Positions 1 through 64,000 of a DNA stretch of 64,000 nucleotides are shown piece by piece (within the stretch, counting starts at the first letter, position 1; the number at the start of each line of letters is the position of its first letter). The notes below the pieces were generated by a model. The model did not search any database, was not told the DNA's origin, and worked only from the letters and a program-made list of their open reading frames with translations. Where the stretch lies: assembly GCA_016190445.1 (NCBI GenBank), contig JACPQL010000026.1, positions 1-64,000 of the forward strand, given 5' to 3'. The translations under genes were made by a program, and so were the position numbers. The DNA is from Chloroflexota bacterium. GTDB taxonomy: Bacteria; Chloroflexota; Dehalococcoidia; Lucifugimonadales; JACPQL01.

Positions 1-209
1 GACAACCAAGCCCCACGGGACCACCTGGCCAGTTCCCCAGGAGGGCGACCTCCGGTGAAAGCGACGGTCAAGCATCTGGAACCATCCCATCCCAATCAGA
101 CAACTAAAAGCCTCACAGCCTCTCAGCATGACAACCAAAAGACCCTGACCTCCGCTTGTCTCACTCTGCGGCTGCGTGTAAACTGGCGCAGGTTTGCCAG
201 GAGGGAGAG

Positions 210-674
210 ATGGGCCTTCCGCCCAACTTCAGGTGGTTCGACCAGTGGGTGGCGGGAGCGGCCAAGCCGCTACCCGACGAGCTTGACGACCTGGCCACTC
301 AGGAGCACATCTTCGGGCTGGTGCGTCTTGAGACGCTGGAGGGGTCCAAGGTGACCCCGGAGCAGGTGGCCGCGGCGGGCATGGTGGACCTGCACGAACC
401 CATTGATAACCGTTTCGTGCCCACCCTGGAGCAGGCGGAGCGGGTACTTGCCTTCATTCACGGGATGGTCGCCTCGGAGCGAAAGGTGCTGGTCACCTGC
501 GGCGTGGGCGCAGGGCGCACCGGGACCATTGTGGCCTGCTACTTTGTGGACAAGGGCCTGGATGGCGAGGCGGCAATCCGCCTGGTAGGATGTCTCCAGG
601 AGCCCGCCCAGGAGCGCTTTGTCCGCCAGTACGCCGAGCTTCGCCGTGCGCGTTCCGCCGCCGACGGCGGCTGA
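210..674 (+). CDS. Dual-specificity/tyrosine phosphatase-like protein
   Basis: A 154-residue cytoplasmic protein of the cysteine phosphatase superfamily. The signature loop CGVGAGRT, roughly residues 97-104, gives the CX5R(S/T) P-loop: Cys would be the nucleophile and Arg would bind phosphate. The segment GMVDLHEPIDNRFVPT upstream resembles the region before the loop in archaeal and bacterial dual-specificity phosphatases, and an expected general-acid Asp lies in that half. I chose the ATG at 210 because AGGAGGGAGAG stands directly before it; an in-frame ATG at 156 lacks a ribosome site. The gene stands alone, convergent with the next gene. The substrate cannot be told from sequence; phosphoprotein, phosphoinositide or nucleotide substrates are all possible for this family. 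Confidence 0.75.
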   Translation: MGLPPNFRWFDQWVAGAAKPLPDELDDLATQEHIFGLVRLETLEGSKVTPEQVAAAGMVDLHEPIDNRFVPTLEQAERVLAFIHGMVASERKVLVTCGVGAGRTGTIVACYFVDKGLDGEAAIRLVGCLQEPAQERFVRQYAELRRARSAADGG

Positions 675-880
675 CCCGGGCGCAAGCCTTGCATCAAGCA
701 GGGCTTCGCCACCCCCGCAGGGGAATCGCCTGCGCAGATCATGCGGGTCCAAGAGAGTTTGACCTTCGCAATTCCTGCAGATCCCCAAGGCAGTAGCATG
801 GATTGGCCGAGTTAACCATGAGTTGAGCGCTATTCATAATATGGTTCAAATCGTCATTCTGCCAAGGAGGGGGAGCCAAG

Positions 881-1456
881 TTACGGTAGCTGACTTGCGA
901 ATTGATATACATCCTCCCACATCTTCCACGAGTCAAAGTACCCATAAAAATCGACCTTTACCGGAGTTACTTCCATATCTTTGGTGATCGTTTTCCCGTG
1001 CCAAGTTGCCGGAACTAGGTTCTTCCCCCCACCTGTGAAATCCCAATAGGCGTCTGTGTGGACAAAAGAAGATCGGACTAGGCGCAAGAATGCAGCCCAT
1101 GGCTGTTGGAACATCAGCGCGGTCAGGGCGTTTCGATCACAGTAGAGTCGAACAATTTCATACAGGTCGATGTTGAATTGCCTGACCACACTCTTGAGGA
1201 ACTGGTCTGTAGCCCCTCTCGTCTTATCACCAGCACTTCCTTCAAGCCAGGTGACTTTGATGGCCTCGCCTCCCGTGAATTCAGGCGGGGCCTTATGCGG
1301 GCGGACACGATGAACGAGATTTGAGTCTGCCAGCAAGACGACATCGAATTCCTGGAGCGTGGATTCCGGAACATACCTCAGCAATGCCCAGGAGATTAGC
1401 CCGAGCACGTAATTGCTCCTGATGATGAGCATCTGGTTGCTCAACGCCTTGGCCAT
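881..1456 (-). CDS. Hypothetical protein
   Basis: A 191-residue soluble protein that I do not recognise. The ATG at 1456 is preceded by GAGGAGGTGTGCA, a strong ribosome site; a longer in-frame start at 1510 has none. There is no signal peptide, membrane segment or cysteine motif. The C-terminal half is aromatic-rich (for example DAYWDFTGGGKN and VDFYGYFDSWKMWEDVY). Base composition is visibly more AT-rich than in guaB next door, which together with the repeat element at 1613-1683 suggests an acquired gene. Function unknown. Confidence 0.6.
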   Translation of the reverse strand: MAKALSNQMLIIRSNYVLGLISWALLRYVPESTLQEFDVVLLADSNLVHRVRPHKAPPEFTGGEAIKVTWLEGSAGDKTRGATDQFLKSVVRQFNIDLYEIVRLYCDRNALTALMFQQPWAAFLRLVRSSFVHTDAYWDFTGGGKNLVPATWHGKTITKDMEVTPVKVDFYGYFDSWKMWEDVYQFASQLP

Positions 1457-1612
1457 TGCACACCTCCTCGCCCGGACATTCACTTTCCAGAGAAACGAAT
1501 GTGTGCTCATAGGGCCAACTTTCTATTCCATACTCGCGAGACTGCACTATGTGTTCAGGTCACTTCCAGTATTTGCAAAGCTGGGACCGGGGCATGCGCA
1601 AAGCAAGTTTGA

Positions 1613-1683
1613 AGGGTGGGTGTAGCGCAGTGAAACCCACCACCGAAACATACCCCAGCCGGAAGGTGGGTTTTACCCACCCT
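1613..1683. repeat. MITE-like repeat, GGTGGGT family, copy 1
   Basis: A 71-bp element bounded by the perfect inverted repeat AGGGTGGGT/ACCCACCCT, with an inner GAAACCCACC and GGTGGGTTTT pair. Related copies lie at 13564-13648 and 21436-21518, with a partial copy near 22182. It sits between the hypothetical gene and the 3' end of guaB in an otherwise gene-free stretch (1457-1758) and may act as a transcript-end hairpin. Confidence 0.7.
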
Positions 1684-1758
1684 ATTTCTGGAAAACGCCA
1701 CCCCGCGCCCGGGGAGCTTGTGGAACCTTGAGCGGGCATTCTCCTGGCACGCGCCGGG

Positions 1759-3207
1759 CTATAGCGGCACCACGTCGTGGGGGCCACCCTCCCGTTGCCC
1801 CGCCTCCGTCAGCCGGATGAAGGTGGCGTTCTCCTGGAGCTCCTGGATGGAGCGGGCGTTGCAGTAGCTCATGCCGGAGCGCAGGCCAGCTACCAACTGG
1901 GACACCACCTCCGCCAGGGGCCCCCGATAGGGCACCGCGGCCTGGACCCCCTCGGGGGCCACCTCCTGGGCAGGCTGGTCCCAGGCGGCCCACCCTCTGG
2001 TGGAGTCCTCCCGTACTACCCGGTCTGCCATTGCCTCGGCGGAGGCCATGCCTCTGGCCAGCTTGAGCTTGCGTCCGTCGCGGAAGAGCACCATGCCAGG
2101 GCTCTCGTCGGTGCCCGCCAGCAGGTTGCCCAGCATCACCGTGGAGGCTCCCGCCGCCAGGGCTTTAGCGATGTCCCCGGAGCTTCGCACGCCACCGTCG
2201 GCGATGACCGGCACCCCGTGCTTGCGGGCCGTTGCTGCGGCCTCCATCACTGCGGTGAGCTGAGGCACACCCACGCCCGCAACCTGGCGGGTGATGCACA
2301 CTGACCCCGGGCCCACGCCCACCTTGACGGCGTCCACGCCGGCCCTGGCCAGGGTTTCGGTGGCGGAGGCTGTGGCCACGTTCCCGGCCACCAGTGGCAC
2401 GCCGTCCAGGACTTCTCGCAGCCGGGCGATGGCCTCCAGCATCAGCTCCGAGTCGCCGTGGGCTATGTCCACCACCACCGCATCCACCTCGGCCTCGGCC
2501 AGGGCCCGGGCCCGCTCCAGGTGGTCGCCGGTGACCCCTACCGCCGCCGCCACCCGCAGGCGGCCCCGCTCGTCCCTGGTGGCCTCCTCCACCTCGGCGT
2601 TGCGGGAGATGTCCTTGGCGGTGATCAGTCCCCGCACGCGCCCTGAGGCGTCGGTGAGGGGCAGCTTCTCGATACGGTGGAGTGCCAGCAGCTCTCTGGC
2701 TTTCGGGATGGTTATGCCAGGGCTCGCCGTCACCAGCCGCTCTCGGGGAGTCATCAGCCCCGACACCCGCCCGTCCCCCTGGGCGAAGCGAACGTCGCGG
2801 CGGGTGATGATGCCCTGGAGCTTACCGTCGGCGCCGACCACCAGCAGGCCGCTGATGCCCAACTGCTCCATCATGGCCCTGGCCCGCTCCACTGTCTCAG
2901 TGGGCCCTATGGTGTACGGGTCCTCGATGACCAGCCCCTGGTGCCGCTTGACCCGCCGCACCTGCTCCACCTGCCGCTCCACCGGCATGAACCGGTGTAT
3001 CACACCTATCCCTCCCAGGGACGCCATGGCTATGGCCATGCGGGCCTCGGTCACCGTGTCCATGTTGGAGCTGACCAGGGGAATGGCCAGAGGTATCCCA
3101 TTGGCAAAGAGCGTCCCAGTGTTCACCTCTCGCCGGGAGCGAACGGTGGAATGACGGGGCACCAGCAGCACGTCGTCGTAGGTAAGGCCCTGGCGGATGC
3201 TCTCCAT
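1759..3207 (-). CDS. guaB: Inosine-5'-monophosphate dehydrogenase
   Basis: A 482-residue cytoplasmic enzyme that oxidises IMP to XMP with NAD+, the committed step of GMP synthesis. The N-terminal LTYDDVLLVP motif, a tandem CBS insert at about residues 92-208, and the catalytic loop GVGPGSVCITR with Cys304 as nucleophile are all visible. The phosphate-binding stretch IADGGVRSSGDIAKALAAGA and the C-terminal flap and YRG region follow. Length matches the bacterial enzyme. The start at 3207 has GGGGGAGGATACC upstream; the open frame extends to 3309 without a ribosome site. It is monocistronic and divergent from the CoA-transferase operon. The CBS pair probably gives purine-nucleotide control, as known for the family. 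Confidence 0.97.
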   Translation of the reverse strand: MESIRQGLTYDDVLLVPRHSTVRSRREVNTGTLFANGIPLAIPLVSSNMDTVTEARMAIAMASLGGIGVIHRFMPVERQVEQVRRVKRHQGLVIEDPYTIGPTETVERARAMMEQLGISGLLVVGADGKLQGIITRRDVRFAQGDGRVSGLMTPRERLVTASPGITIPKARELLALHRIEKLPLTDASGRVRGLITAKDISRNAEVEEATRDERGRLRVAAAVGVTGDHLERARALAEAEVDAVVVDIAHGDSELMLEAIARLREVLDGVPLVAGNVATASATETLARAGVDAVKVGVGPGSVCITRQVAGVGVPQLTAVMEAAATARKHGVPVIADGGVRSSGDIAKALAAGASTVMLGNLLAGTDESPGMVLFRDGRKLKLARGMASAEAMADRVVREDSTRGWAAWDQPAQEVAPEGVQAAVPYRGPLAEVVSQLVAGLRSGMSYCNARSIQELQENATFIRLTEAGQREGGPHDVVPL

Positions 3208-3432
3208 GGTATCCTCCCCCCTATCGCCTGATGCCATGGTACCACAGCAGACCTCTCTACCCGCAAATAGCGATTGACCCTTGTAGGGCATCCCGACAGG
3301 TCGGGACAACCTACAGATTGAATCGCTATCCTTGGGTCTCTACCGGCGGGGTGTCCTCCACAGGCCCTCGGTGCTATCATGGCAGGCGCGCGCGGGGTGA
3401 GGCCCCACTTCGTCGAGAGGAGGGATGCGGCC

Positions 3433-4641
3433 ATGCGAGAGGGAGGTCCTGGCCCCCTGGCGGGGCTCACGGTCCTGGACCTGGCCAACCTGGTGGCGGG
3501 CGGGCTGGCGGCTTCTCACCTGGCGGATTTCGGCGCCAGGGTGATAAAAGTGGAGCGCCCCGGCACCGGCGATCTGCTCCGCCAGTGGGGGCCCTACAAG
3601 AACGGCGTATCCCTGTGGTGGAAGGTCCTGGCCCGCAACAAGGAGTCCATCACCCTGAACCTGACTCGCAAGGAGGGCCAGGAGGTCCTCAAGCGGCTGG
3701 TGGCCCACGCCGACGTGATGGTGGAGGGGTTCCGCCCCGGCACCATGGACCGGTGGGGCCTCTCCTACGATGTGCTGAAGCAGATAAACCCGCGCCTCAT
3801 CCTGGCCACTATCTCCGGCTTCGGCCTGACGGGGCCCTACAAGGACCGCCCCGGCTTTGGCACCGTGGCCGAATCCATGAGCGGCTTCGTGAACGCCACC
3901 GGCTTCCCAGACGGCCCTCCATTACTGCCCCCCCTTCCTCTGGCCGACGAGGTGGCGGGCACTTTCGCCGCCATGGCCATCATGATGGCCCTCTACGAGC
4001 GGGACGGGCGAGGCTCCGGCCAGGGCCAGGTGATTGACGTCAGCCTCTACGAGCCCCTGCTCCGGCTGATGATCCCTCACGCCACCATGTACGACCAGCT
4101 AGGCATGCTCTCCCACCGCCAGGGCAACCGGTTCTCCGATGCGGCGCCTCGCGGCCTCTACCAGGCCGCCGATGGCCGCTGGCTCTCCCTTTCGGCCACC
4201 ACCCAGGGGGTGTGGGAGCCCCTGGCCAAGGCCATGGGGCGGGAGGACCTGCTCACTCACCCCCACTTCAAGGACAACCCCGCCAGGGTAAAGAACGTGG
4301 ACGAGGTGGACCGGGTGGTGGGTGAGTGGATTGGAGCGCGGCCGCTGGATGAGGCCTACCGGGTGCTCCATGAGGCGGGCGCCGTGGTCTTCCCCGTGTA
4401 CAACACTGACCAGATACTTGAGGACCCCCACTACCAGGCCCGAGAGGACATCGTTGAGGTGCCGGACCCCGAGCTGGGCTGCATCAAGATGCAGTGCGTG
4501 GTGCCGCGGCTCGTCCGCACCCCTGGCAAGGTCCGTTGGGCAGGCCCTACCCTCGGTCAGCACAATGAGCAGGTGTACAGCGGGCTCCTGGATGCAAAGC
4601 CGGGGGAGCTGGCCCAGTGGCGCCAGCAAGGCATCATCTGA
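3433..4641 (+). CDS. Class III (CaiB/BaiF family) CoA-transferase
   Basis: A 402-residue enzyme expected to move CoA between an acyl-CoA donor and a carboxylic acid. The N-terminal GLTVLDLANLVAG, the VIKVERP strand and the LADEVAG motif place Asp172 at the position of the family's catalytic aspartate (Asp169 in formyl-CoA transferase). The start at 3433 follows GAGAGGAGGGATGCGGCC; the frame is open to 3379 but without a ribosome site. It is the first gene of a tight operon (21- and 22-bp gaps) with a flavoprotein and a probable selenoprotein. This suggests activation of an organic acid as its CoA ester before a redox step. The acid itself is not identifiable. A possible -10 TATCAT lies about 55 bp upstream, without a convincing -35. 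Confidence 0.92.
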   Translation: MREGGPGPLAGLTVLDLANLVAGGLAASHLADFGARVIKVERPGTGDLLRQWGPYKNGVSLWWKVLARNKESITLNLTRKEGQEVLKRLVAHADVMVEGFRPGTMDRWGLSYDVLKQINPRLILATISGFGLTGPYKDRPGFGTVAESMSGFVNATGFPDGPPLLPPLPLADEVAGTFAAMAIMMALYERDGRGSGQGQVIDVSLYEPLLRLMIPHATMYDQLGMLSHRQGNRFSDAAPRGLYQAADGRWLSLSATTQGVWEPLAKAMGREDLLTHPHFKDNPARVKNVDEVDRVVGEWIGARPLDEAYRVLHEAGAVVFPVYNTDQILEDPHYQAREDIVEVPDPELGCIKMQCVVPRLVRTPGKVRWAGPTLGQHNEQVYSGLLDAKPGELAQWRQQGII

Positions 4642-4662
4642 TCTCAACGCAGGAGAGAGGCC

Positions 4663-6153
4663 ATGCGCGATTCCGATTCCTACGATGTGGTGGTGGTGGG
4701 GGCGGGCAACGCCGCGCTCTGCGCGGCCATTGCCGCGGCGCAGCGCGGTTGCCGGGTGCTGGTCCTGGAACGGGCCCCGGAGCACTTTCGAGGTGGCAAC
4801 ACCTACTTCACCGGCGGCGCCATACGCTTCGCCTACGAGGGGATGGAGGATGTCCGCGCTCTCATCCCCGACCTCTCGCCAAAGGAGGCCGCCTCCATGG
4901 AGGTGGGGCGCTATTCCCAGGACCAGTTCTACGAGGACCTGATGCGGGTGACGGAGGGGCGCTCCGACCCGGAGCTGGCCCAGGTGCTGGTATCCCAGTC
5001 CAACCCAACCATGCGCTGGCTTCAGGAGAGCGGCATGCACTTCGTTCCCCTGTGGGGCCGGCAGGCCTTTCGCCTGGGCGACAAGTACCATTTCTGGGGT
5101 GGCCTGGTCCTGGAGGCGGTGGGCGCTGGAAAGGGGCTCTCTGACCAGGAGTTCCAGATTGCCGAGAAGGCGGGCGTGACTGTCCGGTACGAGACGGGGG
5201 CGGTCAGCCTCCTGGTGGACTCTAAAGCCAGGGTGTGTGGCGTGAAGGCACGCTCCCCCCAGGGGTACGCTGATTTCAGCGCCAGAGCCGTGGTCCTGGC
5301 CTGCGGCGGCTTTGAGGCCAACGCTGAGATGCGCACGCGATACCTTGGCGCTGGCTGGGAGATGGTCAAGGTCCGGGGCGTCCGCTACAACACGGGGGAC
5401 GGCATCCGGATGGCCCTGGAGATAGGCGCACAGCCCTACGGCCACTGGTCCGGCTGCCACGCCGTGGCCTGGGACCTGAACGCCCCGCCCTTCGGGGACC
5501 GGAACGTGGCAGACCTCTTCCAGAAGCACTCCTACCCCTTCGGCCTCATCGTGAACGTGCGTGGGGAGCGGTTCGTGGACGAGGGCGCCGACTTTCGCAA
5601 CTACACCTACGCCAAGTACGGCCGGGAGATACTGAAGCAGCCCCAGCAGGCGGCCTTCCAGCTCTTCGACGACAAGGTGAAGCACCTGCTGCGCGACGAG
5701 TACCATATACCTCAGGTGACCATGGCCCAGGCCAACACCATCGAGGCTCTGGCCGACCGGCTGGGCATAGACCGAGAGGGGCTGGTGCGGACAGTACGGG
5801 AGTTCAACGCCGCGGTCCAGGCCGGTGAATACAACCCCACGGCGCTGGACAGCAAGCACACCCTAGGCATCATGCCCCCCAAGTCCAACTGGGCCCTTCC
5901 TCTGGACACGCCGCCCTTCGTGGGGTACGCCGTGACCTGTGGCATCACCTTCACCTTCGGGGGGCTCAAGATCAACACCAGGGCCCAGGTCCTGGACCAG
6001 GATGAGCGCCCCATCCCCGGGCTGTACGGCGCTGGGGAGCTGGTGGGTGGGCTCTTCTACCACAACTACCCGGGCGGCTCGGGCCTCATGGGAGGGTCCG
6101 TCTTCGGCAGCATAGCGGGCAGTAGCGCCTCGGAGGATATGGGGAGGAGTTGA
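4663..6153 (+). CDS. FAD-binding dehydrogenase, fumarate reductase/TcuA-like
   Basis: A 496-residue flavoprotein of the succinate dehydrogenase/fumarate reductase flavoprotein family. The dinucleotide-binding fold VVVGAGNAALCAAIAAA (residues 9-25) is followed by the GGNTYFTGG loop that contacts FAD. The C-terminal end LYGAGELVGG...GGSGLMGGSVFG is the second FAD-binding stretch. Overall it resembles tricarballylate dehydrogenase (TcuA) more than true respiratory fumarate reductase: it has no Tat signal, no haem domain and no partner iron-sulfur subunit. It probably desaturates or reduces an organic acid or CoA ester in the cytoplasm. The ribosome site GCAGGAGAGAGGCC precedes the ATG. It is the middle gene of the CoA-transferase/flavoprotein/selenoprotein operon. 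Confidence 0.88.
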   Translation: MRDSDSYDVVVVGAGNAALCAAIAAAQRGCRVLVLERAPEHFRGGNTYFTGGAIRFAYEGMEDVRALIPDLSPKEAASMEVGRYSQDQFYEDLMRVTEGRSDPELAQVLVSQSNPTMRWLQESGMHFVPLWGRQAFRLGDKYHFWGGLVLEAVGAGKGLSDQEFQIAEKAGVTVRYETGAVSLLVDSKARVCGVKARSPQGYADFSARAVVLACGGFEANAEMRTRYLGAGWEMVKVRGVRYNTGDGIRMALEIGAQPYGHWSGCHAVAWDLNAPPFGDRNVADLFQKHSYPFGLIVNVRGERFVDEGADFRNYTYAKYGREILKQPQQAAFQLFDDKVKHLLRDEYHIPQVTMAQANTIEALADRLGIDREGLVRTVREFNAAVQAGEYNPTALDSKHTLGIMPPKSNWALPLDTPPFVGYAVTCGITFTFGGLKINTRAQVLDQDERPIPGLYGAGELVGGLFYHNYPGGSGLMGGSVFGSIAGSSASEDMGRS

Positions 6154-6175
6154 ACGTAGCGCAGGAGGTACCCTC

Positions 6176-7852
6176 ATGGCAAGGCTAGACGTCCTGAATC
6201 CGGTGGCCCAGACGGTGGAGCACAAGGTGGACCCCGCCCCCAGGCTCACCACCCTGGCGGGCAAGCGGGTGGGCCTGTGGTGGAACATGAAGGCCGGCGG
6301 CGACGTTGCCCTGGACCGGGTGGCGGAGCTGATCTCCCAGAAGTTCCCTGGAGCGAGTTTCAAGCATTACCAGGGCTCGGTGGGGGCCTCTCTGCGCCAC
6401 GCCACAGCCAAGGACGCCGACCGCGTGGCTGCCGAGTGCGACGTGGTGGTGGGCAGTACCAGCGACTGAGGCTCCTGCACATCGTGGCTGGTCCACGACA
6501 TGGTCGAGTTCGAGAAGCGGCGCATACCTACGGTGAGCTGGACGGCCCAGCACTTCATCCACGATGCCCGCCGCAGCGGCGAGAACTTCGGCCTGCCCTC
6601 CTTTCCCATCGCGGTGATGCCTACCCCCTTCACCAACCAGACGCAAGAGCGCATTCACCAGATGGTGGACGCCTCCATAGACCAGGTGATCGCTGGTCTC
6701 ACGCAGCCGGTGGAAGCGGCGCCCGCTGCGCCTCGGCCCAAGCCCACAGAGGTCCTCACCTTCCAGGACGGCGACCTGCTGGCGGCCGCCCAGCGGATGA
6801 ATGACCACTTCCTGGAGCAGGCGTGGAGCGACGGCTTCCCCCTGGTGCCTCCCACAGCCCAGGCGGTGGAGCGGATGCTCCAGGGCACCAAGCGCAAGCG
6901 GGACGAGGTGGTCGTGGTCCTTGAGCCCGGCTTTGGCATAGCCACGGTGGAGAAGATAGCCATAAACGCCGTCATGGCCGGGTGCCGTCCCGATCACCTG
7001 CCCGTGGTCATCGCGGCGGTCCAGTGCCTCGCCGACCCCAAGATGTACCTGCGCAACAAGGCCATGTCCACCGGGCCCCACGCACCCCTCATCCTTGTCA
7101 ACGGCCCCATCGCGTCCAGGCTCAACATCAACTCCGGGTGCTGCGCCCTGGGGCCGGGATCCGTGTCCTATGCCAACAGCGTAATTGGCCGCGCCCTGCG
7201 CCTGGTGATGATGAACGTGGGCCACACCTACCCCGCTGTCTCGGACATGGACACCATCGGCTCGCCCACCAAGTACAGCATGTGTTTTGCCGAGAATGTG
7301 GAGGGGAGCCCGTGGGAGCCCTACCACGTGGAGCACGGCTACGACAAAGACGCCAGCACGGTGACGGTCTGGTTCGTCTACGGCATCTGCGAGCTGAAAG
7401 ACTTCACCAACAGCGTCCCGGAGAACCTGGTGGAGGTATTCTCCACCGCCGCCACCAACGTGGCCCAGGTGGGCACAGGGCTGTGGCTCATGGGGCGGCG
7501 CGCCGACCCCCGCTACGGCCTGGACGAGAAGGAGCACAACACCGTCATCATCTGCCCGGAGCACGCCACGCTCTTCCACGAGGCGGGGTGGGATAAGGAG
7601 CGCATCCGGCAGGAACTGTACCGTCGGGCGCGGATGCCCTTCCGCCTTCTGATGCTTTCCAAGGAGAAGAAGGGCCTGCTCATCGCCCATCCGGAACTCC
7701 AGTGGCTGTGGGATTGTCCGGAGACACCGCTACCAATCGTGGAGACCCCCGACTGCTTCGACATCGTGGTGGCCGGGACCACGGGCGGCGCGGGGCGCGG
7801 CGCCTACTTCTACGGCGCGGGCGAGCCGGTCACCAAGCCTGTGGAGGAGTAG
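6176..7852 (+). CDS. UGSC-family selenoprotein (in-frame TGA read as Sec98), two-domain fusion
   Basis: Two open stretches, 6176-6466 and 6470-7852, lie in the same frame and are separated only by TGA at 6467-6469. Reading the TGA as selenocysteine gives a 558-residue protein with the motif TSD-U-GSC-TSW and Sec at residue 98. This matches the conserved context of the UGSC (seleno)protein family described from marine metagenomes, as does the following VHDMVEFEKRRIPTV. Residues 1-180 form the UGSC domain. Residues 190-558 form a second conserved domain (for example LVNGPIASRLNINSG and NSVIGRALRLVMMNVGHTYP) of unknown function, often a separate protein elsewhere to my recollection. The start has GCAGGAGGTACCCTC upstream. 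The U-x-x-C spacing suggests a thiol/selenol redox centre. A pseudogene or sequencing error is less likely because both sides of the TGA are conserved. No sel genes are in the window. Confidence 0.82.
6482..6498 (+). promoter_or_regulatory. Candidate bacterial SECIS hairpin
   Basis: Directly 3' of the TGA, TCGTGG (6482-6487) pairs perfectly with CCACGA (6493-6498) around the five-base loop CTGGT. The stem starts 13 nt and the loop 19 nt after the TGA, the same spacing as in the E. coli fdhF SECIS element, and the loop holds the GGU that SelB recognition favours. The G pair is not at the first loop positions, so the match to the usual consensus is partial. Confidence 0.55.
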
Positions 7853-7864
7853 GAACTATCGCAC

Positions 7865-7985
7865 CCTCACCCCCTTGCTCCCCCTCTCCCACCCTGTGGG
7901 AGAGGGGGAGAGAAATGAATCTGGGGGACACCCCCAGTCCCCCACCAGAAGGGGCTTCGCCCCCTCTGGATTCCCCCGGACAACG
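7865..7985 (-). repeat. Dispersed GGGGGCTTCGCCCCC repeat, copy A (inverted)
   Basis: This copy reads on the minus strand: AGGGGGCGAAGCCCC, then GGGGGTGTCCCCCAG, then a CTCCCC/GGGGAG hairpin ending in GGGGGTGAGGG. The same order of blocks occurs at 10861-10976, 24311-24468 and 60555-60735. It lies directly after the selenoprotein gene; its hairpins could end transcription. Confidence 0.7.
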
Positions 7986-8057
7986 GGGATTGCAGCAGGG
8001 CCTGGGAATTGCAAAGGCGAACTCGCTACAAGCCAGTCTCAACGGGGGGCACGCTAC

Positions 8058-8234
8058 ATGATAGATGTGGTTATCACGTGTCAGATATGCGGCTGGAAAA
8101 CAGCGGACTGGATATACTCCAGTGAGGACAATGCGTTTGCTAATGCCCTCAAGTTTGCCCATGAAAAAGGTGCGGGCCATGCTATGACGCACGGTACTTC
8201 AGGCGAGTGGTGTGGGGAATGGGGGCCGCACTAG
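8058..8234 (+). CDS. Small CxxC protein of unknown function
   Basis: A 58-residue open frame starting MIDVVITCQICGWKTA. It holds one CxxC pair (Cys8, Cys11), several His and a late Cys in GEWCGEWG, which could bind a metal. The layout (short beta strand, CxxC, acidic helix with FANALKFAHEKG) resembles small DUF1059-like or zinc-ribbon proteins, but I cannot assign a family. The ribosome site is only a weak GGGGGG run ten bases upstream. It lies between two repeat copies and about 170 bp before a radical SAM gene, so a functional link (for example as a substrate peptide) is possible but unproven. Confidence 0.45.
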   Translation: MIDVVITCQICGWKTADWIYSSEDNAFANALKFAHEKGAGHAMTHGTSGEWCGEWGPH

Positions 8235-8291
8235 GATCCTGTGGGTTCGTAAAGCAACAACCACTTTCAAAACCGCTGAGTTTTGTTGCTA

Positions 8292-8338
8292 TCCCCAGGG
8301 GTGCAGGGGGCGGAGCCCCCGCCGGGGGTTTGGGGGCT
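8292..8338. repeat. Partial dispersed repeat, copy B
   Basis: CAGGGGGCGGAGCCCCCG followed by CCGGGGGTTTGGGGG matches the hairpin and adjoining block of the longer copies at 10861, 24311 and 60555. Only the first half of the unit remains. Confidence 0.55.
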
Positions 8339-8403
8339 TACCTCTGGCGCGCAGGCCAAGCTGGCTGTAGTATAGATAGGTGATTTAGCGCCACGAGGGA
8401 AGA

Positions 8404-9615
8404 ATGCTGAACGTAACCCGGCTCCTATGCGGGCGTGCCACGCCCGGGGACGCGCTCCGCTACGGCGAGGCGGTCTCACACCCCCACGCCGCGCCCCTCC
8501 AGCCCACGGTGCACCACCGCCCCGTGGTGGTGTGGAACGTCACCCGCCGCTGCAACCTCCACTGCCTCCACTGCTACTCCACCTCCCAGGACCGGGACTA
8601 CCCCGGCGAGCTCACCTCAGCAGAGGCCAGGGCGCTGCTTGACGACCTGGCGGGCTACCGGGTGCCCGTGGTGCTCTTCTCCGGCGGTGAGCCCCTGCTG
8701 CGCCACGACCTCTTCGAGCTCCTGCCCTACGCCGCGCAAAAAGGGCTGCGCGTCGGCCTCTCCACCAACGGCACGCTCATCACCCAGGAGGTGGCGAGCA
8801 GGCTCAAGGCGGCGGGGGTGCTCTACGCCGGCATCAGCATTGACGGCATGGAGGATGCCAACGACCGCTTCCGGGGCGTGCGGGGCGCCTTCCGCGAGGC
8901 ACTGGCTGGTATCCGCAACACCATGGCCGTGGGGCTGCGGGTCAGCCTCCGCTTCACCCTCACACGGCGCAACATGGGAGAGTTGGACTCTGTCTTCGAA
9001 CTGGTGGAGCGAGAGGGCATTCCCCGGCTCTGTATCTACCACCTGGCCTACGCTGGCCGGGCCACACGGGTACCGGACCTGGCCTTGGACTCCTCAGAGG
9101 CGAGGGCCGCCGTGGACTCCATCTTTCGGTGGACTCAGGAGTTCCACCGTCGTGGCCTGGACACCGAGGTCCTCACCGTGGACAACCACGCGGACGGTGC
9201 GTACATGGTGCTGCGCCTGGCCCAAGAGGACCCCCAGCGGGCCAAGGAGGTCCTGGCCCTGCTGCGCCGCAACGGTGGCAACGCCTCCGGCATCGGCATC
9301 GCCTGCGTGGACAACCTGGGCAACGTCCACGCCGACCAGTTCTGGTGGGGGTACTCCTTCGGCAACGTCAGGCAGCGCCCCTTCAGCCGGGTCTGGGAGG
9401 ACACCTCCGACCCCCTGATGCGCGGCCTGAAGGACCGCAAGCACCTCCTCACCGGGCGGTGCTCCCGGTGCCGCTTCCTGGACATCTGCAACGGCAACCT
9501 GCGGGTGCGGGCGGAGGCCGCTCACGGCGACGTGTGGGCGGCCGACCCGGCCTGCTACCTGACCGACGAGGAGATAGGCGCCGTGACGGCAGGCGCCCAC
9601 GGGAGCGGTCAGTGA
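8404..9615 (+). CDS. Radical SAM/SPASM enzyme, NirJ/AhbC-like
   Basis: A 403-residue radical S-adenosylmethionine protein. The CX3CX2C cluster motif is Cys50, Cys54 and Cys57 (TRRCNLHCLHC). It is followed by the GGEPLL SAM-binding motif and a C-terminal SPASM-type region with Cys353, Cys356, Cys362 and Cys384. The N-terminus (MLNVTRLLCG...GDALRYG) and the segments GISIDGMEDANDRFRG and SFGNVRQRPFSRVW resemble the NirJ/AhbC proteins of haem d1 and alternative haem synthesis, which remove side chains from siroheme derivatives. The start has GAGGGAAGA before the ATG. It overlaps the next radical SAM gene by four bases, so the two are translated together. Other tetrapyrrole genes are not in the window, so the substrate is inferred from similarity alone. 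Confidence 0.85.
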   Translation: MLNVTRLLCGRATPGDALRYGEAVSHPHAAPLQPTVHHRPVVVWNVTRRCNLHCLHCYSTSQDRDYPGELTSAEARALLDDLAGYRVPVVLFSGGEPLLRHDLFELLPYAAQKGLRVGLSTNGTLITQEVASRLKAAGVLYAGISIDGMEDANDRFRGVRGAFREALAGIRNTMAVGLRVSLRFTLTRRNMGELDSVFELVEREGIPRLCIYHLAYAGRATRVPDLALDSSEARAAVDSIFRWTQEFHRRGLDTEVLTVDNHADGAYMVLRLAQEDPQRAKEVLALLRRNGGNASGIGIACVDNLGNVHADQFWWGYSFGNVRQRPFSRVWEDTSDPLMRGLKDRKHLLTGRCSRCRFLDICNGNLRVRAEAAHGDVWAADPACYLTDEEIGAVTAGAHGSGQ

Positions 9616-10709
9616 CCACCGTGACGTTGGCCGACCTGAAGGGCCGGGTCCTCCCCCAGAACGACTACGCCCAGTCGCCGGTGATAGTCTTCTGGGAGAC
9701 GACCCGCGCCTGCGCCCTGGCCTGCGTCCACTGTCGAGCCAGTGCCATCCCCCAGCGCCACCCTCTGGAGCTGTCCACAGAGGAGGGCCGCACCCGCGTT
9801 ATTGACGAACTCGCCTCCTTCCCCCAGAGGCCGATACTGGTGCTCAGCGGGGGCGACCCTCTCATGCGGCGGGACATCTTGGAGCTGGCGCGCTACGGCG
9901 TTGAGCACGGGCTGGTGGTCTCCCTCTCTCCCGCGGCCACCGCGCTGAGCAACGGCAGGAACCTGGCCAGGGTGCGAGAGACAGGAGTGCGCCACATCTC
10001 AGTGAGCCTGGACGGCTCGTGCCCCGACACTCATGACAGCTTCCGCGGCGTCGCCGGCTCCTATGAGCGAGCGCGCCAGACGGTGGCTGTGGCCAGAGAG
10101 GTGGGCCTATCGGTGCAGGTAAACACCACGGTGACCCGCCGGACCAGGCAGGACCTTCCCGCGATCGCCGAGCGGGTGGCCGAGTGGGGCGCCGTCATGT
10201 GGGACGTGTTCTTCCTGGTGCCCACTGGCCGGGCCAACACCCTGGTGGAGGACGTGCTCTCCCCCGAGGAGCACGAGGAGGTGTACACCTGGCTGGCGGA
10301 CCTGGCCGAGGGTGCGCCCTATCGCCTCAAGGCCACCATGGGCCAGCCCTTCCGCCGGGTGACGCTGCTGCGGGAGTGGCGTCAGCACGGGTTCCCCCAG
10401 GGCGACATCCGGGTCCCTGTCAGCACCAATGATGGCAAGGGCGTCCTGTTTGTCTCCCACGTGGGTGAGGTCTTCCCCAGCGGCTTCCTCCCCGTCTGCG
10501 CGGGGAACGTCCGCACCGACTCCCTGGTGCGGGTGTACCAGGAGTCGGCGCTGTTCCGCGACCTGCGCGACCCCTCGCTGCTCAAGGGCAAGTGCGGCCT
10601 CTGCCCCTTCAACGCCGTGTGCGGCGGCTGCCGCGCCCGCGCCTACGCCATGAGCGGCGACATGTTCGCCGCCGAGCCCTGTTGCCCCTTCATGCCCCCT
10701 TCGGCCTAG
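9612..10709 (+). CDS. Radical SAM/SPASM protein, TIGR04053/AhbD-like
   Basis: A 365-residue radical SAM enzyme starting at GTG 9612, whose bases overlap the previous stop (GTGA). The cluster motif is Cys34, Cys38 and Cys41 in TTRACALACVHC; GGDPLMR binds SAM. The C-terminal KCGLCPFNAVCGGCRARA carries the SPASM-type auxiliary cluster cysteines. The FWETTRACALAC signature and overall layout fit the TIGR04053 family, close to AhbD/NirJ2 haem synthases. With the upstream partner it may form a two-step siroheme-to-haem route or modify a peptide. The longer open frame upstream is only the shadow of the first gene. Confidence 0.83.
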   Translation: MTTVTLADLKGRVLPQNDYAQSPVIVFWETTRACALACVHCRASAIPQRHPLELSTEEGRTRVIDELASFPQRPILVLSGGDPLMRRDILELARYGVEHGLVVSLSPAATALSNGRNLARVRETGVRHISVSLDGSCPDTHDSFRGVAGSYERARQTVAVAREVGLSVQVNTTVTRRTRQDLPAIAERVAEWGAVMWDVFFLVPTGRANTLVEDVLSPEEHEEVYTWLADLAEGAPYRLKATMGQPFRRVTLLREWRQHGFPQGDIRVPVSTNDGKGVLFVSHVGEVFPSGFLPVCAGNVRTDSLVRVYQESALFRDLRDPSLLKGKCGLCPFNAVCGGCRARAYAMSGDMFAAEPCCPFMPPSA

Positions 10710-10860
10710 CCACACTCGCTACTCAGATCCTTGGTGCTCTCAGACGCAGTCCAAGGGCAGGTGGGTGGGAAAACCATGTTGGCGCGCACCCTCGCGGCCC
10801 AGCAGGAGTTTGAAACAGCTTCGTGCGGTGGCACCTCTGGTGCGGCTTGTTGACGCCTCA

Positions 10861-10976
10861 GGAGGGTGCAGGGAACCTGAGGTTCCCTGCCGGGGTCTGG
10901 GGTGTCCCCAGAAAGCTTTTCCCTCCCCCTCTCCCCTTCCTCAGGAAGGGGAGAGGGGGACCGAGGGGGTGAGGGC
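10861..10976 (+). repeat. Dispersed repeat, copy C
   Basis: GTGCAGGGAACCTGAGGTTCCCTGC hairpin (10866-10890), GGGGTGTCCCCAG, then a CTCCCCTTCC/GGAAGGGGAG hairpin and GAGGGGGTGAGGG. The block order equals that of copies at 24311 and 60555. It ends just before the ribosome site of the enoyl-CoA hydratase gene, so it lies in that gene's 5' region. Confidence 0.65.
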
Positions 10977-10988
10977 AAGGAGGGACCC

Positions 10989-11759
10989 GTGCAGTATGTG
11001 AAGTACGAGGAGCCAGAGCCCTACATCGTTGTCATCTCCATGGACCGCCCGGAGCGGCTCAACGCCTGGGGCTCCCGGATGCTGGCCGACCTGGAGGAGG
11101 CCTTCTGCCGCTTTGACGACGACCCGCAGGCGCGGGTGGCGGTGCTGCGGGGCGAGGGCAGGGCCTTCTGCGCCGGCGCCGACGTCAAGGAGTGGGCGGA
11201 GACGGGCCAGCCCCGCCTGGCCCCGCCGGGGCGCCGCGTATTCACCAGCGACTGGGGCACTCCGGAGCTGCGCAAGCCGGTGGTGGCCGCCGTCCACGGC
11301 TACTGCCTGGGCGCCGGCTTGAACCTCTGCCTGCTCCGGTGCGATATCCGCATCGCCGGGGAGGGTACGAAGTTCGGGATGCCGGAGGTGGCCCGGGGCA
11401 TCCTGGACTTGGCCACCCCCTTCGGCTACCAGAACATTCCCTACTGCTTCATCGCGGAGCTGTGCTTCACCGCCGACATGGTCTCGGCGGAGCGGGCCCA
11501 CCACTTCGGCCTGGTGAACATGGTGGTGCCCGACGCCCAGGTGCTCCCCACGGCCATGGACGTGGCGCGGCGCATCGCCAGGCACCCGCCCTCGGCCATC
11601 CAGTTCACCAAGGCCAATCTCTTAAAGACCCTGGAGCCGCCCGCCGCCGCGTTCCCCTACGAGCAGTACCTTCGGCAGCAGTCCTTCTATTCCCCGGAGG
11701 CGCGGGAGGGGATGCGCGCCTGGGTGGAGAGGCAGGAGCGCAGGGGCAGCGGGGCTTGA
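10989..11759 (+). CDS. Enoyl-CoA hydratase/isomerase family protein
   Basis: A 256-residue crotonase-fold protein. The first oxyanion-hole segment AFCAGADVKEW and the second GYCLGAGLNLCLL are present, as is the MPEVARGI loop. Crotonases use such proteins for hydration, isomerisation or hydrolysis of acyl-CoA. The exact chemistry is uncertain because the second loop holds Cys and Leu residues near the usual glutamate positions. The GTG at 10989 follows AAGGAGGGACCC and is preferred over upstream codons inside the repeat. It is followed 49 bp later by a flavoprotein gene, probably in one transcript. Confidence 0.87.
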   Translation: MQYVKYEEPEPYIVVISMDRPERLNAWGSRMLADLEEAFCRFDDDPQARVAVLRGEGRAFCAGADVKEWAETGQPRLAPPGRRVFTSDWGTPELRKPVVAAVHGYCLGAGLNLCLLRCDIRIAGEGTKFGMPEVARGILDLATPFGYQNIPYCFIAELCFTADMVSAERAHHFGLVNMVVPDAQVLPTAMDVARRIARHPPSAIQFTKANLLKTLEPPAAAFPYEQYLRQQSFYSPEAREGMRAWVERQERRGSGA

Positions 11760-11808
11760 CTGGATGTGTTATCTTGTCGCCAGCCTGGGCGCCCTCAAGG
11801 AGGAGCAC

Positions 11809-13326
11809 ATGCTGATAGTTGACAGGACCTCGTGGCACGCTGGGGCTGACGTCGTGGTTGTCGGGTATGGAGGCGCCGGGGCCGTGGCGGCCGTGACGGC
11901 CCACGATACGGGCGCCGAAGTGCTGGTGCTGGAAAAGCAGCCCGCCGAAAGCCATGTCAGCAACACCTCCATGTCCGGCGGCAACTTCATCAGCCCCTCC
12001 GATGTGAAGGGCGTCGAGGAGTACCAGCGCACCCTCTGCCGGGCGTCCAAGGAGATGTACTGGACGGACATGGAAAGCATCCGGGTGTGGGCTGAGTACA
12101 CGTGTCAAAACAGGCAGTGGGTGCAGCAGATGGGGGGCAAGGTGAGGCCCTGGCCGGGCGTGGGCGGTAGCCACAGGGAGGTGCCCGGCAACGAGCTTAT
12201 CCAGTACTGCTACTTTGAGAACGACGGGCCGGGCTTCATGGCCTTTCTCAAGGGGCTGGTCAGCCAGCGTGGCATACAGGTGTTGCACGGGGTCCAGGCC
12301 AACAGGCTCATCCGCAATCAACATGGGGAAGTGATAGGCGTGGCCGCCCGTGGGCCGGACGGCAAGTACATGAACATCAGGGCCGCGCGGGCTGTCATCC
12401 TGGCCACAGGCGGCTTCGAGTTCGATGAGCAGATGAAGCTACAGTTCCTGAGATGCTATCCTTTCTACTTTGACGGCGCCCCGGCCAACACCGGGGACGG
12501 GGTGAGGATGGCCATGGGGGTCGGTGCAGACCTGTGGCACATGAACTGCGCATCCGCCGGGTTCACCATGAAGTTCCAGGAGATGCCTTTCGCTTTTGCA
12601 CCCTCCGTCAGGCGCGGAAGGCTTGAGACATCCGAGGGCCGTGATCCCGAGCCCGGTCGGTCCACCGCCACCTGCGGCTACGTTATCGTGGACAAAGGGG
12701 GCCGCAGGTTCACCAACGAGAACTTCAAGCAGCACCATGTGAACTACGAGCTGGGCCTCTACGAGTCACGGGGACTGCGCTATCCCCGGATCCCCGCCTA
12801 CTGGATCATGGACCAGAGAAGGATGGCGGACGGCCCTCTACCCAACACCCGTCATGGCTCGGCTGGCCCTGGCGGCTTCTACCGATGGAGTGAAGACAAC
12901 AGCCAAGAGATAGAGAGGGGCTGGATAGCCCGGGCGGAGACGGTGAGGGACCTGGCGGAGAGGCTGGGGATAGAACCCGCCAGGCTTCAGCGGACGGTGG
13001 AGAGCTACAACAGCTACTGTCGGAACGGCAGTGACGCCGAGTTCCGCAGGAGGCCCGAAAGCCTGGTCCTCCTGGACACCCCTCCTTACTACGCAGTGAC
13101 GCTCTGGCCCGGGGGCCCAAACACCCAGGGAGGTCCGCGACGCAATCCCAAGTCCCAGGTCATGGGCGTGGACGGAGAGCCCATCCCCGGCCTCTACGCC
13201 ATTGGCGAGCTGGGCTCGGTGTTTGGCATGCTCTACACGGGTGGGGGCAACCTTGCAGAGTGCATCTCCTCTGGCCGGATTGCGGGCGAGCAGGCCGCCA
13301 GGGAGAAGCCCCGCCCTGCGACGTAG
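11809..13326 (+). CDS. FAD-dependent dehydrogenase, fumarate reductase/ketosteroid dehydrogenase-like
   Basis: A 505-residue flavoprotein of the FAD_binding_2 family. DVVVVGYGGAGAVAAVTA (residues 10-27) is the dinucleotide fold, and LYAIGELGSVFGMLYTGGGN near the end closes the FAD site. It is a distant paralogue of the flavoprotein at 4663, but with a longer middle cap and a histidine-rich segment (NFKQHHVNYE). It lacks a signal peptide. The ATG at 11809 follows AAGGAGGAGCAC; an in-frame ATG at 11764 has no such site. Next to an enoyl-CoA hydratase, it probably oxidises or reduces a C-C double bond in an acid or CoA ester. The substrate is unknown. Confidence 0.85.
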   Translation: MLIVDRTSWHAGADVVVVGYGGAGAVAAVTAHDTGAEVLVLEKQPAESHVSNTSMSGGNFISPSDVKGVEEYQRTLCRASKEMYWTDMESIRVWAEYTCQNRQWVQQMGGKVRPWPGVGGSHREVPGNELIQYCYFENDGPGFMAFLKGLVSQRGIQVLHGVQANRLIRNQHGEVIGVAARGPDGKYMNIRAARAVILATGGFEFDEQMKLQFLRCYPFYFDGAPANTGDGVRMAMGVGADLWHMNCASAGFTMKFQEMPFAFAPSVRRGRLETSEGRDPEPGRSTATCGYVIVDKGGRRFTNENFKQHHVNYELGLYESRGLRYPRIPAYWIMDQRRMADGPLPNTRHGSAGPGGFYRWSEDNSQEIERGWIARAETVRDLAERLGIEPARLQRTVESYNSYCRNGSDAEFRRRPESLVLLDTPPYYAVTLWPGGPNTQGGPRRNPKSQVMGVDGEPIPGLYAIGELGSVFGMLYTGGGNLAECISSGRIAGEQAAREKPRPAT

Positions 13327-13656
13327 CAGGTCGCGGAAAAAGCCCGAGCCGCCCTTTCTACGGGCTCAGGGGCTTGTGAGTAAATCGGCCGGCGTTCGTC
13401 GTTCCGGCGAAAGGCTTGCCCCGGCGAAGGCCGTGGGCCGGAACCCAGAGACGTGAGCCACTCACCATGGAGCGCCACTGGATTCCGGCCTACGCCGGAA
13501 TGACGATGATGCGTCGCGGCATTGATTCACACACTTTGAACGTGTCGAAGGGACGAGCTGAATCCGTAGGGTGAGTGTAGCCCTTCCTGAGAAGGACGAA
13601 ACCCACCCACCCGTCGCCCCCAAGAGGTGGGTTTCACCCACCCTACGGAATTTCGA
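13327..13656. other. Gene-free repeat patchwork
   Basis: This stretch holds no credible gene. It starts with AGCAGGTCGCGGAAAAAGC, similar to the terminator arm at 32264. It then carries several CCGGCGAA-type short repeats, the hairpin ATTCCGGC (13482-13489)/GCCGGAAT (13494-13501), and a full MITE-like element at 13564-13648. It reads as a landing site for several small repeats after the flavoprotein gene. Confidence 0.6.
13564..13648. repeat. MITE-like repeat, GGTGGGT family, copy 2
   Basis: An 85-bp element with perfect 10-bp terminal inverted repeats CCGTAGGGTG/CACCCTACGG and an inner AAACCCACC/GGTGGGTTT pair. The core CCTTCCTGAGAAGGAC recurs in inverted orientation at 21490-21506. Confidence 0.75.
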
Positions 13657-13989
13657 TTACTTGCCGGGCTTCTCTCTGGACTGGATGTGAAGCTCTAGCA
13701 AGCGCATCATGTTTTCCAGATAATACTGCCGTCTCTCCCGCCGGTATTTGAGTACCTGTATCGCAACGTTCAGGTCTGAGACATCCTCAGGCACCGTATT
13801 GGGTGAGGGATAATACTTCCTCTTCAAAAGTTCGAGTTCTTCTTTGACTTCGTACTCCTCAGACTCAGTCACAGATAGTTGGTCAGCTATTTTCCAGATT
13901 CCCTCACACGCCTTTCCGATGTCACCTTTGCCGAGATACTTGACAATATGGACCGGAAGCTCAAACTTGACAGCGTTCATGTCTGCCAT
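13657..13989 (-). CDS. Hypothetical protein, helical
   Basis: A 110-residue protein without recognisable family motifs. It is strongly charged and probably mostly alpha-helical: the second half (KEELELLKRKYYP and the Arg/Tyr-rich KYRRERRQYYLENMMRLLELH) could form a coiled coil. There is no signal or membrane segment. The start has GGAGAGAGCCACG before ATG. Its composition is less GC-rich than the catabolic genes around it and it sits between repeats, so it may be recently acquired. Function unknown. Confidence 0.6.
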   Translation of the reverse strand: MADMNAVKFELPVHIVKYLGKGDIGKACEGIWKIADQLSVTESEEYEVKEELELLKRKYYPSPNTVPEDVSDLNVAIQVLKYRRERRQYYLENMMRLLELHIQSREKPGK

Positions 13990-14228
13990 CGTGGCTCTCT
14001 CCTGCTACAGATTCCCCATCCCGAAGGGGAAGGTAGCACGGTTTCCGCAGCGGGTCAATCCCTTGTAGCAATTCTTGATGGATGCCTTCTGCCGAGTGGC
14101 GCTGCAAGCCCCCCGACCTTTCAAGTTAGGACAGTACCCGAGAAAGACCTAGTACACCGCGGGCTTCAGCCGAGGGCATGATACTGTGGGCTGAAGCCGG
14201 GGGTGCCGGCGGAATTCCCGGACAACTC

Positions 14229-15377
14229 CTAGCCAGCGGCATCGAGCCCCCTCCCCACCATCATCCTCAACACCCGCTCGGTGGCGGCGGCAAGAAGGGC
14301 AGGGGTGTTCGCCAGAGCTTCCTCCAGCGTCATGGGGGCGGACACCGCCGCCTCCACGCCGTCTATCCCGTGCTGGAACACCGCCTCGTACCCAGGGCCC
14401 AGGGAGCCAGCCACGGCTATCACCGGCAGGCCCCGCGCCTTGGCCCGGCGCGCCACGCCGATGGGCGCCTTGTTGAACACGGTCTGCCCGTCCAGGCGAC
14501 CCTCTCCCGTCAGCACCAGGGAGGCGCTCTCCAGGTGGCGGTCCAGCCCCACGGCGTCGCACACCACGTCCACCCCAGAGCGTAGCTTTGCGCCCAGGAA
14601 GGCCATGAGGCCTGCCCCCAGGCCGCCAGCCGCCCCCGCTCCGGGCACGTCCGCCACGTCGACGCCCAGGTCACGACGCAGCACCTCGGCATAGTGGGCC
14701 AGGGCCGCGTCCAGCTCCGCCACCATCTGGGGCGTCGCCCCCTTCTGGGGACCGTACACCGCCGAGGCGCCCGTTGGGCTGCAGAGAGGGTTGGAGACGT
14801 CGGTGGCCACCTCCACGGTGCACTCCCGCAGCCGCGGGTCAAGGCCCGAAAGGTCAATGCGCTCCAGGCGGGCCAGGGCCGCGCCGCCCTCGGGTAGCCC
14901 CTTGCCATCGGAGTCCAGGAGGCGGGCGCCCAGGGCCTTTGCCATGCCCGCGCCGCCGTCGTTGGTGGCGCTGCCACCTATGGCCACGATGAAGCGGCGG
15001 AAACCGGCGTCCAGGGCGTGTCGGACCAGCTCGCCCGTGCCGTAGGTGGTGGCGCGGCGCGGGTCCAGCCGGTCGCGGGGCACCAGCACCAGGCCGGAGG
15101 CGCGGGCCATCTCCACCACCGCCGTCAGCCCGTCGCCCATGGCGCCCCAGGCCGCCTCTACCGGCTCCCCCAGGGGTCCCGTCACGGTGGCGGTGCGTAC
15201 CGAGCCGCCGGAGCTCTCCACCAGCGCCTCCAGGGTGCCGTCGCCGCCATCGGCCACGGGCACCAGCGCCACCTCGGCGTCGGGCAGGACGCGGCGCAGC
15301 CCCGCCTCCATGGCTCGCGCCGCCTCCATGGCGCTGAGGCTCCCCTTGAACCCTTGCGGCGCTATGACCACCTTCAT
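14229..15377 (-). CDS. Glycerate 2-kinase (GarK/GlxK family)
   Basis: A 382-residue kinase that phosphorylates D-glycerate to 2-phosphoglycerate with ATP. The N-terminus MKVVIAPQGFKGSL, VADGGDGTLEALV and the signature GGSATNDGGAGMAKALGA are diagnostic of the GarK family. Length agrees with the family. It is transcribed away from the M20/enolase-superfamily genes, sharing a divergent region occupied by a repeat. A role in draining glycerate from sugar-acid or photorespiratory-type breakdown fits the nearby sugar-acid dehydratase-like gene at 18419, but this link is inference. Confidence 0.93.
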   Translation of the reverse strand: MKVVIAPQGFKGSLSAMEAARAMEAGLRRVLPDAEVALVPVADGGDGTLEALVESSGGSVRTATVTGPLGEPVEAAWGAMGDGLTAVVEMARASGLVLVPRDRLDPRRATTYGTGELVRHALDAGFRRFIVAIGGSATNDGGAGMAKALGARLLDSDGKGLPEGGAALARLERIDLSGLDPRLRECTVEVATDVSNPLCSPTGASAVYGPQKGATPQMVAELDAALAHYAEVLRRDLGVDVADVPGAGAAGGLGAGLMAFLGAKLRSGVDVVCDAVGLDRHLESASLVLTGEGRLDGQTVFNKAPIGVARRAKARGLPVIAVAGSLGPGYEAVFQHGIDGVEAAVSAPMTLEEALANTPALLAAATERVLRMMVGRGLDAAG

Positions 15378-15421
15378 GCGCGCATTATATTCGTGGGGCG
15401 ACTGTGTCTGCTAGAATCCTC

Positions 15422-15613
15422 CTAGTGTCCTGAGTCAGGGATTCGCTGCCCCGACATGTCGGGGCGAGGCTGGCATTGTCATGCTGAACCCTTCGCCATC
15501 GCTCAGGGTAAACTCCGTGAAGCATCTGGCGGGGAGGCGGCCCCCACCACCAGATTCCTCGCTGCCGCTCGGAATGACATTTTGCAGTGGTTTCCTGATT
15601 CACCACGCTAGGA
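15422..15613. repeat. Dispersed repeat with imperfect terminal inverted repeats
   Basis: The ends TAGTGTCCTGAGTCAGGGA and (minus strand) TAGCGTGGTGAATCAGGAA pair imperfectly. Inside lie CCCCGACATGTCGGGG, CATTGTCATGCTGAACC and AGATTCCTCGCTGCCGCTCG. These are blocks of a repeat type that recurs widely in bacterial genomes of this kind. The 3' end abuts the ribosome site of the M20 gene at 15622. Confidence 0.55.
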
Positions 15614-15621
15614 GGTAGCCC

Positions 15622-16962
15622 ATGCCAGGCAGAGACGAGGTGAAGGCGGCGCTCCGAGCGGCCCTGGAGCGCCGTGCCGACGAGCTGGTGCGCATTGCGG
15701 AGCACGTCCTGGCCAACCCTGAGCCGGGCTTCCGCGAGGTGAAGACGTCGCGATTTGTGGCGGAGCGGTTCCGGGAGATGGGGATACCCTATCGGGACGG
15801 CATCGCCCTCACGGGGCTCAAGGGGGCGCTGGAGTGCGGTGGGCCTGGGCCCACGGTGGCCGTCATCGGCGAGCTGGACTCCTTGATAGTGCGAGGGCAC
15901 CCGCACGCCGACCCGGAGACGGGCGCGGCCCATGCCTGCGGCCACCATGCCCAGCTAGCCATGATGCTGGGGGTCGCCATGGCGCTAAAGGACTCGCCGC
16001 AGGTGGTGCGCTCCATGAGGGGGCGGGTCGCCTTCCTGGCTGTCCCCGCCGAGGAGTACATCGAGATCGAGTACCGCATGGGCCTGCGCGAGGAGGGGAA
16101 GGTCGAGTTCCTGGGTGGCAAGCCGGAGTTCATCCGCCTGGGAGAGTTCGACAACATAGACCTGGCCATGATGACCCATACCACCAGCGACCCGCATGAC
16201 AAGCTCCTGGCGCTGCCCGGCACCAACAACGGCACCGTGGCCAAGCAGGCGCGGTTCATCGGGCGGGGAGCACATGCGGGAGGCTCGCCCCACCTGGGCA
16301 TCAACGCGCTGAACGCCGCCATGCTGGCCCTCTCCGCCATTCACGCCAACCGCGAGACCTTCCAGGACCAGGACACTGTCCGCGTTCACCCCATCATCAC
16401 CAAGGGGGGCGAGGCGGTGAGCGCCGTGCCTGCCGACGTGCGGCTGGAGACCTTCGTGCGAGGCAAGACCATCCAGGCCATTCAGGACGCGGACCGGAAG
16501 GTGGACCGCTCCCTGCGGGCCGGGGCGCTGGCGGTGGGGGGGCGGGTGCAGATCACCACCCTGCCTGGCTACCTGCCCCTGCGGGTTGACCGGACGCTGG
16601 CTGCCATCTACCGGGCCAATGCCGAGGCGGTGGTCGGTCAGGAGAACGTGGCCCAGATAGAGCACCGCACCGGCTCCACCGACATGGGCGACGTCAGCCA
16701 CATCATGCCCGCCGTTCACCCCTACGCCGGCGGCGCCACGGGGGTGGGCCACGGCGCGGACTACGTGATCAAGGACTACCGCGCCGCGGTGCTGAACCCG
16801 GCCACCGCCATGGCCATGACGCTGGTGGACCTGCTGGCCGATGGCGCATCGGGGGCACAGCGGGTCCTCTCTGCCCACAAGCCAGCCATGACCAGGGCGG
16901 AGTACCTCAAGCTGATGCGCAGCTTCGCCAGGGAGGAGGAGTACAGCGGCGAGGGCCAGTAA
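15622..16962 (+). CDS. M20 family amidohydrolase/peptidase, copy 1
   Basis: A 446-residue metal-dependent amidohydrolase of the M20 (M20D/AbgB-like) family, hydrolysing an amide or acyl-amino bond. AHACGHHAQLAMMLG holds metal-binding residues, and VPAEEYIEIE supplies the paired glutamates (general base plus metal ligand). GRGAHAGGSPHLGINALN begins the dimerisation (lid) domain, and GHGADY near the end gives the last histidine. It has no signal peptide, so it acts in the cytoplasm. The start follows AGGAGGTAGCCC. A close paralogue starts 27 bp after its stop; the two are probably cotranscribed and arose by tandem duplication. The natural substrate is unknown. Confidence 0.9.
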   Translation: MPGRDEVKAALRAALERRADELVRIAEHVLANPEPGFREVKTSRFVAERFREMGIPYRDGIALTGLKGALECGGPGPTVAVIGELDSLIVRGHPHADPETGAAHACGHHAQLAMMLGVAMALKDSPQVVRSMRGRVAFLAVPAEEYIEIEYRMGLREEGKVEFLGGKPEFIRLGEFDNIDLAMMTHTTSDPHDKLLALPGTNNGTVAKQARFIGRGAHAGGSPHLGINALNAAMLALSAIHANRETFQDQDTVRVHPIITKGGEAVSAVPADVRLETFVRGKTIQAIQDADRKVDRSLRAGALAVGGRVQITTLPGYLPLRVDRTLAAIYRANAEAVVGQENVAQIEHRTGSTDMGDVSHIMPAVHPYAGGATGVGHGADYVIKDYRAAVLNPATAMAMTLVDLLADGASGAQRVLSAHKPAMTRAEYLKLMRSFAREEEYSGEGQ

Positions 16963-16989
16963 TGTACATTACATAGTCGGGAGGATGGT

Positions 16990-18345
16990 ATGCTGGATAG
17001 CTCGGTGGAGGGGCTGAAGCGCATAGCTTGCGCCCGTATAGACCAGCGCGGAGCGGACCTCATTGCCCTGGCCCGCGCCATCCTGGCCAGCCCGGAGACC
17101 GGCTTCACCGAGGAGAAGACCTCGGCGCTGGTGCAGGGCTGGTTCCGGGAGTTGGGCATACCCTACCGTGCCGGGCTGGCCATAACCGGCGTCAAGGGCC
17201 GCATGCAGGGTGGCGCTGGCCCGGGGCCCGCCGTCGCCATCATCGGCGAACTGGACTCCCTCCGCGTCCCTGACCATCCCCACGCCGACCCCGCCACGGG
17301 CGCGGCCCACGCCTGCGGGCACCATGCCCAGATCGCCATGATGCTGGGGGCCACTGTGGGGCTGCTGGCCCCGGAGGTGCTGTCACATCTATCGGGGGCC
17401 GTGGTGCCCTTCGCCGTCCCCGCCGAGGAACTCATCGAGGTGGAGCGTCGCCTGCGGCTGCGTGAGGAGGGGAGGACTGAACTCCTGGGAGGAAAGCAGG
17501 AGTTGGTCCGCCTGGGGGAGTTCGATGACGTGGACATGGCTATGATGTGCCACACCTCCAGCAACATGAGCGGGAAGAGCGTGGAGGTGGGCGGCACCAG
17601 CAACGGCCACGTGGTGAAGTACGTCCAGTTCATCGGGCGGGGGGCCCACGCGGGAGGCTCGCCCCACCTGGGTGTCAATGCCCTGAACGCCGCCATGCTG
17701 GCCCTCTCCGCCATCCACGCCAACCGTGAGGCCTTCCAGGAGAAGGACACGGTGCGAGTCCATGGCATCATGACCCGCGGCGGCGAGGCAGTGAGCGCCG
17801 TGCCCGCCGACGTCCGCCTGGAGTGGCGGGTGCGCTCCTCGAACCTGGAGGCGCTGGTGGAGAACAGTCGCAGGGTGGACCGGTGCTTCAAGGCGGGCGC
17901 CCTGGCAGTGGGAGCAAGGGTCAGGATAGAGACCATCGCCGGGTACCTGCCCATGTGCAACGAGCCGGGGCTCCAGGAGGTGTTCGCCGCCAACGCCCGG
18001 GAGCTGGTGGGAAAGGGGAAGGTGGTCGTCCGGAGCCCAGACTTCACTCGCGGTGGCTCCACGGACATGGGGGACCTGAGCCATGTGGTGCCCTCCATAC
18101 ACCCCTACGTGGCGGGGGCCACGGGCACGGGACATGGCAAGGACTACCTGGTCCAGGACTACGAGATGGCGGTGCTCGTCCCCGCCAGGGCCATGGCCAT
18201 GACGGTCATTGACCTCTTGGCCGACGGCGCCCGGAAGGCCAGGGAGGTGCTGGCGGCGGCCAGGCCGCTCATGGACCGCCAGGGGTACGTGGCCTTCCAG
18301 CGGGAGCGGGCCGGGGTGGTGGAGTTCGACGGGGCAGCAGGCTAG
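16990..18345 (+). CDS. M20 family amidohydrolase/peptidase, copy 2
   Basis: A 451-residue paralogue of the gene at 15622, similar from end to end. HACGHHAQIAMMLG and VPAEELIEVE keep the metal site and catalytic glutamates, and GRGAHAGGSPHLGVNALN is nearly identical. GHGKDY replaces GHGADY near the C-terminus. Differences cluster in the N-terminal 25 residues and in the lid domain (for example EWRVRSSNLEALVENS), so substrate preference may have diverged. The ribosome site GGGAGGATGGT precedes the ATG. Followed 73 bp later by an enolase-superfamily gene on the same strand. Confidence 0.9.
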   Translation: MLDSSVEGLKRIACARIDQRGADLIALARAILASPETGFTEEKTSALVQGWFRELGIPYRAGLAITGVKGRMQGGAGPGPAVAIIGELDSLRVPDHPHADPATGAAHACGHHAQIAMMLGATVGLLAPEVLSHLSGAVVPFAVPAEELIEVERRLRLREEGRTELLGGKQELVRLGEFDDVDMAMMCHTSSNMSGKSVEVGGTSNGHVVKYVQFIGRGAHAGGSPHLGVNALNAAMLALSAIHANREAFQEKDTVRVHGIMTRGGEAVSAVPADVRLEWRVRSSNLEALVENSRRVDRCFKAGALAVGARVRIETIAGYLPMCNEPGLQEVFAANARELVGKGKVVVRSPDFTRGGSTDMGDLSHVVPSIHPYVAGATGTGHGKDYLVQDYEMAVLVPARAMAMTVIDLLADGARKAREVLAAARPLMDRQGYVAFQRERAGVVEFDGAAG

Positions 18346-18418
18346 GCGCATCCTCGACAACCGGGCTGCCTGCGAGGTATCCTCACGCCAAATCGTGCCA
18401 GGCTGGAGGGAAGCAGCG

Positions 18419-19558
18419 ATGAAGATCACAGGGCTGGAGACCTTCGCCGTATACACGCAGCACAGGAACGCTCGCCGCAACTGGCTGCTCCTCAAGCTGC
18501 TCACCGACGAGGGCCTGGTGGGCCTGGGGGAGGCCAGCCTCATGGCCCACGAGGAGCAGCTTGTCGGCATCCTGGGGGAGCTGGCGGAGGAGTACCTCAT
18601 CGGGAAAAACCCTCTTCACACCGAGGTCCACTGGACGCGCCTCTACCTGGACAGCGGCGCCCGAGGCGGCAAGGTCATGAGCACCGCCCTCTCGGGCATA
18701 GACATGGCCCTGTGGGACCTGAAGGGGAAGGCCCTGGGGCTGCCCGTCTACGAACTCCTGGGCGGCCCCTACCACGAGAGGCTGCGGGTCTATGCCAACG
18801 GCTGGTACACCAACCCCGGCACCCCGGAGCAGAATGCACGGGAGGCCAAACAGGTCGTCGCCAAGGGCTACACCGCCATGAAGTTCGACCCCTTCGGGCA
18901 GGACAACTTCTACATCATCTCGCCCCCGGAGGCGCAGCTCGCCGAGGACCGGGTGGCGGCGGTGCGCGAGGCCGTGGGGCCCAACGTGGACATCCTGGTG
19001 GAGGCACACGCCAAGTTCAACGTGTACACCGCCATCCACCTGGGCCAACGCCTGGAGAAGTACCGCCCCTTCTGGTACGAGGAGCCCGTCTCGCCGGAGA
19101 ACATCTCCGAGCTGGTCCAGGTGAGGCGCAGGGTGAACATACCCATCGCCACGGGGGAGCGGCTCTTCCTGAAGTTCCCCTTCTTCGAGGTGGTCAAGGC
19201 CGAGGCCGCTGACATCCTCCAGCCGGACATCGGCAACGCAGGCGGCATCACCGAACTGAAGAAGATAGCAGCCATCGCCGAGGCGCAGCACATCCTCATG
19301 GCGCCCCACAACGTCCTGAGCCCCATCGGCACCGTGGCCAGCTTCCATCTGGACGCCACGCTGCCCAACTGGCTCATCCAGGAGTACCACGCCGAGTTCT
19401 ACGAGCCCATGTACTTCCAGATAGTGGATGGCCTGCCGCGGCAGAAGAACGGCTACGTGGAGCTACCCAAGGGGCCCGGCCTGGGCATCACCCTCAACGA
19501 GGACGTGGTCAGGGCGCACCCCTACCAGAGGCTGGGGCGAAGAAAACGGGAGATATAG
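18419..19558 (+). CDS. Mandelate racemase/galactonate dehydratase-like enzyme (enolase superfamily)
   Basis: A 379-residue enolase-superfamily protein. The capping N-terminal domain (MKITGLETFAVYT...) is followed by a barrel with probable Mg2+ ligands in VDILVEAHAKFN, FWYEEPV and IATGERLF. A His lies in APHNVLSPIG, and the His in EAHAKF fits the position used as general acid in sugar-acid dehydratases such as DgoD. It most likely dehydrates an acid sugar to a 2-keto-3-deoxy acid; the exact sugar cannot be read. The ATG at 18419 follows GGAGGGAAGCAGCG; the longer open frame upstream overlaps the M20 gene. Expansion of this superfamily is a known trait of SAR202-type Chloroflexota. Confidence 0.88.
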   Translation: MKITGLETFAVYTQHRNARRNWLLLKLLTDEGLVGLGEASLMAHEEQLVGILGELAEEYLIGKNPLHTEVHWTRLYLDSGARGGKVMSTALSGIDMALWDLKGKALGLPVYELLGGPYHERLRVYANGWYTNPGTPEQNAREAKQVVAKGYTAMKFDPFGQDNFYIISPPEAQLAEDRVAAVREAVGPNVDILVEAHAKFNVYTAIHLGQRLEKYRPFWYEEPVSPENISELVQVRRRVNIPIATGERLFLKFPFFEVVKAEAADILQPDIGNAGGITELKKIAAIAEAQHILMAPHNVLSPIGTVASFHLDATLPNWLIQEYHAEFYEPMYFQIVDGLPRQKNGYVELPKGPGLGITLNEDVVRAHPYQRLGRRKREI

Positions 19559-19762
19559 GCGGGGGCACGGGAGTGGGTTGGCTCACTGAAACGGCCGGAC
19601 ACGAACTTGGAGCGCTGTCCGACCAGCGTGCGACTTCGCAACTCTAACAGGACGCTGATAAACTACCCGATCGCGTGCAGCCAGATACGGGCTTCGGGAC
19701 AGAATCAAAGCTGAACTCGGCGCCGCCCGGACTTTCTTGGCATCCTGTTGGTGTCCCAGAGT

Positions 19763-21130
19763 TTAGGCTAACGCTGGAGTACCCCTCCCAATCTTGGCTG
19801 GACTGAGGTAGAGAATCTTCAGTAGGAAAGCCATAGTGAGGATGGAGTCGACCAGGATGCCGAGAGAGAACAAAACCATGACGCCTTCGAAAGTGGGAGT
19901 CCAGACGCCACTGACGTAGAGCAGGAAGGCGACGACGTAGACGGTGCCGTTGGTGATGATGGACTGGTAGGCGAGGTATTCTGTCCTGCCCGTCCCATAG
20001 AAGAAGGCGTCCATGACGGTATTGAAGGAGAACAGCACGTAAGGGACGAACAGGATGCCGAAGGCCGTGACGGCGTACGCGACAGTCGCGGCATCGGAAC
20101 TCAAGATTCCCGCGAACCCCTCGAACCCCGGCACGGCGGCGATCCACACGACCATGAAGAGCGCGACGATGAACATGGACGCGTGCCAAAGTGTCCTCAT
20201 CCGCGGCAAGTCACCCGATGCGTTGGCAACCAGCGCCTTGGCGGAGTCAGCGAAGGCGAGGACGGGCACGAGCATGAAGCTCCAAAGTATCTGGATGGCC
20301 AGGTAGTAGCCCCCGATCTCCGTCGCCCCGATGGTGTTGACCAGCCTGATGATCATGAAGAAGTAGGCAACGTTCCGCACGAGGCTGTCGAGGCCACTGC
20401 CGAGCCCGACGCGCAGGTAAACTCCCATGTCCCCGAAGGAGGGGCGAACAAGCAGGCTGCTAGCGGGGATGCGCATGTTGGCGAAGAGGAAGATGGTGCC
20501 GAAGGTGAACAGCAGCGCGCTGGAGAGCAGCGTCGACCAGGCGGTGCCGATGACTCCCAAATCGAGGGAGAAGGCGTGTCCTCCAAAGAAGAGGCTGTCG
20601 AACACGAACAACAGGAGCACGTTGCTCACAGCCATGGCGAACATCAGGGCCCGCTTCCTCAGGGCCTCGAACAGGACGACCATCGCAGCGGAGAGCAAGC
20701 TAAAGGGCACACTGAAAATGCTGATCCCCAGGAACTCTCGCGTTTGGTCCTGAATCTCACCGGAGGTGCCTATAACGGTGATGAAGGCATCCCGGAAGAG
20801 GAAGATACCGAGGGAGAAGAGGAGGGACGCAACGAAGATGAAGGTGAAGACGCTCTTGGTCCTGTCCAACTGGATGGCAGCCGAGCTCCGCAACTGGCTG
20901 CCGAGGAAGAAGAAGATGGCCAGCACGGTCCCTTCCTGGAAGACCTCGACCACTAGCCCCACGAATTGCCATTGGGAGACGATGGCGAGGCTGCCCGGGT
21001 CGGGGATGACGTTGCCGATGAGGTAGACACGGTAGATCTGGTAGACGTTAGGTAGGCCAAGGAAGAGGAGGATGAAGAGGAAGAGACGCCAGTCCCAAGC
21101 CTTCAGGTACAGCCGGGCGTAGTCTAACAA
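19763..21130 (-). CDS. MATE-like multidrug/polysaccharide exporter
   Basis: A 455-residue integral membrane protein with about 12 hydrophobic segments in two halves, the layout of the MATE (MOP) superfamily of cation/drug antiporters. Charged residues are scarce outside loops; conserved-looking stretches are GVIGTAWSTLLSSALLF and RVGLGSGLDSLVRN. The TTG at 21130 follows GGAGGGTCGTC; there is no better start. It stands alone between gene-poor flanks: 19559-19762 shows nothing recognisable, and upstream lies an insertion-sequence remnant. The substrate is unknown. Confidence 0.75.
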   Translation of the reverse strand: MLDYARLYLKAWDWRLFLFILLFLGLPNVYQIYRVYLIGNVIPDPGSLAIVSQWQFVGLVVEVFQEGTVLAIFFFLGSQLRSSAAIQLDRTKSVFTFIFVASLLFSLGIFLFRDAFITVIGTSGEIQDQTREFLGISIFSVPFSLLSAAMVVLFEALRKRALMFAMAVSNVLLLFVFDSLFFGGHAFSLDLGVIGTAWSTLLSSALLFTFGTIFLFANMRIPASSLLVRPSFGDMGVYLRVGLGSGLDSLVRNVAYFFMIIRLVNTIGATEIGGYYLAIQILWSFMLVPVLAFADSAKALVANASGDLPRMRTLWHASMFIVALFMVVWIAAVPGFEGFAGILSSDAATVAYAVTAFGILFVPYVLFSFNTVMDAFFYGTGRTEYLAYQSIITNGTVYVVAFLLYVSGVWTPTFEGVMVLFSLGILVDSILTMAFLLKILYLSPAKIGRGTPALA

Positions 21131-21158
21131 GACGACCCTCCGGAAGGCCGTTTGATTC

Positions 21159-21329
21159 TCACCCCTCGGTTACGAGGCGCTTCTGGGTGTTCTCGTCCCT
21201 CTGCGCTACCTCCATCTCCAGGAGGCTGAGGAGGTAGTCCTTGTAGGGCCGGTTCTGCTTGACGGCTTCCTGGCCCAGCTTCTTGTACTGGCGCCCCATG
21301 GCGGGAAGCCTGAGACGCTTCAACCGGCC
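21159..21329 (-). pseudogene. IS21-type istB remnant (N-terminal fragment)
   Basis: The translated segment LKRLRLPAMGRQYKKLGQEA...PYKDYLLSLLEMEVAQRDE matches the N-terminal helix region of IstB, the ATPase helper of IS21-family transposition. It stops after about 55 residues (RLVTEG then TGA), whereas IstB has about 250. The Walker A and B regions and istA are missing. The open frame extends upstream to 21455 through repeat sequence unlike IstB. A decayed insertion-sequence end is the best explanation. Confidence 0.65.
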
Positions 21330-21435
21330 TTGGCCCAGTCCAATGGGATGGAGGAAATGTACGCCCCGGCCTGGAAGCCTGTCAACCATCATCTCTCCGG
21401 TCTTCAGGTGCGGTTTCGCCCCTCCCCAGTTGCGT

Positions 21436-21518
21436 AGGTGGGGGTGAAACCTCACCTCTGGGCGGTGACGTGGTTTTGCGGTGGGTCCCGTCCTTCTCAG
21501 GAAGGACTACACCCACCT
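21436..21518. repeat. MITE-like repeat, GGTGGGT family, copy 3
   Basis: AGGTGGG at the left and CCCACCT at the right bound an 83-bp unit. The core GTCCTTCTCAGGAAGGACTA is the inverse of the core in copy 2 (13574-13600). A further partial copy, TAGGGTGGGTGAAACCCGCC, lies at about 22182-22201. Confidence 0.65.
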
Positions 21519-21608
21519 TATGATGGGTTGCACTGTCCCACCCCAGCGCGCTTTGCACCGTTAGACCAGGGAAAGCCGGGCGGCTCAGGCTCACCTGGGA
21601 GTGCCTGC

Positions 21609-21614
21609 TATAAT
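21609..21614 (+). promoter_or_regulatory. -10 box of hicBA
   Basis: A perfect TATAAT, with TG two bases upstream, lies 32 bp before the hicB start. No good -35 hexamer is seen 17 bp further up. Confidence 0.5.
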
Positions 21615-21645
21615 GGGCATCAAAGACGCGGGGCGGAGGTGATCT

Positions 21646-21873
21646 TTGGTCCGTCAAATCAAGATTGTGGTGGAAAAGACTCCCGACGGGTATGTGGCTT
21701 ACCCGCTGGGCTTGAAGGGCGTTGTGGTGGGGCAGGGCAATAGCTATGAGGAGGCCTTGTCTGATGTGAAGTCAGCCATCCGGTTCCATATCGAGACCTT
21801 TGGCACTGAGATGCTGGAGTTGGAGCCAACCGTTCTGGAGGCGTTTATTGCAGAAACGGGAGTAAATGTTTGA
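21646..21873 (+). CDS. hicB: HicB-type antitoxin
   Basis: A 75-residue protein with the HicB partial RNase H-like fold: VEKTPDGYVAYPLGLKGVVVGQGNSYEEALSDVKSAI is the typical strand-strand-helix arrangement, although over-short for a HicB with a DNA-binding tail. Such proteins bind and neutralise HicA. TTG at 21646 is the start, placed after GGAGGTGATC; no ATG or GTG fits. The stop overlaps the toxin start by four bases, so translation is coupled. Antitoxin-first order (hicB-hicA) is one of the two known layouts. Confidence 0.78.
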   Translation: MVRQIKIVVEKTPDGYVAYPLGLKGVVVGQGNSYEEALSDVKSAIRFHIETFGTEMLELEPTVLEAFIAETGVNV

Positions 21874-22112
21874 CCACCAGGTTCCCTGTGGACGCGCCCA
21901 AGTCTCGGGTCATAAAGGCCCTGGAGATATTGGGCTTCACGCTGGTGAGGGAACGAGAACACGTCGCGATGGTACGTGAGAACCCTGACGGGACCAAAAC
22001 GCCTCTGACCATGCCTGCCCGCTCGAGAATCAAGGGCTCAACTTTGCGGACAATATGCACCCAAGCGGGGATATCAAGAGAGGACTTCCTGAGGGCTTAC
22101 AACGAGACATGA
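21870..22112 (+). CDS. hicA: HicA-type toxin (mRNA interferase)
   Basis: An 80-residue protein of the HicA/YcfA family with a double-stranded-RNA-binding-like fold that cleaves mRNA. VIKALEILGFTLVREREHVAMVR holds the family's conserved histidine (in REREHVAM), and TPLTMPARSRIKGSTLRTIC is the C-terminal half with the second strand and helix. It starts at TTG 21870, overlapping the hicB stop. The base composition is lower in GC than the neighbours and the pair lies between an IS remnant and repeats, as expected of a mobile toxin-antitoxin module. Confidence 0.78.
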   Translation: MTTRFPVDAPKSRVIKALEILGFTLVREREHVAMVRENPDGTKTPLTMPARSRIKGSTLRTICTQAGISREDFLRAYNET

Positions 22113-22254
22113 TACTTTGTGGTACGGCCCTCTTCATTTCCGCACAACGGCCCAACTGCTTGGCCTAGTCGCAGCAGTAGGGTGGGTGAAACCCGCCTGC
22201 GTTGACGCCGCCTTCCGGGCTATGGTAGCCTATTAGCAACAACCATATAGGAAG

Positions 22255-22350
22255 TCGCACCGGGAGCTTGGGCAAGCCAGGCTGAGAGGGTGGCCAAACT
22301 CGTCACCGACCGGCTGAACCTGACCTGGGTAATGCCAGCGGAGGAAGGCC
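22255..22350 (+). promoter_or_regulatory. TPP riboswitch (THI element)
   Basis: The leader holds GGCTGAGAGGGTGG (22280-22293) and CTGAACCTGACCTGGGTAAT with GCCAGCGGAGGAA (22313-22345), the two halves of the thiamine pyrophosphate aptamer. It precedes thiG and would lower thiamine gene expression when TPP is plentiful. Confidence 0.93.
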
Positions 22351-22370
22351 AGCACGAGACCACCAACGAT

Positions 22371-22393
22371 AGCCGCGGGTTTGCCCCGCGGCT
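22371..22393 (+). terminator. Expression-platform hairpin of the TPP riboswitch
   Basis: AGCCGCGGG pairs perfectly with CCCGCGGCT across a five-base loop; a short T-containing tail (GTTGCGTTT) follows. It stands between aptamer and thiG and could act as terminator or ribosome-site sequestering partner. Confidence 0.6.
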
Positions 22394-22435
22394 GTTGCGT
22401 TTAGCCCAGCCCCCTGAAGGCGGCAAGGAGCCAGT

Positions 22436-23242
22436 ATGAGTGACGACCTGCTTCGTATTGGGCAGTGGGAGTTCCGGTCCCGCCTCATGGTGGGCACCGG
22501 CAAGTACCGCAACAACCAGGAGATGCTGGCTGCCCTGGAGTCCTCGGGCGCCGAAATTGTGACCGTGGCTATCCGGCGCCTGGACCTGGACGATCCCAAC
22601 AAGAAGACCATCCTGGACTTCATAGACACCACCCGGTATACCATCCTCCCCAACACGGCCGGGTGCCGCACACCCGGGGAGGCACTGACGGTGGCCAGGC
22701 TGGCACGGGCCCTGGGGCTGCCCAACTGGGTGAAGCTGGAGGTCATCCCTGACCCTCGTTACCTGCTGCCGGACCCGGTGGGCACCCTGGAGGCGGCCCG
22801 ACAGCTTATCGCTGATGGATTCACGGTGCTCCCCTACATCCACGCTGACCCGGTGCTGGCCCGCTACCTCCAGGAGATAGGGTGTGCCACGGTCATGCCC
22901 CTTGGGTCGGCCATTGGCTCCGGCCAGGGGATTCACACCGCCGAGGAGATACAGATCATCGTGGAACAGGCCACCGTGCCCGTGGTGGTGGACGCGGGCC
23001 TGGGGGTGCCATCCGACGCCTCTCAGGCCATGGAGATGGGCGCCGACGCGGTGCTGGTGAACACGGCTATTGCCCAGGCGAAGGACCCTGGCCTCATGGC
23101 GGAGGCCTTTCGCCTGGGAGTGGAGGCGGGGCGGAAGGCGTACCTGGCGGGCAGGATTCCCAGGAAGGTCTACGCCACGCCCAGCAGCCCCGTGGAGGGC
23201 GTTGTGAGTGCATCCAGGCCGTGTGCCTCTGTGGGGGGATAA
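22436..23242 (+). CDS. thiG: Thiazole synthase
   Basis: A 268-residue TIM-barrel enzyme that forms the thiazole phosphate of thiamine from deoxyxylulose phosphate, dehydroglycine and ThiS-thiocarboxylate. RLMVGTGKY at the start, the Schiff-base lysine in NWVKLEVI, and [14 protein letters not shown] with [13 protein letters not shown] (phosphate-binding loops) are all present. The ribosome site AAGGAGCCAGT precedes the ATG. It is first in a thiG-thiE-thiS run under a TPP riboswitch. thiH or thiO, needed to make dehydroglycine, is not in this window. Confidence 0.97.
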
Positions 23243-23271
23243 GCCAGGGCCGGCATTGGGAGGAGCGTCCT

Positions 23272-23940
23272 GTGGGTGCAAAGTCGGTCATCTCTCTCCC
23301 TTGCCTGGCTCTGGTCACCGACAGGCGCCTGGCCGGGGAGCGCACCCTGGAGGAGGTGGTGGCCAGGGCGGTGGATGGCGGCGTTGACCTGGTGCAGCTA
23401 AGGGAGAAGGACCTGCCCGGCGGCCCGCTTCTCGCTCTGGCACAGCGGCTGCGAGAGGTGACCAGGCAGCGGGCACTCCTCTTTGTGAACGAGCGGGTGG
23501 ACGTGGCCCTGGCCTGCGGCGCCGACGGGGTGCAACTGGGGGAAAAAGCCCTGCCGGTGGCTGTGGCCCGGCAGTTGGCTGGCGGGAGCTTGCTCATAGG
23601 CCGGTCGGTGCACACCGTGGAGGGGGCGGTGGAGGCGGAGCGCCAGAGGGCCGACCTGGTCGTAGTGGGGACTGTTTTCCCCTCGCGCTCTCACCCCGGC
23701 GGCCCGGTGGGTGGTACGGAGCTGGTGCGCCAGGTCGCGGCTGCCGTGCGGGCGCCCGTGCTGGGCATTGGGGGCATCCTGCTGGGGAACGCCCACCAGG
23801 TGATTCACGCGGGAGCCGGTGGTGTGGCTGTGGTCAGCGCCATCATGGCCAGCCGGGACCCGGCCCAGGCGGCCAGAGGGCTGAGGCAGGTGCTCCAGGA
23901 CTCCTGGCGCCTGCGGGAGGCGGGCCAGGCCACGGCCTGA
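23272..23940 (+). CDS. thiE: Thiamine-phosphate synthase
   Basis: A 222-residue enzyme that couples hydroxymethylpyrimidine diphosphate with thiazole phosphate. LVTDRRLAGERTLEEVV, the DLVQLREKDLPGG substrate loop, LFVNERVDVAL, DGVQLGE and VVGTVFPSRSHPGG are the family motifs, and VLGIGGILLGN is the C-terminal phosphate loop. The GTG at 23272 follows GGGAGGAGCGTCCT; the open frame continues upstream only as a shadow of thiG. Length is normal for the family. Placed 29 bp after thiG in the riboswitch-controlled operon. Confidence 0.95.
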   Translation: MGAKSVISLPCLALVTDRRLAGERTLEEVVARAVDGGVDLVQLREKDLPGGPLLALAQRLREVTRQRALLFVNERVDVALACGADGVQLGEKALPVAVARQLAGGSLLIGRSVHTVEGAVEAERQRADLVVVGTVFPSRSHPGGPVGGTELVRQVAAAVRAPVLGIGGILLGNAHQVIHAGAGGVAVVSAIMASRDPAQAARGLRQVLQDSWRLREAGQATA

Positions 23941-23962
23941 CGCCTGCGGAGCGAGGAGGCTC

Positions 23963-24166
23963 GTGATCACCATCACCATCAACGGCAAGGAGAGAAAGCT
24001 GGACGAACCCATTAGCGTGGCCACCTTTCTCAAGGCCAGCGGGATAGACTCTCAGTTCGTGGCGGTGGCACGCAACGGCGTGGTGCTGGAGCGGCAGGAG
24101 TTCCCCAGGGTCGTCCTGCAAGACGGGGACGTGGTGGAGATAGTCCGCCCCGTGGGTGGAGGGTAG
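23963..24166 (+). CDS. thiS: Sulfur carrier protein ThiS
   Basis: A 67-residue ubiquitin-like protein that carries sulfur as a C-terminal thiocarboxylate for ThiG. The beta-grasp N-terminus MITITINGKERKL and the C-terminal Gly-Gly, here VGGG, are present. The GTG start follows GCGAGGAGGCTC. It ends the thiG-thiE-thiS operon. The C-terminus carries one more glycine than usual, which should not prevent adenylation. Confidence 0.93.
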   Translation: MITITINGKERKLDEPISVATFLKASGIDSQFVAVARNGVVLERQEFPRVVLQDGDVVEIVRPVGGG

Positions 24167-24310
24167 AGGAGCGCCGCACGCCCCCCGGCCCGCTCGTCTG
24201 CAAACTCTCCCTGCGTTTCCTCAGCAGATGGCTGCCCGCCCTTTGACCCTTCGACCATGCTCAGGACATGCTTGTCAAACCCTCTGGCGCTCGACACCTG
24301 CGATATTCTC

Positions 24311-24468
24311 ATGAAGCTATCCCAAAGTTCGTGCATGGGTGAGTGCAGAAGGGGCTTCGCCCCCTCTGCCGGGGGTCTGGGGGTGTCCCCCAGATTGCAC
24401 TTTTCTCCCCCGCTCCCTTGGTAAGGGAGCGGGGGACACAGGGGGTGAGGGTTTTGGGACAGCTTCAT
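24311..24468 (+). repeat. MITE-like dispersed repeat, copy D (complete)
   Basis: A 158-bp unit with near-perfect terminal inverted repeats ATGAAGCTATCCCAAA (24311-24326) and TTTTGGGACAGCTTCAT (24452-24468). It holds AAGGGGCTTCGCCCC, GGGGGTGTCCCCCAG and CTCCCTTGGTAAGGGAG hairpins. Copy E at 60555-60735 is nearly identical. The rest of 24167-24310 shows a CGACCATGCTCAGGACA-type short repeat and no gene. Confidence 0.8.
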
Positions 24469-24509
24469 GTAAAAGGAATCGGGTCACCTCAAGAACAGGA
24501 CGGGAAAGG

Positions 24510-24986
24510 ATGGAGATTGCCATGTTGTGGCTGATCAGAAGACACTCGCCATGGGTTGCGACATTGGTGATTGGCCTGATTCTGGTGGCCGCGGGCCTCT
24601 TCTTCCTGGTGAAGGGCCTGGATACCAGAGCGGAGATCAGAGAGGGATTGATTGCCGAGCAGATCATCACCTCCAGAGATGCCAGCATCCCGGGGGTGCT
24701 GGTAGAGGACGCTGCCACTGCGAGAGCGCAGTCAGAGGCCATAAAAGGACACACCTACGGACGTTGGGGTCCCTATTCCAAGCTGGACAGGGACGATCCC
24801 AACCGTGCTGTTTACCTTGACGGCGTAACCCTGCGCACCGCCCTGAACCTTGCCATCGCCGGGTTTGGCGTCGCCGACATGGCCATTGGTGCAGGAGTGC
24901 TCATCTTAATGGCGGGAGTCGCGACACTTCTCCTGGCGGCGCCGGCGCTCTATTTCCTTGCCGGGGCAGTGGTGAGGCGCCCTTGA
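24510..24986 (+). CDS. Conserved two-span membrane protein
   Basis: A 158-residue protein with an N-terminal membrane segment (about residues 12-35) and a long hydrophobic C-terminal stretch (about 111-155) that may span once or twice. The extracytoplasmic middle part holds EQIITSRDASIPGVLVEDAATARAQ and LRTALNLAIAGFGVADMAIG. Similar proteins are common in Actinobacteria, where I recall them being labelled aromatic ring-opening dioxygenase LigA, a name not supported by any visible active site. The start at 24510 follows GGGAAAGG weakly; ATG 24522 is an alternative. It stands alone after a repeat. Function unknown. Confidence 0.7.
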   Translation: MEIAMLWLIRRHSPWVATLVIGLILVAAGLFFLVKGLDTRAEIREGLIAEQIITSRDASIPGVLVEDAATARAQSEAIKGHTYGRWGPYSKLDRDDPNRAVYLDGVTLRTALNLAIAGFGVADMAIGAGVLILMAGVATLLLAAPALYFLAGAVVRRP

Positions 24987-25036
24987 GCGGCGGGCCAGCC
25001 TTATGACACGTCGCGTCTGTGACGCGCGCCACAAAG

Positions 25037-25066
25037 TTGACACGGCCATTTGTTCTGGAATATACT
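25037..25066 (+). promoter_or_regulatory. Strong sigma-70-type promoter
   Basis: Consensus -35 TTGACA (25037-25042), an 18-bp spacer and -10 TATACT (25061-25066). It lies about 160 bp upstream of the E1 alpha gene and would make a long structured leader. Confidence 0.75.
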
Positions 25067-25075
25067 AATTGCTAA

Positions 25076-25200
25076 GCCGGCATTAACAAGACCCCGCGGT
25101 GGCCGGCTGGAACATGAGGTAAGGCCCGTACAGGGCAAGCGGGGTGAGAATGCAAGAGGAGCGCCGGCAACGACTCGCGAGCAAGCGAGAGGGCCGGCGC
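25076..25200 (+). ncRNA. Structured 5' leader of unknown class
   Basis: Between the promoter and the E1 alpha gene, several complementary arms are visible. ACCCCGC (25091-25097) pairs with GCGGGGT (25139-25145). GCCC/GGGC at 25124-25136 makes an inner hairpin. GCGCCGGC (25161-25168) pairs with GCCGGCGC (25193-25200) around a CTCGC/GCGAG inner stem. The pattern suggests an aptamer followed by an expression-platform hairpin. I could not match it to TPP, cobalamin, glycine, SAM, THF, ZTP or cyclic-dinucleotide riboswitches, nor to tRNA-Sec or 4.5S RNA. Confidence 0.4.
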
Positions 25201-25227
25201 GTTATGTTTAGCCGCAGGGGGTGATTG

Positions 25228-26229
25228 ATGGTTGTGGGCGAGCGGGAGGCGCGGCATGTTCTGGGCCTGGGGGCTGCGGACTTGCGCCGGATGTACTATC
25301 TGATGCTCCTCACCCGGGCCATCTACCAGCGGGTGGACCTGCTGACGCGGCAGGGCAAGGTCCTGTTCAGCCTCTCTTCCGATGGCCATGAGGCGGCCCA
25401 GGTGGGAAGCGCCACGGCCCTTCGCCCCGGCAAGGACTTCTGTCTTCCGTACTACCGGGACTTGGGTGTGGTGCTTACCCTGGGGATGACCCCCCGGGAG
25501 GTTATGCTGAACATGTTCTCTCGGGAGGGCGACCCCAACAGCGGCGGGCGCCAGATGCCCTTTCACTGGGGGTGCAGCCGCCTGCGCATCATCACCCACT
25601 CCAGCCCCGTGGCCACTCAGATACCCCATGCCGTAGGCATCGCCCTGGCTTCGCGCATTCGCGATGAGGACGATGTGACGGTGTGCTATTTCGGAGAGGG
25701 GACCACCAGCAAGGGCGATTTCCATGAGGGGCTCAACTTCGCCGCCGTCCTCAAGACCCCCACTGTGTTCATCTGCGAGAACAACGGCTACGCCATATCG
25801 GTGCCACAGCACAAGCAGATGGTCGTGGCCGACGTGGCGCAGCGGGCCCAGGCCTACGGCATCCCCGGCGTTACCGTAGACGGTCTGGACGTGTTGGAGG
25901 TGTACCGCGCCACCCTGGATGCTGTCCAACGCGCTCGCCGAGGGGAGGGTCCCACCCTAATCGAGGCAAGGGTCTACCGCTACGGGGCACACACCAGCAA
26001 CGACGATGACCGTCGCTACCGCGCCCGGGAGGAGGTGGAGGAGGCACGCAAGGGGGACCCGGTCCCTCGCTTCCGACAGTACCTGCTGGAGGGAGGCGCG
26101 CTGGACGAGGCCACTGACCAGGAGGTGAAGCGCCGGGTGGAGGCGGAGGTGGACGACGCCACGGAGTACGCCGAGGCGCAGCCTCACCCGGACCCGAAGG
26201 ACGTGCGCCTCCACGTGCTGGCACCGTGA
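25228..26229 (+). CDS. Thiamine-dependent 2-oxoacid dehydrogenase E1, alpha subunit
   Basis: A 333-residue alpha chain of a heterotetrameric E1 (branched-chain 2-oxoacid or pyruvate dehydrogenase type), which decarboxylates a 2-oxoacid on TPP. GRQMPFHWG, HSSPVATQIPHAVGIAL and the TPP motif GEGTTSKGDFHEGLNFAAV...CENN are present, and HTSNDDDRRYR is the phosphorylation-loop region typical of BCKDH alpha. ATG 25228 follows GGGGGTGATTG; a TTG one codon earlier is possible. The beta chain starts 9 bp after its stop. No E2 or E3 gene is nearby, so the rest of the complex must be encoded elsewhere. Thiamine genes lie 1 kb upstream. Confidence 0.93.
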   Translation: MVVGEREARHVLGLGAADLRRMYYLMLLTRAIYQRVDLLTRQGKVLFSLSSDGHEAAQVGSATALRPGKDFCLPYYRDLGVVLTLGMTPREVMLNMFSREGDPNSGGRQMPFHWGCSRLRIITHSSPVATQIPHAVGIALASRIRDEDDVTVCYFGEGTTSKGDFHEGLNFAAVLKTPTVFICENNGYAISVPQHKQMVVADVAQRAQAYGIPGVTVDGLDVLEVYRATLDAVQRARRGEGPTLIEARVYRYGAHTSNDDDRRYRAREEVEEARKGDPVPRFRQYLLEGGALDEATDQEVKRRVEAEVDDATEYAEAQPHPDPKDVRLHVLAP

Positions 26230-26237
26230 GGTGAGTC

Positions 26238-27221
26238 ATGGCCGTGCGTAACCTGGTGGACACCATCCGCGACACGTTGCACCAGGAGATGGCCCGGGAC
26301 CCGCGGATCGTCGTTTTGGGGGAGGATGTGGGGGTAGCCGGCGGGGTGTTCCGGGCCACCGCCGGGTTGCTCTCTGCTTTCGGAGAGCATAGGGTCATTG
26401 ACACCCCCCTGGCGGAGTCGGGCATCGTGGGGGTGGCCATAGGCCTCTCTCTGAATGGCATGGTGCCCGTGGCGGAGATCCAGTTTGCCGATTTCATCCA
26501 TTCCGCCCTGGACCAGCTTATCAGCGAGGCAGCCCGCATCCGCTACCGCTCCAACGGCGACTTCTACTGTCCTTTGGTAGTCCGCGTGCCCTATGGCGGT
26601 GCCATTCACGGCGGGCTGTACCACTCCCAAAGCGTGGAGGCACTCTTTGCCCACGTCCCTGGCCTGCGGGTGGTGGCACCATCCACCCCCTACGACGCTG
26701 CGGGCATGTTGCGCGCCGCCATCCGTTGCCAGGACCCCGTCATCTTCCTGGAGCACAAGGCCGTTTACCGGCTGGTCAAGGAGGAGGTCCCCGACGAGGA
26801 GTACACCGTGCCCCTGGACCGGGCCGCGGTCCGCAAGGAGGGCTCAAGGTTGACCCTGCTCACCTACGGCCTGATGCTCCACCACAGTCTGGCCGTGGCC
26901 CAGGAGCTTGAGAGGGAGGGCGTGAGTGTGGAGGTCATTGACCTGCGCTCCCTGGCGCCTCTGGACAAGGAGACCATCCTTGGCTCGGTCAGAAAGACGG
27001 GCAGGGCACTGATTGTCCACGAGGACAACCTCACTGGCGGGCTGGGGGGCGAGGTGGCTGCTATCATTGTCCAGGAGGCCTTCGACTCCCTGGACGCCCC
27101 GGTCACCCGGCTGGCGGGGGAGGATGTCCCTGCCTTTCCCTTCGCACCTCCCCTGGAGGAGGCCGCCATCCCCAACCGCGAGAAGATACTCGCGGCCATC
27201 CAGGAGTTGGCGGCGTACTGA
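26238..27221 (+). CDS. Thiamine-dependent 2-oxoacid dehydrogenase E1, beta subunit
   Basis: A 327-residue beta chain. The start MAVRNLVDTIRDTLHQEMARDP, GEDVGVAGGVFRATAGL, the DTPLAESGIVGVAIGL motif with the glutamate that activates TPP, and PYGGAIHGGLYHSQSVE all match the family. The C-terminal transketolase fold VIDLRSLAPLDKETI and VHEDNLTGGLGGEVAAII follow. Cytoplasmic; it forms the active site with the alpha chain encoded immediately upstream. The sequence fits branched-chain 2-oxoacid dehydrogenases somewhat better than pyruvate dehydrogenase, but the two are hard to separate. Confidence 0.94.
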   Translation: MAVRNLVDTIRDTLHQEMARDPRIVVLGEDVGVAGGVFRATAGLLSAFGEHRVIDTPLAESGIVGVAIGLSLNGMVPVAEIQFADFIHSALDQLISEAARIRYRSNGDFYCPLVVRVPYGGAIHGGLYHSQSVEALFAHVPGLRVVAPSTPYDAAGMLRAAIRCQDPVIFLEHKAVYRLVKEEVPDEEYTVPLDRAAVRKEGSRLTLLTYGLMLHHSLAVAQELEREGVSVEVIDLRSLAPLDKETILGSVRKTGRALIVHEDNLTGGLGGEVAAIIVQEAFDSLDAPVTRLAGEDVPAFPFAPPLEEAAIPNREKILAAIQELAAY

Positions 27222-27365
27222 GCCGGAGCAGAGGCGCCGCGTCCCCGGTCGCACTCCGTAGTCCAGGTGCCTCATTGTCCCTGCCCCCGGGGTCTGCGGG
27301 CGGCGGTGGACTCGAGCCAGGGGCATGGGTACACTGGTAGATAGCTGGTGGTCGCAGGGAGAGAC

Positions 27366-28079
27366 ATGCCATCGGACCTTCTGGAGCGGAGCCGCCTCTT
27401 CCTGGAGTACCTGGAGGAGTGGCGCCGGGGCCTCAAGCCCTTCTCACTGTCGCGGGAGCTGGGGGAGCCGGGCGCCGCCGCCGTCTTCTCGGCGGACATG
27501 GTGGTGGGCTTTTGCCATAGCGGCAGCCTGGCCAGCCCTCGGGTGGGCAGCCTGGTGCAGCCCGTGGTTGACCTCTTCCAGAGGGCGTGGCGGGCCGGAA
27601 TGCGTCACTTCGTCCTGGCGCAGGACACCCATCACCAGGCAGCCCAGGAGTTCGGGGCCTTCCCGCCCCACTGCGTCCGGGGCACTGAGGAGTCCCAGAC
27701 CATCCCCGAGCTGCGGGGCCTACCCTTCGCCGACAGGTTCACCATAGTCGAGAAAAACTCCCTCAGCCCCGCCGTTGGCACCGGGCTGGACGGCTGGCTG
27801 GACAGCCACCCGGAACTTCGCACCTGCATAGTGGTGGGCGACTGCACCGACCTGTGTACCTACTCGCTGGCGATGCACCTGCGGCTGCGGGCCAACGCCC
27901 TCAACGTTGCGGGCGTGCGGGTAATTGTGCCGGCGAACGCTGTGGAGACCTACGACCTCCCCGTGGAGATGGCCCGCAAGATTGGGGCGCCAGCCCACCC
28001 GGGCGATCTCTTTCACCTTGTGTTCCTGTACCACATGCACCTGAACGGCTGCCAGGTGGCGAGAGAGTTGGTAGACTAG
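27366..28079 (+). CDS. Isochorismatase-like cysteine hydrolase
   Basis: A 237-residue member of the isochorismatase/nicotinamidase superfamily. The catalytic triad can be placed at Asp44 (FSADMVVGF), Lys130 (IVEKNSLSP) and Cys164 (GDCTDLCTYS); an Asp-x-His (DTH) around residue 88 may bind a metal as in nicotinamidases. Such enzymes cleave amides or N-carbamoyl groups. Start ATG 27366 follows GGGAGAGAC; a GTG at 27348 is possible. It lies 145 bp after E1 beta on the same strand. A nicotinamidase role is plausible but not certain. Confidence 0.85.
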   Translation: MPSDLLERSRLFLEYLEEWRRGLKPFSLSRELGEPGAAAVFSADMVVGFCHSGSLASPRVGSLVQPVVDLFQRAWRAGMRHFVLAQDTHHQAAQEFGAFPPHCVRGTEESQTIPELRGLPFADRFTIVEKNSLSPAVGTGLDGWLDSHPELRTCIVVGDCTDLCTYSLAMHLRLRANALNVAGVRVIVPANAVETYDLPVEMARKIGAPAHPGDLFHLVFLYHMHLNGCQVARELVD

Positions 28080-28118
28080 TAGACAGGGGAGCGCCAATTT
28101 TTTTACGGGGGGTGCCAC

Positions 28119-28586
28119 ATGCAAGCGCAACAGGGTGACGCAGGACAGTTCGATGCTCTACTGGCCAATGTGGAGAAGAGCGTGCAAGATGCTCTGGCCT
28201 ACTTTGAGGGGCCAGGGGCCACGTCCCAGGTAAAGGTGGACCAGTGGGGCCCCAGGGATGTCCTCTGCCATTTTCTGTTCTGGCACCAGGCGACCGCCGA
28301 GGGCATGGAGTCGGTAGCCCGGGGCGGCCAGCCCACGCGCCTGGAGGCCTCCACCGATGACATGAATGCCAGGGCCATCGCTCAGCACGCAAGGGAGAGC
28401 ATTCCGCAGTTGGTCAGCCAGGCCCGCCAGTTGCAGGGGCGGCTGGTCCGGGCCGCCCGGTCCATCCGTGACCTGGAGAAGCCCGTGTTGGTGCGGTTCG
28501 ACGGCACCCCCGCCAACCTTCGCCAGCGCCTGGAGATCATAGCCAGGCACTGGACCAACCATGTCCGCGATCTTCGGATGGGCTAG
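28119..28586 (+). CDS. DinB/maleylpyruvate isomerase-like four-helix protein
   Basis: A 155-residue helical protein with the pattern of the DinB/MDMPI superfamily: QWGPRDVLCHFLFWHQ in the second helix region supplies one metal-site histidine, and further histidines lie in IAQHARE and IARHWTNH. Such proteins often bind zinc or nickel and use thiol cofactors, but many have no known activity. The start follows GGGGGGTGCCAC. It lies 39 bp after the cysteine hydrolase gene and may be in the same transcript. Confidence 0.7.
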   Translation: MQAQQGDAGQFDALLANVEKSVQDALAYFEGPGATSQVKVDQWGPRDVLCHFLFWHQATAEGMESVARGGQPTRLEASTDDMNARAIAQHARESIPQLVSQARQLQGRLVRAARSIRDLEKPVLVRFDGTPANLRQRLEIIARHWTNHVRDLRMG

Positions 28587-28690
28587 AAGCTATCCCGAAA
28601 ATGCTTCTGGGTATCCCCGCCTGAAGGCGGGGGCATGATGCCGCACCCTTCAGGGTGCGGTGGCTGGGGAATTCCGGGACGAGATGAGAC
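28587..28690. repeat. Repeat-derived hairpin block
   Basis: It begins with AGAAGCTATCCCGAAAA, like the end of the MITE at 24311, then two hairpins (CCCCGCCTGAAGGCGGGG; CCGCACCCTTCAGGGTGCGG) and ends with GGAATTCCGGGAC. A similar GCATGATAC...GGAATTCCCGGAC block lies at 14175-14224. It probably ends transcription of the DinB-like gene and is not part of the next coding region. Confidence 0.5.
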
Positions 28691-28769
28691 TGAGCAGATG
28701 CCCTCGGACAAGGGAGAGATTAGCCCAGCGGCGGCTCTAGGTGGGTGTGGGTTTAGGAGGAGGAATGGG

Positions 28770-30353
28770 GTGGGCCCAAGAGCGCGAAAATTTGCGAGAG
28801 CAGGGCTCTGGGCCGGGCTCATTGCCGGTGCAGCCCTGGCCCTGGCCACGGTAGTCCTGCGCCTGGCCATAGGGGCCCCGTCCCTTCAGGAGGTGCTCTC
28901 GGACAGGCTGCTGAGCATAACCCCGGGCCAGCTCTTCGATTTCCTGCTAGAGCGGCTCCGACAGTTCGGCAAGCCGCTGATGTTCGCCTCCCTCACCGTG
29001 GGCCTGGTGCCCGTGGGTGGTGCTATCGGCATTGCTTATGGCTGGACGGCGGCGCGCTTGAGGCTTCGCCATGCACCGCTGCGGCAGGGCATGGTGCTGT
29101 CCGTGGCCGTGTGGCTTATTGCCAGCCTGGCGGTGGTGCCGCTGGCAGGGGGTGGGCCCTTCGGGGTCTCTGTGCCAGGGGGCGCCCTGGGCTTCTCCGC
29201 GGCTACCTTCATCGCCTCCACAGTGTACGGGCTGGTCCTGGCCACCCTCCATGCTCAACTGGCGCCCCGGCCACAGGGCGAAGAGCTGGCGTCCACACCG
29301 GGCAGCGTCGCAGCCGTGGCAAGTAGCCGGCGCATCTTTTTGAAAAGGGCGGCCCTCTGGGGCCTTGGCCTGGGAGCCCTGGGCTCCGGCGTTTGGGCCA
29401 TCGTCACCCGTGGCTCTCGTATTCAGCCCTCCCACGTGGACACCCGTGACGAAGGAGTCATGCCTCCGGAGGTGACCCCCAACGACCGCTTCTATGTCAT
29501 ATCCAAGAACATCGTGGACCCGGAGGTGGACGCTAGTCGCTGGAGCCTGAAGGTGGAGGGGCTGGTGGAGCGTCCCTTTACCCTCGCCTATGAGGAGCTA
29601 AAGGCGCTGCCTTCAGTGGAACAGTACGTCACCCTGGAGTGCATCAGCAACCCCGTGGGTGGGGAGCTGATCAGCAATGCACTCTGGAAAGGGGTCCCGC
29701 TGGGCCGACTGATGGAGCGGTCAGGCCTCAAGCCCGGCGTCAAGAAGCTGGTCTTCCACGCCTGGGACAGCTACTCGGACAGCATACCAGTGGAGCGGGC
29801 CCTGCGCCCCGAGGTGATTGTGACCTACCAGATGAACGGCGAGCCGCTGCCCCACAAGCACGGCTTCCCGGCCCGGCTCATTGCCCCCGGGCTCTACGGC
29901 GTCAAGAACGTGAAATGGCTGACGCGCATCGAGGCGGTGGACCACGACTACCGTGGCTTCTGGCAGGAGCAGGGCTGGAGCGATACCGCGGAGATCAAGA
30001 CGACCTCTCAGCTCATTGTGACGCCTGAATGGGGCAAGGTGTACACCTCTCCCGCTCTGCTGGGGGGCGTGGCCTTCGCGGGGGACAGGGGTGTCTCGAG
30101 AGTGGAGGTGAGCACCGATGGGGGCAATACCTGGCATGAGGCCCGGCTAAAGCCGGCGCTCTCGCCTTTCACCTGGGTTCTGTGGACCAAGGAGTGGCTG
30201 CCGCCGCCGGGGGAGCACCTGGTGGTAGTCCGGGCCGCCGATGGACAGGGGCACTTCCAGTCCGAAGCGTGGAGGCCCACCTTCCCCGATGGGGCCGAAG
30301 GCTATCAAAAACGGCTCGTCATCATCCAGGAGAGGCCTGAGCAGGCGGGCTAG
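28770..30353 (+). CDS. Membrane-anchored sulfite oxidase-type molybdopterin oxidoreductase
   Basis: A 527-residue protein with four hydrophobic helices (about 11-33, 68-92, 107-125, 139-162), then a Tat-like SRRIFLK before a fifth segment (193-213), then a sulfite oxidase/YedY-type molybdopterin domain facing outside. LECISNPVGGEL places the molybdenum-ligating Cys at residue 291; NALWKGVPL, KHGFPARLIAPGLYGVKNVKW and the C-terminal immunoglobulin-like domain (VEVSTDGGNTW) follow. The GTG at 28770 is chosen because AGGAGGAGG precedes it; the open frame runs upstream to 28635 through repeat sequence. Substrate could be sulfite or oxidised protein residues. The ends of this gene and the convergent permease gene overlap. 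Confidence 0.85.
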   Translation: MGPRARKFARAGLWAGLIAGAALALATVVLRLAIGAPSLQEVLSDRLLSITPGQLFDFLLERLRQFGKPLMFASLTVGLVPVGGAIGIAYGWTAARLRLRHAPLRQGMVLSVAVWLIASLAVVPLAGGGPFGVSVPGGALGFSAATFIASTVYGLVLATLHAQLAPRPQGEELASTPGSVAAVASSRRIFLKRAALWGLGLGALGSGVWAIVTRGSRIQPSHVDTRDEGVMPPEVTPNDRFYVISKNIVDPEVDASRWSLKVEGLVERPFTLAYEELKALPSVEQYVTLECISNPVGGELISNALWKGVPLGRLMERSGLKPGVKKLVFHAWDSYSDSIPVERALRPEVIVTYQMNGEPLPHKHGFPARLIAPGLYGVKNVKWLTRIEAVDHDYRGFWQEQGWSDTAEIKTTSQLIVTPEWGKVYTSPALLGGVAFAGDRGVSRVEVSTDGGNTWHEARLKPALSPFTWVLWTKEWLPPPGEHLVVVRAADGQGHFQSEAWRPTFPDGAEGYQKRLVIIQERPEQAG

Positions 30354-31633
30354 CGCAAAAGGCCTGTCTGGAACTCCAGCACCAGAATCCCGATAGAGGC
30401 CGCCAGCGTTAGCCCCGTCACCACCAGGCCCACCTTGAGGAACTCCCCGAACCGCACCAGTACCCCCTCGCGGTAGGCCTGCTCCGCCACAATGATGTTG
30501 CTCACCGCGCCTATGATGGTGGCGTTGCCCCCCAGGGTCGCCCCCGCCGCCAGGCTCACCCATAAAGTATGCCCCGGTATGCCTTGTAGCAGCGGCAGCA
30601 TCAGCAGCGTGAGAGGCACGTTGCTCACGATCTGGGACACCACGGTGCTGAAGAGGTGGATGGAGAGGATGCCCCCCACGCTGGCGCCCATGTCAACCCG
30701 CTGCAACAGGGCGTCCAGCACGCCGGCCTGCCGCGCTCCGCCGATAACCACAAAGAGCCCTCCAAAGAACAGCAGCAGCACCCAGTCCACGTTCCGGATG
30801 ACCTCGGAGGGCCGGATGCCGCTCACCAGCATGGCGACCACCCCCGCGGCAAGGGAAACGAGGGGAATGCCAAGTCCAAGAGTGGGGCTGAGAAAGAAGC
30901 CGATGACAGCCAGCACGAGTACGGGTACGGAGCGCCGCAGTACGCTATAATCCACCTCCACGAGCGGCCGCGCCACGGCCACCGCCGTTGCACCACCTCC
31001 GCCCGGTGGGTCCTGGGGGTCTGTTACGCGTCGCGCCATCTCCTTTCGATAGAATGCCCACAACACCGCCAGGAGAAGCAGTGTGGAGACGGCGGCCACG
31101 GGGGCAAGGTAGGCAAAGAAGCGGGGGAAAGAGATGCCCGAGGCCACCCCAATGAGCATATTTTGCGGATTGCCCACGATGGTCGCAGTGGAGCCGATAT
31201 TCGAAGCCATCGCTTCGCCGATGAGGTAGGGGATGGGATTGACGCGCGCTAACCGGCAGGCCTGTATCACCACAGGGGTGAAGAGCAGCACCACCACGTC
31301 GTTCACCAGGAAGGCGCTGAGCGCTGCGGTGACCACCACCACGCTCACCATCAGCTTGCCAGGGCTGTCGGCCACTGCTATCGCTCTTGTCGCCAGCAGT
31401 GTGAAGAAACCGCCTCTCTGGAGCACCACCACCAGCAGCATCATCCCCAGCAGCAGGGCCAGGGTGTTGAAGTCAATGGCCGCAACAGCCTGGGGGAAGG
31501 TCAGGACGCCGGCCAGCAGCATGACCACAGCCCCGGCAAGGGCCGCCGCCGGGCGGTCTATGTTGACGCGGGGCAAACGGGTAAAGGCGATACCCACATA
31601 GGTGGTCGCCAGGACTATGGTAGCGACAAGCAT
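30350..31633 (-). CDS. ArsB/NhaD-type anion or sodium/proton permease
   Basis: A 427-residue membrane protein of the ion-transporter superfamily (SLC13/ArsB/NhaD) with about 11 hydrophobic helices in two halves. Typical motifs are FNTLALLLGMMLLVVVLQ, FLVNDVVVLLFTPVVI and the first-half NIGSTATIVGNPQN; the second half repeats the pattern in PLTLLMLPLLQG and GGNATIIGAVSNIIVAE. I place the start at ATG 31633 because family members begin with this helix; ATG 31693 would add 20 residues and neither has a good ribosome site. It could move arsenite, dicarboxylates or sodium; the sequence does not decide. Confidence 0.8.
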   Translation of the reverse strand: MLVATIVLATTYVGIAFTRLPRVNIDRPAAALAGAVVMLLAGVLTFPQAVAAIDFNTLALLLGMMLLVVVLQRGGFFTLLATRAIAVADSPGKLMVSVVVVTAALSAFLVNDVVVLLFTPVVIQACRLARVNPIPYLIGEAMASNIGSTATIVGNPQNMLIGVASGISFPRFFAYLAPVAAVSTLLLLAVLWAFYRKEMARRVTDPQDPPGGGGATAVAVARPLVEVDYSVLRRSVPVLVLAVIGFFLSPTLGLGIPLVSLAAGVVAMLVSGIRPSEVIRNVDWVLLLFFGGLFVVIGGARQAGVLDALLQRVDMGASVGGILSIHLFSTVVSQIVSNVPLTLLMLPLLQGIPGHTLWVSLAAGATLGGNATIIGAVSNIIVAEQAYREGVLVRFGEFLKVGLVVTGLTLAASIGILVLEFQTGLLR

Positions 31634-31760
31634 AGGAGCGTCTTGGGTTCTCCAGCCACTAAGCAAAAATTGTACCACAGCCCCGGTGGACATGGTGAAG
31701 GAGTGGCGGAAATGCGCGATATAGCGCCCCGAGTGTGGCGAATAGGCTAGGAGACTGACC

Positions 31761-32264
31761 ATGCACGCCCTGTACGTCTTGTCCGTATGGCTGCATATCC
31801 TTGCCGTGGTGGTGTGGGTGGGTGGCATGATGTTCTTGGGGGTGGTCCTTGTCCCTGCCCTCCGGCGGCCTGAGCACAGGTCCCTCTACCCTTCAGTGAT
31901 ACAGGTGGTGGGGACCCGTTTCCGCTGGGTGGGCTGGGTGGCCCTGGGCCTGCTGGTGGCGAGCGGGCTCCTGAACCTGAGCTACAGAGTTGGATGGTCG
32001 GGGATTGTGAGCGCCCAGCTATGGCGCGGCGACTTCGGCCTGGCGCTGGCCATCAAACTGGGGCTGGTGGCCGTCATATTGCTCCTCAGCGCTGCCCATG
32101 ACTTTGCCATCGGCCCCAGGGCTGGTGCTCTCATGAGGGCAGACCCTGCATCCCGCCGTGCCATGAGGATGAGGCGTCTGGCGTCATGGATGGGGCGTGG
32201 CAACCTGCTCCTGGCGCTGGCGGTGGTGGCCCTGGGGGTGATCATGGTGCGCGGCTGGCCGTAG
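31761..32264 (+). CDS. CopD-like four-span membrane protein
   Basis: A 167-residue integral membrane protein with four hydrophobic helices. LSVWLHILAVVVWVGGMMFLG at the N-terminus, with His and Trp in the first helix, and the late AAHDFAIGPRA are typical of the CopD/YgaP-like copper-resistance D domain and related haem-binding membrane proteins. The start follows AGGAGACTGACC. It is divergent from the permease gene. Role in copper handling or as a small haem membrane protein is family-level inference. Confidence 0.7.
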   Translation: MHALYVLSVWLHILAVVVWVGGMMFLGVVLVPALRRPEHRSLYPSVIQVVGTRFRWVGWVALGLLVASGLLNLSYRVGWSGIVSAQLWRGDFGLALAIKLGLVAVILLLSAAHDFAIGPRAGALMRADPASRRAMRMRRLASWMGRGNLLLALAVVALGVIMVRGWP

Positions 32265-32299
32265 CAGGTCGCTGAAAAGCGCCGTTTTTCAGCGACCTG
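32265..32299 (+). terminator. Intrinsic terminator, 14-bp stem
   Basis: CAGGTCGCTGAAAA (32265-32278) and TTTTCAGCGACCTG (32286-32299) pair perfectly directly after the CopD-like gene. The arms are AT-ended, so the hairpin can work in both directions. The first arm resembles the sequence after the flavoprotein gene at 13326. Confidence 0.75.
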
Positions 32300-32313
32300 G
32301 TAGTCGGCGGCAC

Positions 32314-32350
32314 GTGACGGGGTGCCCGCATTAGGCGGGCACCCCGTCAC
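32314..32350 (-). terminator. Perfect 16-bp inverted repeat
   Basis: GTGACGGGGTGCCCGC (32314-32329) and GCGGGCACCCCGTCAC (32335-32350) flank a five-base loop, 27 bp past the stop of the minus-strand lipoprotein gene. A very stable hairpin without a clear T tract; it probably limits read-through between the two convergent genes. Confidence 0.65.
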
Positions 32351-32376
32351 ACAGCAAGACCCGTTGAAGATTGTCG

Positions 32377-33420
32377 CTAGTAAGAGTAGCCGTCATCTCC
32401 GGTGGCGGGCGGGGGCATAGGCGTCGGGGTAGGTTCAGCCTTGGCCGCTGGCACCGCCTCCCCGGTCGCCGACACCACAAACCAAACGGTGCCAACGTTC
32501 TGCCCAGTGGTGTCCCCTGGTCTTGCGTCTGGAGCGTAGTAGTAGAGAGGCCAGCCGTTGTAGGTCACCTGAGTAGACCCGTCGGCCCTGGTGATGGTAC
32601 CCAGAAAGGTAGCCGAGGCGGTCCCCCCGACGGTCGGGTCCCCGACGGTGAGCAGCGGTGGCCAGTCCAGGGCGCAGTTACCGGAGCAGTTGGACTTGTT
32701 GGGCTCGTCCCTGGTGAACAGGTACAGGGTGCGGCGACTGGCGTCCGTGAGGATAGTGCCCAGCTCAGGGTGCTGTGCTGTGTTCACTGCCGCGCCGGTC
32801 TGGACAGGCCCGCCGTAGGTGGACACTACAAACCATGCTTTGCCCACGTCCTGCCCCGTAACGTCCCCGGGCTTCCCATCGGCGGCGTAGTAGTAAAGGG
32901 GCCAGCCGTTGTAGGTTGCCTGCATAGAGCCGTCTCCCCGGGCTGCGGTCCCCAGCCGGCCTCCCTCCAGGCCCTCTCCAATCGCGGGGGTGCCGGTGCT
33001 GAGTAGCGGCGGCCAGGTTACTGCGCAGTTGCCGGAGCAGTTCGACTTGTTTCTCTCGTCCCTGGTGAACAGGTACAGGGTGCGCCCGCTGAAGTCGGTC
33101 AGGATGCTGCCCAACTCGGGGTGCTCGGAGAGCTTGACCTCTGCCTTGGGGGGCGTGGGAGTGGGAGGGGGAGAGGTCGGGGTTGGGGTAGGTGTGGCGG
33201 TGGGCATGGGTTGCTCCACGGTGGGAGAGGGGGAAGGCGTAGGGGTGAGGGTAGAGGTTGGCAGCGCCGTGGTAGGAGTGGGGGACGGCGTGGGCGTCGC
33301 CGTGGGTGTAGAAGTGGGTGCAGCCTGGGTACAGGCAACCGCCAGAGTAGCCAGGATGGCGGCCAGGAGCCCAGACACCACCCAGCGCCCAACCAGCGAC
33401 AGGTAGACCCTTGGCCTCAT
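32377..33420 (-). CDS. Lipoprotein with two secreted-repeat (PF03640-like) domains
   Basis: A 347-residue exported lipoprotein. The signal peptide ends in the lipobox LAVAC, followed by a long Thr-Pro linker and two copies of a domain with the pattern HPELG-ILTD, GRTLYLFTRDE-NKSNCSGNCA-WPPLL, TYNGWPLYYYA-D and PGD-TGQ-VG-WFVVS. This is the secreted repeat seen in Lipoprotein_15 proteins; the two cysteines of SNCSGNC could form a disulfide or bind a metal. The start at 33420 has TGGAGGCTCCGC upstream. It lies downstream of an ECF sigma/anti-sigma pair on the same strand, so it may be a target of that sigma factor. Molecular function is unknown. Confidence 0.88.
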   Translation of the reverse strand: MRPRVYLSLVGRWVVSGLLAAILATLAVACTQAAPTSTPTATPTPSPTPTTALPTSTLTPTPSPSPTVEQPMPTATPTPTPTSPPPTPTPPKAEVKLSEHPELGSILTDFSGRTLYLFTRDERNKSNCSGNCAVTWPPLLSTGTPAIGEGLEGGRLGTAARGDGSMQATYNGWPLYYYAADGKPGDVTGQDVGKAWFVVSTYGGPVQTGAAVNTAQHPELGTILTDASRRTLYLFTRDEPNKSNCSGNCALDWPPLLTVGDPTVGGTASATFLGTITRADGSTQVTYNGWPLYYYAPDARPGDTTGQNVGTVWFVVSATGEAVPAAKAEPTPTPMPPPATGDDGYSY

Positions 33421-33552
33421 GCGGAGCCTCCAGAAGGGAACATGGCCGTTCCGGGGAGCCAGGCGCCTCCCGGGACCGACACTCAACTACAATTTACGCA
33501 GCACGAGGCGGGGTTGGATCACAGGGGGCAACAAGGATAGCGTGCGGACCGG

Positions 33553-34347
33553 CTAGCTGCTTCTCAGCGAGACGCTCATCAACACGGGGCCCTGAGGCTG
33601 GGCAAGCCCCCGTTCCCGTTCGCGGGTGACCTGGACAGCGTCCACGCCTTCCATTTCGCCAGGTATGATGGCCCACAGTCCGGAAACTGTAGGTCGCAAC
33701 GCGCCAGCCCGTGTGGTCACACCATCCTTGATGGTCCATGCCTGATAGCTCTGCCCATTGGCGGGAGGCATATCCCACACTAGCAGGCAGAATGCGCTGT
33801 CCAAGGTGGAGTGTGTGAGTGCGCCGCTGGCGTTGGGGGCGGCCTCGGTGCCCTTGAAGGCCCACCGGTGCTCGGCCCGGCCCATGATGTCTATGGCGCG
33901 GTAGGTCGTGTCCAGACGCGACTGGCCGATGGCTACCCTGTCCTGAAGACGATTGGTCCACAAGGCCAAACTGGCCACGGCCACCGCCAGCACCACCACA
34001 GCAGCCATAGTCGTCGCTGCCACAGCCGGATATGCAAACCACCGCCCGCGGGGGCGCAGGACCGGCTGGGGACGTACTGGCGGCACAACCTGAGGGACGG
34101 CCACAGGCAATCTCTCAGCTCTGACCGCAGCCAGAAGCCGCTCCTTCAGTTCCAGCGGCGGCTCTATCTCTTCCGCGGTAAGAGGCAAGGCATGGGCCAG
34201 TGCCTGGAACTCTGCCACACGCCGACCACAGCGAGAGCAGGTGGCCAGGTGCGCTTCGAAGCGCCTCTGCTCCTCCCTGTCCAGCGCGCTAAGAACATAC
34301 CCCGCTACGAGATCTTCCAGACCCTTGTGTCGCAACACTTCAAACAC
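33553..34347 (-). CDS. Anti-sigma factor, RskA type
   Basis: A 264-residue single-span membrane protein. The N-terminal zinc-binding anti-sigma domain has HLATCSRCGRRV (the H-x3-C-x2-C motif). A membrane helix lies at about residues 108-130, and the outer domain (GQSYQAWTIKDG...SGLWAIIPGEMEGVDAVQVTRE) is the RskA C-terminal fold. It should hold the ECF sigma factor at the membrane until a signal triggers proteolysis. A site-2-type M50 protease is encoded at 51818, though far away. The GTG start at 34347 lies 13 bp after the sigma gene stop. Confidence 0.9.
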   Translation of the reverse strand: MFEVLRHKGLEDLVAGYVLSALDREEQRRFEAHLATCSRCGRRVAEFQALAHALPLTAEEIEPPLELKERLLAAVRAERLPVAVPQVVPPVRPQPVLRPRGRWFAYPAVAATTMAAVVVLAVAVASLALWTNRLQDRVAIGQSRLDTTYRAIDIMGRAEHRWAFKGTEAAPNASGALTHSTLDSAFCLLVWDMPPANGQSYQAWTIKDGVTTRAGALRPTVSGLWAIIPGEMEGVDAVQVTRERERGLAQPQGPVLMSVSLRSS

Positions 34348-34360
34348 CTACTTCAGATAC

Positions 34361-34912
34361 CTACCTGTGATGTTCCAGCAGCCTCTTGAGCTTCTCGATG
34401 CCCACTCTAATACGTCCCTTTACCGTGCCAAGAGGGACCCGCGTCAACTCCGCTATCTCGCTATGGGTATAGCCCCCGAAATAGGCCATGTCAATAACCT
34501 GTCGCTGCTCCTGTGGGAGCTGGGCCAGGGCCTTCTCAATGGCCTCTCTGTCAATGATCGTGGCTACCTTGTTCCACACATCCTCCGGTTCGCCTGGAGC
34601 CAGAACGGCGTCCAGCGAGTGGTCCGTAAAAGGCTGCCCACGCTGGCGGCGCACCTTATCAATGGCACGGTGATGCACCAGTGCCAAGAGCCATGTGCGA
34701 GCGTTTCCCCGGCGGGCGTCGAACGACCTGGCCATGCGCCAGAGATTCAGGAAGGCTTCCTGAACCACGTCCTCGGCGCCCGCTCTGTCACCCAGAATAC
34801 GGTAAGCCAGGGAAAAGGCCAGCCTCCCGTAACGGTCGTACAAGGAAGCGAAAGCCTGCTCGTCCTGCATGGCAACACACTGGAGCAGGACCTCATCCGT
34901 TGGCGTTTCCAT
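34361..34912 (-). CDS. ECF RNA polymerase sigma factor (SigK-like)
   Basis: A 183-residue group IV sigma factor. Region 2 is visible as FASLYDRYGRLAFSLAYRILGD and AEDVVQEAFLNLW, with NARTWLLALVHHRAIDKVRR for -10 recognition; region 4 is QRQVIDMAYFGGYTHSEIAE with the helix-turn-helix PLGTVKGRIRVGIEKLK. It pairs with the RskA-type anti-sigma directly downstream, the SigK/RskA arrangement known from Actinobacteria and Chloroflexota. The start ATG at 34912 has only a weak ribosome site. Such systems usually control their own operon and redox or envelope genes. Confidence 0.93.
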   Translation of the reverse strand: METPTDEVLLQCVAMQDEQAFASLYDRYGRLAFSLAYRILGDRAGAEDVVQEAFLNLWRMARSFDARRGNARTWLLALVHHRAIDKVRRQRGQPFTDHSLDAVLAPGEPEDVWNKVATIIDREAIEKALAQLPQEQRQVIDMAYFGGYTHSEIAELTRVPLGTVKGRIRVGIEKLKRLLEHHR

Positions 34913-34957
34913 ATAGTCCTACGTTGTGATGCCGCTAACGGATCACCGGCCGCTGGA

Positions 34958-35746
34958 CTACTCCAGCTTGAAGAGCGTGGCGGCGGTCTTCCCGAAAATG
35001 GCCTCTTGCTCCGCCGTGGTGCGGCGCGAGAGGTGCTCCCGCAGGTAGCGCACCACGTTCCCATACCCCTCTCGGTTGGCGGAGGGAGGATAGTCCGTGC
35101 CTATCATCAGACGGTTGGCGCCGAAGGCCTCGATGGCCATGTCAATGAAGGGCGGCGCCTTGCTGAGATCAAAGGTGGGATCGCGAGCAGGAATAGGCCT
35201 GGCCATGATCTCGCCCAGCCCGGGCACCTTCATGTAGACGTTGGGGTACTTGGAGAGGGCCAATATCTTCCGGTATGTGGTAAAGGGTGGCTTGCCACCC
35301 CTGCCCACAAACCCCAGGTGCTCGACGATGATGGGAAGGTTAGAGAGTTCCTCCACTACCTTGCGGAACTCGTCGGAGGCGTACTGCTCATGCTCGCCCA
35401 GCGAACTCACCACCATCCCCAGCTCCGACGCCTTGCGCCAGATGGCCAGGGGGTCCCTCCCGGGCGAGCGCTCCAGGGGGTTCAGCCGTAGTCCCACCAC
35501 GCCCTCTGCGTGCCACCGCGCCAGCGTATCAGGAGCATCGGGCTGGCTGGTGTCCACTATGCCCACCACAGCGAAGCGACCCGGGAACCGACGGGCACAC
35601 TCGATGAGGTAACGGTTGTCGTGCTGGCCCCGGTGCTGGATCAGCGCCGCCTTGTCCACAGCGTTGCGGTTCATCTGGAAGAGCAGGACCTCGATGGGCT
35701 CGAACCACTGTGGCGACGCGTGACAATGGGTGTCTATGGTGAGCAT
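34958..35746 (-). CDS. Amidohydrolase 2 family TIM-barrel hydrolase
   Basis: A 262-residue metal-dependent hydrolase or decarboxylase of the amidohydrolase-2 family. MLTIDTHCHASPQW gives the first-strand His-x-His, VEHLGFVGRG the strand-5 histidine, and LMIGTDYPPS the strand-8 aspartate. LRLNPLERSP is typical of this group. Family members act on lactones, acid decarboxylation or simple esters, and the substrate here is unknown. Start at 35746 follows AAGGAGGATGCCACA; the open frame to 35836 lacks a ribosome site. Divergent from an SDR gene. Confidence 0.87.
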   Translation of the reverse strand: MLTIDTHCHASPQWFEPIEVLLFQMNRNAVDKAALIQHRGQHDNRYLIECARRFPGRFAVVGIVDTSQPDAPDTLARWHAEGVVGLRLNPLERSPGRDPLAIWRKASELGMVVSSLGEHEQYASDEFRKVVEELSNLPIIVEHLGFVGRGGKPPFTTYRKILALSKYPNVYMKVPGLGEIMARPIPARDPTFDLSKAPPFIDMAIEAFGANRLMIGTDYPPSANREGYGNVVRYLREHLSRRTTAEQEAIFGKTAATLFKLE

Positions 35747-35934
35747 TGTGGCATCCTCCTTTCCCACTGTTTGAGTCATCGCCTCCCAGGCGAGGGCGCG
35801 CGTGTGGGCGACCGCGCTACCGTCCTCACTATGCACCGGCGCGCTGAAAATGGCAAGGCCCGCCCTGCTGGTGCGCCCAAGGGATGTGAGGTATGCTTGG
35901 GGGCACCCGCAGACCCTACGCAGGGAGGCGCTCT

Positions 35935-36678
35935 ATGGAGATGCAGGAGATGGTAGCCATAGTCACAGGTAGCAGCCGCGGAATAGGGAAGGGCATCGCC
36001 AGGGCCTTTGGCCACGCAGGTGCCAGGGTTGTGGTGGTAGCCAGGACCGAGACGGAGGGCAGGCTGCCGGGGACCATATACCAGACGGCGGAGGAGATCA
36101 AGGCAGCAGGAGGCGAGGCCCTCCCCGTGAAGTGCGATGTCACCGAGGAGGAGCAGGTCCAGGCCATGGTGCAGAAGGTCAAGGATGCCTATGGACGCAT
36201 AGATGTGCTGGTGAACAACGCAGGAGTCCAGGTGAACGTTCCTATTGTGGAGCTTCCCACCCGCCACTGGGACCTGACCATGCGGGTGAACCTGCGAGGC
36301 CCTTTCCTCACCTGCAAGTCCGTGCTGCCGGTCATGCTGGAGCAGCGGCGGGGGAACATCATCAACATCACCTCTGGTGGCGGGGAAACGCCCCGACCCA
36401 GGGGCGTAAGCTACGGTGTCACCAAGGCAGGGCTCAACCTCTTCACCAGGGGCCTGGCCCTGGAGGTGCAGGACTACGGCATCGCGGTGAACGCTCTGAA
36501 TCCCGGCCCCGTCAAGACTGAGGGGGCCGTCTTCGTTCGTCCCAAGGACTTCGACTGGAGCGCCTGGGACGAGCCGGATGCGGTGGGGCCAGCGACGGTA
36601 TGGCTGGCCCGCCAGACCGACGCTACCTTCACAGGCAGGGTGGTGAACCGCACCGAGTTCGGCGTCACCTGGCCCTGA
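35935..36678 (+). CDS. Short-chain dehydrogenase/reductase
   Basis: A 247-residue classical SDR. The cofactor motif TGSSRGIG (residues 11-18), NNAG (94-97) and the catalytic Ser147, Tyr160 and Lys164 are present. ARTETE after strand 2 (Arg37) suggests NADP(H) preference. The insert EGRLPGTIYQTAEEIKAAGG is common in SDRs of Chloroflexota and Actinobacteria that act on diverse alcohols or ketones. The start at 35935 follows GGGAGGCGCTCT. It is convergent with the aldolase gene, whose stop lies 16 bp from its own. Confidence 0.92.
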   Translation: MEMQEMVAIVTGSSRGIGKGIARAFGHAGARVVVVARTETEGRLPGTIYQTAEEIKAAGGEALPVKCDVTEEEQVQAMVQKVKDAYGRIDVLVNNAGVQVNVPIVELPTRHWDLTMRVNLRGPFLTCKSVLPVMLEQRRGNIINITSGGGETPRPRGVSYGVTKAGLNLFTRGLALEVQDYGIAVNALNPGPVKTEGAVFVRPKDFDWSAWDEPDAVGPATVWLARQTDATFTGRVVNRTEFGVTWP

Positions 36679-36694
36679 GAACGCGGTCCCTCCC

Positions 36695-37480
36695 TCACCG
36701 GGAGGGCGCGGAGGCGTTCAGGGAGCGCACCGTCTCCACCAGGGGGCGAAGGGCGCTCATCACCAGCTCAGTGGCGCCGATGGTCAGGTACCGACCGCCC
36801 TTGGAGGCCAGCGTTCGAAGGCTTTCCGGGTCCAGAGTGACGCCTGCCCTGCCCCAGGGTACGCCGGCCTGGCGCAGCTTCTGATAGACCTCGTCGCACA
36901 CCCGGTCCACCTCTGCCCGGGGGGGATACCCCATGGAGGCGCCCAGGTCCCCAGGGCCGATCTCGATGACATCCACCCCCGGCACGGCGATGATGGAGTC
37001 CAGGTTCTTGACCGCGGTCATCTCCTCGCACATGCAGATGACCAGGGTCTCCTCGTTGGCCGCCCGCACGTATTCTGCGGTGGCCATGCTGGTCCCCATG
37101 CGGGTGGGCCGCCCCCGGGCGTGGATGCCCCGGTGGCCCATGGGAGGGAACTTCACGATATTCACAACAGCCCTGGCGTCCTCTGCCGTGTTGCAGTGAG
37201 GGACCATGACCCCCTGAAGACCGGCGTCCAGCGCCTGGCTGATCAGGTGCCTATCGTGCAGCGGTATGCGGGCAGTGCAGGTGATGTCGTACAGCTCCGC
37301 AGCGCGGACCATCTGCACCATGCCGTCCAGGGTGATGTCCCAGTGCTCGCAGTCGAACATCACGTAGTCCACGCCGGCGGCGGCGCACGCCTCCACGAAA
37401 TTTGGGGCAGTGAAGTGGACAAAGCACCCCAGGGCCACCTGCCCTGCTTTTATCTTGCGCTTGGCCCGGTTCGGTCGCAT
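36695..37480 (-). CDS. HpcH/HpaI family class II aldolase
   Basis: A 261-residue metal-dependent aldolase that cleaves 2-keto-3-deoxy or 4-hydroxy-2-oxo acids to pyruvate or a related keto acid. GCFVHFTAPNFVEACAAAG, VMFDCEHWDITLDGM, TARIPLHDRHLISQALDAGL, VICMCEEMTAVKN and VIEIGPGDLGASMG match the family, with Glu and Asp metal ligands in the last two. The ATG at 37480 is preceded by AGGAGGTGAATGAGGCC; a GTG at 37501 is an alternative. It would fit downstream of a sugar-acid dehydratase such as the gene at 18419, but the two are far apart. Confidence 0.9.
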   Translation of the reverse strand: MRPNRAKRKIKAGQVALGCFVHFTAPNFVEACAAAGVDYVMFDCEHWDITLDGMVQMVRAAELYDITCTARIPLHDRHLISQALDAGLQGVMVPHCNTAEDARAVVNIVKFPPMGHRGIHARGRPTRMGTSMATAEYVRAANEETLVICMCEEMTAVKNLDSIIAVPGVDVIEIGPGDLGASMGYPPRAEVDRVCDEVYQKLRQAGVPWGRAGVTLDPESLRTLASKGGRYLTIGATELVMSALRPLVETVRSLNASAPSR

Positions 37481-37543
37481 GGCCTCATTCACCTCCTGCA
37501 CACGATTATGACGGTTCCCGGGCTCTAATCTACCAGAAACTAG

Positions 37544-37575
37544 GAGCGCCGTCCTTCCCCTGAAGGACGGCGCTC
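37544..37575 (-). terminator. Terminator of binding-protein gene 1
   Basis: GAGCGCCGTCCTTC and GAAGGACGGCGCTC pair perfectly (14 bp) around a four-base loop, 29 bp past the stop at 37604. Almost the same hairpin follows five further genes of the array (39486, 43312, 45253, 47103, and a variant at 49010). Confidence 0.8.
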
Positions 37576-37603
37576 TTTGTCGCCCTGTTCTGTTAGGCGG
37601 TCC

Positions 37604-39262
37604 TTACTTCTTCAGCCACAGGTTCTTGAGCCGCCACTGGCCGTCGCCACCCCAGAAGTTCTCTGTGCCCCCCACGTTCTTATTGAAGCCCGCCCTGACC
37701 ACCGAGTAGTGGTGGGGGTATTGCCACCACACCTGCTCCATCAGAATGCGCTGGGCCTCCTTATAGGCCTTGGCCCGCTCCGCCACGTCGAAGGAGGATG
37801 CCCCTTTTTGGAAGAGCTCCAGCACCCCCGGGGGCAAGCACTTGCACCCGTTGTAGAAGGCGTCCGGGTACATGGCCACCCGCAGCCACGCCTCCGGGTC
37901 AACCCGCAGCACGATGCCGGTCTGCCTCCAGGTCCCGTTGTAGTGAAACTCACTGGGGTTGGGGGCGAAGCCGTACTGTCTGGGGTTCATGTCTGCCGTC
38001 TTACCGGTGACAAAGCTCCACTCGATGCCCACCTTCTTGAGCATCCCCTGGATCAGCTCGGCTTCCTGTATGGTGTCTGTCTCGCTGGTGACGCCGCCGG
38101 TGAGCTTCACGGGGAGGCTGAGGCCCGACTTGGCCAGGTACTCCTTGGCCTTGTCCAAGTCGTAGGGGATCACCAGGTCCGGGTACTGGAAGTGGGCCCA
38201 CGGGATGGATGGGCCAATGGTGCCCGCGTTGCCTGCCGAGACTATCTCGCCCTGCCAGAAGTTCACCTGGGCGTCGCGGTCAATGGCCGCCACTATCGCC
38301 TTGCGGAGCCAGATGTTGTCCATGGGAGGCTTGGCGACATTGAGCATCTGGCCCCCGAAGGCACCCCCTACGAAATCAACCGTTACGAACCGGGGGTCCT
38401 TGGGCACTGAGCCTACCATCGTCCCTTCTAGCCAGGCGCCGTCCAGTTCCCCGGTCTCCAGGGCTGCCTGCCGCACCCTGGGCTCCTTGACGACGATCAT
38501 CTTTATCTCATCCACGTACTGCCTGTTTGGGGCCCAGTAGTTGGGGGACTTGGCCATCGCCCAGCCCGCCTCGGGCACCCAGTCGTGGGCCTGGTAGGCC
38601 CCTATCATGACGGGCTCGCCGATGTACTTGTCCCCCTTCCCCGCCCACTTCTCCGGCTGGTGGACACAGGCACCACGGTCCCCGAGGTTGGTGATGAAGG
38701 AGACCTCGGGCTGCTTGGTGACTACCTTCAGGGTGCGGGCGTCCACGGCTGTGTAGGACTCGATGGCCCCCAGGGTGTCTGCGTACCGGAACTTGGTGGC
38801 CGGGTCCTTGTACCGCGCTATGGTCTTCACCACGTCTTCGGCAGTCATGAGGCGGCCATCAGGGAACTTGGCCTCCCGCAGGTGGAAGGTGTAGGTCCTG
38901 TTGTCGGGGCCGATATCGAAGGACTCCGCCAGGGAGTTGGTAGGATCGAACTTCAACTGCTTGTCGAAGGCGTAGATGGTGTCGCAGATGGCGAACAGCC
39001 AGCTCCGGTCGAAGCCGCCGGAGGTCTTGGTCGGGTCAATGGCCGTGATGTCCTGGGTGCGCCATCCCATTTTCAGGGTGCCACCAAACTGGGGCCCGGG
39101 CGTGGCCGTCGGCTTGGGCGTGGCCGTGGGGGTAGGCGTGGCCACCACCGCTTTGACCGTAGGCGTGGGTGTGGCCGTGGGCTCGGCGCCGGCGCAGGCC
39201 GCCATCAGCGCAAGGCCCACCACCGCCGCGATGGACAAGAGCCATCTCCATCCTTTTGTCAT
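37604..39262 (-). CDS. Family 5 extracellular solute-binding lipoprotein 1
   Basis: A 552-residue lipoprotein of the SBP_bac_5 (DppA/OppA-like) family. The signal peptide MTKGWRWLLSIAAVVG ends in LMAAC with the lipidated Cys, then a Thr-Pro linker tethers the domain to the membrane. The mature part has the family's LAESFDI, YTFHLREAKFPDGR and DNIWLRKAIVAAIDRD motifs and ends in LKNLWLKK. It should capture a peptide or other organic solute for an ABC importer, but no permease or ATPase gene is near. Start at 39262 follows GGGGAGGTGGAGC. It is closest to copy 2; their 3' ends and terminators are almost identical, pointing to recent duplication or gene conversion. Confidence 0.93.
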   Translation of the reverse strand: MTKGWRWLLSIAAVVGLALMAACAGAEPTATPTPTVKAVVATPTPTATPKPTATPGPQFGGTLKMGWRTQDITAIDPTKTSGGFDRSWLFAICDTIYAFDKQLKFDPTNSLAESFDIGPDNRTYTFHLREAKFPDGRLMTAEDVVKTIARYKDPATKFRYADTLGAIESYTAVDARTLKVVTKQPEVSFITNLGDRGACVHQPEKWAGKGDKYIGEPVMIGAYQAHDWVPEAGWAMAKSPNYWAPNRQYVDEIKMIVVKEPRVRQAALETGELDGAWLEGTMVGSVPKDPRFVTVDFVGGAFGGQMLNVAKPPMDNIWLRKAIVAAIDRDAQVNFWQGEIVSAGNAGTIGPSIPWAHFQYPDLVIPYDLDKAKEYLAKSGLSLPVKLTGGVTSETDTIQEAELIQGMLKKVGIEWSFVTGKTADMNPRQYGFAPNPSEFHYNGTWRQTGIVLRVDPEAWLRVAMYPDAFYNGCKCLPPGVLELFQKGASSFDVAERAKAYKEAQRILMEQVWWQYPHHYSVVRAGFNKNVGGTENFWGGDGQWRLKNLWLKK

Positions 39263-39294
39263 GCTCCACCTCCCCAGCGAAGAAGTATGGCGGG

Positions 39295-39366
39295 TATGTA
39301 GCACCATGCCCCGCCTGCTGTCAAGTCTTTTCAACGAAAACTGCATATTGTGATGTCATGCACAAT
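39295..39366 (-). promoter_or_regulatory. Promoter and operators of binding-protein gene 1
   Basis: On the minus strand, -35 TTGACA (39319-39324), an 18-bp spacer and -10 TACATA (39295-39300). Upstream lie the palindrome TTTTCAACGAAAA (39328-39340) and ATTGTG-N8-CACAAT (39347-39366), a CRP/FNR-like site. The same order is kept before genes 3, 4 and 5. Confidence 0.75.
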
Positions 39367-39485
39367 ACTACGGCGCGGCGGCGACGTATCTCGTCAGAGG
39401 CCGGGTATCTCTGCATACCCCGGGAGGAGGGCGCTTCCCTAATGGGCGGTTGTGGCCCGTTGGCCCGACGTCCACCAGAAACTAG

Positions 39486-39517
39486 GAGCGCCGTCCTTCA
39501 GGGGAAGGACGGCGCTC
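39486..39517 (-). terminator. Terminator of binding-protein gene 2
   Basis: The same 14-bp stem GAGCGCCGTCCTTC/GAAGGACGGCGCTC as after gene 1, 29 bp past the stop; flanking bases on both sides are also shared with the first copy. Confidence 0.8.
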
Positions 39518-39545
39518 TTTGTCGCCCTGTTCTGTTAGGCGGTCC

Positions 39546-41207
39546 TTACTTCTTCAGCCACAGGTTCTTGAGCCGCCACTGGCCGTCGCCGCCGTAGAAG
39601 TTCTCCGAGCCCCCGACCTCCGGCCGGAGGGTGGAGATGTCGTTCCGGTAGCCGTAGGGGAACCGCGCCCAGGCCTGCTCCATCAGGGTGCGCTGGGCCT
39701 CCTTGTAGATCCTGGCCCGCTCGTTCACGTCGAAGGTGGTGGCACCCTTCTGGAACAGTGCCTCCACCCCCTCGGGGAGCTTCTTGGAGGGGTTGTAAAA
39801 GGCGTTGGGGTACAGGGCCACCCGCAGCCATGCCTCCGGATCAATGCGGAGCACGATGCAGGCCATGCCGGCGAAGTGGAACTCGCTGGGGTTCGGCGCG
39901 AAGCCGTACTGTCTGGGGTTCATGTCCGCCGTCTTGCCTGTGACGAAGCTCCACTCGATGCCCACCTTCTTCAAGTACCCCTGGATCAGCTCGTTGTGCT
40001 GCACCTCCAGGGTGGTGGAGGGGGAGCCTCCGTCCAGCTTGACGGGCAGGGCCAACCCCGACTTCTGGAGGTACTCCTTTGCCTTGGCCTCGCTATAGGG
40101 GATGTCCACGTCAGACATGTCGAAGTAGGCCCAGGGGATGGATGGGCCGATGGGGCCGTGGCCCTTGGGCGGGTCATATCTTCCCTCCCAGAAGGAGGTG
40201 AGGGCATCCCGGTCCAGGGCCGCCACTATCGCCTTGCGGAGCCAGATATTGTCCATGGGGGCCTTGTTCACGTTGAACAGGTAGCCGCCAAAGCAGTCCC
40301 CCACGAACTTCACCGTGTTGAGGTTCGTGTCCTTCAGTGACATGGGGATCATCTCGCCTTCGGCGTAGGCGCCGTGCAGCTCCCCAGACTGCACAGCCGC
40401 CAGGCGCACCCTGGTCTCCTGCACTATTCGCATGTCTATGGCATCCAGGTAGGGCATGTCCGTGCGGAAGTAGTTGGGGGACTTGGCCATCTTCCAGCCC
40501 ACGTCTGGTACCCAGCCACTACCCTGAAAGGCGCCTATCATCGTGGGCTCGCCGATGTACTTGTCCCCCTTCTCCGCCCACTTTTCCGGCTGATGGACGC
40601 AGGCGCCCCGCTCGGCCAGGTTGGTGATGAATGCCGGCTCGGGCTGCTTGGTGACTATCTTCAGGGTGCGGGCGTCTACCGCCGCATAGGTGTCAATAGC
40701 CGCCAGCGTATCCGCGTACCGGAACTTGTTGGCCGGGTCCTTGTACCGCTGGAAGTTCTTGACCACGTCATCGGCGGTCATCACGCGGCCATCGGGGAAC
40801 TTGGCCTCACGCAAGTGGAAGGTGTATGTTTTGAGGTCAGCGCCTATATCAAAGGACTCGGCCAGGGAGTTCTTCGGGTCGTACTTCAACTGCTTGTCGA
40901 AGGCGTAGATAGTGTCGCACATAGCGAAGAGCCAGCCCCGGTCGGTGCCGCCTGAGGTCTTCAGCGGGTCCAGACCTATGACTTCGGTGCCGCTCCGCCA
41001 GCTCATCTTGAGCACACCGCCGGTCTTGGGCCCGACGGGGGTGGGCGTGGCCGTGGGGGTAGGTGTGGCCACCACCGCTGGAGCCTTGGTTGGCGTCGGC
41101 GTGGGAGTGGCCGTGGGCTCGGCGCCAGCGCAGGCCTGGGCTGCCAGCAGCAGAAGCGCCGCTGCGCCTAGGGCAAGTGTGACCATCCTGCCTCTTATCT
41201 GTTTCAT
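39546..41207 (-). CDS. Family 5 extracellular solute-binding lipoprotein 2
   Basis: A 553-residue lipoprotein with signal MKQIRGRMVTLALGAAALL, a lipobox around AAQAC and a Thr-Pro linker. Binding-domain segments LAESFDIGADLKTYTFHLRE, DNIWLRKAIVAALDRDA and TADMNPRQYGFAPNPSEF are shared with copy 1. The signal peptide differs from all other copies, and there is no conserved promoter before it: only 98 bp without the standard terminator separate it from gene 3, so the two probably share a transcript. Ribosome site AAGGAGGGATAGCC. Substrate unknown. Confidence 0.93.
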   Translation of the reverse strand: MKQIRGRMVTLALGAAALLLLAAQACAGAEPTATPTPTPTKAPAVVATPTPTATPTPVGPKTGGVLKMSWRSGTEVIGLDPLKTSGGTDRGWLFAMCDTIYAFDKQLKYDPKNSLAESFDIGADLKTYTFHLREAKFPDGRVMTADDVVKNFQRYKDPANKFRYADTLAAIDTYAAVDARTLKIVTKQPEPAFITNLAERGACVHQPEKWAEKGDKYIGEPTMIGAFQGSGWVPDVGWKMAKSPNYFRTDMPYLDAIDMRIVQETRVRLAAVQSGELHGAYAEGEMIPMSLKDTNLNTVKFVGDCFGGYLFNVNKAPMDNIWLRKAIVAALDRDALTSFWEGRYDPPKGHGPIGPSIPWAYFDMSDVDIPYSEAKAKEYLQKSGLALPVKLDGGSPSTTLEVQHNELIQGYLKKVGIEWSFVTGKTADMNPRQYGFAPNPSEFHFAGMACIVLRIDPEAWLRVALYPNAFYNPSKKLPEGVEALFQKGATTFDVNERARIYKEAQRTLMEQAWARFPYGYRNDISTLRPEVGGSENFYGGDGQWRLKNLWLKK

Positions 41208-41305
41208 GGCTATCCCTCCTTGGCTCTCTGCCGCACCTTGTTGTTCCCAAGAATAGCTTTGCCCCTAGCGCACCGCCCGGGGCGGAGGTTGTTTGCTGCG
41301 CTGGG

Positions 41306-43081
41306 TTACCTGTTGGGCTCCACAAGCTCTATGTAGTCGGCGTATGGGAATCCAGGATGCACGTGGTACATCTTCACCTTGGGCCCCATGGCGAAGATCT
41401 GGTTGGCCGCTCCCAGAGGCACAGGGATGTAGTTCTCGTAGTGCCACTTCTGGATCTTGCTGGAGAAATCGTCCCTGGCCTTGGGATCTGGCGACTGGAA
41501 GTACTGGAGCATCCACTGATCTACCTCGGAGCAGGTGGCGCGGGAGGAGTGGCCAGCGTTGAAGATCTGCTTGCACCCCATGGTGGCGATATAGGCCTGG
41601 CCGGGGTCCGCCACCACGCTGGAGCGCGGCGTCCACGTGTTGTTCCACAGACCTTCGACTGTCATCTTGTCAGGAGGGGTCTGTAGCTCCGTCAGCCGGT
41701 CCAGGCGAACCTGCTCGATGAGCTGGAAGCTCACGTCCACTCCCAGGTTCCGTTTCCAGTAGGTGCCCACGGCCTCACCCGCCGCCACGATGTCCGGGAT
41801 GCCGATGGCGTCGGTCCGCAGGTACATGGTCATCTTGTAGCCTGGGGGTGGGAAGCCCGCCTCCTTGGCGAGACGCTGGGCCTCAGTCGGGTCGTAGGTG
41901 TAAGGTTTCAGGGTGGGGTCGAACCCCCACACCTCCTTGGTGAAGTTGAAGACGGCCTGGCGGGCGATCTCGCCCTTGAAGATGGTCTTGGCGATGGTAT
42001 CCATGTCGGCGGCCAGGTTGAGGGCCTTGCGCACCTTGATGTCGTTGAAAATAGAGGGCGCCTCGCCGATGCAGCACATACCGATGGCCCCGCCGGTGAC
42101 GCCCTCGTTGCGCGCCAGAGGGAGGCCCGCTACCTGGTCCTTGAGGGCAAGGGCGATGTCAATGAGGTCCAATCGGCCTGTCTTGAGCATGGCGATGCGG
42201 GTTGACTCCTCCTGGACCTTGTATGCCTGGATCTGCTCCCAGTAGACGGGCTTGACTCTCCAGTGGCCGCTCTTGACCACGTCGTCGCGGACTCGGAATG
42301 TGACGTGGTCGCCCGAGACCTTCTCCGTCAGCACGTAGGGGCCGGTGCCCATGGGCTCTGCCCGGAGCTTGTCGGCCCCCACCTGGTTGAAGTAGTCAGC
42401 GGAGGTGGTCCAGTAGTTCCTGTAGGAGGCCTTAGACATATCGAAGTAGAAGAGGTAGTTGGGGTCCTTGGTCACGATCCGCACTGTGTCCGGGTTCGGC
42501 ACCTCCACCCGGTCAACCTGGCGCACCAGGTTCTTCGGCGCGCTGGTCTTGCCGTTCTTAATTATGATTTCCATGCTGGCCTTGACGTCGTTTGCGGTCA
42601 TCTCCTTGCCGTTGGAGAAGGTGACCCCTTTGCGGACGGTGAAGTCCCAGGTCTTGCCGTCCTTGGTCTCCCACTTGGTGGCCAGCTCTGGGACCATCTG
42701 CCCCTGGAGGTCGGTGCCGATGAGCCACTCGTACACCAGGCCGCCCATGTATATGCGGGAGGAGGCGGTGCCCTCAATCTGGTCCACGGGGAAGGCGCTG
42801 GAGATGGCGTCCATGGCGTACTTCAGCGTCCCGCTGGGCTTGACGGCCACCGGCGGGGCTGTAGGTGTCGGCGTTGGCGTGGCCACCAGCACCACCCTGA
42901 TGGTGGGTGTGGGCGTCGCCGCGCCCGGCACCGGGGTGGGCGTTGGGGTGGCCGTGGCCGCTGGCCGTGGCGTTGGTGTGGCCGTGGGTGTGGCCGTGGG
43001 CTCGGCGCCGGCGCAGGCAGCCATGAGCAGAAGGCCCGTCACCGCCGCAGTTGGCAAGAGCCATCTCCATCCTTTTACCAT
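41306..43081 (-). CDS. Family 5 extracellular solute-binding lipoprotein 3 (divergent)
   Basis: A 591-residue lipoprotein, the longest and most divergent copy. The signal MVKGWRWLLPTAAVTG with LMAAC is like the others, but the linker is longer and the domain is a standard peptide-binding type: LATKWETKDGKTWDFTVRKGVTFSNG, GTGPYVLTEKVSGDHVTF and DIKVRKALNLAADMD. It ends in IELVEPNR in place of the LWLKK/LWLDK tail. Start at 43081 with GGAGGTGGAGC upstream. It probably heads a two-gene transcript with copy 2. A different ligand from the other copies is likely. Confidence 0.93.
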   Translation of the reverse strand: MVKGWRWLLPTAAVTGLLLMAACAGAEPTATPTATPTPRPAATATPTPTPVPGAATPTPTIRVVLVATPTPTPTAPPVAVKPSGTLKYAMDAISSAFPVDQIEGTASSRIYMGGLVYEWLIGTDLQGQMVPELATKWETKDGKTWDFTVRKGVTFSNGKEMTANDVKASMEIIIKNGKTSAPKNLVRQVDRVEVPNPDTVRIVTKDPNYLFYFDMSKASYRNYWTTSADYFNQVGADKLRAEPMGTGPYVLTEKVSGDHVTFRVRDDVVKSGHWRVKPVYWEQIQAYKVQEESTRIAMLKTGRLDLIDIALALKDQVAGLPLARNEGVTGGAIGMCCIGEAPSIFNDIKVRKALNLAADMDTIAKTIFKGEIARQAVFNFTKEVWGFDPTLKPYTYDPTEAQRLAKEAGFPPPGYKMTMYLRTDAIGIPDIVAAGEAVGTYWKRNLGVDVSFQLIEQVRLDRLTELQTPPDKMTVEGLWNNTWTPRSSVVADPGQAYIATMGCKQIFNAGHSSRATCSEVDQWMLQYFQSPDPKARDDFSSKIQKWHYENYIPVPLGAANQIFAMGPKVKMYHVHPGFPYADYIELVEPNR

Positions 43082-43113
43082 GCTCCACCTCCGCAGCGAA
43101 GAAACATGGCGGA

Positions 43114-43185
43114 TATTTAGCACCATGCCCCTCCTTCTGTCAAGTCTTTTCAACGAAAACCGCATATTGTGATTCTATACACAAT
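43114..43185 (-). promoter_or_regulatory. Promoter and operators of binding-protein genes 3-2
   Basis: Minus strand: -35 TTGACA (43138-43143), 18-bp spacer, -10 TAAATA (43114-43119); TTTTCAACGAAAA at 43147-43159 and ATTGTG-N8-CACAAT at 43166-43185. Spacing equals that before genes 1 and 4. Confidence 0.75.
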
Positions 43186-43305
43186 AATACCGCGCTAGAG
43201 CGGCGTATCTCGTCAACCCATCCGCATCTGCAACCTACTGCCGTGCCGGTGGCCAGACGCCACTCCCCACCTGGCCGACAGCGGCCCATCACCCATCAGC
43301 GAACA

Positions 43306-43347
43306 GAAAAAAGGAGCGCCGTCCCCCAGCCGAAGGACGGCGCTCCT
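43306..43347 (-). terminator. Terminator of binding-protein gene 4
   Basis: AGGAGCGCCGTCC (43312-43324) pairs with GGACGGCGCTCCT (43335-43347); on the minus strand a run of six T follows. A classical intrinsic terminator, 27 bp past the stop. Confidence 0.85.
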
Positions 43348-43373
43348 GCGGGCCCACTTGGTATGGTGGTCTC

Positions 43374-45023
43374 TTACTTGTCCAGCCAGAGATCCTTGAG
43401 CCGCAGCATTCCGTCGGCCCCTACCATGGTCTCGCTGTTCTTCACCACGGCCCGGTAGCCGTAGAGCCGGGCCCGGTAGAACTGAGGGTAGGTGTGCACC
43501 AGGTTCTCTAGCTGGATGCGCTGGGCCTCGGCGTAGAGCCGTTTCCGCTCCGCCTGGTCCAGGGTCCGTGCTGCCTGGGAGGTCAGGTCGTCCAGTCGTT
43601 TCTGGAAGTCGTCCACCACGTCCCTGCTGAGGTTATAGAACGACTTGCTGGTCATGGTGATGCTCATCATGCCGTCGGGGTCCACCCGAAGACCAATGCC
43701 GGTGATGGTGAGGGGGTACGAGTGCTCCTCAAAGGCCAGGCGGTTGTTCTCAGCGCTGGTATACCTGTCCACGGTGACAGCGAACAGCCCGGAGTTGTTG
43801 AGCATACCCTGGAGGAACTCCGCCTCCAGGGATGACTCCGTTGCCTGAGCAGAGACCATCTTTACCTTGATGGGTGTGGACAGCCCTGTCTGCTTTATCA
43901 GCTCGGCCGCCGCCTTGGGGTCGTACTTGTACCTCTCGCGGACGTCCGAGAGGTCGGTCCAGGCCCACAACACATCGGGGATCTCGCCGCCCGTGGCTAT
44001 TTTCCAGTGGCCGCCGTAGATGGCCCGGTTCATGGCCTCAGTGTCCACCAGCTTTACAATGGCCTGGCGCACCCGGATATCGTCCATGGGAGGAATGGCC
44101 CGGTTCCACTTTATGCCCCGGAAGCCGTAGCCGAGGAACCGGTACAGGTTAAGCCCGGGCCTGCCCGCCATCAAGTTGGCGTCTTCAGCCTCCAGCTCGG
44201 CCAGGTCGGCGCCTCCCGACTCCAGGGCCGCCACTCGTACCCGGCCGTCGGCGATGACGTTGTACTTGATGCCATCCAGGTAGGGGAGGGGCTTGCCCCA
44301 GTAGTCCTGGAACTTCTTGGTCTCCCAGAAGGTGCCGGGCTGCCAGTCTTTGACCTGGAAGGCGCCGGCGCACACGGGCTCGGCCTGGAACTTCTCCCCC
44401 TTCTCCTTGAGGGCCTTGGGCGACAGCGCCGTCCCGCCCCGCTCTGCCAGGTTCAGCAGAAAGGGAGCAGACACCGCGTTCACAGTGATCTTCACCGTGC
44501 TGGGGTCCACCACATCCACAGCCTTGATGGCGGACAGTTGGGCGGCGTAGCCGAAGCCGGTGGTCTTGTCCCTGGCGCGGTCCAGGCTTATCTTCACCGC
44601 CTCGGCGTCCACGTCGGTGCCATCCTGGAACTTGGCCTTGCGGAGCTTGAAGGTGTACGTGAGGCCGTCCTGGCTGATCTGCCACGACTCTGCCAGGGAG
44701 ATTTTGGGGTCGGCCACTCCCTTCAGGTCAAAGTTCACCAAAGTGTCGCAGATGTCGTAGGTGAAGCTCCGGTCGGTGCTGCCTGTAGTGGCCATAGGGT
44801 CCATGCCCCGGGGGTCAATGACCATTGCCGCCCGGAGTATGCCGCCTGTCTTGGGCCCCGTGGGCGTGGCGGTGGCTGTGGGGGTAGGCGTGGCCACCAC
44901 CGCAGGAGGCTTGGTCGGCGTCGGCGTGGGAGTCGCCGTGGGCTCAGCGCCAGCGCAGGCCGCCATGAGCAGAAGGCCTGTCACCGCCGCAGTTGGCAAG
45001 AGCCATCTCCATCCTTTTGCCAT
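43374..45023 (-). CDS. Family 5 extracellular solute-binding lipoprotein 4
   Basis: A 549-residue lipoprotein (signal MAKGWRWLLPTAAVTG, lipobox LMAAC, Thr-Pro linker). Motifs LAESWQISQDGLTYTFKLRK, VKDWQPGTFWETKKFQDYW, DDIRVRQAIVKLVDTEAMN and the tail LKDLWLDK place it in a subgroup with copies 5, 6 and 7. Start at 45023 with GGGGAGGTGGACC upstream. It has its own promoter, operators and terminator. Partner ABC membrane components are not encoded nearby, so it must share them with other systems or signal in some other way. Confidence 0.93.
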   Translation of the reverse strand: MAKGWRWLLPTAAVTGLLLMAACAGAEPTATPTPTPTKPPAVVATPTPTATATPTGPKTGGILRAAMVIDPRGMDPMATTGSTDRSFTYDICDTLVNFDLKGVADPKISLAESWQISQDGLTYTFKLRKAKFQDGTDVDAEAVKISLDRARDKTTGFGYAAQLSAIKAVDVVDPSTVKITVNAVSAPFLLNLAERGGTALSPKALKEKGEKFQAEPVCAGAFQVKDWQPGTFWETKKFQDYWGKPLPYLDGIKYNVIADGRVRVAALESGGADLAELEAEDANLMAGRPGLNLYRFLGYGFRGIKWNRAIPPMDDIRVRQAIVKLVDTEAMNRAIYGGHWKIATGGEIPDVLWAWTDLSDVRERYKYDPKAAAELIKQTGLSTPIKVKMVSAQATESSLEAEFLQGMLNNSGLFAVTVDRYTSAENNRLAFEEHSYPLTITGIGLRVDPDGMMSITMTSKSFYNLSRDVVDDFQKRLDDLTSQAARTLDQAERKRLYAEAQRIQLENLVHTYPQFYRARLYGYRAVVKNSETMVGADGMLRLKDLWLDK

Positions 45024-45055
45024 GGTCCACCTCCCCAGCAGAGAAGTATGGCGGA

Positions 45056-45127
45056 TGTGTAGCATCATGCCCTGCTGTCTGTCAAGTCTTTTCAACGAAA
45101 ACTGCATATTGTGATGCAATACACAAT
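45056..45127 (-). promoter_or_regulatory. Promoter and operators of binding-protein gene 4
   Basis: Minus strand: -35 TTGACA (45080-45085), 18-bp spacer, -10 TACACA (45056-45061); TTTTCAACGAAAA at 45089-45101 and ATTGTG-N8-CACAAT at 45108-45127. Confidence 0.75.
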
Positions 45128-45252
45128 GGTGTCACCGAGTAGCGACGTATCTCGTCAACTCATCCGCGTCCGCAACCCACTCTCGTGCCGGTGCCAGACG
45201 CTCTGACCCAACAGGCCGGCAGCGGCCCATCGCCCATCAGCGACCAGAAAAG

Positions 45253-45288
45253 AGGAGCGCCGTCCTTCACCCGAAGGACGGCGCTCCT
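45253..45288 (-). terminator. Terminator of binding-protein gene 5
   Basis: AGGAGCGCCGTCCTTC and GAAGGACGGCGCTCCT form a perfect 16-bp stem; on the minus strand CTTTT follows. Confidence 0.85.
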
Positions 45289-45314
45289 GCCGCCGCACGT
45301 GGTGCGACTGTCTC

Positions 45315-46961
45315 TTACTTGTCCAGCCACAGCTCCTTGGAACGCCACAGGCCATCGGCGCCCACCAGTGTGTCTATGTTCTTTACCCACGTCCTGTAGC
45401 CGGTGAACCGGCCGCGGTAGAGGAAGGGAATGCCCGAGACCAGCTTCTCTACGGACAGGCGCTGGGCCTGGGCGTACAACTGTTTGCGCTGCTGGATGTC
45501 AAAGACCTTGGCCGCCTGGGCCACCAGCCGGTCCACCTCCATTTGGTCAGCGTCCTTCATGGCCCGGCTGGGGTTGTAGAAGCTTTCACTGGTCAGGGAG
45601 ATGGAGAGCATCCCGTCCGGGTCCACCCGCAGGCCGATGCCGGTGACTGTGAGCGGGTAGGAGCGCTCATCAAAGGCCAGACGAGTGGACTCGGCCTGGG
45701 TGGCCACGTCCATCTTCACGGCAAAGAGTCCCGAGCCGTTGAGCATGCCCTGGACCAGCTCCCCCGCGGTGCGGCGCGGCTCGCTCGAGGTAATCACCAT
45801 CTTTATAGGGATGGGTGTGGAAAGCCCCGTTTGCTTTATCAGATCAGCGGCGCCCTTGGGGTCGTACTTGGGGCGCACGTCCGTGAGGTCCGCATAGGCC
45901 CACAGGGTGTCCGGGATCTCTCCGCCCTTGGCCACCTTCCACAGGTTCTGGTAGACGGACTTGTTTATGGCCTCTGCATCTACCAGCATACTCACCGCTT
46001 TGCGCACCTGGAAGTTGTCCATGGGCGGCAGCGTCCGGTTCCACTTCAACCCCTCAAACCCGTAGCCCAGGAACCGGCTCACCCCCAACTGAGGGTTCTT
46101 CTCCACCAGGGCCACGTGCGACTCCTCCAGCCAGGCTATGTCGGCGTCCCCCGCCTCCATGGCAGCCACTCGCACGCGGCCGTCAGGGATCACGCTATAC
46201 CTGATGCCATCCAGGTAGGGCAAGGGCTTGTTCCAGTAGTCCTGGTGCTTGCGGACCTCCCAGAAGCTACCGGGCTGCCACTCCCTCAACTGGAAGGCGC
46301 CGGCGCACACCGGCTCGGTGGTGAACTTCTCCTGGCCCTTCGCCTTGAGCGCCGTGGGCGATATGGGCATCCCTCCGCGCTCCCCCAGGTTCAGGATGAA
46401 CGGCGCCGAGGGTGCGCCCACAGTCAGCCTAACGGTCTTGGGGTCCACCACCTGTACTTCCTTTATGTCCTTGATCTGTGCCCTGTAGGAGAAGTTCAGC
46501 TTTGGGTCCAGCACCCGCTCCAGGCTGAACTTCACAGCGTCAGCGTCTACAGGGGTCCCGTCCTGGAACTTGGCGTCTCGCAGCTTGAAGGTGTAGGTGA
46601 GCCCATCGGCGCTTATCTCCCAGGACTGAGCGAGGGAGATCTTCGGGTCGGGCACGCCATCTTGAGTGAAGTTCACCAGCGGGTCGCAGACGTCATAGAC
46701 CCATGAGCGATCGAAGCTGCTCACAGTCTGGTGGGGGTCCATGGCCTTCGGGTCCTCAAGGTAGGCCGCCCGGAGTATGCCGCCTGTCTTGGGCCCCGTG
46801 GGCGTGGCGGTGGCCGTGGGGGTTGGCGTGGACACCACGGCGGGAGCCTTGGTTGGCGTAGGCGTGGGTGTGGCCGTGGGCTCGGCGCCGGCGCAGGCCG
46901 CCATCAGCACAAGGCCCGCCACCGCCGCGATGGGCAGGAGCCATCTCCATCCCTTTTCCAT
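45315..46961 (-). CDS. Family 5 extracellular solute-binding lipoprotein 5
   Basis: A 548-residue lipoprotein (MEKGWRWLLPIAAVAG, LMAAC, Thr-Pro linker). The segments LAQSWEISADGLTYTFKLRD, LREWQPGSFWEVRKHQDYWN, DNFQVRKAVSMLVDAEAIN and the tail SKELWLDK resemble copies 4, 6 and 7. The start at 46961 follows the ribosome site AGGAGGTGGAGC. The open frame runs 600 bases further upstream, but that stretch covers the promoter and overlaps copy 6, so it is not coding. Monocistronic by its own promoter and terminator. Ligand unknown. Confidence 0.93.
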   Translation of the reverse strand: MEKGWRWLLPIAAVAGLVLMAACAGAEPTATPTPTPTKAPAVVSTPTPTATATPTGPKTGGILRAAYLEDPKAMDPHQTVSSFDRSWVYDVCDPLVNFTQDGVPDPKISLAQSWEISADGLTYTFKLRDAKFQDGTPVDADAVKFSLERVLDPKLNFSYRAQIKDIKEVQVVDPKTVRLTVGAPSAPFILNLGERGGMPISPTALKAKGQEKFTTEPVCAGAFQLREWQPGSFWEVRKHQDYWNKPLPYLDGIRYSVIPDGRVRVAAMEAGDADIAWLEESHVALVEKNPQLGVSRFLGYGFEGLKWNRTLPPMDNFQVRKAVSMLVDAEAINKSVYQNLWKVAKGGEIPDTLWAYADLTDVRPKYDPKGAADLIKQTGLSTPIPIKMVITSSEPRRTAGELVQGMLNGSGLFAVKMDVATQAESTRLAFDERSYPLTVTGIGLRVDPDGMLSISLTSESFYNPSRAMKDADQMEVDRLVAQAAKVFDIQQRKQLYAQAQRLSVEKLVSGIPFLYRGRFTGYRTWVKNIDTLVGADGLWRSKELWLDK

Positions 46962-46994
46962 GCTCCACCTCCTGGAAAAATTGGTGTGTCTGTT

Positions 46995-47066
46995 TCTGTA
47001 GCACGGCGGCCTGCTTGCTGTCAAGGTTTTTCGACGAAAACACTCTATAGTGATATTGTTCACACT
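46995..47066 (-). promoter_or_regulatory. Promoter and operators of binding-protein gene 5
   Basis: Minus strand: -35 TTGACA (47019-47024), 18-bp spacer, -10 TACAGA (46995-47000). TTTTCGACGAAAA (47028-47040) is a perfect palindrome around its centre; the CRP-like site at 47047-47066 is degenerate, keeping only GTG-N8-CAC. Confidence 0.7.
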
Positions 47067-47095
47067 TCGCCTTACATCAACTACGTCTGACGCAG

Positions 47096-47134
47096 AAAAA
47101 ACGAGCGCCGTCCTTCCCCCGAAGGACGGCGCTC
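47096..47134 (-). terminator. Terminator of binding-protein gene 6
   Basis: GAGCGCCGTCCTTC (47103-47116) pairs with GAAGGACGGCGCTC (47121-47134); on the minus strand G then six T follow. Confidence 0.85.
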
Positions 47135-47167
47135 CTCTGTCGCCGTCGTCTATGTAGTGACGGTCTC

Positions 47168-48811
47168 TTACTTGTCCAGCCAGAGTTCTTTGGCCCGCCA
47201 GAGGCCGTCGGCGCCCCAAACGGTCTCGATGCCCTTCACAGAGGGCTGGTAACCGGTGTAGGTGCCTCTGTACCAGAAGGGATAGCTGCCTATGAGCTTG
47301 GAGACCCAGAGCCGCTGGAGCTCGGCGTAGAGCTGCTTGCGCTTGGCAAGGTCGAACACCTGGGCCGCCTGCGCTACCAGCTCGTCCACCCGCTTCTGGT
47401 CGTCGTCCAGCACCGCACGGCTGGGGTTGTAGAAGCCCTTGCTGGTGACGGAGATGGAGAGCATGCCATCGGGGTCCACCCGCAGCCCAATGGCGGTGGT
47501 ACCAATCGGGAACTTGCGCTCGTCGAAGAAGAGGCGATTGTTCTCGGCGCCGGTGGCGCACTGGAGCTTGACGTCAAATAGCCCTGAGCCATTGAGCATG
47601 CCCTGCATCATCTCCGCCTGAACGGGCCAGTCCCCGTCGGTCTGGCAGGACATGGTCAGCTTCAGGGGCGTGGACAGGCCCGTCTGCTTGATGAGGTCTG
47701 CCGCGCCCTTCGGGTCGTACTTGGGCCGGATGTCCGAAAGGTCTGTGTACGCCCACAGGGTGTCGGGAATGGGGCCTCCCTGGGCGTTCTTGAAGGTGCC
47801 GAAGAAGACGGACTGGTTGATGGCCTCGCCGTCTATCAGCTTGACGATGGCCTGGCGCACCCGGATGTCGTCCATGGGCGGCATCGTCCGGTTCCAGGCG
47901 ATGCCTCGCCAGCCGTACCCCATGAACTTGGATACACGGAGTTTGCTGCTCTTCTCCACCTGGGGCACGTTCTCCGACTGGAGCCAGGCGATGTCTGCGG
48001 TGCCTGCCTCCAGGGCTGCCACCCGCACTCCCAGGTCTTTGATGACGCTGTACTTGACGCCGTCCAGGTAGGGCAGCGGCTTGTTCCAGTAGTCCTGGTG
48101 CTTGCGGGTCTCGAAGAAGCTCCCCGGCTGCCAGTTCACCACCTGGAAGGCGCCAGCGCACACGGGCTCGGACGCGAACTTCTCCCCTTTCTCCTTGAGG
48201 GCCTTGGGGGACATGATCATGCCACCCCGCTCTCCCAAGTTCAGGATGAAGGGCGCCTGGGGGGCACTCACCGTCAGCTTGATGGTCCTGGGGTCCAACA
48301 CATCTATGGTCTTGATGGAGCTGATCTGGGCCCGGTAGGCGAAGTTCTGCTTGGGGTCCAGGACCCGCTCCAGGGTGGTCTTGACGGCCTCGGCGTCCAG
48401 GGCGGTGCCGTCCTGGAACTTGGCATCCCTGAGGTGGAAGGTGTAGGTGAGCCCGTCCTGGCTTATCTGCCAGGAGTCTGCCAGGGAGATCTTCGGCTCT
48501 GGCATACCGTCGGATGTGAAGTTCACTAGCGGGTCACAGAAGTCGTACACGAAGTTGCGGTCCAGGCTGGAGGTGGTCACATGGGGGTCCATCCCCTTAG
48601 GGTCCTCCCAGTAGCCGGCCTGGAGCACTCCTCCGGTCTTGGGCCCCGTGGGTGTGGGTGTGGCAGTCGGCTGGGGGGTGGCCGTGGGCGTGGTCACGGC
48701 ACCCGTGGTGGGCGTTGGCGTGGCGGTGGGTTCAGCGCCGGCGCAGGCGGCCATCAGCACAAGGCCCACCACCGCTGCAACTGGCAGGAGCCATCTCCAT
48801 CCTCTCCTCAT
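47168..48811 (-). CDS. Family 5 extracellular solute-binding lipoprotein 6
   Basis: A 547-residue lipoprotein (MRRGWRWLLPVAAVVG, LMAAC, shorter Thr-Pro linker). LADSWQISQDGLTYTFHLRD, VNWQPGSFFETRKHQDYWN, DDIRVRQAIVKLIDGEAIN and the tail AKELWLDK make it the nearest relative of copy 7. The start at 48811 follows AAGGGAGGTATGT. Its promoter region differs from those of copies 1, 3, 4 and 5: it carries another palindrome, so this copy may answer to another regulator. Ligand unknown. Confidence 0.93.
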   Translation of the reverse strand: MRRGWRWLLPVAAVVGLVLMAACAGAEPTATPTPTTGAVTTPTATPQPTATPTPTGPKTGGVLQAGYWEDPKGMDPHVTTSSLDRNFVYDFCDPLVNFTSDGMPEPKISLADSWQISQDGLTYTFHLRDAKFQDGTALDAEAVKTTLERVLDPKQNFAYRAQISSIKTIDVLDPRTIKLTVSAPQAPFILNLGERGGMIMSPKALKEKGEKFASEPVCAGAFQVVNWQPGSFFETRKHQDYWNKPLPYLDGVKYSVIKDLGVRVAALEAGTADIAWLQSENVPQVEKSSKLRVSKFMGYGWRGIAWNRTMPPMDDIRVRQAIVKLIDGEAINQSVFFGTFKNAQGGPIPDTLWAYTDLSDIRPKYDPKGAADLIKQTGLSTPLKLTMSCQTDGDWPVQAEMMQGMLNGSGLFDVKLQCATGAENNRLFFDERKFPIGTTAIGLRVDPDGMLSISVTSKGFYNPSRAVLDDDQKRVDELVAQAAQVFDLAKRKQLYAELQRLWVSKLIGSYPFWYRGTYTGYQPSVKGIETVWGADGLWRAKELWLDK

Positions 48812-48868
48812 ACATACCTCCCTTATTTGGTGCCCAGCGATCAGGGCATCCACCCAATACTGCGGCGT

Positions 48869-48931
48869 ACGGTAGCATTGCCATGGCATCCCGTCAAGCA
48901 CAGTGGGGAAAACGATAATAAGATATCGTTT
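48869..48931 (-). promoter_or_regulatory. Promoter and alternative operator of binding-protein gene 6
   Basis: Minus strand: -35 TTGACG (48892-48897), 17-bp spacer, -10 TACCGT (48869-48874). Upstream, AAACGATA (48910-48917) and TATCGTTT (48924-48931) form a perfect 8-bp inverted repeat spaced by six bases; no CRP-like site is present. Confidence 0.65.
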
Positions 48932-49009
48932 CACTGAGGAGATGCGTTTTCTGGGGTACGAATGCCACCGTGACCAGGCTTTCCTCTACATCAACGCACC
49001 ACAGAAACG

Positions 49010-49039
49010 GAGAGCGCCGGCTGCCCAGCCGGCGCTCTC
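49010..49039 (-). terminator. Terminator of binding-protein gene 7
   Basis: GAGAGCGCCGGCTG (49010-49023) and CAGCCGGCGCTCTC (49026-49039) pair over 14 bp; only a short T stretch follows on the minus strand. Sequence differs from the other terminators of the array. Confidence 0.75.
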
Positions 49040-49067
49040 GCTGCCATTTTCCTCGAAAGGACCCCGC

Positions 49068-50726
49068 TTACTTGTCCAGCCAGAGCTCCTTGGCCCGCCA
49101 GAGGGCATCGGCGCCCCAGATGGTCTCGATGCCTTTCACATAGGGCCGGTAGCCGGTGTAGGTGCCCCGGTACCAGTAGGCGTAGCTGCCCAGGAGCTTG
49201 GACACCCACAGTCTCTGGACCTCGGCGTAGAGCTCCTTGCGCTTGGCGAGGTCAAACACCTGGGCCGCCTGGGTCACCAGTTCGTCCACCCGCTTCTGGT
49301 CCGCGTCCACCACGTCTCGGCTCTGGTTGTAGAAGCCCTGGCTGGTGATGGAGATGGTGAGCATGCCGTCCGGGTCCACCCGCAGCCCGATGGCGCCCGG
49401 GGAAAGCGGGATCTTGCGTTCCTCCAGGCTCACCCGCTGGTTCTCCCCCGACGACATGACGTCAATGGTGACATCAAACAGCCCGGAGGCGTTGAGCATG
49501 CCCTGCATCATCTCCGCCTGGATGGGCCAGTCCCCTTCCGCTTGGGTACTCATCTTCAGCTTGATAGGGGTGGGCAGCCCCGTCTGCTTTATGAGGTCTG
49601 CGGCGCCCTTCGGGTCGTACTTGGTCTGGACGTCGCTCAGGTCCGCGTACGCCCAGAGAGTATCGGGGATGGGGCCGCCCTGGGCGTTCTTGAAGGTGTT
49701 GAAGAAGACGGACTGGTTGATGGCCTCGCCGTCTATCAGCGCCACGATGGCCTTCCGCACCCGGATGTCGTCCAGGGGCGGGAGGTTCCGGTTCCATCTG
49801 AGGCCCCGCCAGCCGTACCCCATGAACTTGGAGATGCCCAGGTTTTTGTTCTTCTCCACCTGGGGGATGTTCTCCGACTGAAGCCAGGCGATGTCCGCCG
49901 TCCCTGCCTCCAGGGCCGCCACGCGGACCCCCGCATCCTTGATGACACTGTACCTGATGCCGTCCAGGTAGGGCAGCGGCTTCCGCCAGTAGTCCTGGTG
50001 CTTGCGGGTCTCGAAGAAGCTGCCCGGCTGCCAGTTCACCACCTGGAAGGCCCCGGCGCACACAGGTTCGGTGCGGAACTTGTCCCCCTTCTCCTGAAGC
50101 GCTTTGGGGGACATGATCATGCCGCCCCGCTCGGCCAGGTTCAAGATGAAGGGGGCGCTGGGGGCCTTCACTGTCAGTTTGATGGTCCTGGGGTCCAACA
50201 CCTCCATCTTCTGGATGGAACTGATCTGGGCCCTGTAGGCGAAGGCGAGTTTCGGGTCAAGGACTCGCTCCAGGGAGGTCTTGACGGCCTCGGCGTCCAG
50301 GTTGGTGCCATCCTGGAACTTGACATCTCTCAGGTGGAAGGTGTAGGTGAGCCCGTCCTGGCTTATCTGCCAGGAGTCTGCCAGCGATATCTTCGGTTCG
50401 GGCATGCCATCCGGAGTGAAGTTCACCAGAGGGTCACAGAAGTCGTACACGAAGTTGCGGTCCAGGCTCGAGGTCGTGGCGTGGGGGTCCATCCCCTTGG
50501 GGTCCTCCCAGTAGGCGGCCTGGAGCACTCCTCCGGTCTTGGGCCCCTTGGGCGTGGGAGTGGCCGTCGGCCTGGGGGTGGCCGTGGGTGTCGGCGTGGC
50601 CACTACTGCGGCCTTGGTGGGCGTGGGCGTTGGCGTGGCGGTGGGCTCGGCGCCGGCGCAGGCGGCCATCAGCACAAGGCCTACCACCGCCGCAACTGGT
50701 AGGAGCCACTTGAATCTCTTCCCCAT
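49068..50726 (-). CDS. Family 5 extracellular solute-binding lipoprotein 7
   Basis: A 552-residue lipoprotein (MGKRFKWLLPVAAVVG, LMAAC, Thr-Pro linker). LADSWQISQDGLTYTFHLRD, VNWQPGSFFETRKHQDYWR, DDIRVRKAIVALIDGEAIN and the tail AKELWLDK are nearly those of copy 6. The start at 50726 follows GGAGGTATGAA. As the most upstream gene it opens the seven-gene array in the direction of transcription. It has its own promoter with a good CRP-like site, and its own terminator. Confidence 0.93.
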   Translation of the reverse strand: MGKRFKWLLPVAAVVGLVLMAACAGAEPTATPTPTPTKAAVVATPTPTATPRPTATPTPKGPKTGGVLQAAYWEDPKGMDPHATTSSLDRNFVYDFCDPLVNFTPDGMPEPKISLADSWQISQDGLTYTFHLRDVKFQDGTNLDAEAVKTSLERVLDPKLAFAYRAQISSIQKMEVLDPRTIKLTVKAPSAPFILNLAERGGMIMSPKALQEKGDKFRTEPVCAGAFQVVNWQPGSFFETRKHQDYWRKPLPYLDGIRYSVIKDAGVRVAALEAGTADIAWLQSENIPQVEKNKNLGISKFMGYGWRGLRWNRNLPPLDDIRVRKAIVALIDGEAINQSVFFNTFKNAQGGPIPDTLWAYADLSDVQTKYDPKGAADLIKQTGLPTPIKLKMSTQAEGDWPIQAEMMQGMLNASGLFDVTIDVMSSGENQRVSLEERKIPLSPGAIGLRVDPDGMLTISITSQGFYNQSRDVVDADQKRVDELVTQAAQVFDLAKRKELYAEVQRLWVSKLLGSYAYWYRGTYTGYRPYVKGIETIWGADALWRAKELWLDK

Positions 50727-50764
50727 TTCATACCTCCGGCGGGACGACTCTTGAAGTGTGTAGG

Positions 50765-50815
50765 ACAATAGCACCGACATAAACGGTTGTCAATCATTGT
50801 GACGTTCGTCACGAA
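50765..50815 (-). promoter_or_regulatory. Promoter and CRP-like operator of binding-protein gene 7
   Basis: Minus strand: -35 TTGACA (50788-50793), 17-bp spacer, -10 TATTGT (50765-50770). On the plus strand TGTGACGTTCGTCACG fits TGTGA-N6-TCACA and lies in 50796-50815, two bases from the -35, closer than in the other copies. Confidence 0.7.
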
Positions 50816-51005
50816 TGTGCGGGCATGTGGGACTCGAAACGGCGACGGGTAGTGGCGTGAAGGTGGCCACAATGCGACTGATTACGTCACAGGCTCCCGC
50901 ATTGCCTGCCCCGGGCCGGCCCCGCCGGTTCCCTCCAGTCGCCCTGTGAGCTAAAATGATTGTTTAGAGTCCTAGCAAAGACCGACCGCGGGAAAGCAGG
51001 GTCAG

Positions 51006-51791
51006 ATGAGCAAGCTGGGAGAACGTCTGGAGAGGATCGGCAGAGGGAGCAGCGCACCCCTTGGGTTTGGGGCAGCGGTCAAAAGGGAGCGTCTGCCAGG
51101 GATTCTGTTCATAGGCACGGTGTCCAGTGACCACTCGGATGGAGCCCGGGCCCTGGCGGAGGGGAAGGCGGATGCCGCCCTGCTGCGCGCATCGGGTGAA
51201 AAAGGGGATGAGGTGCAGAGTGCGCGCCAGGCCCTGGGGGACACGCCGTGGGGTCTGTGGGTTGCCAGCCCCACTGAGGAGCGGATGGCCAGCCTCAAGG
51301 AAGAGGGCTGTGACTTCGTCGTCTTCGAGTCGGACCAGGTGACGGCCTCGGCGCTGGCCGACGACGCCATGGCCAGGGTGATGGCCATCAGCCCGGGGCT
51401 GGACGACCGCACCCTGCGCGCCCTGGAAGGCCTGCCCGTGGACGCGCTTCTGGTGCGACTCCCGGAGAAGGCCTCTCCCATGAACCTCAGGCACCTGCTG
51501 GACATCGGCGTGGTCAGGAGCATGACGTCCAAGTACCTGCTGCTGGAGCACCCCTGTCTTCCCAACTCCAAAGAGGTCGAGTTGCTCCGCGACGCCGGCG
51601 TGGATGGGGTGGTGGTGGACGTCTCCTCCGCTACGGCGGAGGAGCTGGACCAGTTCCGCCGCAGGCTCATGGACCTGCCCCAGAAGAAACAGAAGGCCGA
51701 GCGCTCTGTTGCTACCCTGCCCGCCACCTACTCCCGCATGGGCACGCCCCGCCGCGAGGATGAGGAGGAGGAAGAGGAGGAAGACGTCTAG
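51006..51791 (+). CDS. Conserved hypothetical protein, possible TIM-barrel fold
   Basis: A 261-residue cytoplasmic protein I cannot name. Alternating strands and helices (ILFIGTVSSD, WGLWVASPTEERMASL, CDFVVFESD, VDALLVRLPE, YLLLEHPCLP, VDGVVVDVSS) suggest a beta/alpha barrel. The C-terminus ends in a long acidic tail of Glu and Asp. The ATG at 51006 has only a weak ribosome site (CAGGG). It is the first gene of a same-strand run with an M50 protease, tyrA, aroA and gmk, which argues for a conserved cellular role. Nothing was recognised in the 279 bp between it and the last binding-protein gene apart from that gene's promoter. Confidence 0.75.
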   Translation: MSKLGERLERIGRGSSAPLGFGAAVKRERLPGILFIGTVSSDHSDGARALAEGKADAALLRASGEKGDEVQSARQALGDTPWGLWVASPTEERMASLKEEGCDFVVFESDQVTASALADDAMARVMAISPGLDDRTLRALEGLPVDALLVRLPEKASPMNLRHLLDIGVVRSMTSKYLLLEHPCLPNSKEVELLRDAGVDGVVVDVSSATAEELDQFRRRLMDLPQKKQKAERSVATLPATYSRMGTPRREDEEEEEEEDV

Positions 51792-51817
51792 CCCCGACGA
51801 CGGGCAACAACAGGCCC

Positions 51818-52495
51818 ATGCTCTTACGCGGAATAGACCAGCTAATTTCGGACCCCGTGGCCTTCCTTATCCAACTCCTGGCGCTGTTGGCGGCGTTGCT
51901 GGTGGGCATTACGGTGCACGAGTTCAGCCATGCCCTGGCCGCACGCAGCCTGGGGGACAGCACGGCAGAGCGCCTGGGACGGCTCTCCCTGAACCCGAAG
52001 GCCCACCTGGACCCCCTGGGGTCCATCATGCTCCTGGTGGCGGGCTTTGGCTGGGGCAAGCCTGTGCCCGTGGACCCCAGCCGCCTGCGCGGCGGGCGCC
52101 AGGGCATGGCTATTGTGTCGCTAGCGGGCCCTGTCTCGAACGTCGTCACGGCAGCCCTCCTTGCCATCCCGTTCAAGGCGGGCCTCCTGGCGCAGAGCAC
52201 CGGAGGCCCTGGTGGGGAGCTGGCGGCCTTCCTCCTCCTCGTAGTCGTCATCAACCTTGTCCTGGCGGCGTTCAACCTGATCCCGCTGTCGCCCCTGGAT
52301 GGCTTCAAGGTGGCGGTGGGCCTCCTCCCCCGGGACATGGCCCGCGCCCTGGCCCGTATAGAGCCGTACGGTCCCATTGTTCTGCTTCTGGTCATCATGG
52401 TGGACATCCTGGCTGGGTATGGCATACTTTGGCGAATCATCGGCCCGGTGGTAAACTCTCTTGCAAGAGTCCTGTTGGGACAGGGAGTCTTGTGA
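51818..52495 (+). CDS. Site-2-type M50 family membrane protease
   Basis: A 225-residue multi-span zinc metalloprotease. VHEFSHALAARSLGD gives the HExxH-type motif (HEFSH) and NLIPLSPLDGFKV carries the third zinc ligand Asp; this is the short YwhC-like form without PDZ domain. Several hydrophobic segments surround both motifs. It should cleave membrane-embedded substrates, for instance anti-sigma factors. It lies 26 bp after the hypothetical gene and 45 bp before tyrA. The start ATG has a poor ribosome site. Confidence 0.9.
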   Translation: MLLRGIDQLISDPVAFLIQLLALLAALLVGITVHEFSHALAARSLGDSTAERLGRLSLNPKAHLDPLGSIMLLVAGFGWGKPVPVDPSRLRGGRQGMAIVSLAGPVSNVVTAALLAIPFKAGLLAQSTGGPGGELAAFLLLVVVINLVLAAFNLIPLSPLDGFKVAVGLLPRDMARALARIEPYGPIVLLLVIMVDILAGYGILWRIIGPVVNSLARVLLGQGVL

Positions 52496-52540
52496 GAGAA
52501 GAAGGACTGGGCGGACCGGAAGAGTGCGGGAGGGGTAAGG

Positions 52541-53557
52541 ATGCAGCGAATAACGATCATCGGTCTGGGACTCATCGGCAGTTCCATTGGTCTGGCGCTG
52601 AAGAGGGCCGAACTGAGGGACACCCAGGTGGTGGGCCACGACACCTCGTCGGAGGTAGCCCGGCAGGCTGTGAAGCTGGGTGCCGTGGACAAGACGGAGT
52701 GGAACCTCCATAGTGCTGTCGAGGGGGCCAGCTTGCTGGTGCTGTCCATCCCCGTGCTGTCCATCCCCGACACACTGGAGGCAGTGGCTGGCTCCCTGGT
52801 GCGTGGGTGTGTCGTCACCGATACGGGCAGTGCCAAGCAGGCGGTGCTGGCATGGGCCGACAAGTACCTGCCGCCCAGCGTTGACTTCGTGGGAGGCCAC
52901 CCCCTGGTAGGTGCGGACACGGAGGGGGTGCAGGGCGCTAATGCGGACCTGTTCCGCAATGGCTTCTACTGCATATTCCCCTCACCGCGGGCCAGTCGGG
53001 AGGGAGTGAAGGCGGTGGTGGACATGGTGACCGCCCTGGGCTCTCGGCCCTACTTCATGGACCCCCAGGAGCACGACAGCTACACGGCTGCCGTGGAGCA
53101 CCTACCCATCGTGATGTCGGCGGCCATGGTGTCCGCCGTGGCCAAGAGCCCATCGTGGGGGGACATGTCCAGGCTGGCATCCAGTGCCTATCATACGGCC
53201 TCCAGCCTGGCAGGGGAGGACCCCACGGGCAACCTGGATGCGTGCGTCGCCAACAGGCAGGACCTGTTGCACTGGGTTGATCAGGTGGTCCTTCAGCTCC
53301 GGGAGTACAGGCGCATGATTGAAGACGACACGGAAGCCCTGAGCAAAGCACTGGCCGAGGCATACACGGCCCGTGCCCTCTGGCTAGCTCGCAAGGCATC
53401 GGGCTTCGTGGAGAGGTCGGGCCCGAGCCCGGAGATCCCGGGCTTTAGCGAGGGCATGATGCAGATGATGATGGGGGAGGCCCTGGCGCGGCGGTACCGT
53501 AAGCTAGACGAGCTGTTTGTCCGCCGGGATGAGAAGGACCGGAAGAAGCCCACATAG
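52541..53557 (+). CDS. tyrA: Prephenate/arogenate dehydrogenase
   Basis: A 338-residue NAD(P)-dependent enzyme of tyrosine synthesis. The Rossmann motif GLGLIGSSIGLAL (residues 7-19), VVGHDTSSEV, TDTGSAKQAVL, VGGHPLVGADTEGV (with the catalytic His) and AAVEHLPIVMSAAMV are typical of TyrA. No chorismate mutase or ACT domain is attached; the C-terminal extension after residue 290 is short. The start follows GGGAGGGGTAAGG. Its stop is directly followed by the aroA start, so the two aromatic amino acid genes are translationally linked. Confidence 0.95.
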   Translation: MQRITIIGLGLIGSSIGLALKRAELRDTQVVGHDTSSEVARQAVKLGAVDKTEWNLHSAVEGASLLVLSIPVLSIPDTLEAVAGSLVRGCVVTDTGSAKQAVLAWADKYLPPSVDFVGGHPLVGADTEGVQGANADLFRNGFYCIFPSPRASREGVKAVVDMVTALGSRPYFMDPQEHDSYTAAVEHLPIVMSAAMVSAVAKSPSWGDMSRLASSAYHTASSLAGEDPTGNLDACVANRQDLLHWVDQVVLQLREYRRMIEDDTEALSKALAEAYTARALWLARKASGFVERSGPSPEIPGFSEGMMQMMMGEALARRYRKLDELFVRRDEKDRKKPT

Positions 53558-54865
53558 ATGGACCGCACTGTCGCTTCGCCGCGCCGTTTGCAGGGGTCTC
53601 TTGTTCTCCCGGGGGACAAGTCCATATCCCACCGGGCGGCACTGTTCAACGCCATCGCCCACGGCACGGCGACGGTCCGCAATTACGCCACCGGCGCTGA
53701 CTGTGCCGCCACTCTCTCCTGCCTCCGTGCCCTGGGCGTGGCTGTCCGCAGGATCGAAGCTGGCGATGGTGAAGGCCCCGGCTACGCCATCGCTGGGGGC
53801 GAGCTGCACGAGCCCCTGGACATACTGAGCGCAGCCAACAGCGGCACCACCATGCGGCTGCTGGCTGGGACACTGGCAGGACACCCTTTCCTCTCCATCC
53901 TCACAGGTGACCGCTCCCTCCGGTCGCGTCCCATGGGCCGGGTGGTGGCGCCCCTTCGCCTCATGGGGGCACAGGTCCAGGGCCGCCAGGGCAACACCCT
54001 GGCGCCTCTGGCAATACGGGGTGGGGGGCTGAAGGGGATCGAATACACCATGCCCGTGGCCAGCGCCCAGTTGAAGTCGGCGCTTCTGCTAGCGGGCCTC
54101 TTCGCCGAGGGGGAGACCGTGCTGCACCAGCCCGCGGCCTCCCGTGACCACACCGAGCGTATGCTGGAGGCCATGGGCGCTTCTGTCCGGTGTGACGGCC
54201 TGACAGTGGCCGTCCGGGCGGGACAGCTTCGCCCCGTGGATGTCACCGTCCCCGCAGACATAAGCTCGGCGGCTTTCTGGCTGGTGGCGGCGGTGTGCCA
54301 TCCTCAGGCGCGCATCCGCGTGCTGGGCGTGGGCGTCAACCCCACCCGTGCTGGAATACTGACCGCCCTGCGGGCCATGGGGGCGCGCATCACCCTGGAG
54401 AACCAGCGAGTCCAGGGAGGGGAGCCGGTGGCGGACCTGGTGGCGGAGTCCAGCGACCTGGTGGCCACGGAGGTGGACGGAGACCTGATACCGCTGCTCA
54501 TTGACGAGGTGCCGGTGCTGGCCCTGGCCGCCTGCTTCGCTAGGGGCACCACCACGGTCCGCGACGCCTCGGAGCTTAGGGTCAAAGAGTCCGACCGGCT
54601 TGCCACCATCACCAGGGAGCTGGCCCGGCTTGGCGCTGATGTCACCGAGCTACCGGATGGGCTGGTGGTCCGCGGCACCGGGAGGCTGGCGGGAGCGACG
54701 TGTCGCAGCCACGGGGACCACCGGCTGGCGATGATGCTGGGAGTGGCCGGTCTGCTGGCCAGTGGCCAGACCACCGTGCAGGGAGCCCAGGTGGCCTCTG
54801 TCTCATATCCCGCATTCTGGGAGCATCTGGCCTCCGTGGCACAAGGCTCCGCCGGGGCGCCATGA
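53558..54865 (+). CDS. aroA: 3-phosphoshikimate 1-carboxyvinyltransferase (EPSP synthase)
   Basis: A 435-residue enzyme of the shikimate pathway that joins phosphoenolpyruvate to shikimate 3-phosphate. LPGDKSISHRAALFNAIA (with the substrate-binding Lys), NSGTTMRLLAGTL, GDRSLRSRPMGRV, AQLKSALLLAGLFAEG and LRVKESDRLATI are the family's substrate-binding motifs, and GDHRLAMM is near the end. The start ATG adjoins the tyrA stop. The last bases overlap the gmk start (ATGA). Cytoplasmic, complete length. Confidence 0.97.
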   Translation: MDRTVASPRRLQGSLVLPGDKSISHRAALFNAIAHGTATVRNYATGADCAATLSCLRALGVAVRRIEAGDGEGPGYAIAGGELHEPLDILSAANSGTTMRLLAGTLAGHPFLSILTGDRSLRSRPMGRVVAPLRLMGAQVQGRQGNTLAPLAIRGGGLKGIEYTMPVASAQLKSALLLAGLFAEGETVLHQPAASRDHTERMLEAMGASVRCDGLTVAVRAGQLRPVDVTVPADISSAAFWLVAAVCHPQARIRVLGVGVNPTRAGILTALRAMGARITLENQRVQGGEPVADLVAESSDLVATEVDGDLIPLLIDEVPVLALAACFARGTTTVRDASELRVKESDRLATITRELARLGADVTELPDGLVVRGTGRLAGATCRSHGDHRLAMMLGVAGLLASGQTTVQGAQVASVSYPAFWEHLASVAQGSAGAP

Positions 54866-55491
54866 TGGACCCTGCAAAGGACCAGCAGTGCATACCGGAG
54901 GATGGTCCTCTTCTTGTGGTGATCTCCGGCCCCTCAGGAGTGGGCAAGGACGCCGTTATCTCCCACCTGCGGAGGACAGGCCGCCCTATTCACGTGGTGG
55001 TCACAGCCACCACTCGTCCCAGGCGCCCGGTGGAGCGGGACGGTGTGGACTACCTGTTCATATCAGAGGAGCGGTTCCAGGAGATGGTGCGACGGGGCGA
55101 GTTCCTGGAGTACGCCCAGGTCTACGGGCGGTGGTACGGCGTACCCCGGTCTCAGGTGAGGGAGGCGCTGAGCAAAGGAGTGGACGCCATCGTGAAGACG
55201 GACGTCCAGGGCGCGGCCACCATCAAGAAAGGGGTGCCCGAGGCCGTATTCGTCTTCCTGGCGCCCCCGTCCATGGAGGAGTTGGAGCGCCGTCTCCGGC
55301 AGCGCAAGACCGAGTCCCCGGAGCAGCTCGCCCTGCGGGTCCGCACGGCCCAGGAGGAGATGTGCTGTCTACCCACCTTCGACTACGTGGTGGTGAACCA
55401 CAACGACCGGCTGGAGGAGACAGCCTCCCGGCTGGACGCCATCATCGCCGCAGAGAAGTGCCGCATACCGCCGCGCCGGGTGCAGGTATAG
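54862..55491 (+). CDS. gmk: Guanylate kinase
   Basis: A 209-residue enzyme that phosphorylates GMP to GDP. The P-loop ISGPSGVGKDAVI, the GMP-binding region TATTRPRRPVERDGVDYLFIS, GEFLEYAQVYGRWYGVP and TDVQGAATIKK, and the lid RLRQRKTESPEQLALR are present. It overlaps the aroA stop by four bases (ATGA); a second ATG follows one codon later. It ends the housekeeping operon. The last residues (CRIPPRRVQV) are a short basic tail. Confidence 0.95.
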   Translation: MMDPAKDQQCIPEDGPLLVVISGPSGVGKDAVISHLRRTGRPIHVVVTATTRPRRPVERDGVDYLFISEERFQEMVRRGEFLEYAQVYGRWYGVPRSQVREALSKGVDAIVKTDVQGAATIKKGVPEAVFVFLAPPSMEELERRLRQRKTESPEQLALRVRTAQEEMCCLPTFDYVVVNHNDRLEETASRLDAIIAAEKCRIPPRRVQV

Positions 55492-55539
55492 ACTGACCGG
55501 AGGCGCTCAAGACCCGGTAAGAGGCGAAACGAGTTGACG

Positions 55540-56493
55540 ATGAATCCCTTGAGCATTGTGCCAAAGGTCCACGATGATTACGCGCAAGACGCATCCATAG
55601 TCGTGCATCTTGGCAGTGCGCTGCCTTTGCTTAAGACGCTCCCCACGAGACTGTTCCGGCTGATAATAACGTCGCCTCCATATAACTTAGGGAAACAGTA
55701 CGAAGAACCGAAGGCCCTCAATCAGTATCTCAATGAGCAGGAGCAAGTCATTGAAGAACTCATTCGGTGCCTTGCGGACGATGGCAGTCTCTGTTGGCAA
55801 GTCGGGAATTTCGTCGACAACGGTGAAGTGTACCCCCTCGACACGCTGTTCTATCCCATCTTCAAGAAACACGGATTGAAACTGCGAAATCGAATTATCT
55901 GGCATTTCGGCCATGGCCTCCACGCGTCGCGTCGGTTCTCAGGTCGTTATGAGACTTTGTTGTGGTTTACGAGATCGGACCGTTATGTGTTCAACTTGGA
56001 CAAGGTTCGCGTTCCGGCCCAGTATCCGGGGAAGACTTTCTATAAAGGCCCCAACAGAGGAAAGCCATCAGGCAATCCTTTAGGCAAGAATCCATCCGAT
56101 GTGTGGACATTCCTCGCGCAGGAATGGGAGAACGAGCTCTGGGAGATTCCGAATGTCAAGGCAAATCACCCCGAAAAGACAGAGCATCCCTGCCAGTTTC
56201 CTGTGGAGCTGGTTGAACGCTGCGTCCTTGCGTTCACCCGGGAGAGAGATTGGGTGTTCGACCCCTATATGGGAGTTGGTTCCACCCTGATTGCCGGACT
56301 CATGCACGATCGGAGAGTGATTGGCTGCGACAAGGAAGCCGACTATGTAGAGATTGCGAAGCAGCGAATCCGTGACCTGTTCCTCGGCAGGTTAAAGGTC
56401 CGAAAGATGGGAACTCCTGTGTATGCACCTACCGGACGTGAGAAGGTCTCACAGATCCCAATTGAGTGGAAAACTGGAGATACGGATCAATGA
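55540..56493 (+). CDS. Type II DNA methyltransferase, probable N4-cytosine
   Basis: A 317-residue beta-class DNA methyltransferase. The catalytic motif TSPPYN (residues 44-49) comes first and the SAM-binding FDPYMGVGST near residue 245 later, the order of the beta group; Ser-Pro-Pro-Tyr is the form seen in N4-cytosine enzymes. LIAGLMHDRRVIGCDKEADYVEIA completes the SAM site. ATG 55540 is preferred; a TTG two codons earlier is possible. It overlaps the restriction endonuclease start by four bases. The gene is visibly less GC-rich than gmk before and tilS after, a sign of transfer. Confidence 0.9.
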   Translation: MNPLSIVPKVHDDYAQDASIVVHLGSALPLLKTLPTRLFRLIITSPPYNLGKQYEEPKALNQYLNEQEQVIEELIRCLADDGSLCWQVGNFVDNGEVYPLDTLFYPIFKKHGLKLRNRIIWHFGHGLHASRRFSGRYETLLWFTRSDRYVFNLDKVRVPAQYPGKTFYKGPNRGKPSGNPLGKNPSDVWTFLAQEWENELWEIPNVKANHPEKTEHPCQFPVELVERCVLAFTRERDWVFDPYMGVGSTLIAGLMHDRRVIGCDKEADYVEIAKQRIRDLFLGRLKVRKMGTPVYAPTGREKVSQIPIEWKTGDTDQ

Positions 56494-57059
56494 GGATTGC
56501 TGCCCAGTACTCTTTCAACGGTGGGCAGGCCGCAGTCGAGAAGAAGTATGCTCACCTTTTTGAAGACGTCGCTGACGCCGTCGAGACCGTGAATGCGGAC
56601 GATCACAGAACCAAGTCGAGCAAAGAGAAGACAATGCCCGGTCGGATGCTATTTAGCCCGAAGTCGCTGAATCGGGCGTTCGATGCCTTCTTTCTTCCGA
56701 GGGGTTGGGAAAAGAAGAAGGTCCCATCGGTGTACTCAACTCAGTACTATGTCACAGGATACAAACCCTCAGCGTCCGCCCGTGGCGCATTCCGCGAGAT
56801 GGACTTCGTCAAGGAAAAGCTGGGGGTGGAAGTTCAGTTCGGTAAGTATGCGTTCATGGTCTACAACGTCTGCGCCAAGATGACTATATTCCACAACCTG
56901 GGGTTCATTGACACCGGCATTGAGATTGTCCCAGTTAAGGGGTTTGCAGACCACATGTCCACAGGCGTGTCCTATTTTGAACAGTTCGTTTGGGATTTGG
57001 AAAAACGTGGCATTGCGGATATAGACATCCCCGTCTTAATCCTCGGTATCGACCGCTGA
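56490..57059 (+). CDS. BglII/BstYI-family type II restriction endonuclease
   Basis: A 189-residue endonuclease. MRIAAQYSFNGG, RTKSSKEKTMPGRMLFSP and REMDFVKEKLGVEVQFGKYAF match the BglII/BstYI family. Asp105, Glu114 and Gln116 show the same spacing as the BglII active site (Asp84, Glu93, Gln95), and GIEIVPVKGF and MSTGVSYFEQ continue the family pattern. It likely cuts a GATC-centred site such as AGATCT or RGATCY. The ATG at 56490 overlaps the methyltransferase stop (ATGA); an ATG at 56466 inside the methyltransferase gene is less likely. Low GC, like its partner. Confidence 0.88.
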   Translation: MRIAAQYSFNGGQAAVEKKYAHLFEDVADAVETVNADDHRTKSSKEKTMPGRMLFSPKSLNRAFDAFFLPRGWEKKKVPSVYSTQYYVTGYKPSASARGAFREMDFVKEKLGVEVQFGKYAFMVYNVCAKMTIFHNLGFIDTGIEIVPVKGFADHMSTGVSYFEQFVWDLEKRGIADIDIPVLILGIDR

Positions 57060-57232
57060 AGTCGCCCCCCGCGACCTGACGGTTAACAGCAGCCCACTTC
57101 CATGGCCGCTGAGCTACCTTGGAGAGACGTCCCGCAGCCCCCGTCCACGGGTAATATCGCTCCGCTGGTCCTGAAGGAGCGGGCACCTGCGAAAGAAGAG
57201 GGTCGTCTTCACAACGCCCTGGGGGGCAGCCT

Positions 57233-58687
57233 CTACCAGGAGGGCTCGCTGCGGCGGAAGGAGAGTTCCACCACACGGCGAGTGTCCGGGGTGACGCGGG
57301 CCCAGTGGGCTATGCGATAGCCCACCACCCAGGCGATGCCCTGCGGTGATACCACCAGCGGGACCCGGTCGCGCCAGGCGCGGGGCACCTTGGCATCCAC
57401 AAAAAAGTCCTGGAGGCGCTTGGGCAGCGACAGGCCCAGCGGGTGGAAGCGGTCACCCCTGCGCCGAGGACGTGCCAGAAGCTCCAGACCCACCGCATCG
57501 GCGTCCAGGGTGGCCCGGGCCAGCTCCTCAGAGCCTTGCTGGGCCTCATCCTGGGGAAGCACCCGCACCAGTACGCGCCATCCGTTCACCTCCGTCATGC
57601 CTGGTGAGACCAGGACTGTCTCGGCAGGCAGTGGAGGCAAGGGACAGACCTCCTCCGGGTCCGGGCCAAGAATGCACTCAGTGTAGCTGGTGGAGAACAC
57701 CACCCCTCCCGGCAGGGTGAGCTTCCTGCCTGGGGAGCCGTCCAGGAGCGCAGCCATGGCGTCCACATGCACCTGCTCCAGCGTATCCTCCTGTCCGTGC
57801 AGCTCTTCGTAGGCCATCTGGAGAAGGCGATGCCTTACGGAGGGATGAAGCCGGAGCAGCACGTCCCGGTCCAGGTGCATGGCGCCGGGGCTGCGCTGCA
57901 CCATGGCCTCTGGGTGCTGGGCGGCTGCCTGCTCCAGGTAGTCCTCGTCCTGGGCGACGGAGCGGGCCAGCCGCGCCATGGCCTGGAGCACCGCGGGGTT
58001 CAGCTCCCGCAGCTTCGGCACGATCTCGTGGCGGATGCGGTTGCGCGAGAAGCGCAGCGATAGGTTGGAGGGGTCTTCCCTGGGGGCGACGCCGGCCTCG
58101 CGGCAGGCAGCTCTGGTGCGGTCCCGGCTCACCTCCAGGAGAGGCCGGAACAGCCGGACCTCCAGGCCATGCTGGGGATCCCGCCAGGGGGCCATGGGCT
58201 GCATTGCACGCAGCCCCCGCATACCCGCTCCACGTACCAGGTGGAGGAGCACCGTCTCCACCTGGTCGTCCAGGGTGTGTCCCAGGGCCACCGTGTCCCC
58301 GCCCAGATCGTGGGCCGTGCGAGTCAAGAAGGCGTAGCGCAGGCGACGTCCCGCGTCCTCCAGGGAGAGGCGCCGGGACCCGGCCAGGGCGGGCACATCC
58401 TCGTGGCCCACGGTGAAGGGCATCCCCAGTGACGAGGCCAGCTCGCCCACGAACTGGGCCTCCTTCTCCGCTTCCCGGGGGCGAAGGCCGTGGTCCAGGT
58501 GGGCCACGTGGACGGCTATCCCCAGGGGCTGGCGCAGTTCCGCCAGGGCCAGGAGAAGTGCCACCGAGTCCTGGCCCCCTGAGACCGCCGCCACCAATGG
58601 CTGAGGCCGGTGGCACAGGCCATGGGCCTCCAGGGCCTTGCGCACGGCATCCCGGATGAGAGGCAGAGCATGGGTGGCTGTGGTCAC
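57233..58687 (-). CDS. tilS: tRNA(Ile)-lysidine synthase
   Basis: A 484-residue PP-loop ATPase that changes the CAU anticodon of a minor tRNA-Ile to lysidine. VAAVSGGQDSVALLLAL (P-loop SGGQDS at 36-41), HVAHLDHGLRP, RRLRYAFL, GHTLDDQVETVLLHLVRGAG and RNRIRHEIVPKL are typical. The C-terminal TilS domain includes RRRGDRFHPLG and KRLQDFFVDAKVPRAWRDRVPLV. I chose GTG 58687, four bases beyond the purF stop, because the family starts here; the open frame extends to 58828 inside purF. Complete and cytoplasmic. Confidence 0.95.
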   Translation of the reverse strand: MTTATHALPLIRDAVRKALEAHGLCHRPQPLVAAVSGGQDSVALLLALAELRQPLGIAVHVAHLDHGLRPREAEKEAQFVGELASSLGMPFTVGHEDVPALAGSRRLSLEDAGRRLRYAFLTRTAHDLGGDTVALGHTLDDQVETVLLHLVRGAGMRGLRAMQPMAPWRDPQHGLEVRLFRPLLEVSRDRTRAACREAGVAPREDPSNLSLRFSRNRIRHEIVPKLRELNPAVLQAMARLARSVAQDEDYLEQAAAQHPEAMVQRSPGAMHLDRDVLLRLHPSVRHRLLQMAYEELHGQEDTLEQVHVDAMAALLDGSPGRKLTLPGGVVFSTSYTECILGPDPEEVCPLPPLPAETVLVSPGMTEVNGWRVLVRVLPQDEAQQGSEELARATLDADAVGLELLARPRRRGDRFHPLGLSLPKRLQDFFVDAKVPRAWRDRVPLVVSPQGIAWVVGYRIAHWARVTPDTRRVVELSFRRSEPSW

Positions 58688-58691
58688 AGCA

Positions 58692-60158
58692 CTACCTGCC
58701 GGGGATGTGGGTGGGCTGAGTGGTAGATGGTTCCTCCACCTCCAGGGCCAGCTTGTCCAACTCCAGTTGCACTGGAATGGGGTAGTTGCCGGTGAAGCAG
58801 GCGTTGCAGAACCCTTGTGATGAACCACCCACAGCCCGGTGCAGTCCCTTCACGCTCAGGTAGCCCAGGGAGTCGGCGCCGATGAACTGACGCACCTCCT
58901 CAACGGTGCGCCCCGCGGCGATGAGCTCCCTCATGGTGGCCATGTCCACTCCCAGGGGGCAGGGATGTCGGATGGGCGGTGCGCAAACCCGCAGGTGCAC
59001 CTCCAGGGCGCCAGCGCGCCGGAGCAGGTTCACGACATGGGGTGTGGTGGTGCCTCGGACTATGCTGTCGTCCACCACCACCACTCGCTTTCCCCAAAGC
59101 ACCTCTGGCAGGGGGTTGAACTTCATCTGTACACCCAGGTCCCTGAGCCGCTGGTCAGGCTGGATGAAGGTCCTGCCTACATACCTGTTCTTTATCAGGC
59201 CCTCGGCGTAGGGTATGCTGGATGCCCGGGCGTACCCCACGGCGGCTGCGGTGGCCGAGTCCGGCACGCCTATGACAATGTCCGCCTCCACAGGGTGCTC
59301 GCGGGCGAGCTGGGCACCCATGGCCTGTCGCGCCTGGTGAACCAGCTTGCCGTCCAGGACGCTATCAGGCCGGGCGAAGTAGATGTGTTCGAAGACGCAC
59401 AGGGCGCGGCGGCTGGTGTCAACGGCCGGTGGTATGCTGGTGAGCCCGCTCTGGTCTATGAGCACCGTCTCCCCGGGCTCCACCTCCCGCAGGTACTGCG
59501 CCCCCACGTGGTCCAGGGCACAACTCTCCGAGGCCATAACCCACCCGCCCTCGCCCAGTCGCCCCAGGCACAGGGGCCGCACCCCCAGTGGGTCCCGGCA
59601 TCCCAGGAGGGTGTCCTTGGTGAGAATCACCAGGGAGTAGGCCCCCTGGAGCTGGCGCATGGCGTAGGCAAGCCGCTCCTGCCAGCCCCTCCCAGGCGCC
59701 CACGCCAGCATTTGGGCGATGACCTCTGAATCGGTGCTGGCGCTGAACCCCGCTCCCCACTCCTCCAGGGTCTTGCGGAGTGGCGCTGCGTTTACCACGT
59801 TGCCGTTGTGCCCCAGGGCAAGCTCTATCTCGGGTCCTTTGACAAGTACAGGCTGGGCGTTCTGGGGCCTGTTGGAGCCGGTGGTAGAGTAGCGGGTGTG
59901 ACCGATGGCGATGTGGCCGGTCAGGTGCTCCAGGTCTCTCTCATGGAAGGCCTGGCCCACCAGCCCCATGGCGGTGTGAATTCGGATGCCGGTCCCGTCG
60001 GCGGTAGCGATGCCGGCGGACTCCTGCCCTCGGTGCTGGAGGGCGTACAGACCGAAAAAAGCCACCCGGGCCACGTCACTGCCGGGTGCATACACTCCTA
60101 CGACGCCACATGCCTCCTGCGGATGCTCACACCCCCGAGTATATTCCAAAAGGGGCAC
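58692..60158 (-). CDS. purF: Amidophosphoribosyltransferase
   Basis: A 488-residue enzyme that makes phosphoribosylamine from PRPP and glutamine, the first step of purine synthesis. A 16-residue propeptide precedes the nucleophile Cys17 (QEACGVVGVY), which becomes N-terminal after processing. The glutaminase domain shows LQHRGQESAGIA, GHTRYSTTGS and ALGHNGNVVN; the PRPP-binding motif VVVVDDSIVRGTT and CAPPIRHPCPLGVDMA follow. The cysteines could support the iron-sulfur cluster found in many PurF proteins. Start GTG 60158 is 27 bp after the -10 box. tilS follows directly. Confidence 0.96.
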   Translation of the reverse strand: MPLLEYTRGCEHPQEACGVVGVYAPGSDVARVAFFGLYALQHRGQESAGIATADGTGIRIHTAMGLVGQAFHERDLEHLTGHIAIGHTRYSTTGSNRPQNAQPVLVKGPEIELALGHNGNVVNAAPLRKTLEEWGAGFSASTDSEVIAQMLAWAPGRGWQERLAYAMRQLQGAYSLVILTKDTLLGCRDPLGVRPLCLGRLGEGGWVMASESCALDHVGAQYLREVEPGETVLIDQSGLTSIPPAVDTSRRALCVFEHIYFARPDSVLDGKLVHQARQAMGAQLAREHPVEADIVIGVPDSATAAAVGYARASSIPYAEGLIKNRYVGRTFIQPDQRLRDLGVQMKFNPLPEVLWGKRVVVVDDSIVRGTTTPHVVNLLRRAGALEVHLRVCAPPIRHPCPLGVDMATMRELIAAGRTVEEVRQFIGADSLGYLSVKGLHRAVGGSSQGFCNACFTGNYPIPVQLELDKLALEVEEPSTTQPTHIPGR

Positions 60159-60184
60159 CTTCTTTCTGGAGAGTAGGCACCTAG

Positions 60185-60214
60185 ATTATATCGGCGTCGC
60201 CGCGTTGGGGTCAA
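60185..60214 (-). promoter_or_regulatory. purF promoter
   Basis: On the minus strand, -35 TTGACC (60209-60214), an 18-bp spacer and a perfect -10 TATAAT (60185-60190), leaving a leader of about 20 bases. Confidence 0.8.
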
Positions 60215-60754
60215 CGAAACGCACGGTCCGGGACACAGGAAGCTAGCCTGAACAAGCCAATAGGCGCGGGCGCTTGACACCAGCTTTGGGAGTATCTCTT
60301 CGGGGGAGCCTTCCAGGCTAGCGGAAGGAAATTGCGAAACAGTACCACGCAGTATTGGTAAGAATGTACCTATTGCATCCCCCGTACAATCCTCTAGACT
60401 ACTGCATCAGCGAAAAGAGAACACAGCGCCTTCCTCGCTGGCGCTATGCGTTGCGGGTCTCTGCTGGCTTGCAACGCAAGACCGCAGGGAGCGCAGGCGC
60501 CCGCCTGAAATATCGGCGCCCGACATAAGAAGCGCCGGCGACGATTGGTTGCAAGAAGATATCCCAAAATCCGTGCATGGGGGAGTGCATCAGAGGGGGC
60601 TTCGCCCCGGAGCTTGCCCTGAGCGCAGCCGAAGGGCCGGGGGTCTGGGGGGTGTCCCCCAGATTGCACTTTTCTCCCCCGCTCCCTTGGTAAGGGAGCG
60701 GGGGACACAGGGGGTGAGGGTTTTGGGACGGCTTCAAGTACAAGGAGGTCTCGT
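60215..60754. other. Gene-free region between purF and the activase gene
   Basis: No credible gene is present. The left part is unique and fairly AT-rich around 60330-60420; the right part is a MITE-like repeat (60555-60735). No clear promoter for the downstream gene was identified. Confidence 0.5.
60555..60735 (+). repeat. MITE-like dispersed repeat, copy E (with nested insert)
   Basis: Terminal inverted repeats GAAGATATCCCAAAA and TTTTGGGACGGCTTC bound a unit nearly identical to the one at 24311-24468, including CTCCCTTGGTAAGGGAG. It differs by an extra segment CTTGCCCTGAGCGCAGCC near 60611-60640, which looks like a nested short repeat. It ends 20 bp before the ATG of the next gene. Confidence 0.8.
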
Positions 60755-62863
60755 ATGGCAAATGCCCGGGTGCGTGTAGGCGTCCCCCACATGGGGCCCT
60801 ATTCATACCTGGCCAAGAAAGTCGTTGGTGAATTGCTCCGGGAGGTCGGCTGCGGACACATCAGTGTTGAGCCTGCCCCGCTGACTACCAGGAAAACGGT
60901 GTTGCGGGGCTGGCAGCTAATGGATGAGAACATGTGTCTCCCGGCCAAGATTACCCTGGGCAACATCCTGGAACTGGCCGACGCCAACGTGGATGCCGTC
61001 CTGGAGTGGGACGCTTGTGGGGACTGCCGTCAGAAGGTGTACCACATACTGCATCGCCGAGTAGTGGACCGCCTGGGGTTGTCTCTCAAGATCATCCCCC
61101 TGCGGGCCGATGGTTTGAAAAAGGGGCTTCAAGACCTCTCTCTGGACAAGAAACAGATCAAGGCGGTGGTCCGCGGTACACTTCGAAAGCTATGGGAGTA
61201 TGACCACCGTCTGATGCTGCGGCAGGCCAAACCCAAGCCCGGCGCTCCCAGGGTGGGCATCTGTGGCGAGATCTATACGGTGCTGGAACCCGCCGCCAAC
61301 CTGGACATTGTCAGGCGGCTGGAGGAGCAGGGCGCCCACGTCCACAACGCTCTGCCTCTGTCCCAATTCGTGCTCAAAGGCCTTCTTTCGGGCAGCCAGC
61401 GCAGGAAGTGGGCAATCATGCTTATCTACCTGGGCATGTGGCCAGAGGTCTGGAGATGGGCCATCAAAGGCCTCCGCCGTCCGGACGTGGACTACAGGCT
61501 GTGGAAGCAGGCCGAGGAAGAGACCGAGAAATACCTCCCCGAGTACACCATTGGCGGCCACGGCAAAGAGAGCATCACCTGGACAATCTACTATGCTCTC
61601 AGTGGCTACGATGGCGTCATCCACATTCTGCCTTTCCCCTGCATGCCAGAGGCCGCTGTATCTGCTCTGCTGGACGACGTCTCCCGCGACTACGGCATTC
61701 CCGTCAACCATCTGGTCTTTGACCAGCAGTTCGGCGAGCAGAACCTGATAACCCGCGCCGAGGCCATGGTGAACATGCTGCGCTTCCGCAAGGAGGGCAT
61801 GGACTCCATCCTCAAGGCGCGCGCCCCAGGCATGTGGCTGGGCGTGGATGTGGGCAGCAGCTCTACCAAGGCGGCCTTGCTGGACGGCAATACCCTTCAG
61901 GTGGTGGACTCTGAGTACCAGCCCACCTCGCGCGCTCCCATGGAGGCCCTGAAACGGGTGATGGCAGCGCTGCGTGCCCGCCACCCTGACCTGAAGATTG
62001 AGGGCATGGCCACCACAGGCTCGGGACGCCGCCTGGCCCGGGCGCTGCTGAGCGCTCCCCTGGCGGTGGACGAGATCACCTGCCAGACTGTTGCTTCCCT
62101 GCTCACGGCCTCTGGCGCCCGCTCCATCGTGGAGATCGGAGGTCAGGACAGCAAGTTCATCAGCTTGGACGAGTCGGGCATCCCCACATGGTTCAACATG
62201 AACTCCATCTGCTCCGCCGGCACGGGGGCCTTCCTCTCCTCCGCAGCGAGGGAGTTCAAAGTGCCTGTGGAGGAGTTCGGCAGCCGGTGCCGCTCCTGCT
62301 CCAGCCACGTCGCCGTCACAGGCCGTTGCGGCGTCTTCGCCGAGTCGGACATCGTCTCCAAGCAGCAGCTTGGCTACCCGGTGGACGCCATTATCAAGGG
62401 CATGTGCCACGCCCTGGCCCAGAACTTCGTCAACAACGTCTGCCGCGCCCGGGAGCCCCAGGCGCCCGTGCTCTTCACCGGCGGTGTGGCGCTCAATGGC
62501 GGCGTGGCTGATGCCTTCTCCGACATTCTGAAAACGGAGGTCATCGTCCACCCCCACGCCAAGGTCTCCGGCGCTATTGGCGCGGCCCTGGTAGCCATGG
62601 CCCGCCGTGCCACCGGCGGCACCGGCCTGGACCTGGCGGACATGGACATGGCCACCAGCACGCTGTCCTGCAAGGACTGCGCCAACGAGTGCGAGGTCTC
62701 CCTTATCCACCGCAAAGGCAGCATTGTGGCCGCTATGGGCACCAAGTGCGGCAAGTGGGAGGTGCTCATTGGCCGCCCCAGCGCCGACGCGCCCAAGACC
62801 TCGGAGGATGCTCACGCCCACCTGGGCGTGCCCAAGGAGAGCCTGCTAGTCCAGGAGGTGTAG
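60755..62863 (+). CDS. Fused DUF2229-like and acyl-CoA dehydratase activase protein
   Basis: A 702-residue cytoplasmic protein in two parts. Residues 1-355 resemble DUF2229 and the (R)-2-hydroxyacyl-CoA dehydratase subunit-related family (VGVPHMGPYSY, ENMCLPAKITLGN, EWDACGDCRQK, with cysteines that could hold a 4Fe-4S cluster). Residues 360-700 are a BadF/BcrA-type ATPase activase: GVDVGSSSTKAALLDG, ATTGSGRRLA, IVEIGGQDSKFISL, ICSAGTGAFL, the cluster loop GRCGVFAESDIVS, and GGVALNGGVADA. Such activases transfer electrons at the cost of ATP to dehydratases or benzoyl-CoA reductases. Known large homologues usually place the ATPase part first, so this order is unusual. The start follows AAGGAGGTCTCGT. 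Confidence 0.88.
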   Translation: MANARVRVGVPHMGPYSYLAKKVVGELLREVGCGHISVEPAPLTTRKTVLRGWQLMDENMCLPAKITLGNILELADANVDAVLEWDACGDCRQKVYHILHRRVVDRLGLSLKIIPLRADGLKKGLQDLSLDKKQIKAVVRGTLRKLWEYDHRLMLRQAKPKPGAPRVGICGEIYTVLEPAANLDIVRRLEEQGAHVHNALPLSQFVLKGLLSGSQRRKWAIMLIYLGMWPEVWRWAIKGLRRPDVDYRLWKQAEEETEKYLPEYTIGGHGKESITWTIYYALSGYDGVIHILPFPCMPEAAVSALLDDVSRDYGIPVNHLVFDQQFGEQNLITRAEAMVNMLRFRKEGMDSILKARAPGMWLGVDVGSSSTKAALLDGNTLQVVDSEYQPTSRAPMEALKRVMAALRARHPDLKIEGMATTGSGRRLARALLSAPLAVDEITCQTVASLLTASGARSIVEIGGQDSKFISLDESGIPTWFNMNSICSAGTGAFLSSAAREFKVPVEEFGSRCRSCSSHVAVTGRCGVFAESDIVSKQQLGYPVDAIIKGMCHALAQNFVNNVCRAREPQAPVLFTGGVALNGGVADAFSDILKTEVIVHPHAKVSGAIGAALVAMARRATGGTGLDLADMDMATSTLSCKDCANECEVSLIHRKGSIVAAMGTKCGKWEVLIGRPSADAPKTSEDAHAHLGVPKESLLVQEV

Positions 62864-62881
62864 GTCCTCTAGCAGGGTCTG

Positions 62882-63829
62882 ATGGCAACCGCTGTAGCCA
62901 CCAAACCATCCATACGTGGCGCCCTTGGCTGGGCGATGTACGACTTCGCCAACAGCATCTGGCCCATGAACGTCACCACCCTCTACTTCGCCCTGTGGGT
63001 GACGGATGACCATGGGGCAAAGGACATCGTGTACAGCTTTGCCCTTTCCGGCTCCATGCTAGGCGTGGCCCTCCTCTCCCCGATGCTGGGAGCAGGCGTT
63101 CCTTCCCACGGCGGTCCTCTTCCTGCTGTTCTCCCTACCGTGCTTCGTGCTGGTGAAGGACTGGCCCCGCGTGTGCCGTGGCGGTAGGCCTATATTCGGG
63201 AGGGCTACAAGCAGGTGGAGGCGACGCTGCGCCGTGTGCAACAGTATAGGAACCTGTTCCGGTTTATCATCGCCCGTTTCCTGTACGTGGACGCCATCAG
63301 CACAGTGACGTCCTTCATGGCAGTGTACACGGTGAAGGTCCTGGGGTTTACCGACAACATGAACCAGGCGCTTTTCGTGGTCGGCGCCGCCTTTGCCGTA
63401 CTGGGTGGGGCAGTGGCAGGACGGGTCGTCGACCGGATCGGTCCCAAGAGGACGTTGACAGCCGTCCTTTTGCTGTGGGCGGTGGTGCTCCTCGGCGCGG
63501 CCAGCACCTTCTATCGGCCAGCCTTCTGGGGCATTGGCGCCCTGGTTGGCTTCAGCCTGGCCTCCCTATGGACTTCTGACCGGGTCTTCCTCTTGCGGCT
63601 TGCCCCACCCGAGAGGCTTGGGGAGTTCTTCGGCCTGTTCGGCGTCATTGGAAAGCTGAGCGCGGTGCTGGGGCCGCTGCTGTGGGGTGGGACGCTACTG
63701 GCGCTGGAGGGCCTGGGCCAGGCGTCTTTCCGGGTGGCGATCCTTGTCCTGCTTTTGCTCCTCTTTGCCGGGATACTCGTGTTGCGCGGTGTGCGGGAGC
63801 CGAAGCCTTCCACAGAGGCGGGAGGTTAG
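62882..63829 (+). pseudogene. UMF1-type MFS transporter pseudogene
   Basis: Three pieces of one transporter are present. 62882 onward encodes the first helix region (LGWAMYDFANSIWPMNVTTLYF). From about 63096 a different frame encodes AFLPTAVLFLLFSLPCFVLV. From 63215 the original frame resumes with QYRNLFRFIIARFLYVDAI and the C-terminal half to RGVREPKPS. Between pieces one and two, most of helices 3-5 (roughly 80 or more residues) is missing, and a TAG at 63185 stops the first frame. UMF1/Atg22-like transporters have about 420 or more residues. A deletion plus two frame changes indicates a decayed gene. The third piece has about six hydrophobic helices and could still be translated. Confidence 0.75.
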
Positions 63830-63955
63830 CGCACATATAGACCGGCCTCTTCCGCGTAACCCCCACCCATCTGACGGTGGTACTCGCGCCCAATTCGCCA
63901 ATTGGGCTCATCTGTTTGCCCTGGCCGTCGAAGTCCAGGGCGTGTCCGCCACTGG

Positions 63956-63961
63956 TATAAT
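63956..63961 (+). promoter_or_regulatory. -10 box near the right edge
   Basis: A perfect TATAAT lies 32 bp before an ATG at 63994; it may drive a gene that continues outside the window. Confidence 0.4.
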
Positions 63962-63993
63962 GGGGCACCATCAGTACCGGCGGAGGGTGCGAG

Positions 63994-64000
63994 ATGGCGC
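63994..64000 (+). CDS. Possible start of a gene leaving the window
   Basis: ATG at 63994 is preceded by GGAGGG at 63982-63987, good ribosome-site spacing, and by TATAAT further up. Only seven bases lie inside the window, so nothing can be said about the product. Confidence 0.35.

Follow-up and report, generated by a model that had tools for sequence, protein, structure and literature searches.

The gene and its neighbours

The window, by which is meant the whole 64,000 nt stretch of DNA analysed, contains a complete gene for a UGSC/C-domain fusion selenoprotein at 6176-7852 on the forward strand. By translation it is a single gene of 558 codons with a terminal TAG and one internal TGA at codon 98 (6467-6469, +), read as selenocysteine (Sec). 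The residues around this codon are TSD-U-GSC-TSW, in agreement with a first-pass annotation that had described two same-frame stretches joined by one TGA. A Shine-Dalgarno-like AGGAGG is visible in the sequence at 6163-6168 (+), 7 nt 5' of the ATG at 6176. Table 11 ORF calling divides the frame into 6176-6469 (97 aa) and 6500-7852 (450 aa); these are exactly the two pieces expected if gene callers split the gene or mis-start it at 6500, as had been anticipated.

The protein has two parts. The UGSC domain (approximately residues 1-180; 6176-6715, +) has a predicted alternating beta-alpha structure. Residues 5-176 of the joined protein match the Pfam family UGSC (PF24696) with 123.5 bits (cut-off 25), and the match spans the TGA; the NCBIfam equivalog model NF041046 scores 102.5 bits, below its curated cut-off of 125, with C scored in place of U. 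Cys101 (TGC, 6476-6478, +) is the candidate resolving cysteine of the UxxC motif. The UGSC residues conform to the family motif [UC]-G-[ST]-C. Position 98 (U or C) and C101 are invariant in the 31 chosen sequences of one alignment, and Cys101 also in the 18 sequences of a second; both alignments omit two divergent copies which depart from Cys101 (L046:6001, which has TGA there, and L046:11671). The C-terminal partner domain (residues 194-558; 6755-7849, +) has no match in Pfam (E≤5) or NCBIfam (E≤1). It makes up about two thirds of the protein and is a separate, unannotated domain which the first-pass annotation overlooked.

Two genes precede the fusion on the same strand in a probable operon. 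The first encodes a class III CoA-transferase of the CaiB/BaiF type (3379-4641, +; PF02515, 415.3 bits) and is separated by 21 nt from the next, which encodes an FAD flavoprotein resembling the tricarballylate dehydrogenase TcuA (4663-6153, +; NF006130, 597.1 bits against a cut-off of 369; PF00890, 161.8 bits). The flavoprotein falls under the cut-off of TIGR02485 (255.9 against 372.55 bits); its gene stops at TGA and is followed after 22 nt by the UGSC gene. Two adjacent radical SAM genes are found at 8404-10706 (+), the first of which resembles AhbC/NirJ of heme-type cofactor synthesis (541 bits against a cut-off of 650). Further along, an ordinary TPP riboswitch (22250-22363, +; 57.9 bits) precedes the genes for ThiG (22436) and thiamine monophosphate synthase (23221).

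Decoding of the in-frame TGA

A search of genome contigs gave a set of 51 homologous loci. Position 98 is covered by 61 homologous places in 48 of these (L060, L070 and L071 do not cover it), and the comparison of U with C at this residue, which the first-pass annotation had proposed, gives 58 TGA, two TGC and one TCA. Among the 24 places which cover the site at 55% identity or above, this codon is TGA in 22 and TGC in two. Both TGC copies belong to Phytohabitans suffuscus (L039 and L040); in the TCA copy (L046:11671) UxxC is no longer present. The source genome has four UGSC genes with one TGA in each. UGSC is present in 26 of 59 genomes of the order, the source genome being counted among the 59. 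There are 66 UGSC places in these genomes: 65 have exactly one TGA and the remaining one is partial. Frames of at least 540 codons, long enough for the fusion, occur at 13 of the 66, a count based on frame length.

A SECIS-like hairpin with a 6 bp stem and the 5 nt loop CUGGU begins 12 nt after the TGA (6482-6498, +). The pairing register differs, by eye, between subgroups of the family, so base-pair covariation was not counted and a synonymous-codon test was used instead, with 300 shuffles per sequence over a 27-nt stretch at offset +12. In every one of the 57 distinct Sec copies the hairpin is more stable than the mean of the shuffles (z -3.32 to -0.56, mean -1.89; 24 of 57 at p≤0.05), although many of the sequences are related and their z-scores are not independent tests. 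The window copy alone is not significant (z -1.27, p 0.13), and its full 51 nt gives a z of +0.25 with dinucleotide shuffles and -0.06 with synonymous shuffles. In the two Cys copies the hairpin is not stabilised (z +0.12 and +0.89); both still encode TSW..HDM, yet their choice of codons disrupts the stem. The TCA copy has a z of -0.89. The +12 stretch was picked after the folds had been viewed, and for this reason the same 27-nt window was slid along 56 Sec copies as a position control. Offset +12 has a mean z of -1.96 (56/56 negative). The 17 remaining offsets, which range from -84 to +120, have means between -0.35 and +0.26, and the effect weakens to a mean of -0.88 (48/56 negative) when all 51 nt are taken. 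Such stability, seen at the level of the family and specific to offset +12, is what would be expected of a bacterial SECIS element.

The source assembly (2.02 Mb, 52 contigs), which is 81.1% complete, was searched for the selenocysteine machinery. A tRNA-Sec scores 71.5 bits and is called SeC (tca) by ARAGORN; its identification rests on ARAGORN, because the tRNA-Sec model also exceeds its cut-off at a place that ARAGORN calls tRNA-Ser and matches all 14 control genomes at E≤0.001. SelB scores 348.3 bits with its frame neighbours. SelD (C46:1139-2059, L016) scores 380.3 bits and has one in-frame TGA of its own. Neither a profile nor the protein of a relative (E≤10) finds SelA in this assembly. 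Thus selB, selC and selD, of the four genes that the first-pass annotation had wished to see, are present and selA was not found; a genome lacking the first three, which it had held to be incompatible with the reading, is not what is observed. SelA exceeds its cut-off in 48 of the 59 genomes of the order (the source genome included in the 59), and in 18 of 20 in another count which draws on the same genomes; a gap in the assembly is therefore the likely reason why it was not found here. Among eight genomes tested from behind homologue loci, SelA is found in all seven with the Sec form and not in Phytohabitans, which has the Cys form. A Sec-dependent enzyme had been thought unusual for a Chloroflexota-like genome of this kind; that view fails, because both UGSC and SelA are common in the order.

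One further UGSC selenoprotein gene of the source genome lies within 4.5 kb of sequence (C28:1-4525, L110) that also carries a tRNA-Sec and genes for a thioredoxin, an SMP-30-like protein and a C-domain, all on one strand.

It is very nearly certain that UGA 98 is decoded as selenocysteine by tRNA-Sec and SelB, with the hairpin just downstream, as comparison of the sequences indicates, and that the product is a 558-residue UGSC-family selenoprotein. The assignment of Sec98 in the first-pass annotation is borne out by the homologues, the exchange of Sec and Cys at the site, the family-conserved hairpin and the presence of tRNA-Sec, SelB and SelD. TGA could instead be a sense codon throughout the genome, or be read as another residue owing to the absent SelA, and the failure to find SelA in the assembly fits this. 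However, TGA terminates the neighbouring flavoprotein gene and 26 of the 49 long homologues with a readable end (those reaching residue 480 or beyond; the others stop at TAG in 13 cases and TAA in 10), so the same codon serves both as Sec and as stop. An altered code is ruled out in that TGA ends genes too, and decoding as some other residue is made very improbable by tRNA-Sec, SelB and a TGA-bearing SelD, by the frequency of SelA in the order and by the incompleteness of the assembly. That the TGA is a true stop, in a split pseudogene, through a sequencing error or between two polypeptides with a restart at 6500, agrees with the two table 11 ORFs but has a negligible probability, given the 22 TGA and two Cys codons at the close places, UGSC homology that crosses the TGA and the conserved hairpin. 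A chance ORF, a sequencing error and a pseudogene are all ruled out because the TGA is shared at the same codon by other organisms.

The MAG NC_groundwater_644 (Chloroflexi; L044, L045, L046, L049, L050, L055, L057 and L067) contains 20 UGSC places in which the Sec site is covered, and 19 of these have TGA, so that a single genome carries an extensive set of selenoprotein paralogues. A fused paralogue in the same MAG (L046:6001-7632) has a TGA in place of Cys101 as well as at the Sec98 position (UGTU), and may be a double-Sec variant or a product of decay.

Folds and kinship of the two domains

UGSC selenoproteins have been known since 2008. In the portion of PMC2398784 available, UGSC is a major GOS family with 255 Sec and 21 Cys members, and the family and a fusion of UGSC with a domain named 'Unknown_1' are already published. 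The window protein resembles those proteins (PF24696, NF041046) in the U-G-S-C motif, the UGSC domain, a position that is mostly Sec and fusion to a further domain; it differs from the NF041046 equivalog in falling below that model's cut-off. Its C-domain is likely to be identical with Unknown_1. UGSC is listed without a function in the accessible text of PMC13188914, PMC9312934 and PMC9402790. The window gene is a member of this known family, and one for which there is a new functional lead.

Proteins of the thioredoxin family have a secondary-structure order that differs from alternating beta-alpha units. An AlphaFold model of the window protein, built on the 31-sequence alignment, has a mean pLDDT of 87.4 and a pTM of 0.88. 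The predicted N-domain contains five beta-alpha units in the order E31-36 H42-56 E61-66 H78-87 E90-96 H99-114 E119-124 H125-137 E145-148 H157-176, and places U98 just before the helix 99-114. As modelled, this fold does not appear to be that of thioredoxin. A PDB fold search with the model places a flavodiiron protein first and includes flavodoxin-like entries among the best 50 of 1663 matches; thioredoxin is absent from those 50. The TM-scores by query are at most 0.20 among the PDB matches listed, and some of the entries are plainly unrelated. At the sequence level, the UGSC profile has only five weak matches in the PDB, the best with an E of 0.02.

Profile comparison points to another family. 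With hhalign, a profile of 18 UGSC sequences aligns to one of 15 GrdB/PrdB-like proteins over 146 columns (Prob 94.8, E 5.2e-8), Sec on Sec; the 15 are TGA-containing proteins of the order, out of 20 loci fetched. The same comparison still gives Prob 85.7 and E 5.5e-6 after masking of the Sec and Cys columns. Such E-values apply to a single pair, so it is the gap to the controls that counts: the reversed profile gives E 0.01, the C-domain 0.32, and 27 neighbour families (3 to 22 sequences each) 0.0083 to 0.64. Some relatives have weak NCBIfam matches over the Sec motif, namely L067 (fused; PrdB 0.006), L050 (PrdB 0.0079, GrdH 0.017) and L061 (GrdF 0.015, GrdB 0.039), with the last two also matching other models, probably by chance. 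These matches come from relatives only; the window protein itself has no GrdB/PrdB match, and none to PF07355 (GRDB) at E≤5, in a search where the HMMER filters drop most weak matches. The UxxCxxC motif of GrdB, as defined in the available part of PMC13188914, is absent, and UGSCTSW keeps UxxC only. The GrdE-type partner PF09338 is not found in the source genome and is present in 4 of the 59 genomes of the order.

With good confidence, the N-domain is distantly related to the C-terminal, Sec-bearing portion of GrdB/PrdB and is not a thioredoxin fold. What the window protein has in common with GrdB/PrdB (the selenoprotein of the glycine, betaine, sarcosine and D-proline reductases; PF07355, TIGR04483) is profile homology with Sec on Sec, and UxxC. 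It differs from them in having neither a PF07355 match nor UxxCxxC, in its partner, which is the unannotated C-domain, and in a genome without PF09338. It is classed as a remote relative whose way of working may be similar, and not as a GrdB. The same genome also contains a PrdB-like, TGA-containing gene (C20:67748-68152, minus strand, L089), on the same contig about 3.7 kb past the end of the window. This gene is like the UGSC gene in its TGA and in a similar strand-U-helix-GIPTV stretch; it differs in its U-P-V-C motif, its PF07355 match and a 325-codon frame with no C-domain.

The competing view is that the UGSC domain is thioredoxin-like, with the C-domain as an accessory. UxxC with U/C98 and C101 invariant in the aligned sequences agrees with it, and so does PMC2398784, which in its accessible portion calls UGSC likely Trx-like. 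One relative (L050:1473-2066) weakly matches BrxA/BrxB (E 0.055) and Disulph_isomer (E 0.013), and one UGSC gene of the source genome shares its contig and strand with a gene for thioredoxin. The beta-alpha order of the model and the results of the fold search tell against this view; in addition, the window protein has no thioredoxin match in Pfam and a thioredoxin-TPR family reaches only E 0.19 with the UGSC profile. It is considered unlikely.

The C-domain model (38 sequences) has a mean pLDDT of 91.2 and a pTM of 0.92, and finds no confident match in a PDB fold search. The best entries there, fumarase alpha (E 4e-4, with a TM of 0.21 and an rmsd of 16.9) and cyclic amide hydrolases, have TM-scores of about 0.2 and were treated as no match. 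Nothing is found in a viral structure library at E≤0.001 or among PDB sequences, and a relation to GrdB/PrdB was rejected (hhalign Prob 0.2). GrdE-type chemistry involves a pyruvoyl site. The cysteine of the MAGC motif (C270) was considered for this role; it is invariant in 31 fused sequences, and the idea was dropped because it is replaced by A or T in some split copies. One split C-domain (L061:7108-8196) has a weak glycerate 2-kinase match (E 0.0012, 18 bits against a cut-off of 686).

In the source genome a C-domain accompanies UGSC at four of four loci, fused at one and split at three. The two genes are adjacent on C28; a hexapeptide-repeat gene lies between them at one C52 locus (45 kb), and at the other (60 kb) the order is UGSC, dehydratase-like, CaiB, C-domain. 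Separate neighbouring genes, beside or near a stand-alone UGSC gene, are also found elsewhere, for example at L061, L063 and L065. The 365-residue domain is very probably a constant partner of UGSC, encoded separately at other loci and fused here. The remote homology to GrdB/PrdB, the predicted non-thioredoxin fold and the single unannotated C-domain at all four loci are new here; no passage linking UGSC to GrdB or PrdB was found in the accessible parts of the literature.

Proposed chemistry and meaning for the family

Gene neighbourhood gives some indication of function. Of the 24 loci of close homologues (L021-L043 and L048), 10 have CaiB a short way upstream of the fusion, with tblastn ends 15 to 247 bp apart, and some of the others are cut by contig edges; the ten are not independent, because all are Rokubacteria. 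Genes near relatives were clustered using a coding score and one representative of each cluster was scanned. They include TctC receptors, GMC oxidoreductase, MR_MLE enzymes, MmgE/PrpD and ABC solute-binding proteins, and the neighbourhood of UGSC thus suggests carboxylate catabolism.

The window protein is likely to be a GrdB-like Sec nucleophile in carboxylate/CoA catabolism. A tentative mechanism, somewhat less probable than its alternatives taken together, starts with the neighbouring CaiB CoA-transferase, which would make the CoA ester of a small carboxylate. The C-domain would bind the carboxylate or its CoA ester, a role that is guesswork because the fold is without a confident PDB match. 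The Sec98 selenolate would then attack a carbon-heteroatom bond that is polarised, in the manner suggested for GrdB, whose chemistry is taken from the parts of PMC13188914 and PMC10838667 available. Cys101 might resolve the selenium adduct as a selenenylsulfide, which a thioredoxin or a flavoprotein could re-reduce. A comparable case is FarB/FarE, the fluoroacetate reductase of Cloacibacillus: in the accessible text of PMC10838667, a GrdB-type Sec is proposed to attack a polarised carbon-heteroatom bond; the partner, operon and host differ from those of UGSC.

The UGSC/C-domain pair could instead bind or transport selenium, a metal or another small ligand without cleaving any bond. No characterised member was found in the literature, the C-domain fold is unmatched in the PDB, and some relatives adjoin genes for the transporter solute-binding proteins SBP_bac_5 and TctC. 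However, a role in catabolism is indicated by the neighbours (CaiB, dehydratase-like, flavoprotein, MmgE/PrpD and GMC oxidoreductase), and the polar C-domain residues N116, R146, N154 and E180, invariant in the alignment A4, suggest an active site. Binding or transport alone is accordingly held to be improbable. The best explanation as a whole, a Sec98 UGSC selenoprotein with a GrdB/PrdB-related N-domain, a constant C-domain partner and the mechanism of nucleophilic attack, is probably correct.

Genes like 6176-7852 come out split or mis-started if the TGA is taken as a stop, which is of practical importance for annotation. In a broader and more speculative view, for which the odds are rather against, UGSC and its C-domain might form an uncharacterised class of two-component selenoenzyme, here fused: a reductase similar to GrdB/GrdE, found in Chloroflexota, Rokubacteria and proteobacteria. 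Its Sec would break a carbon-heteroatom bond in carboxylates, whether free or CoA-activated, and in one Chloroflexota MAG the class has expanded to 19 places with TGA. With GrdB/PrdB kinship, a partner domain constant across the source genome and a CoA-transferase context, an orphan family gains a testable enzyme hypothesis.
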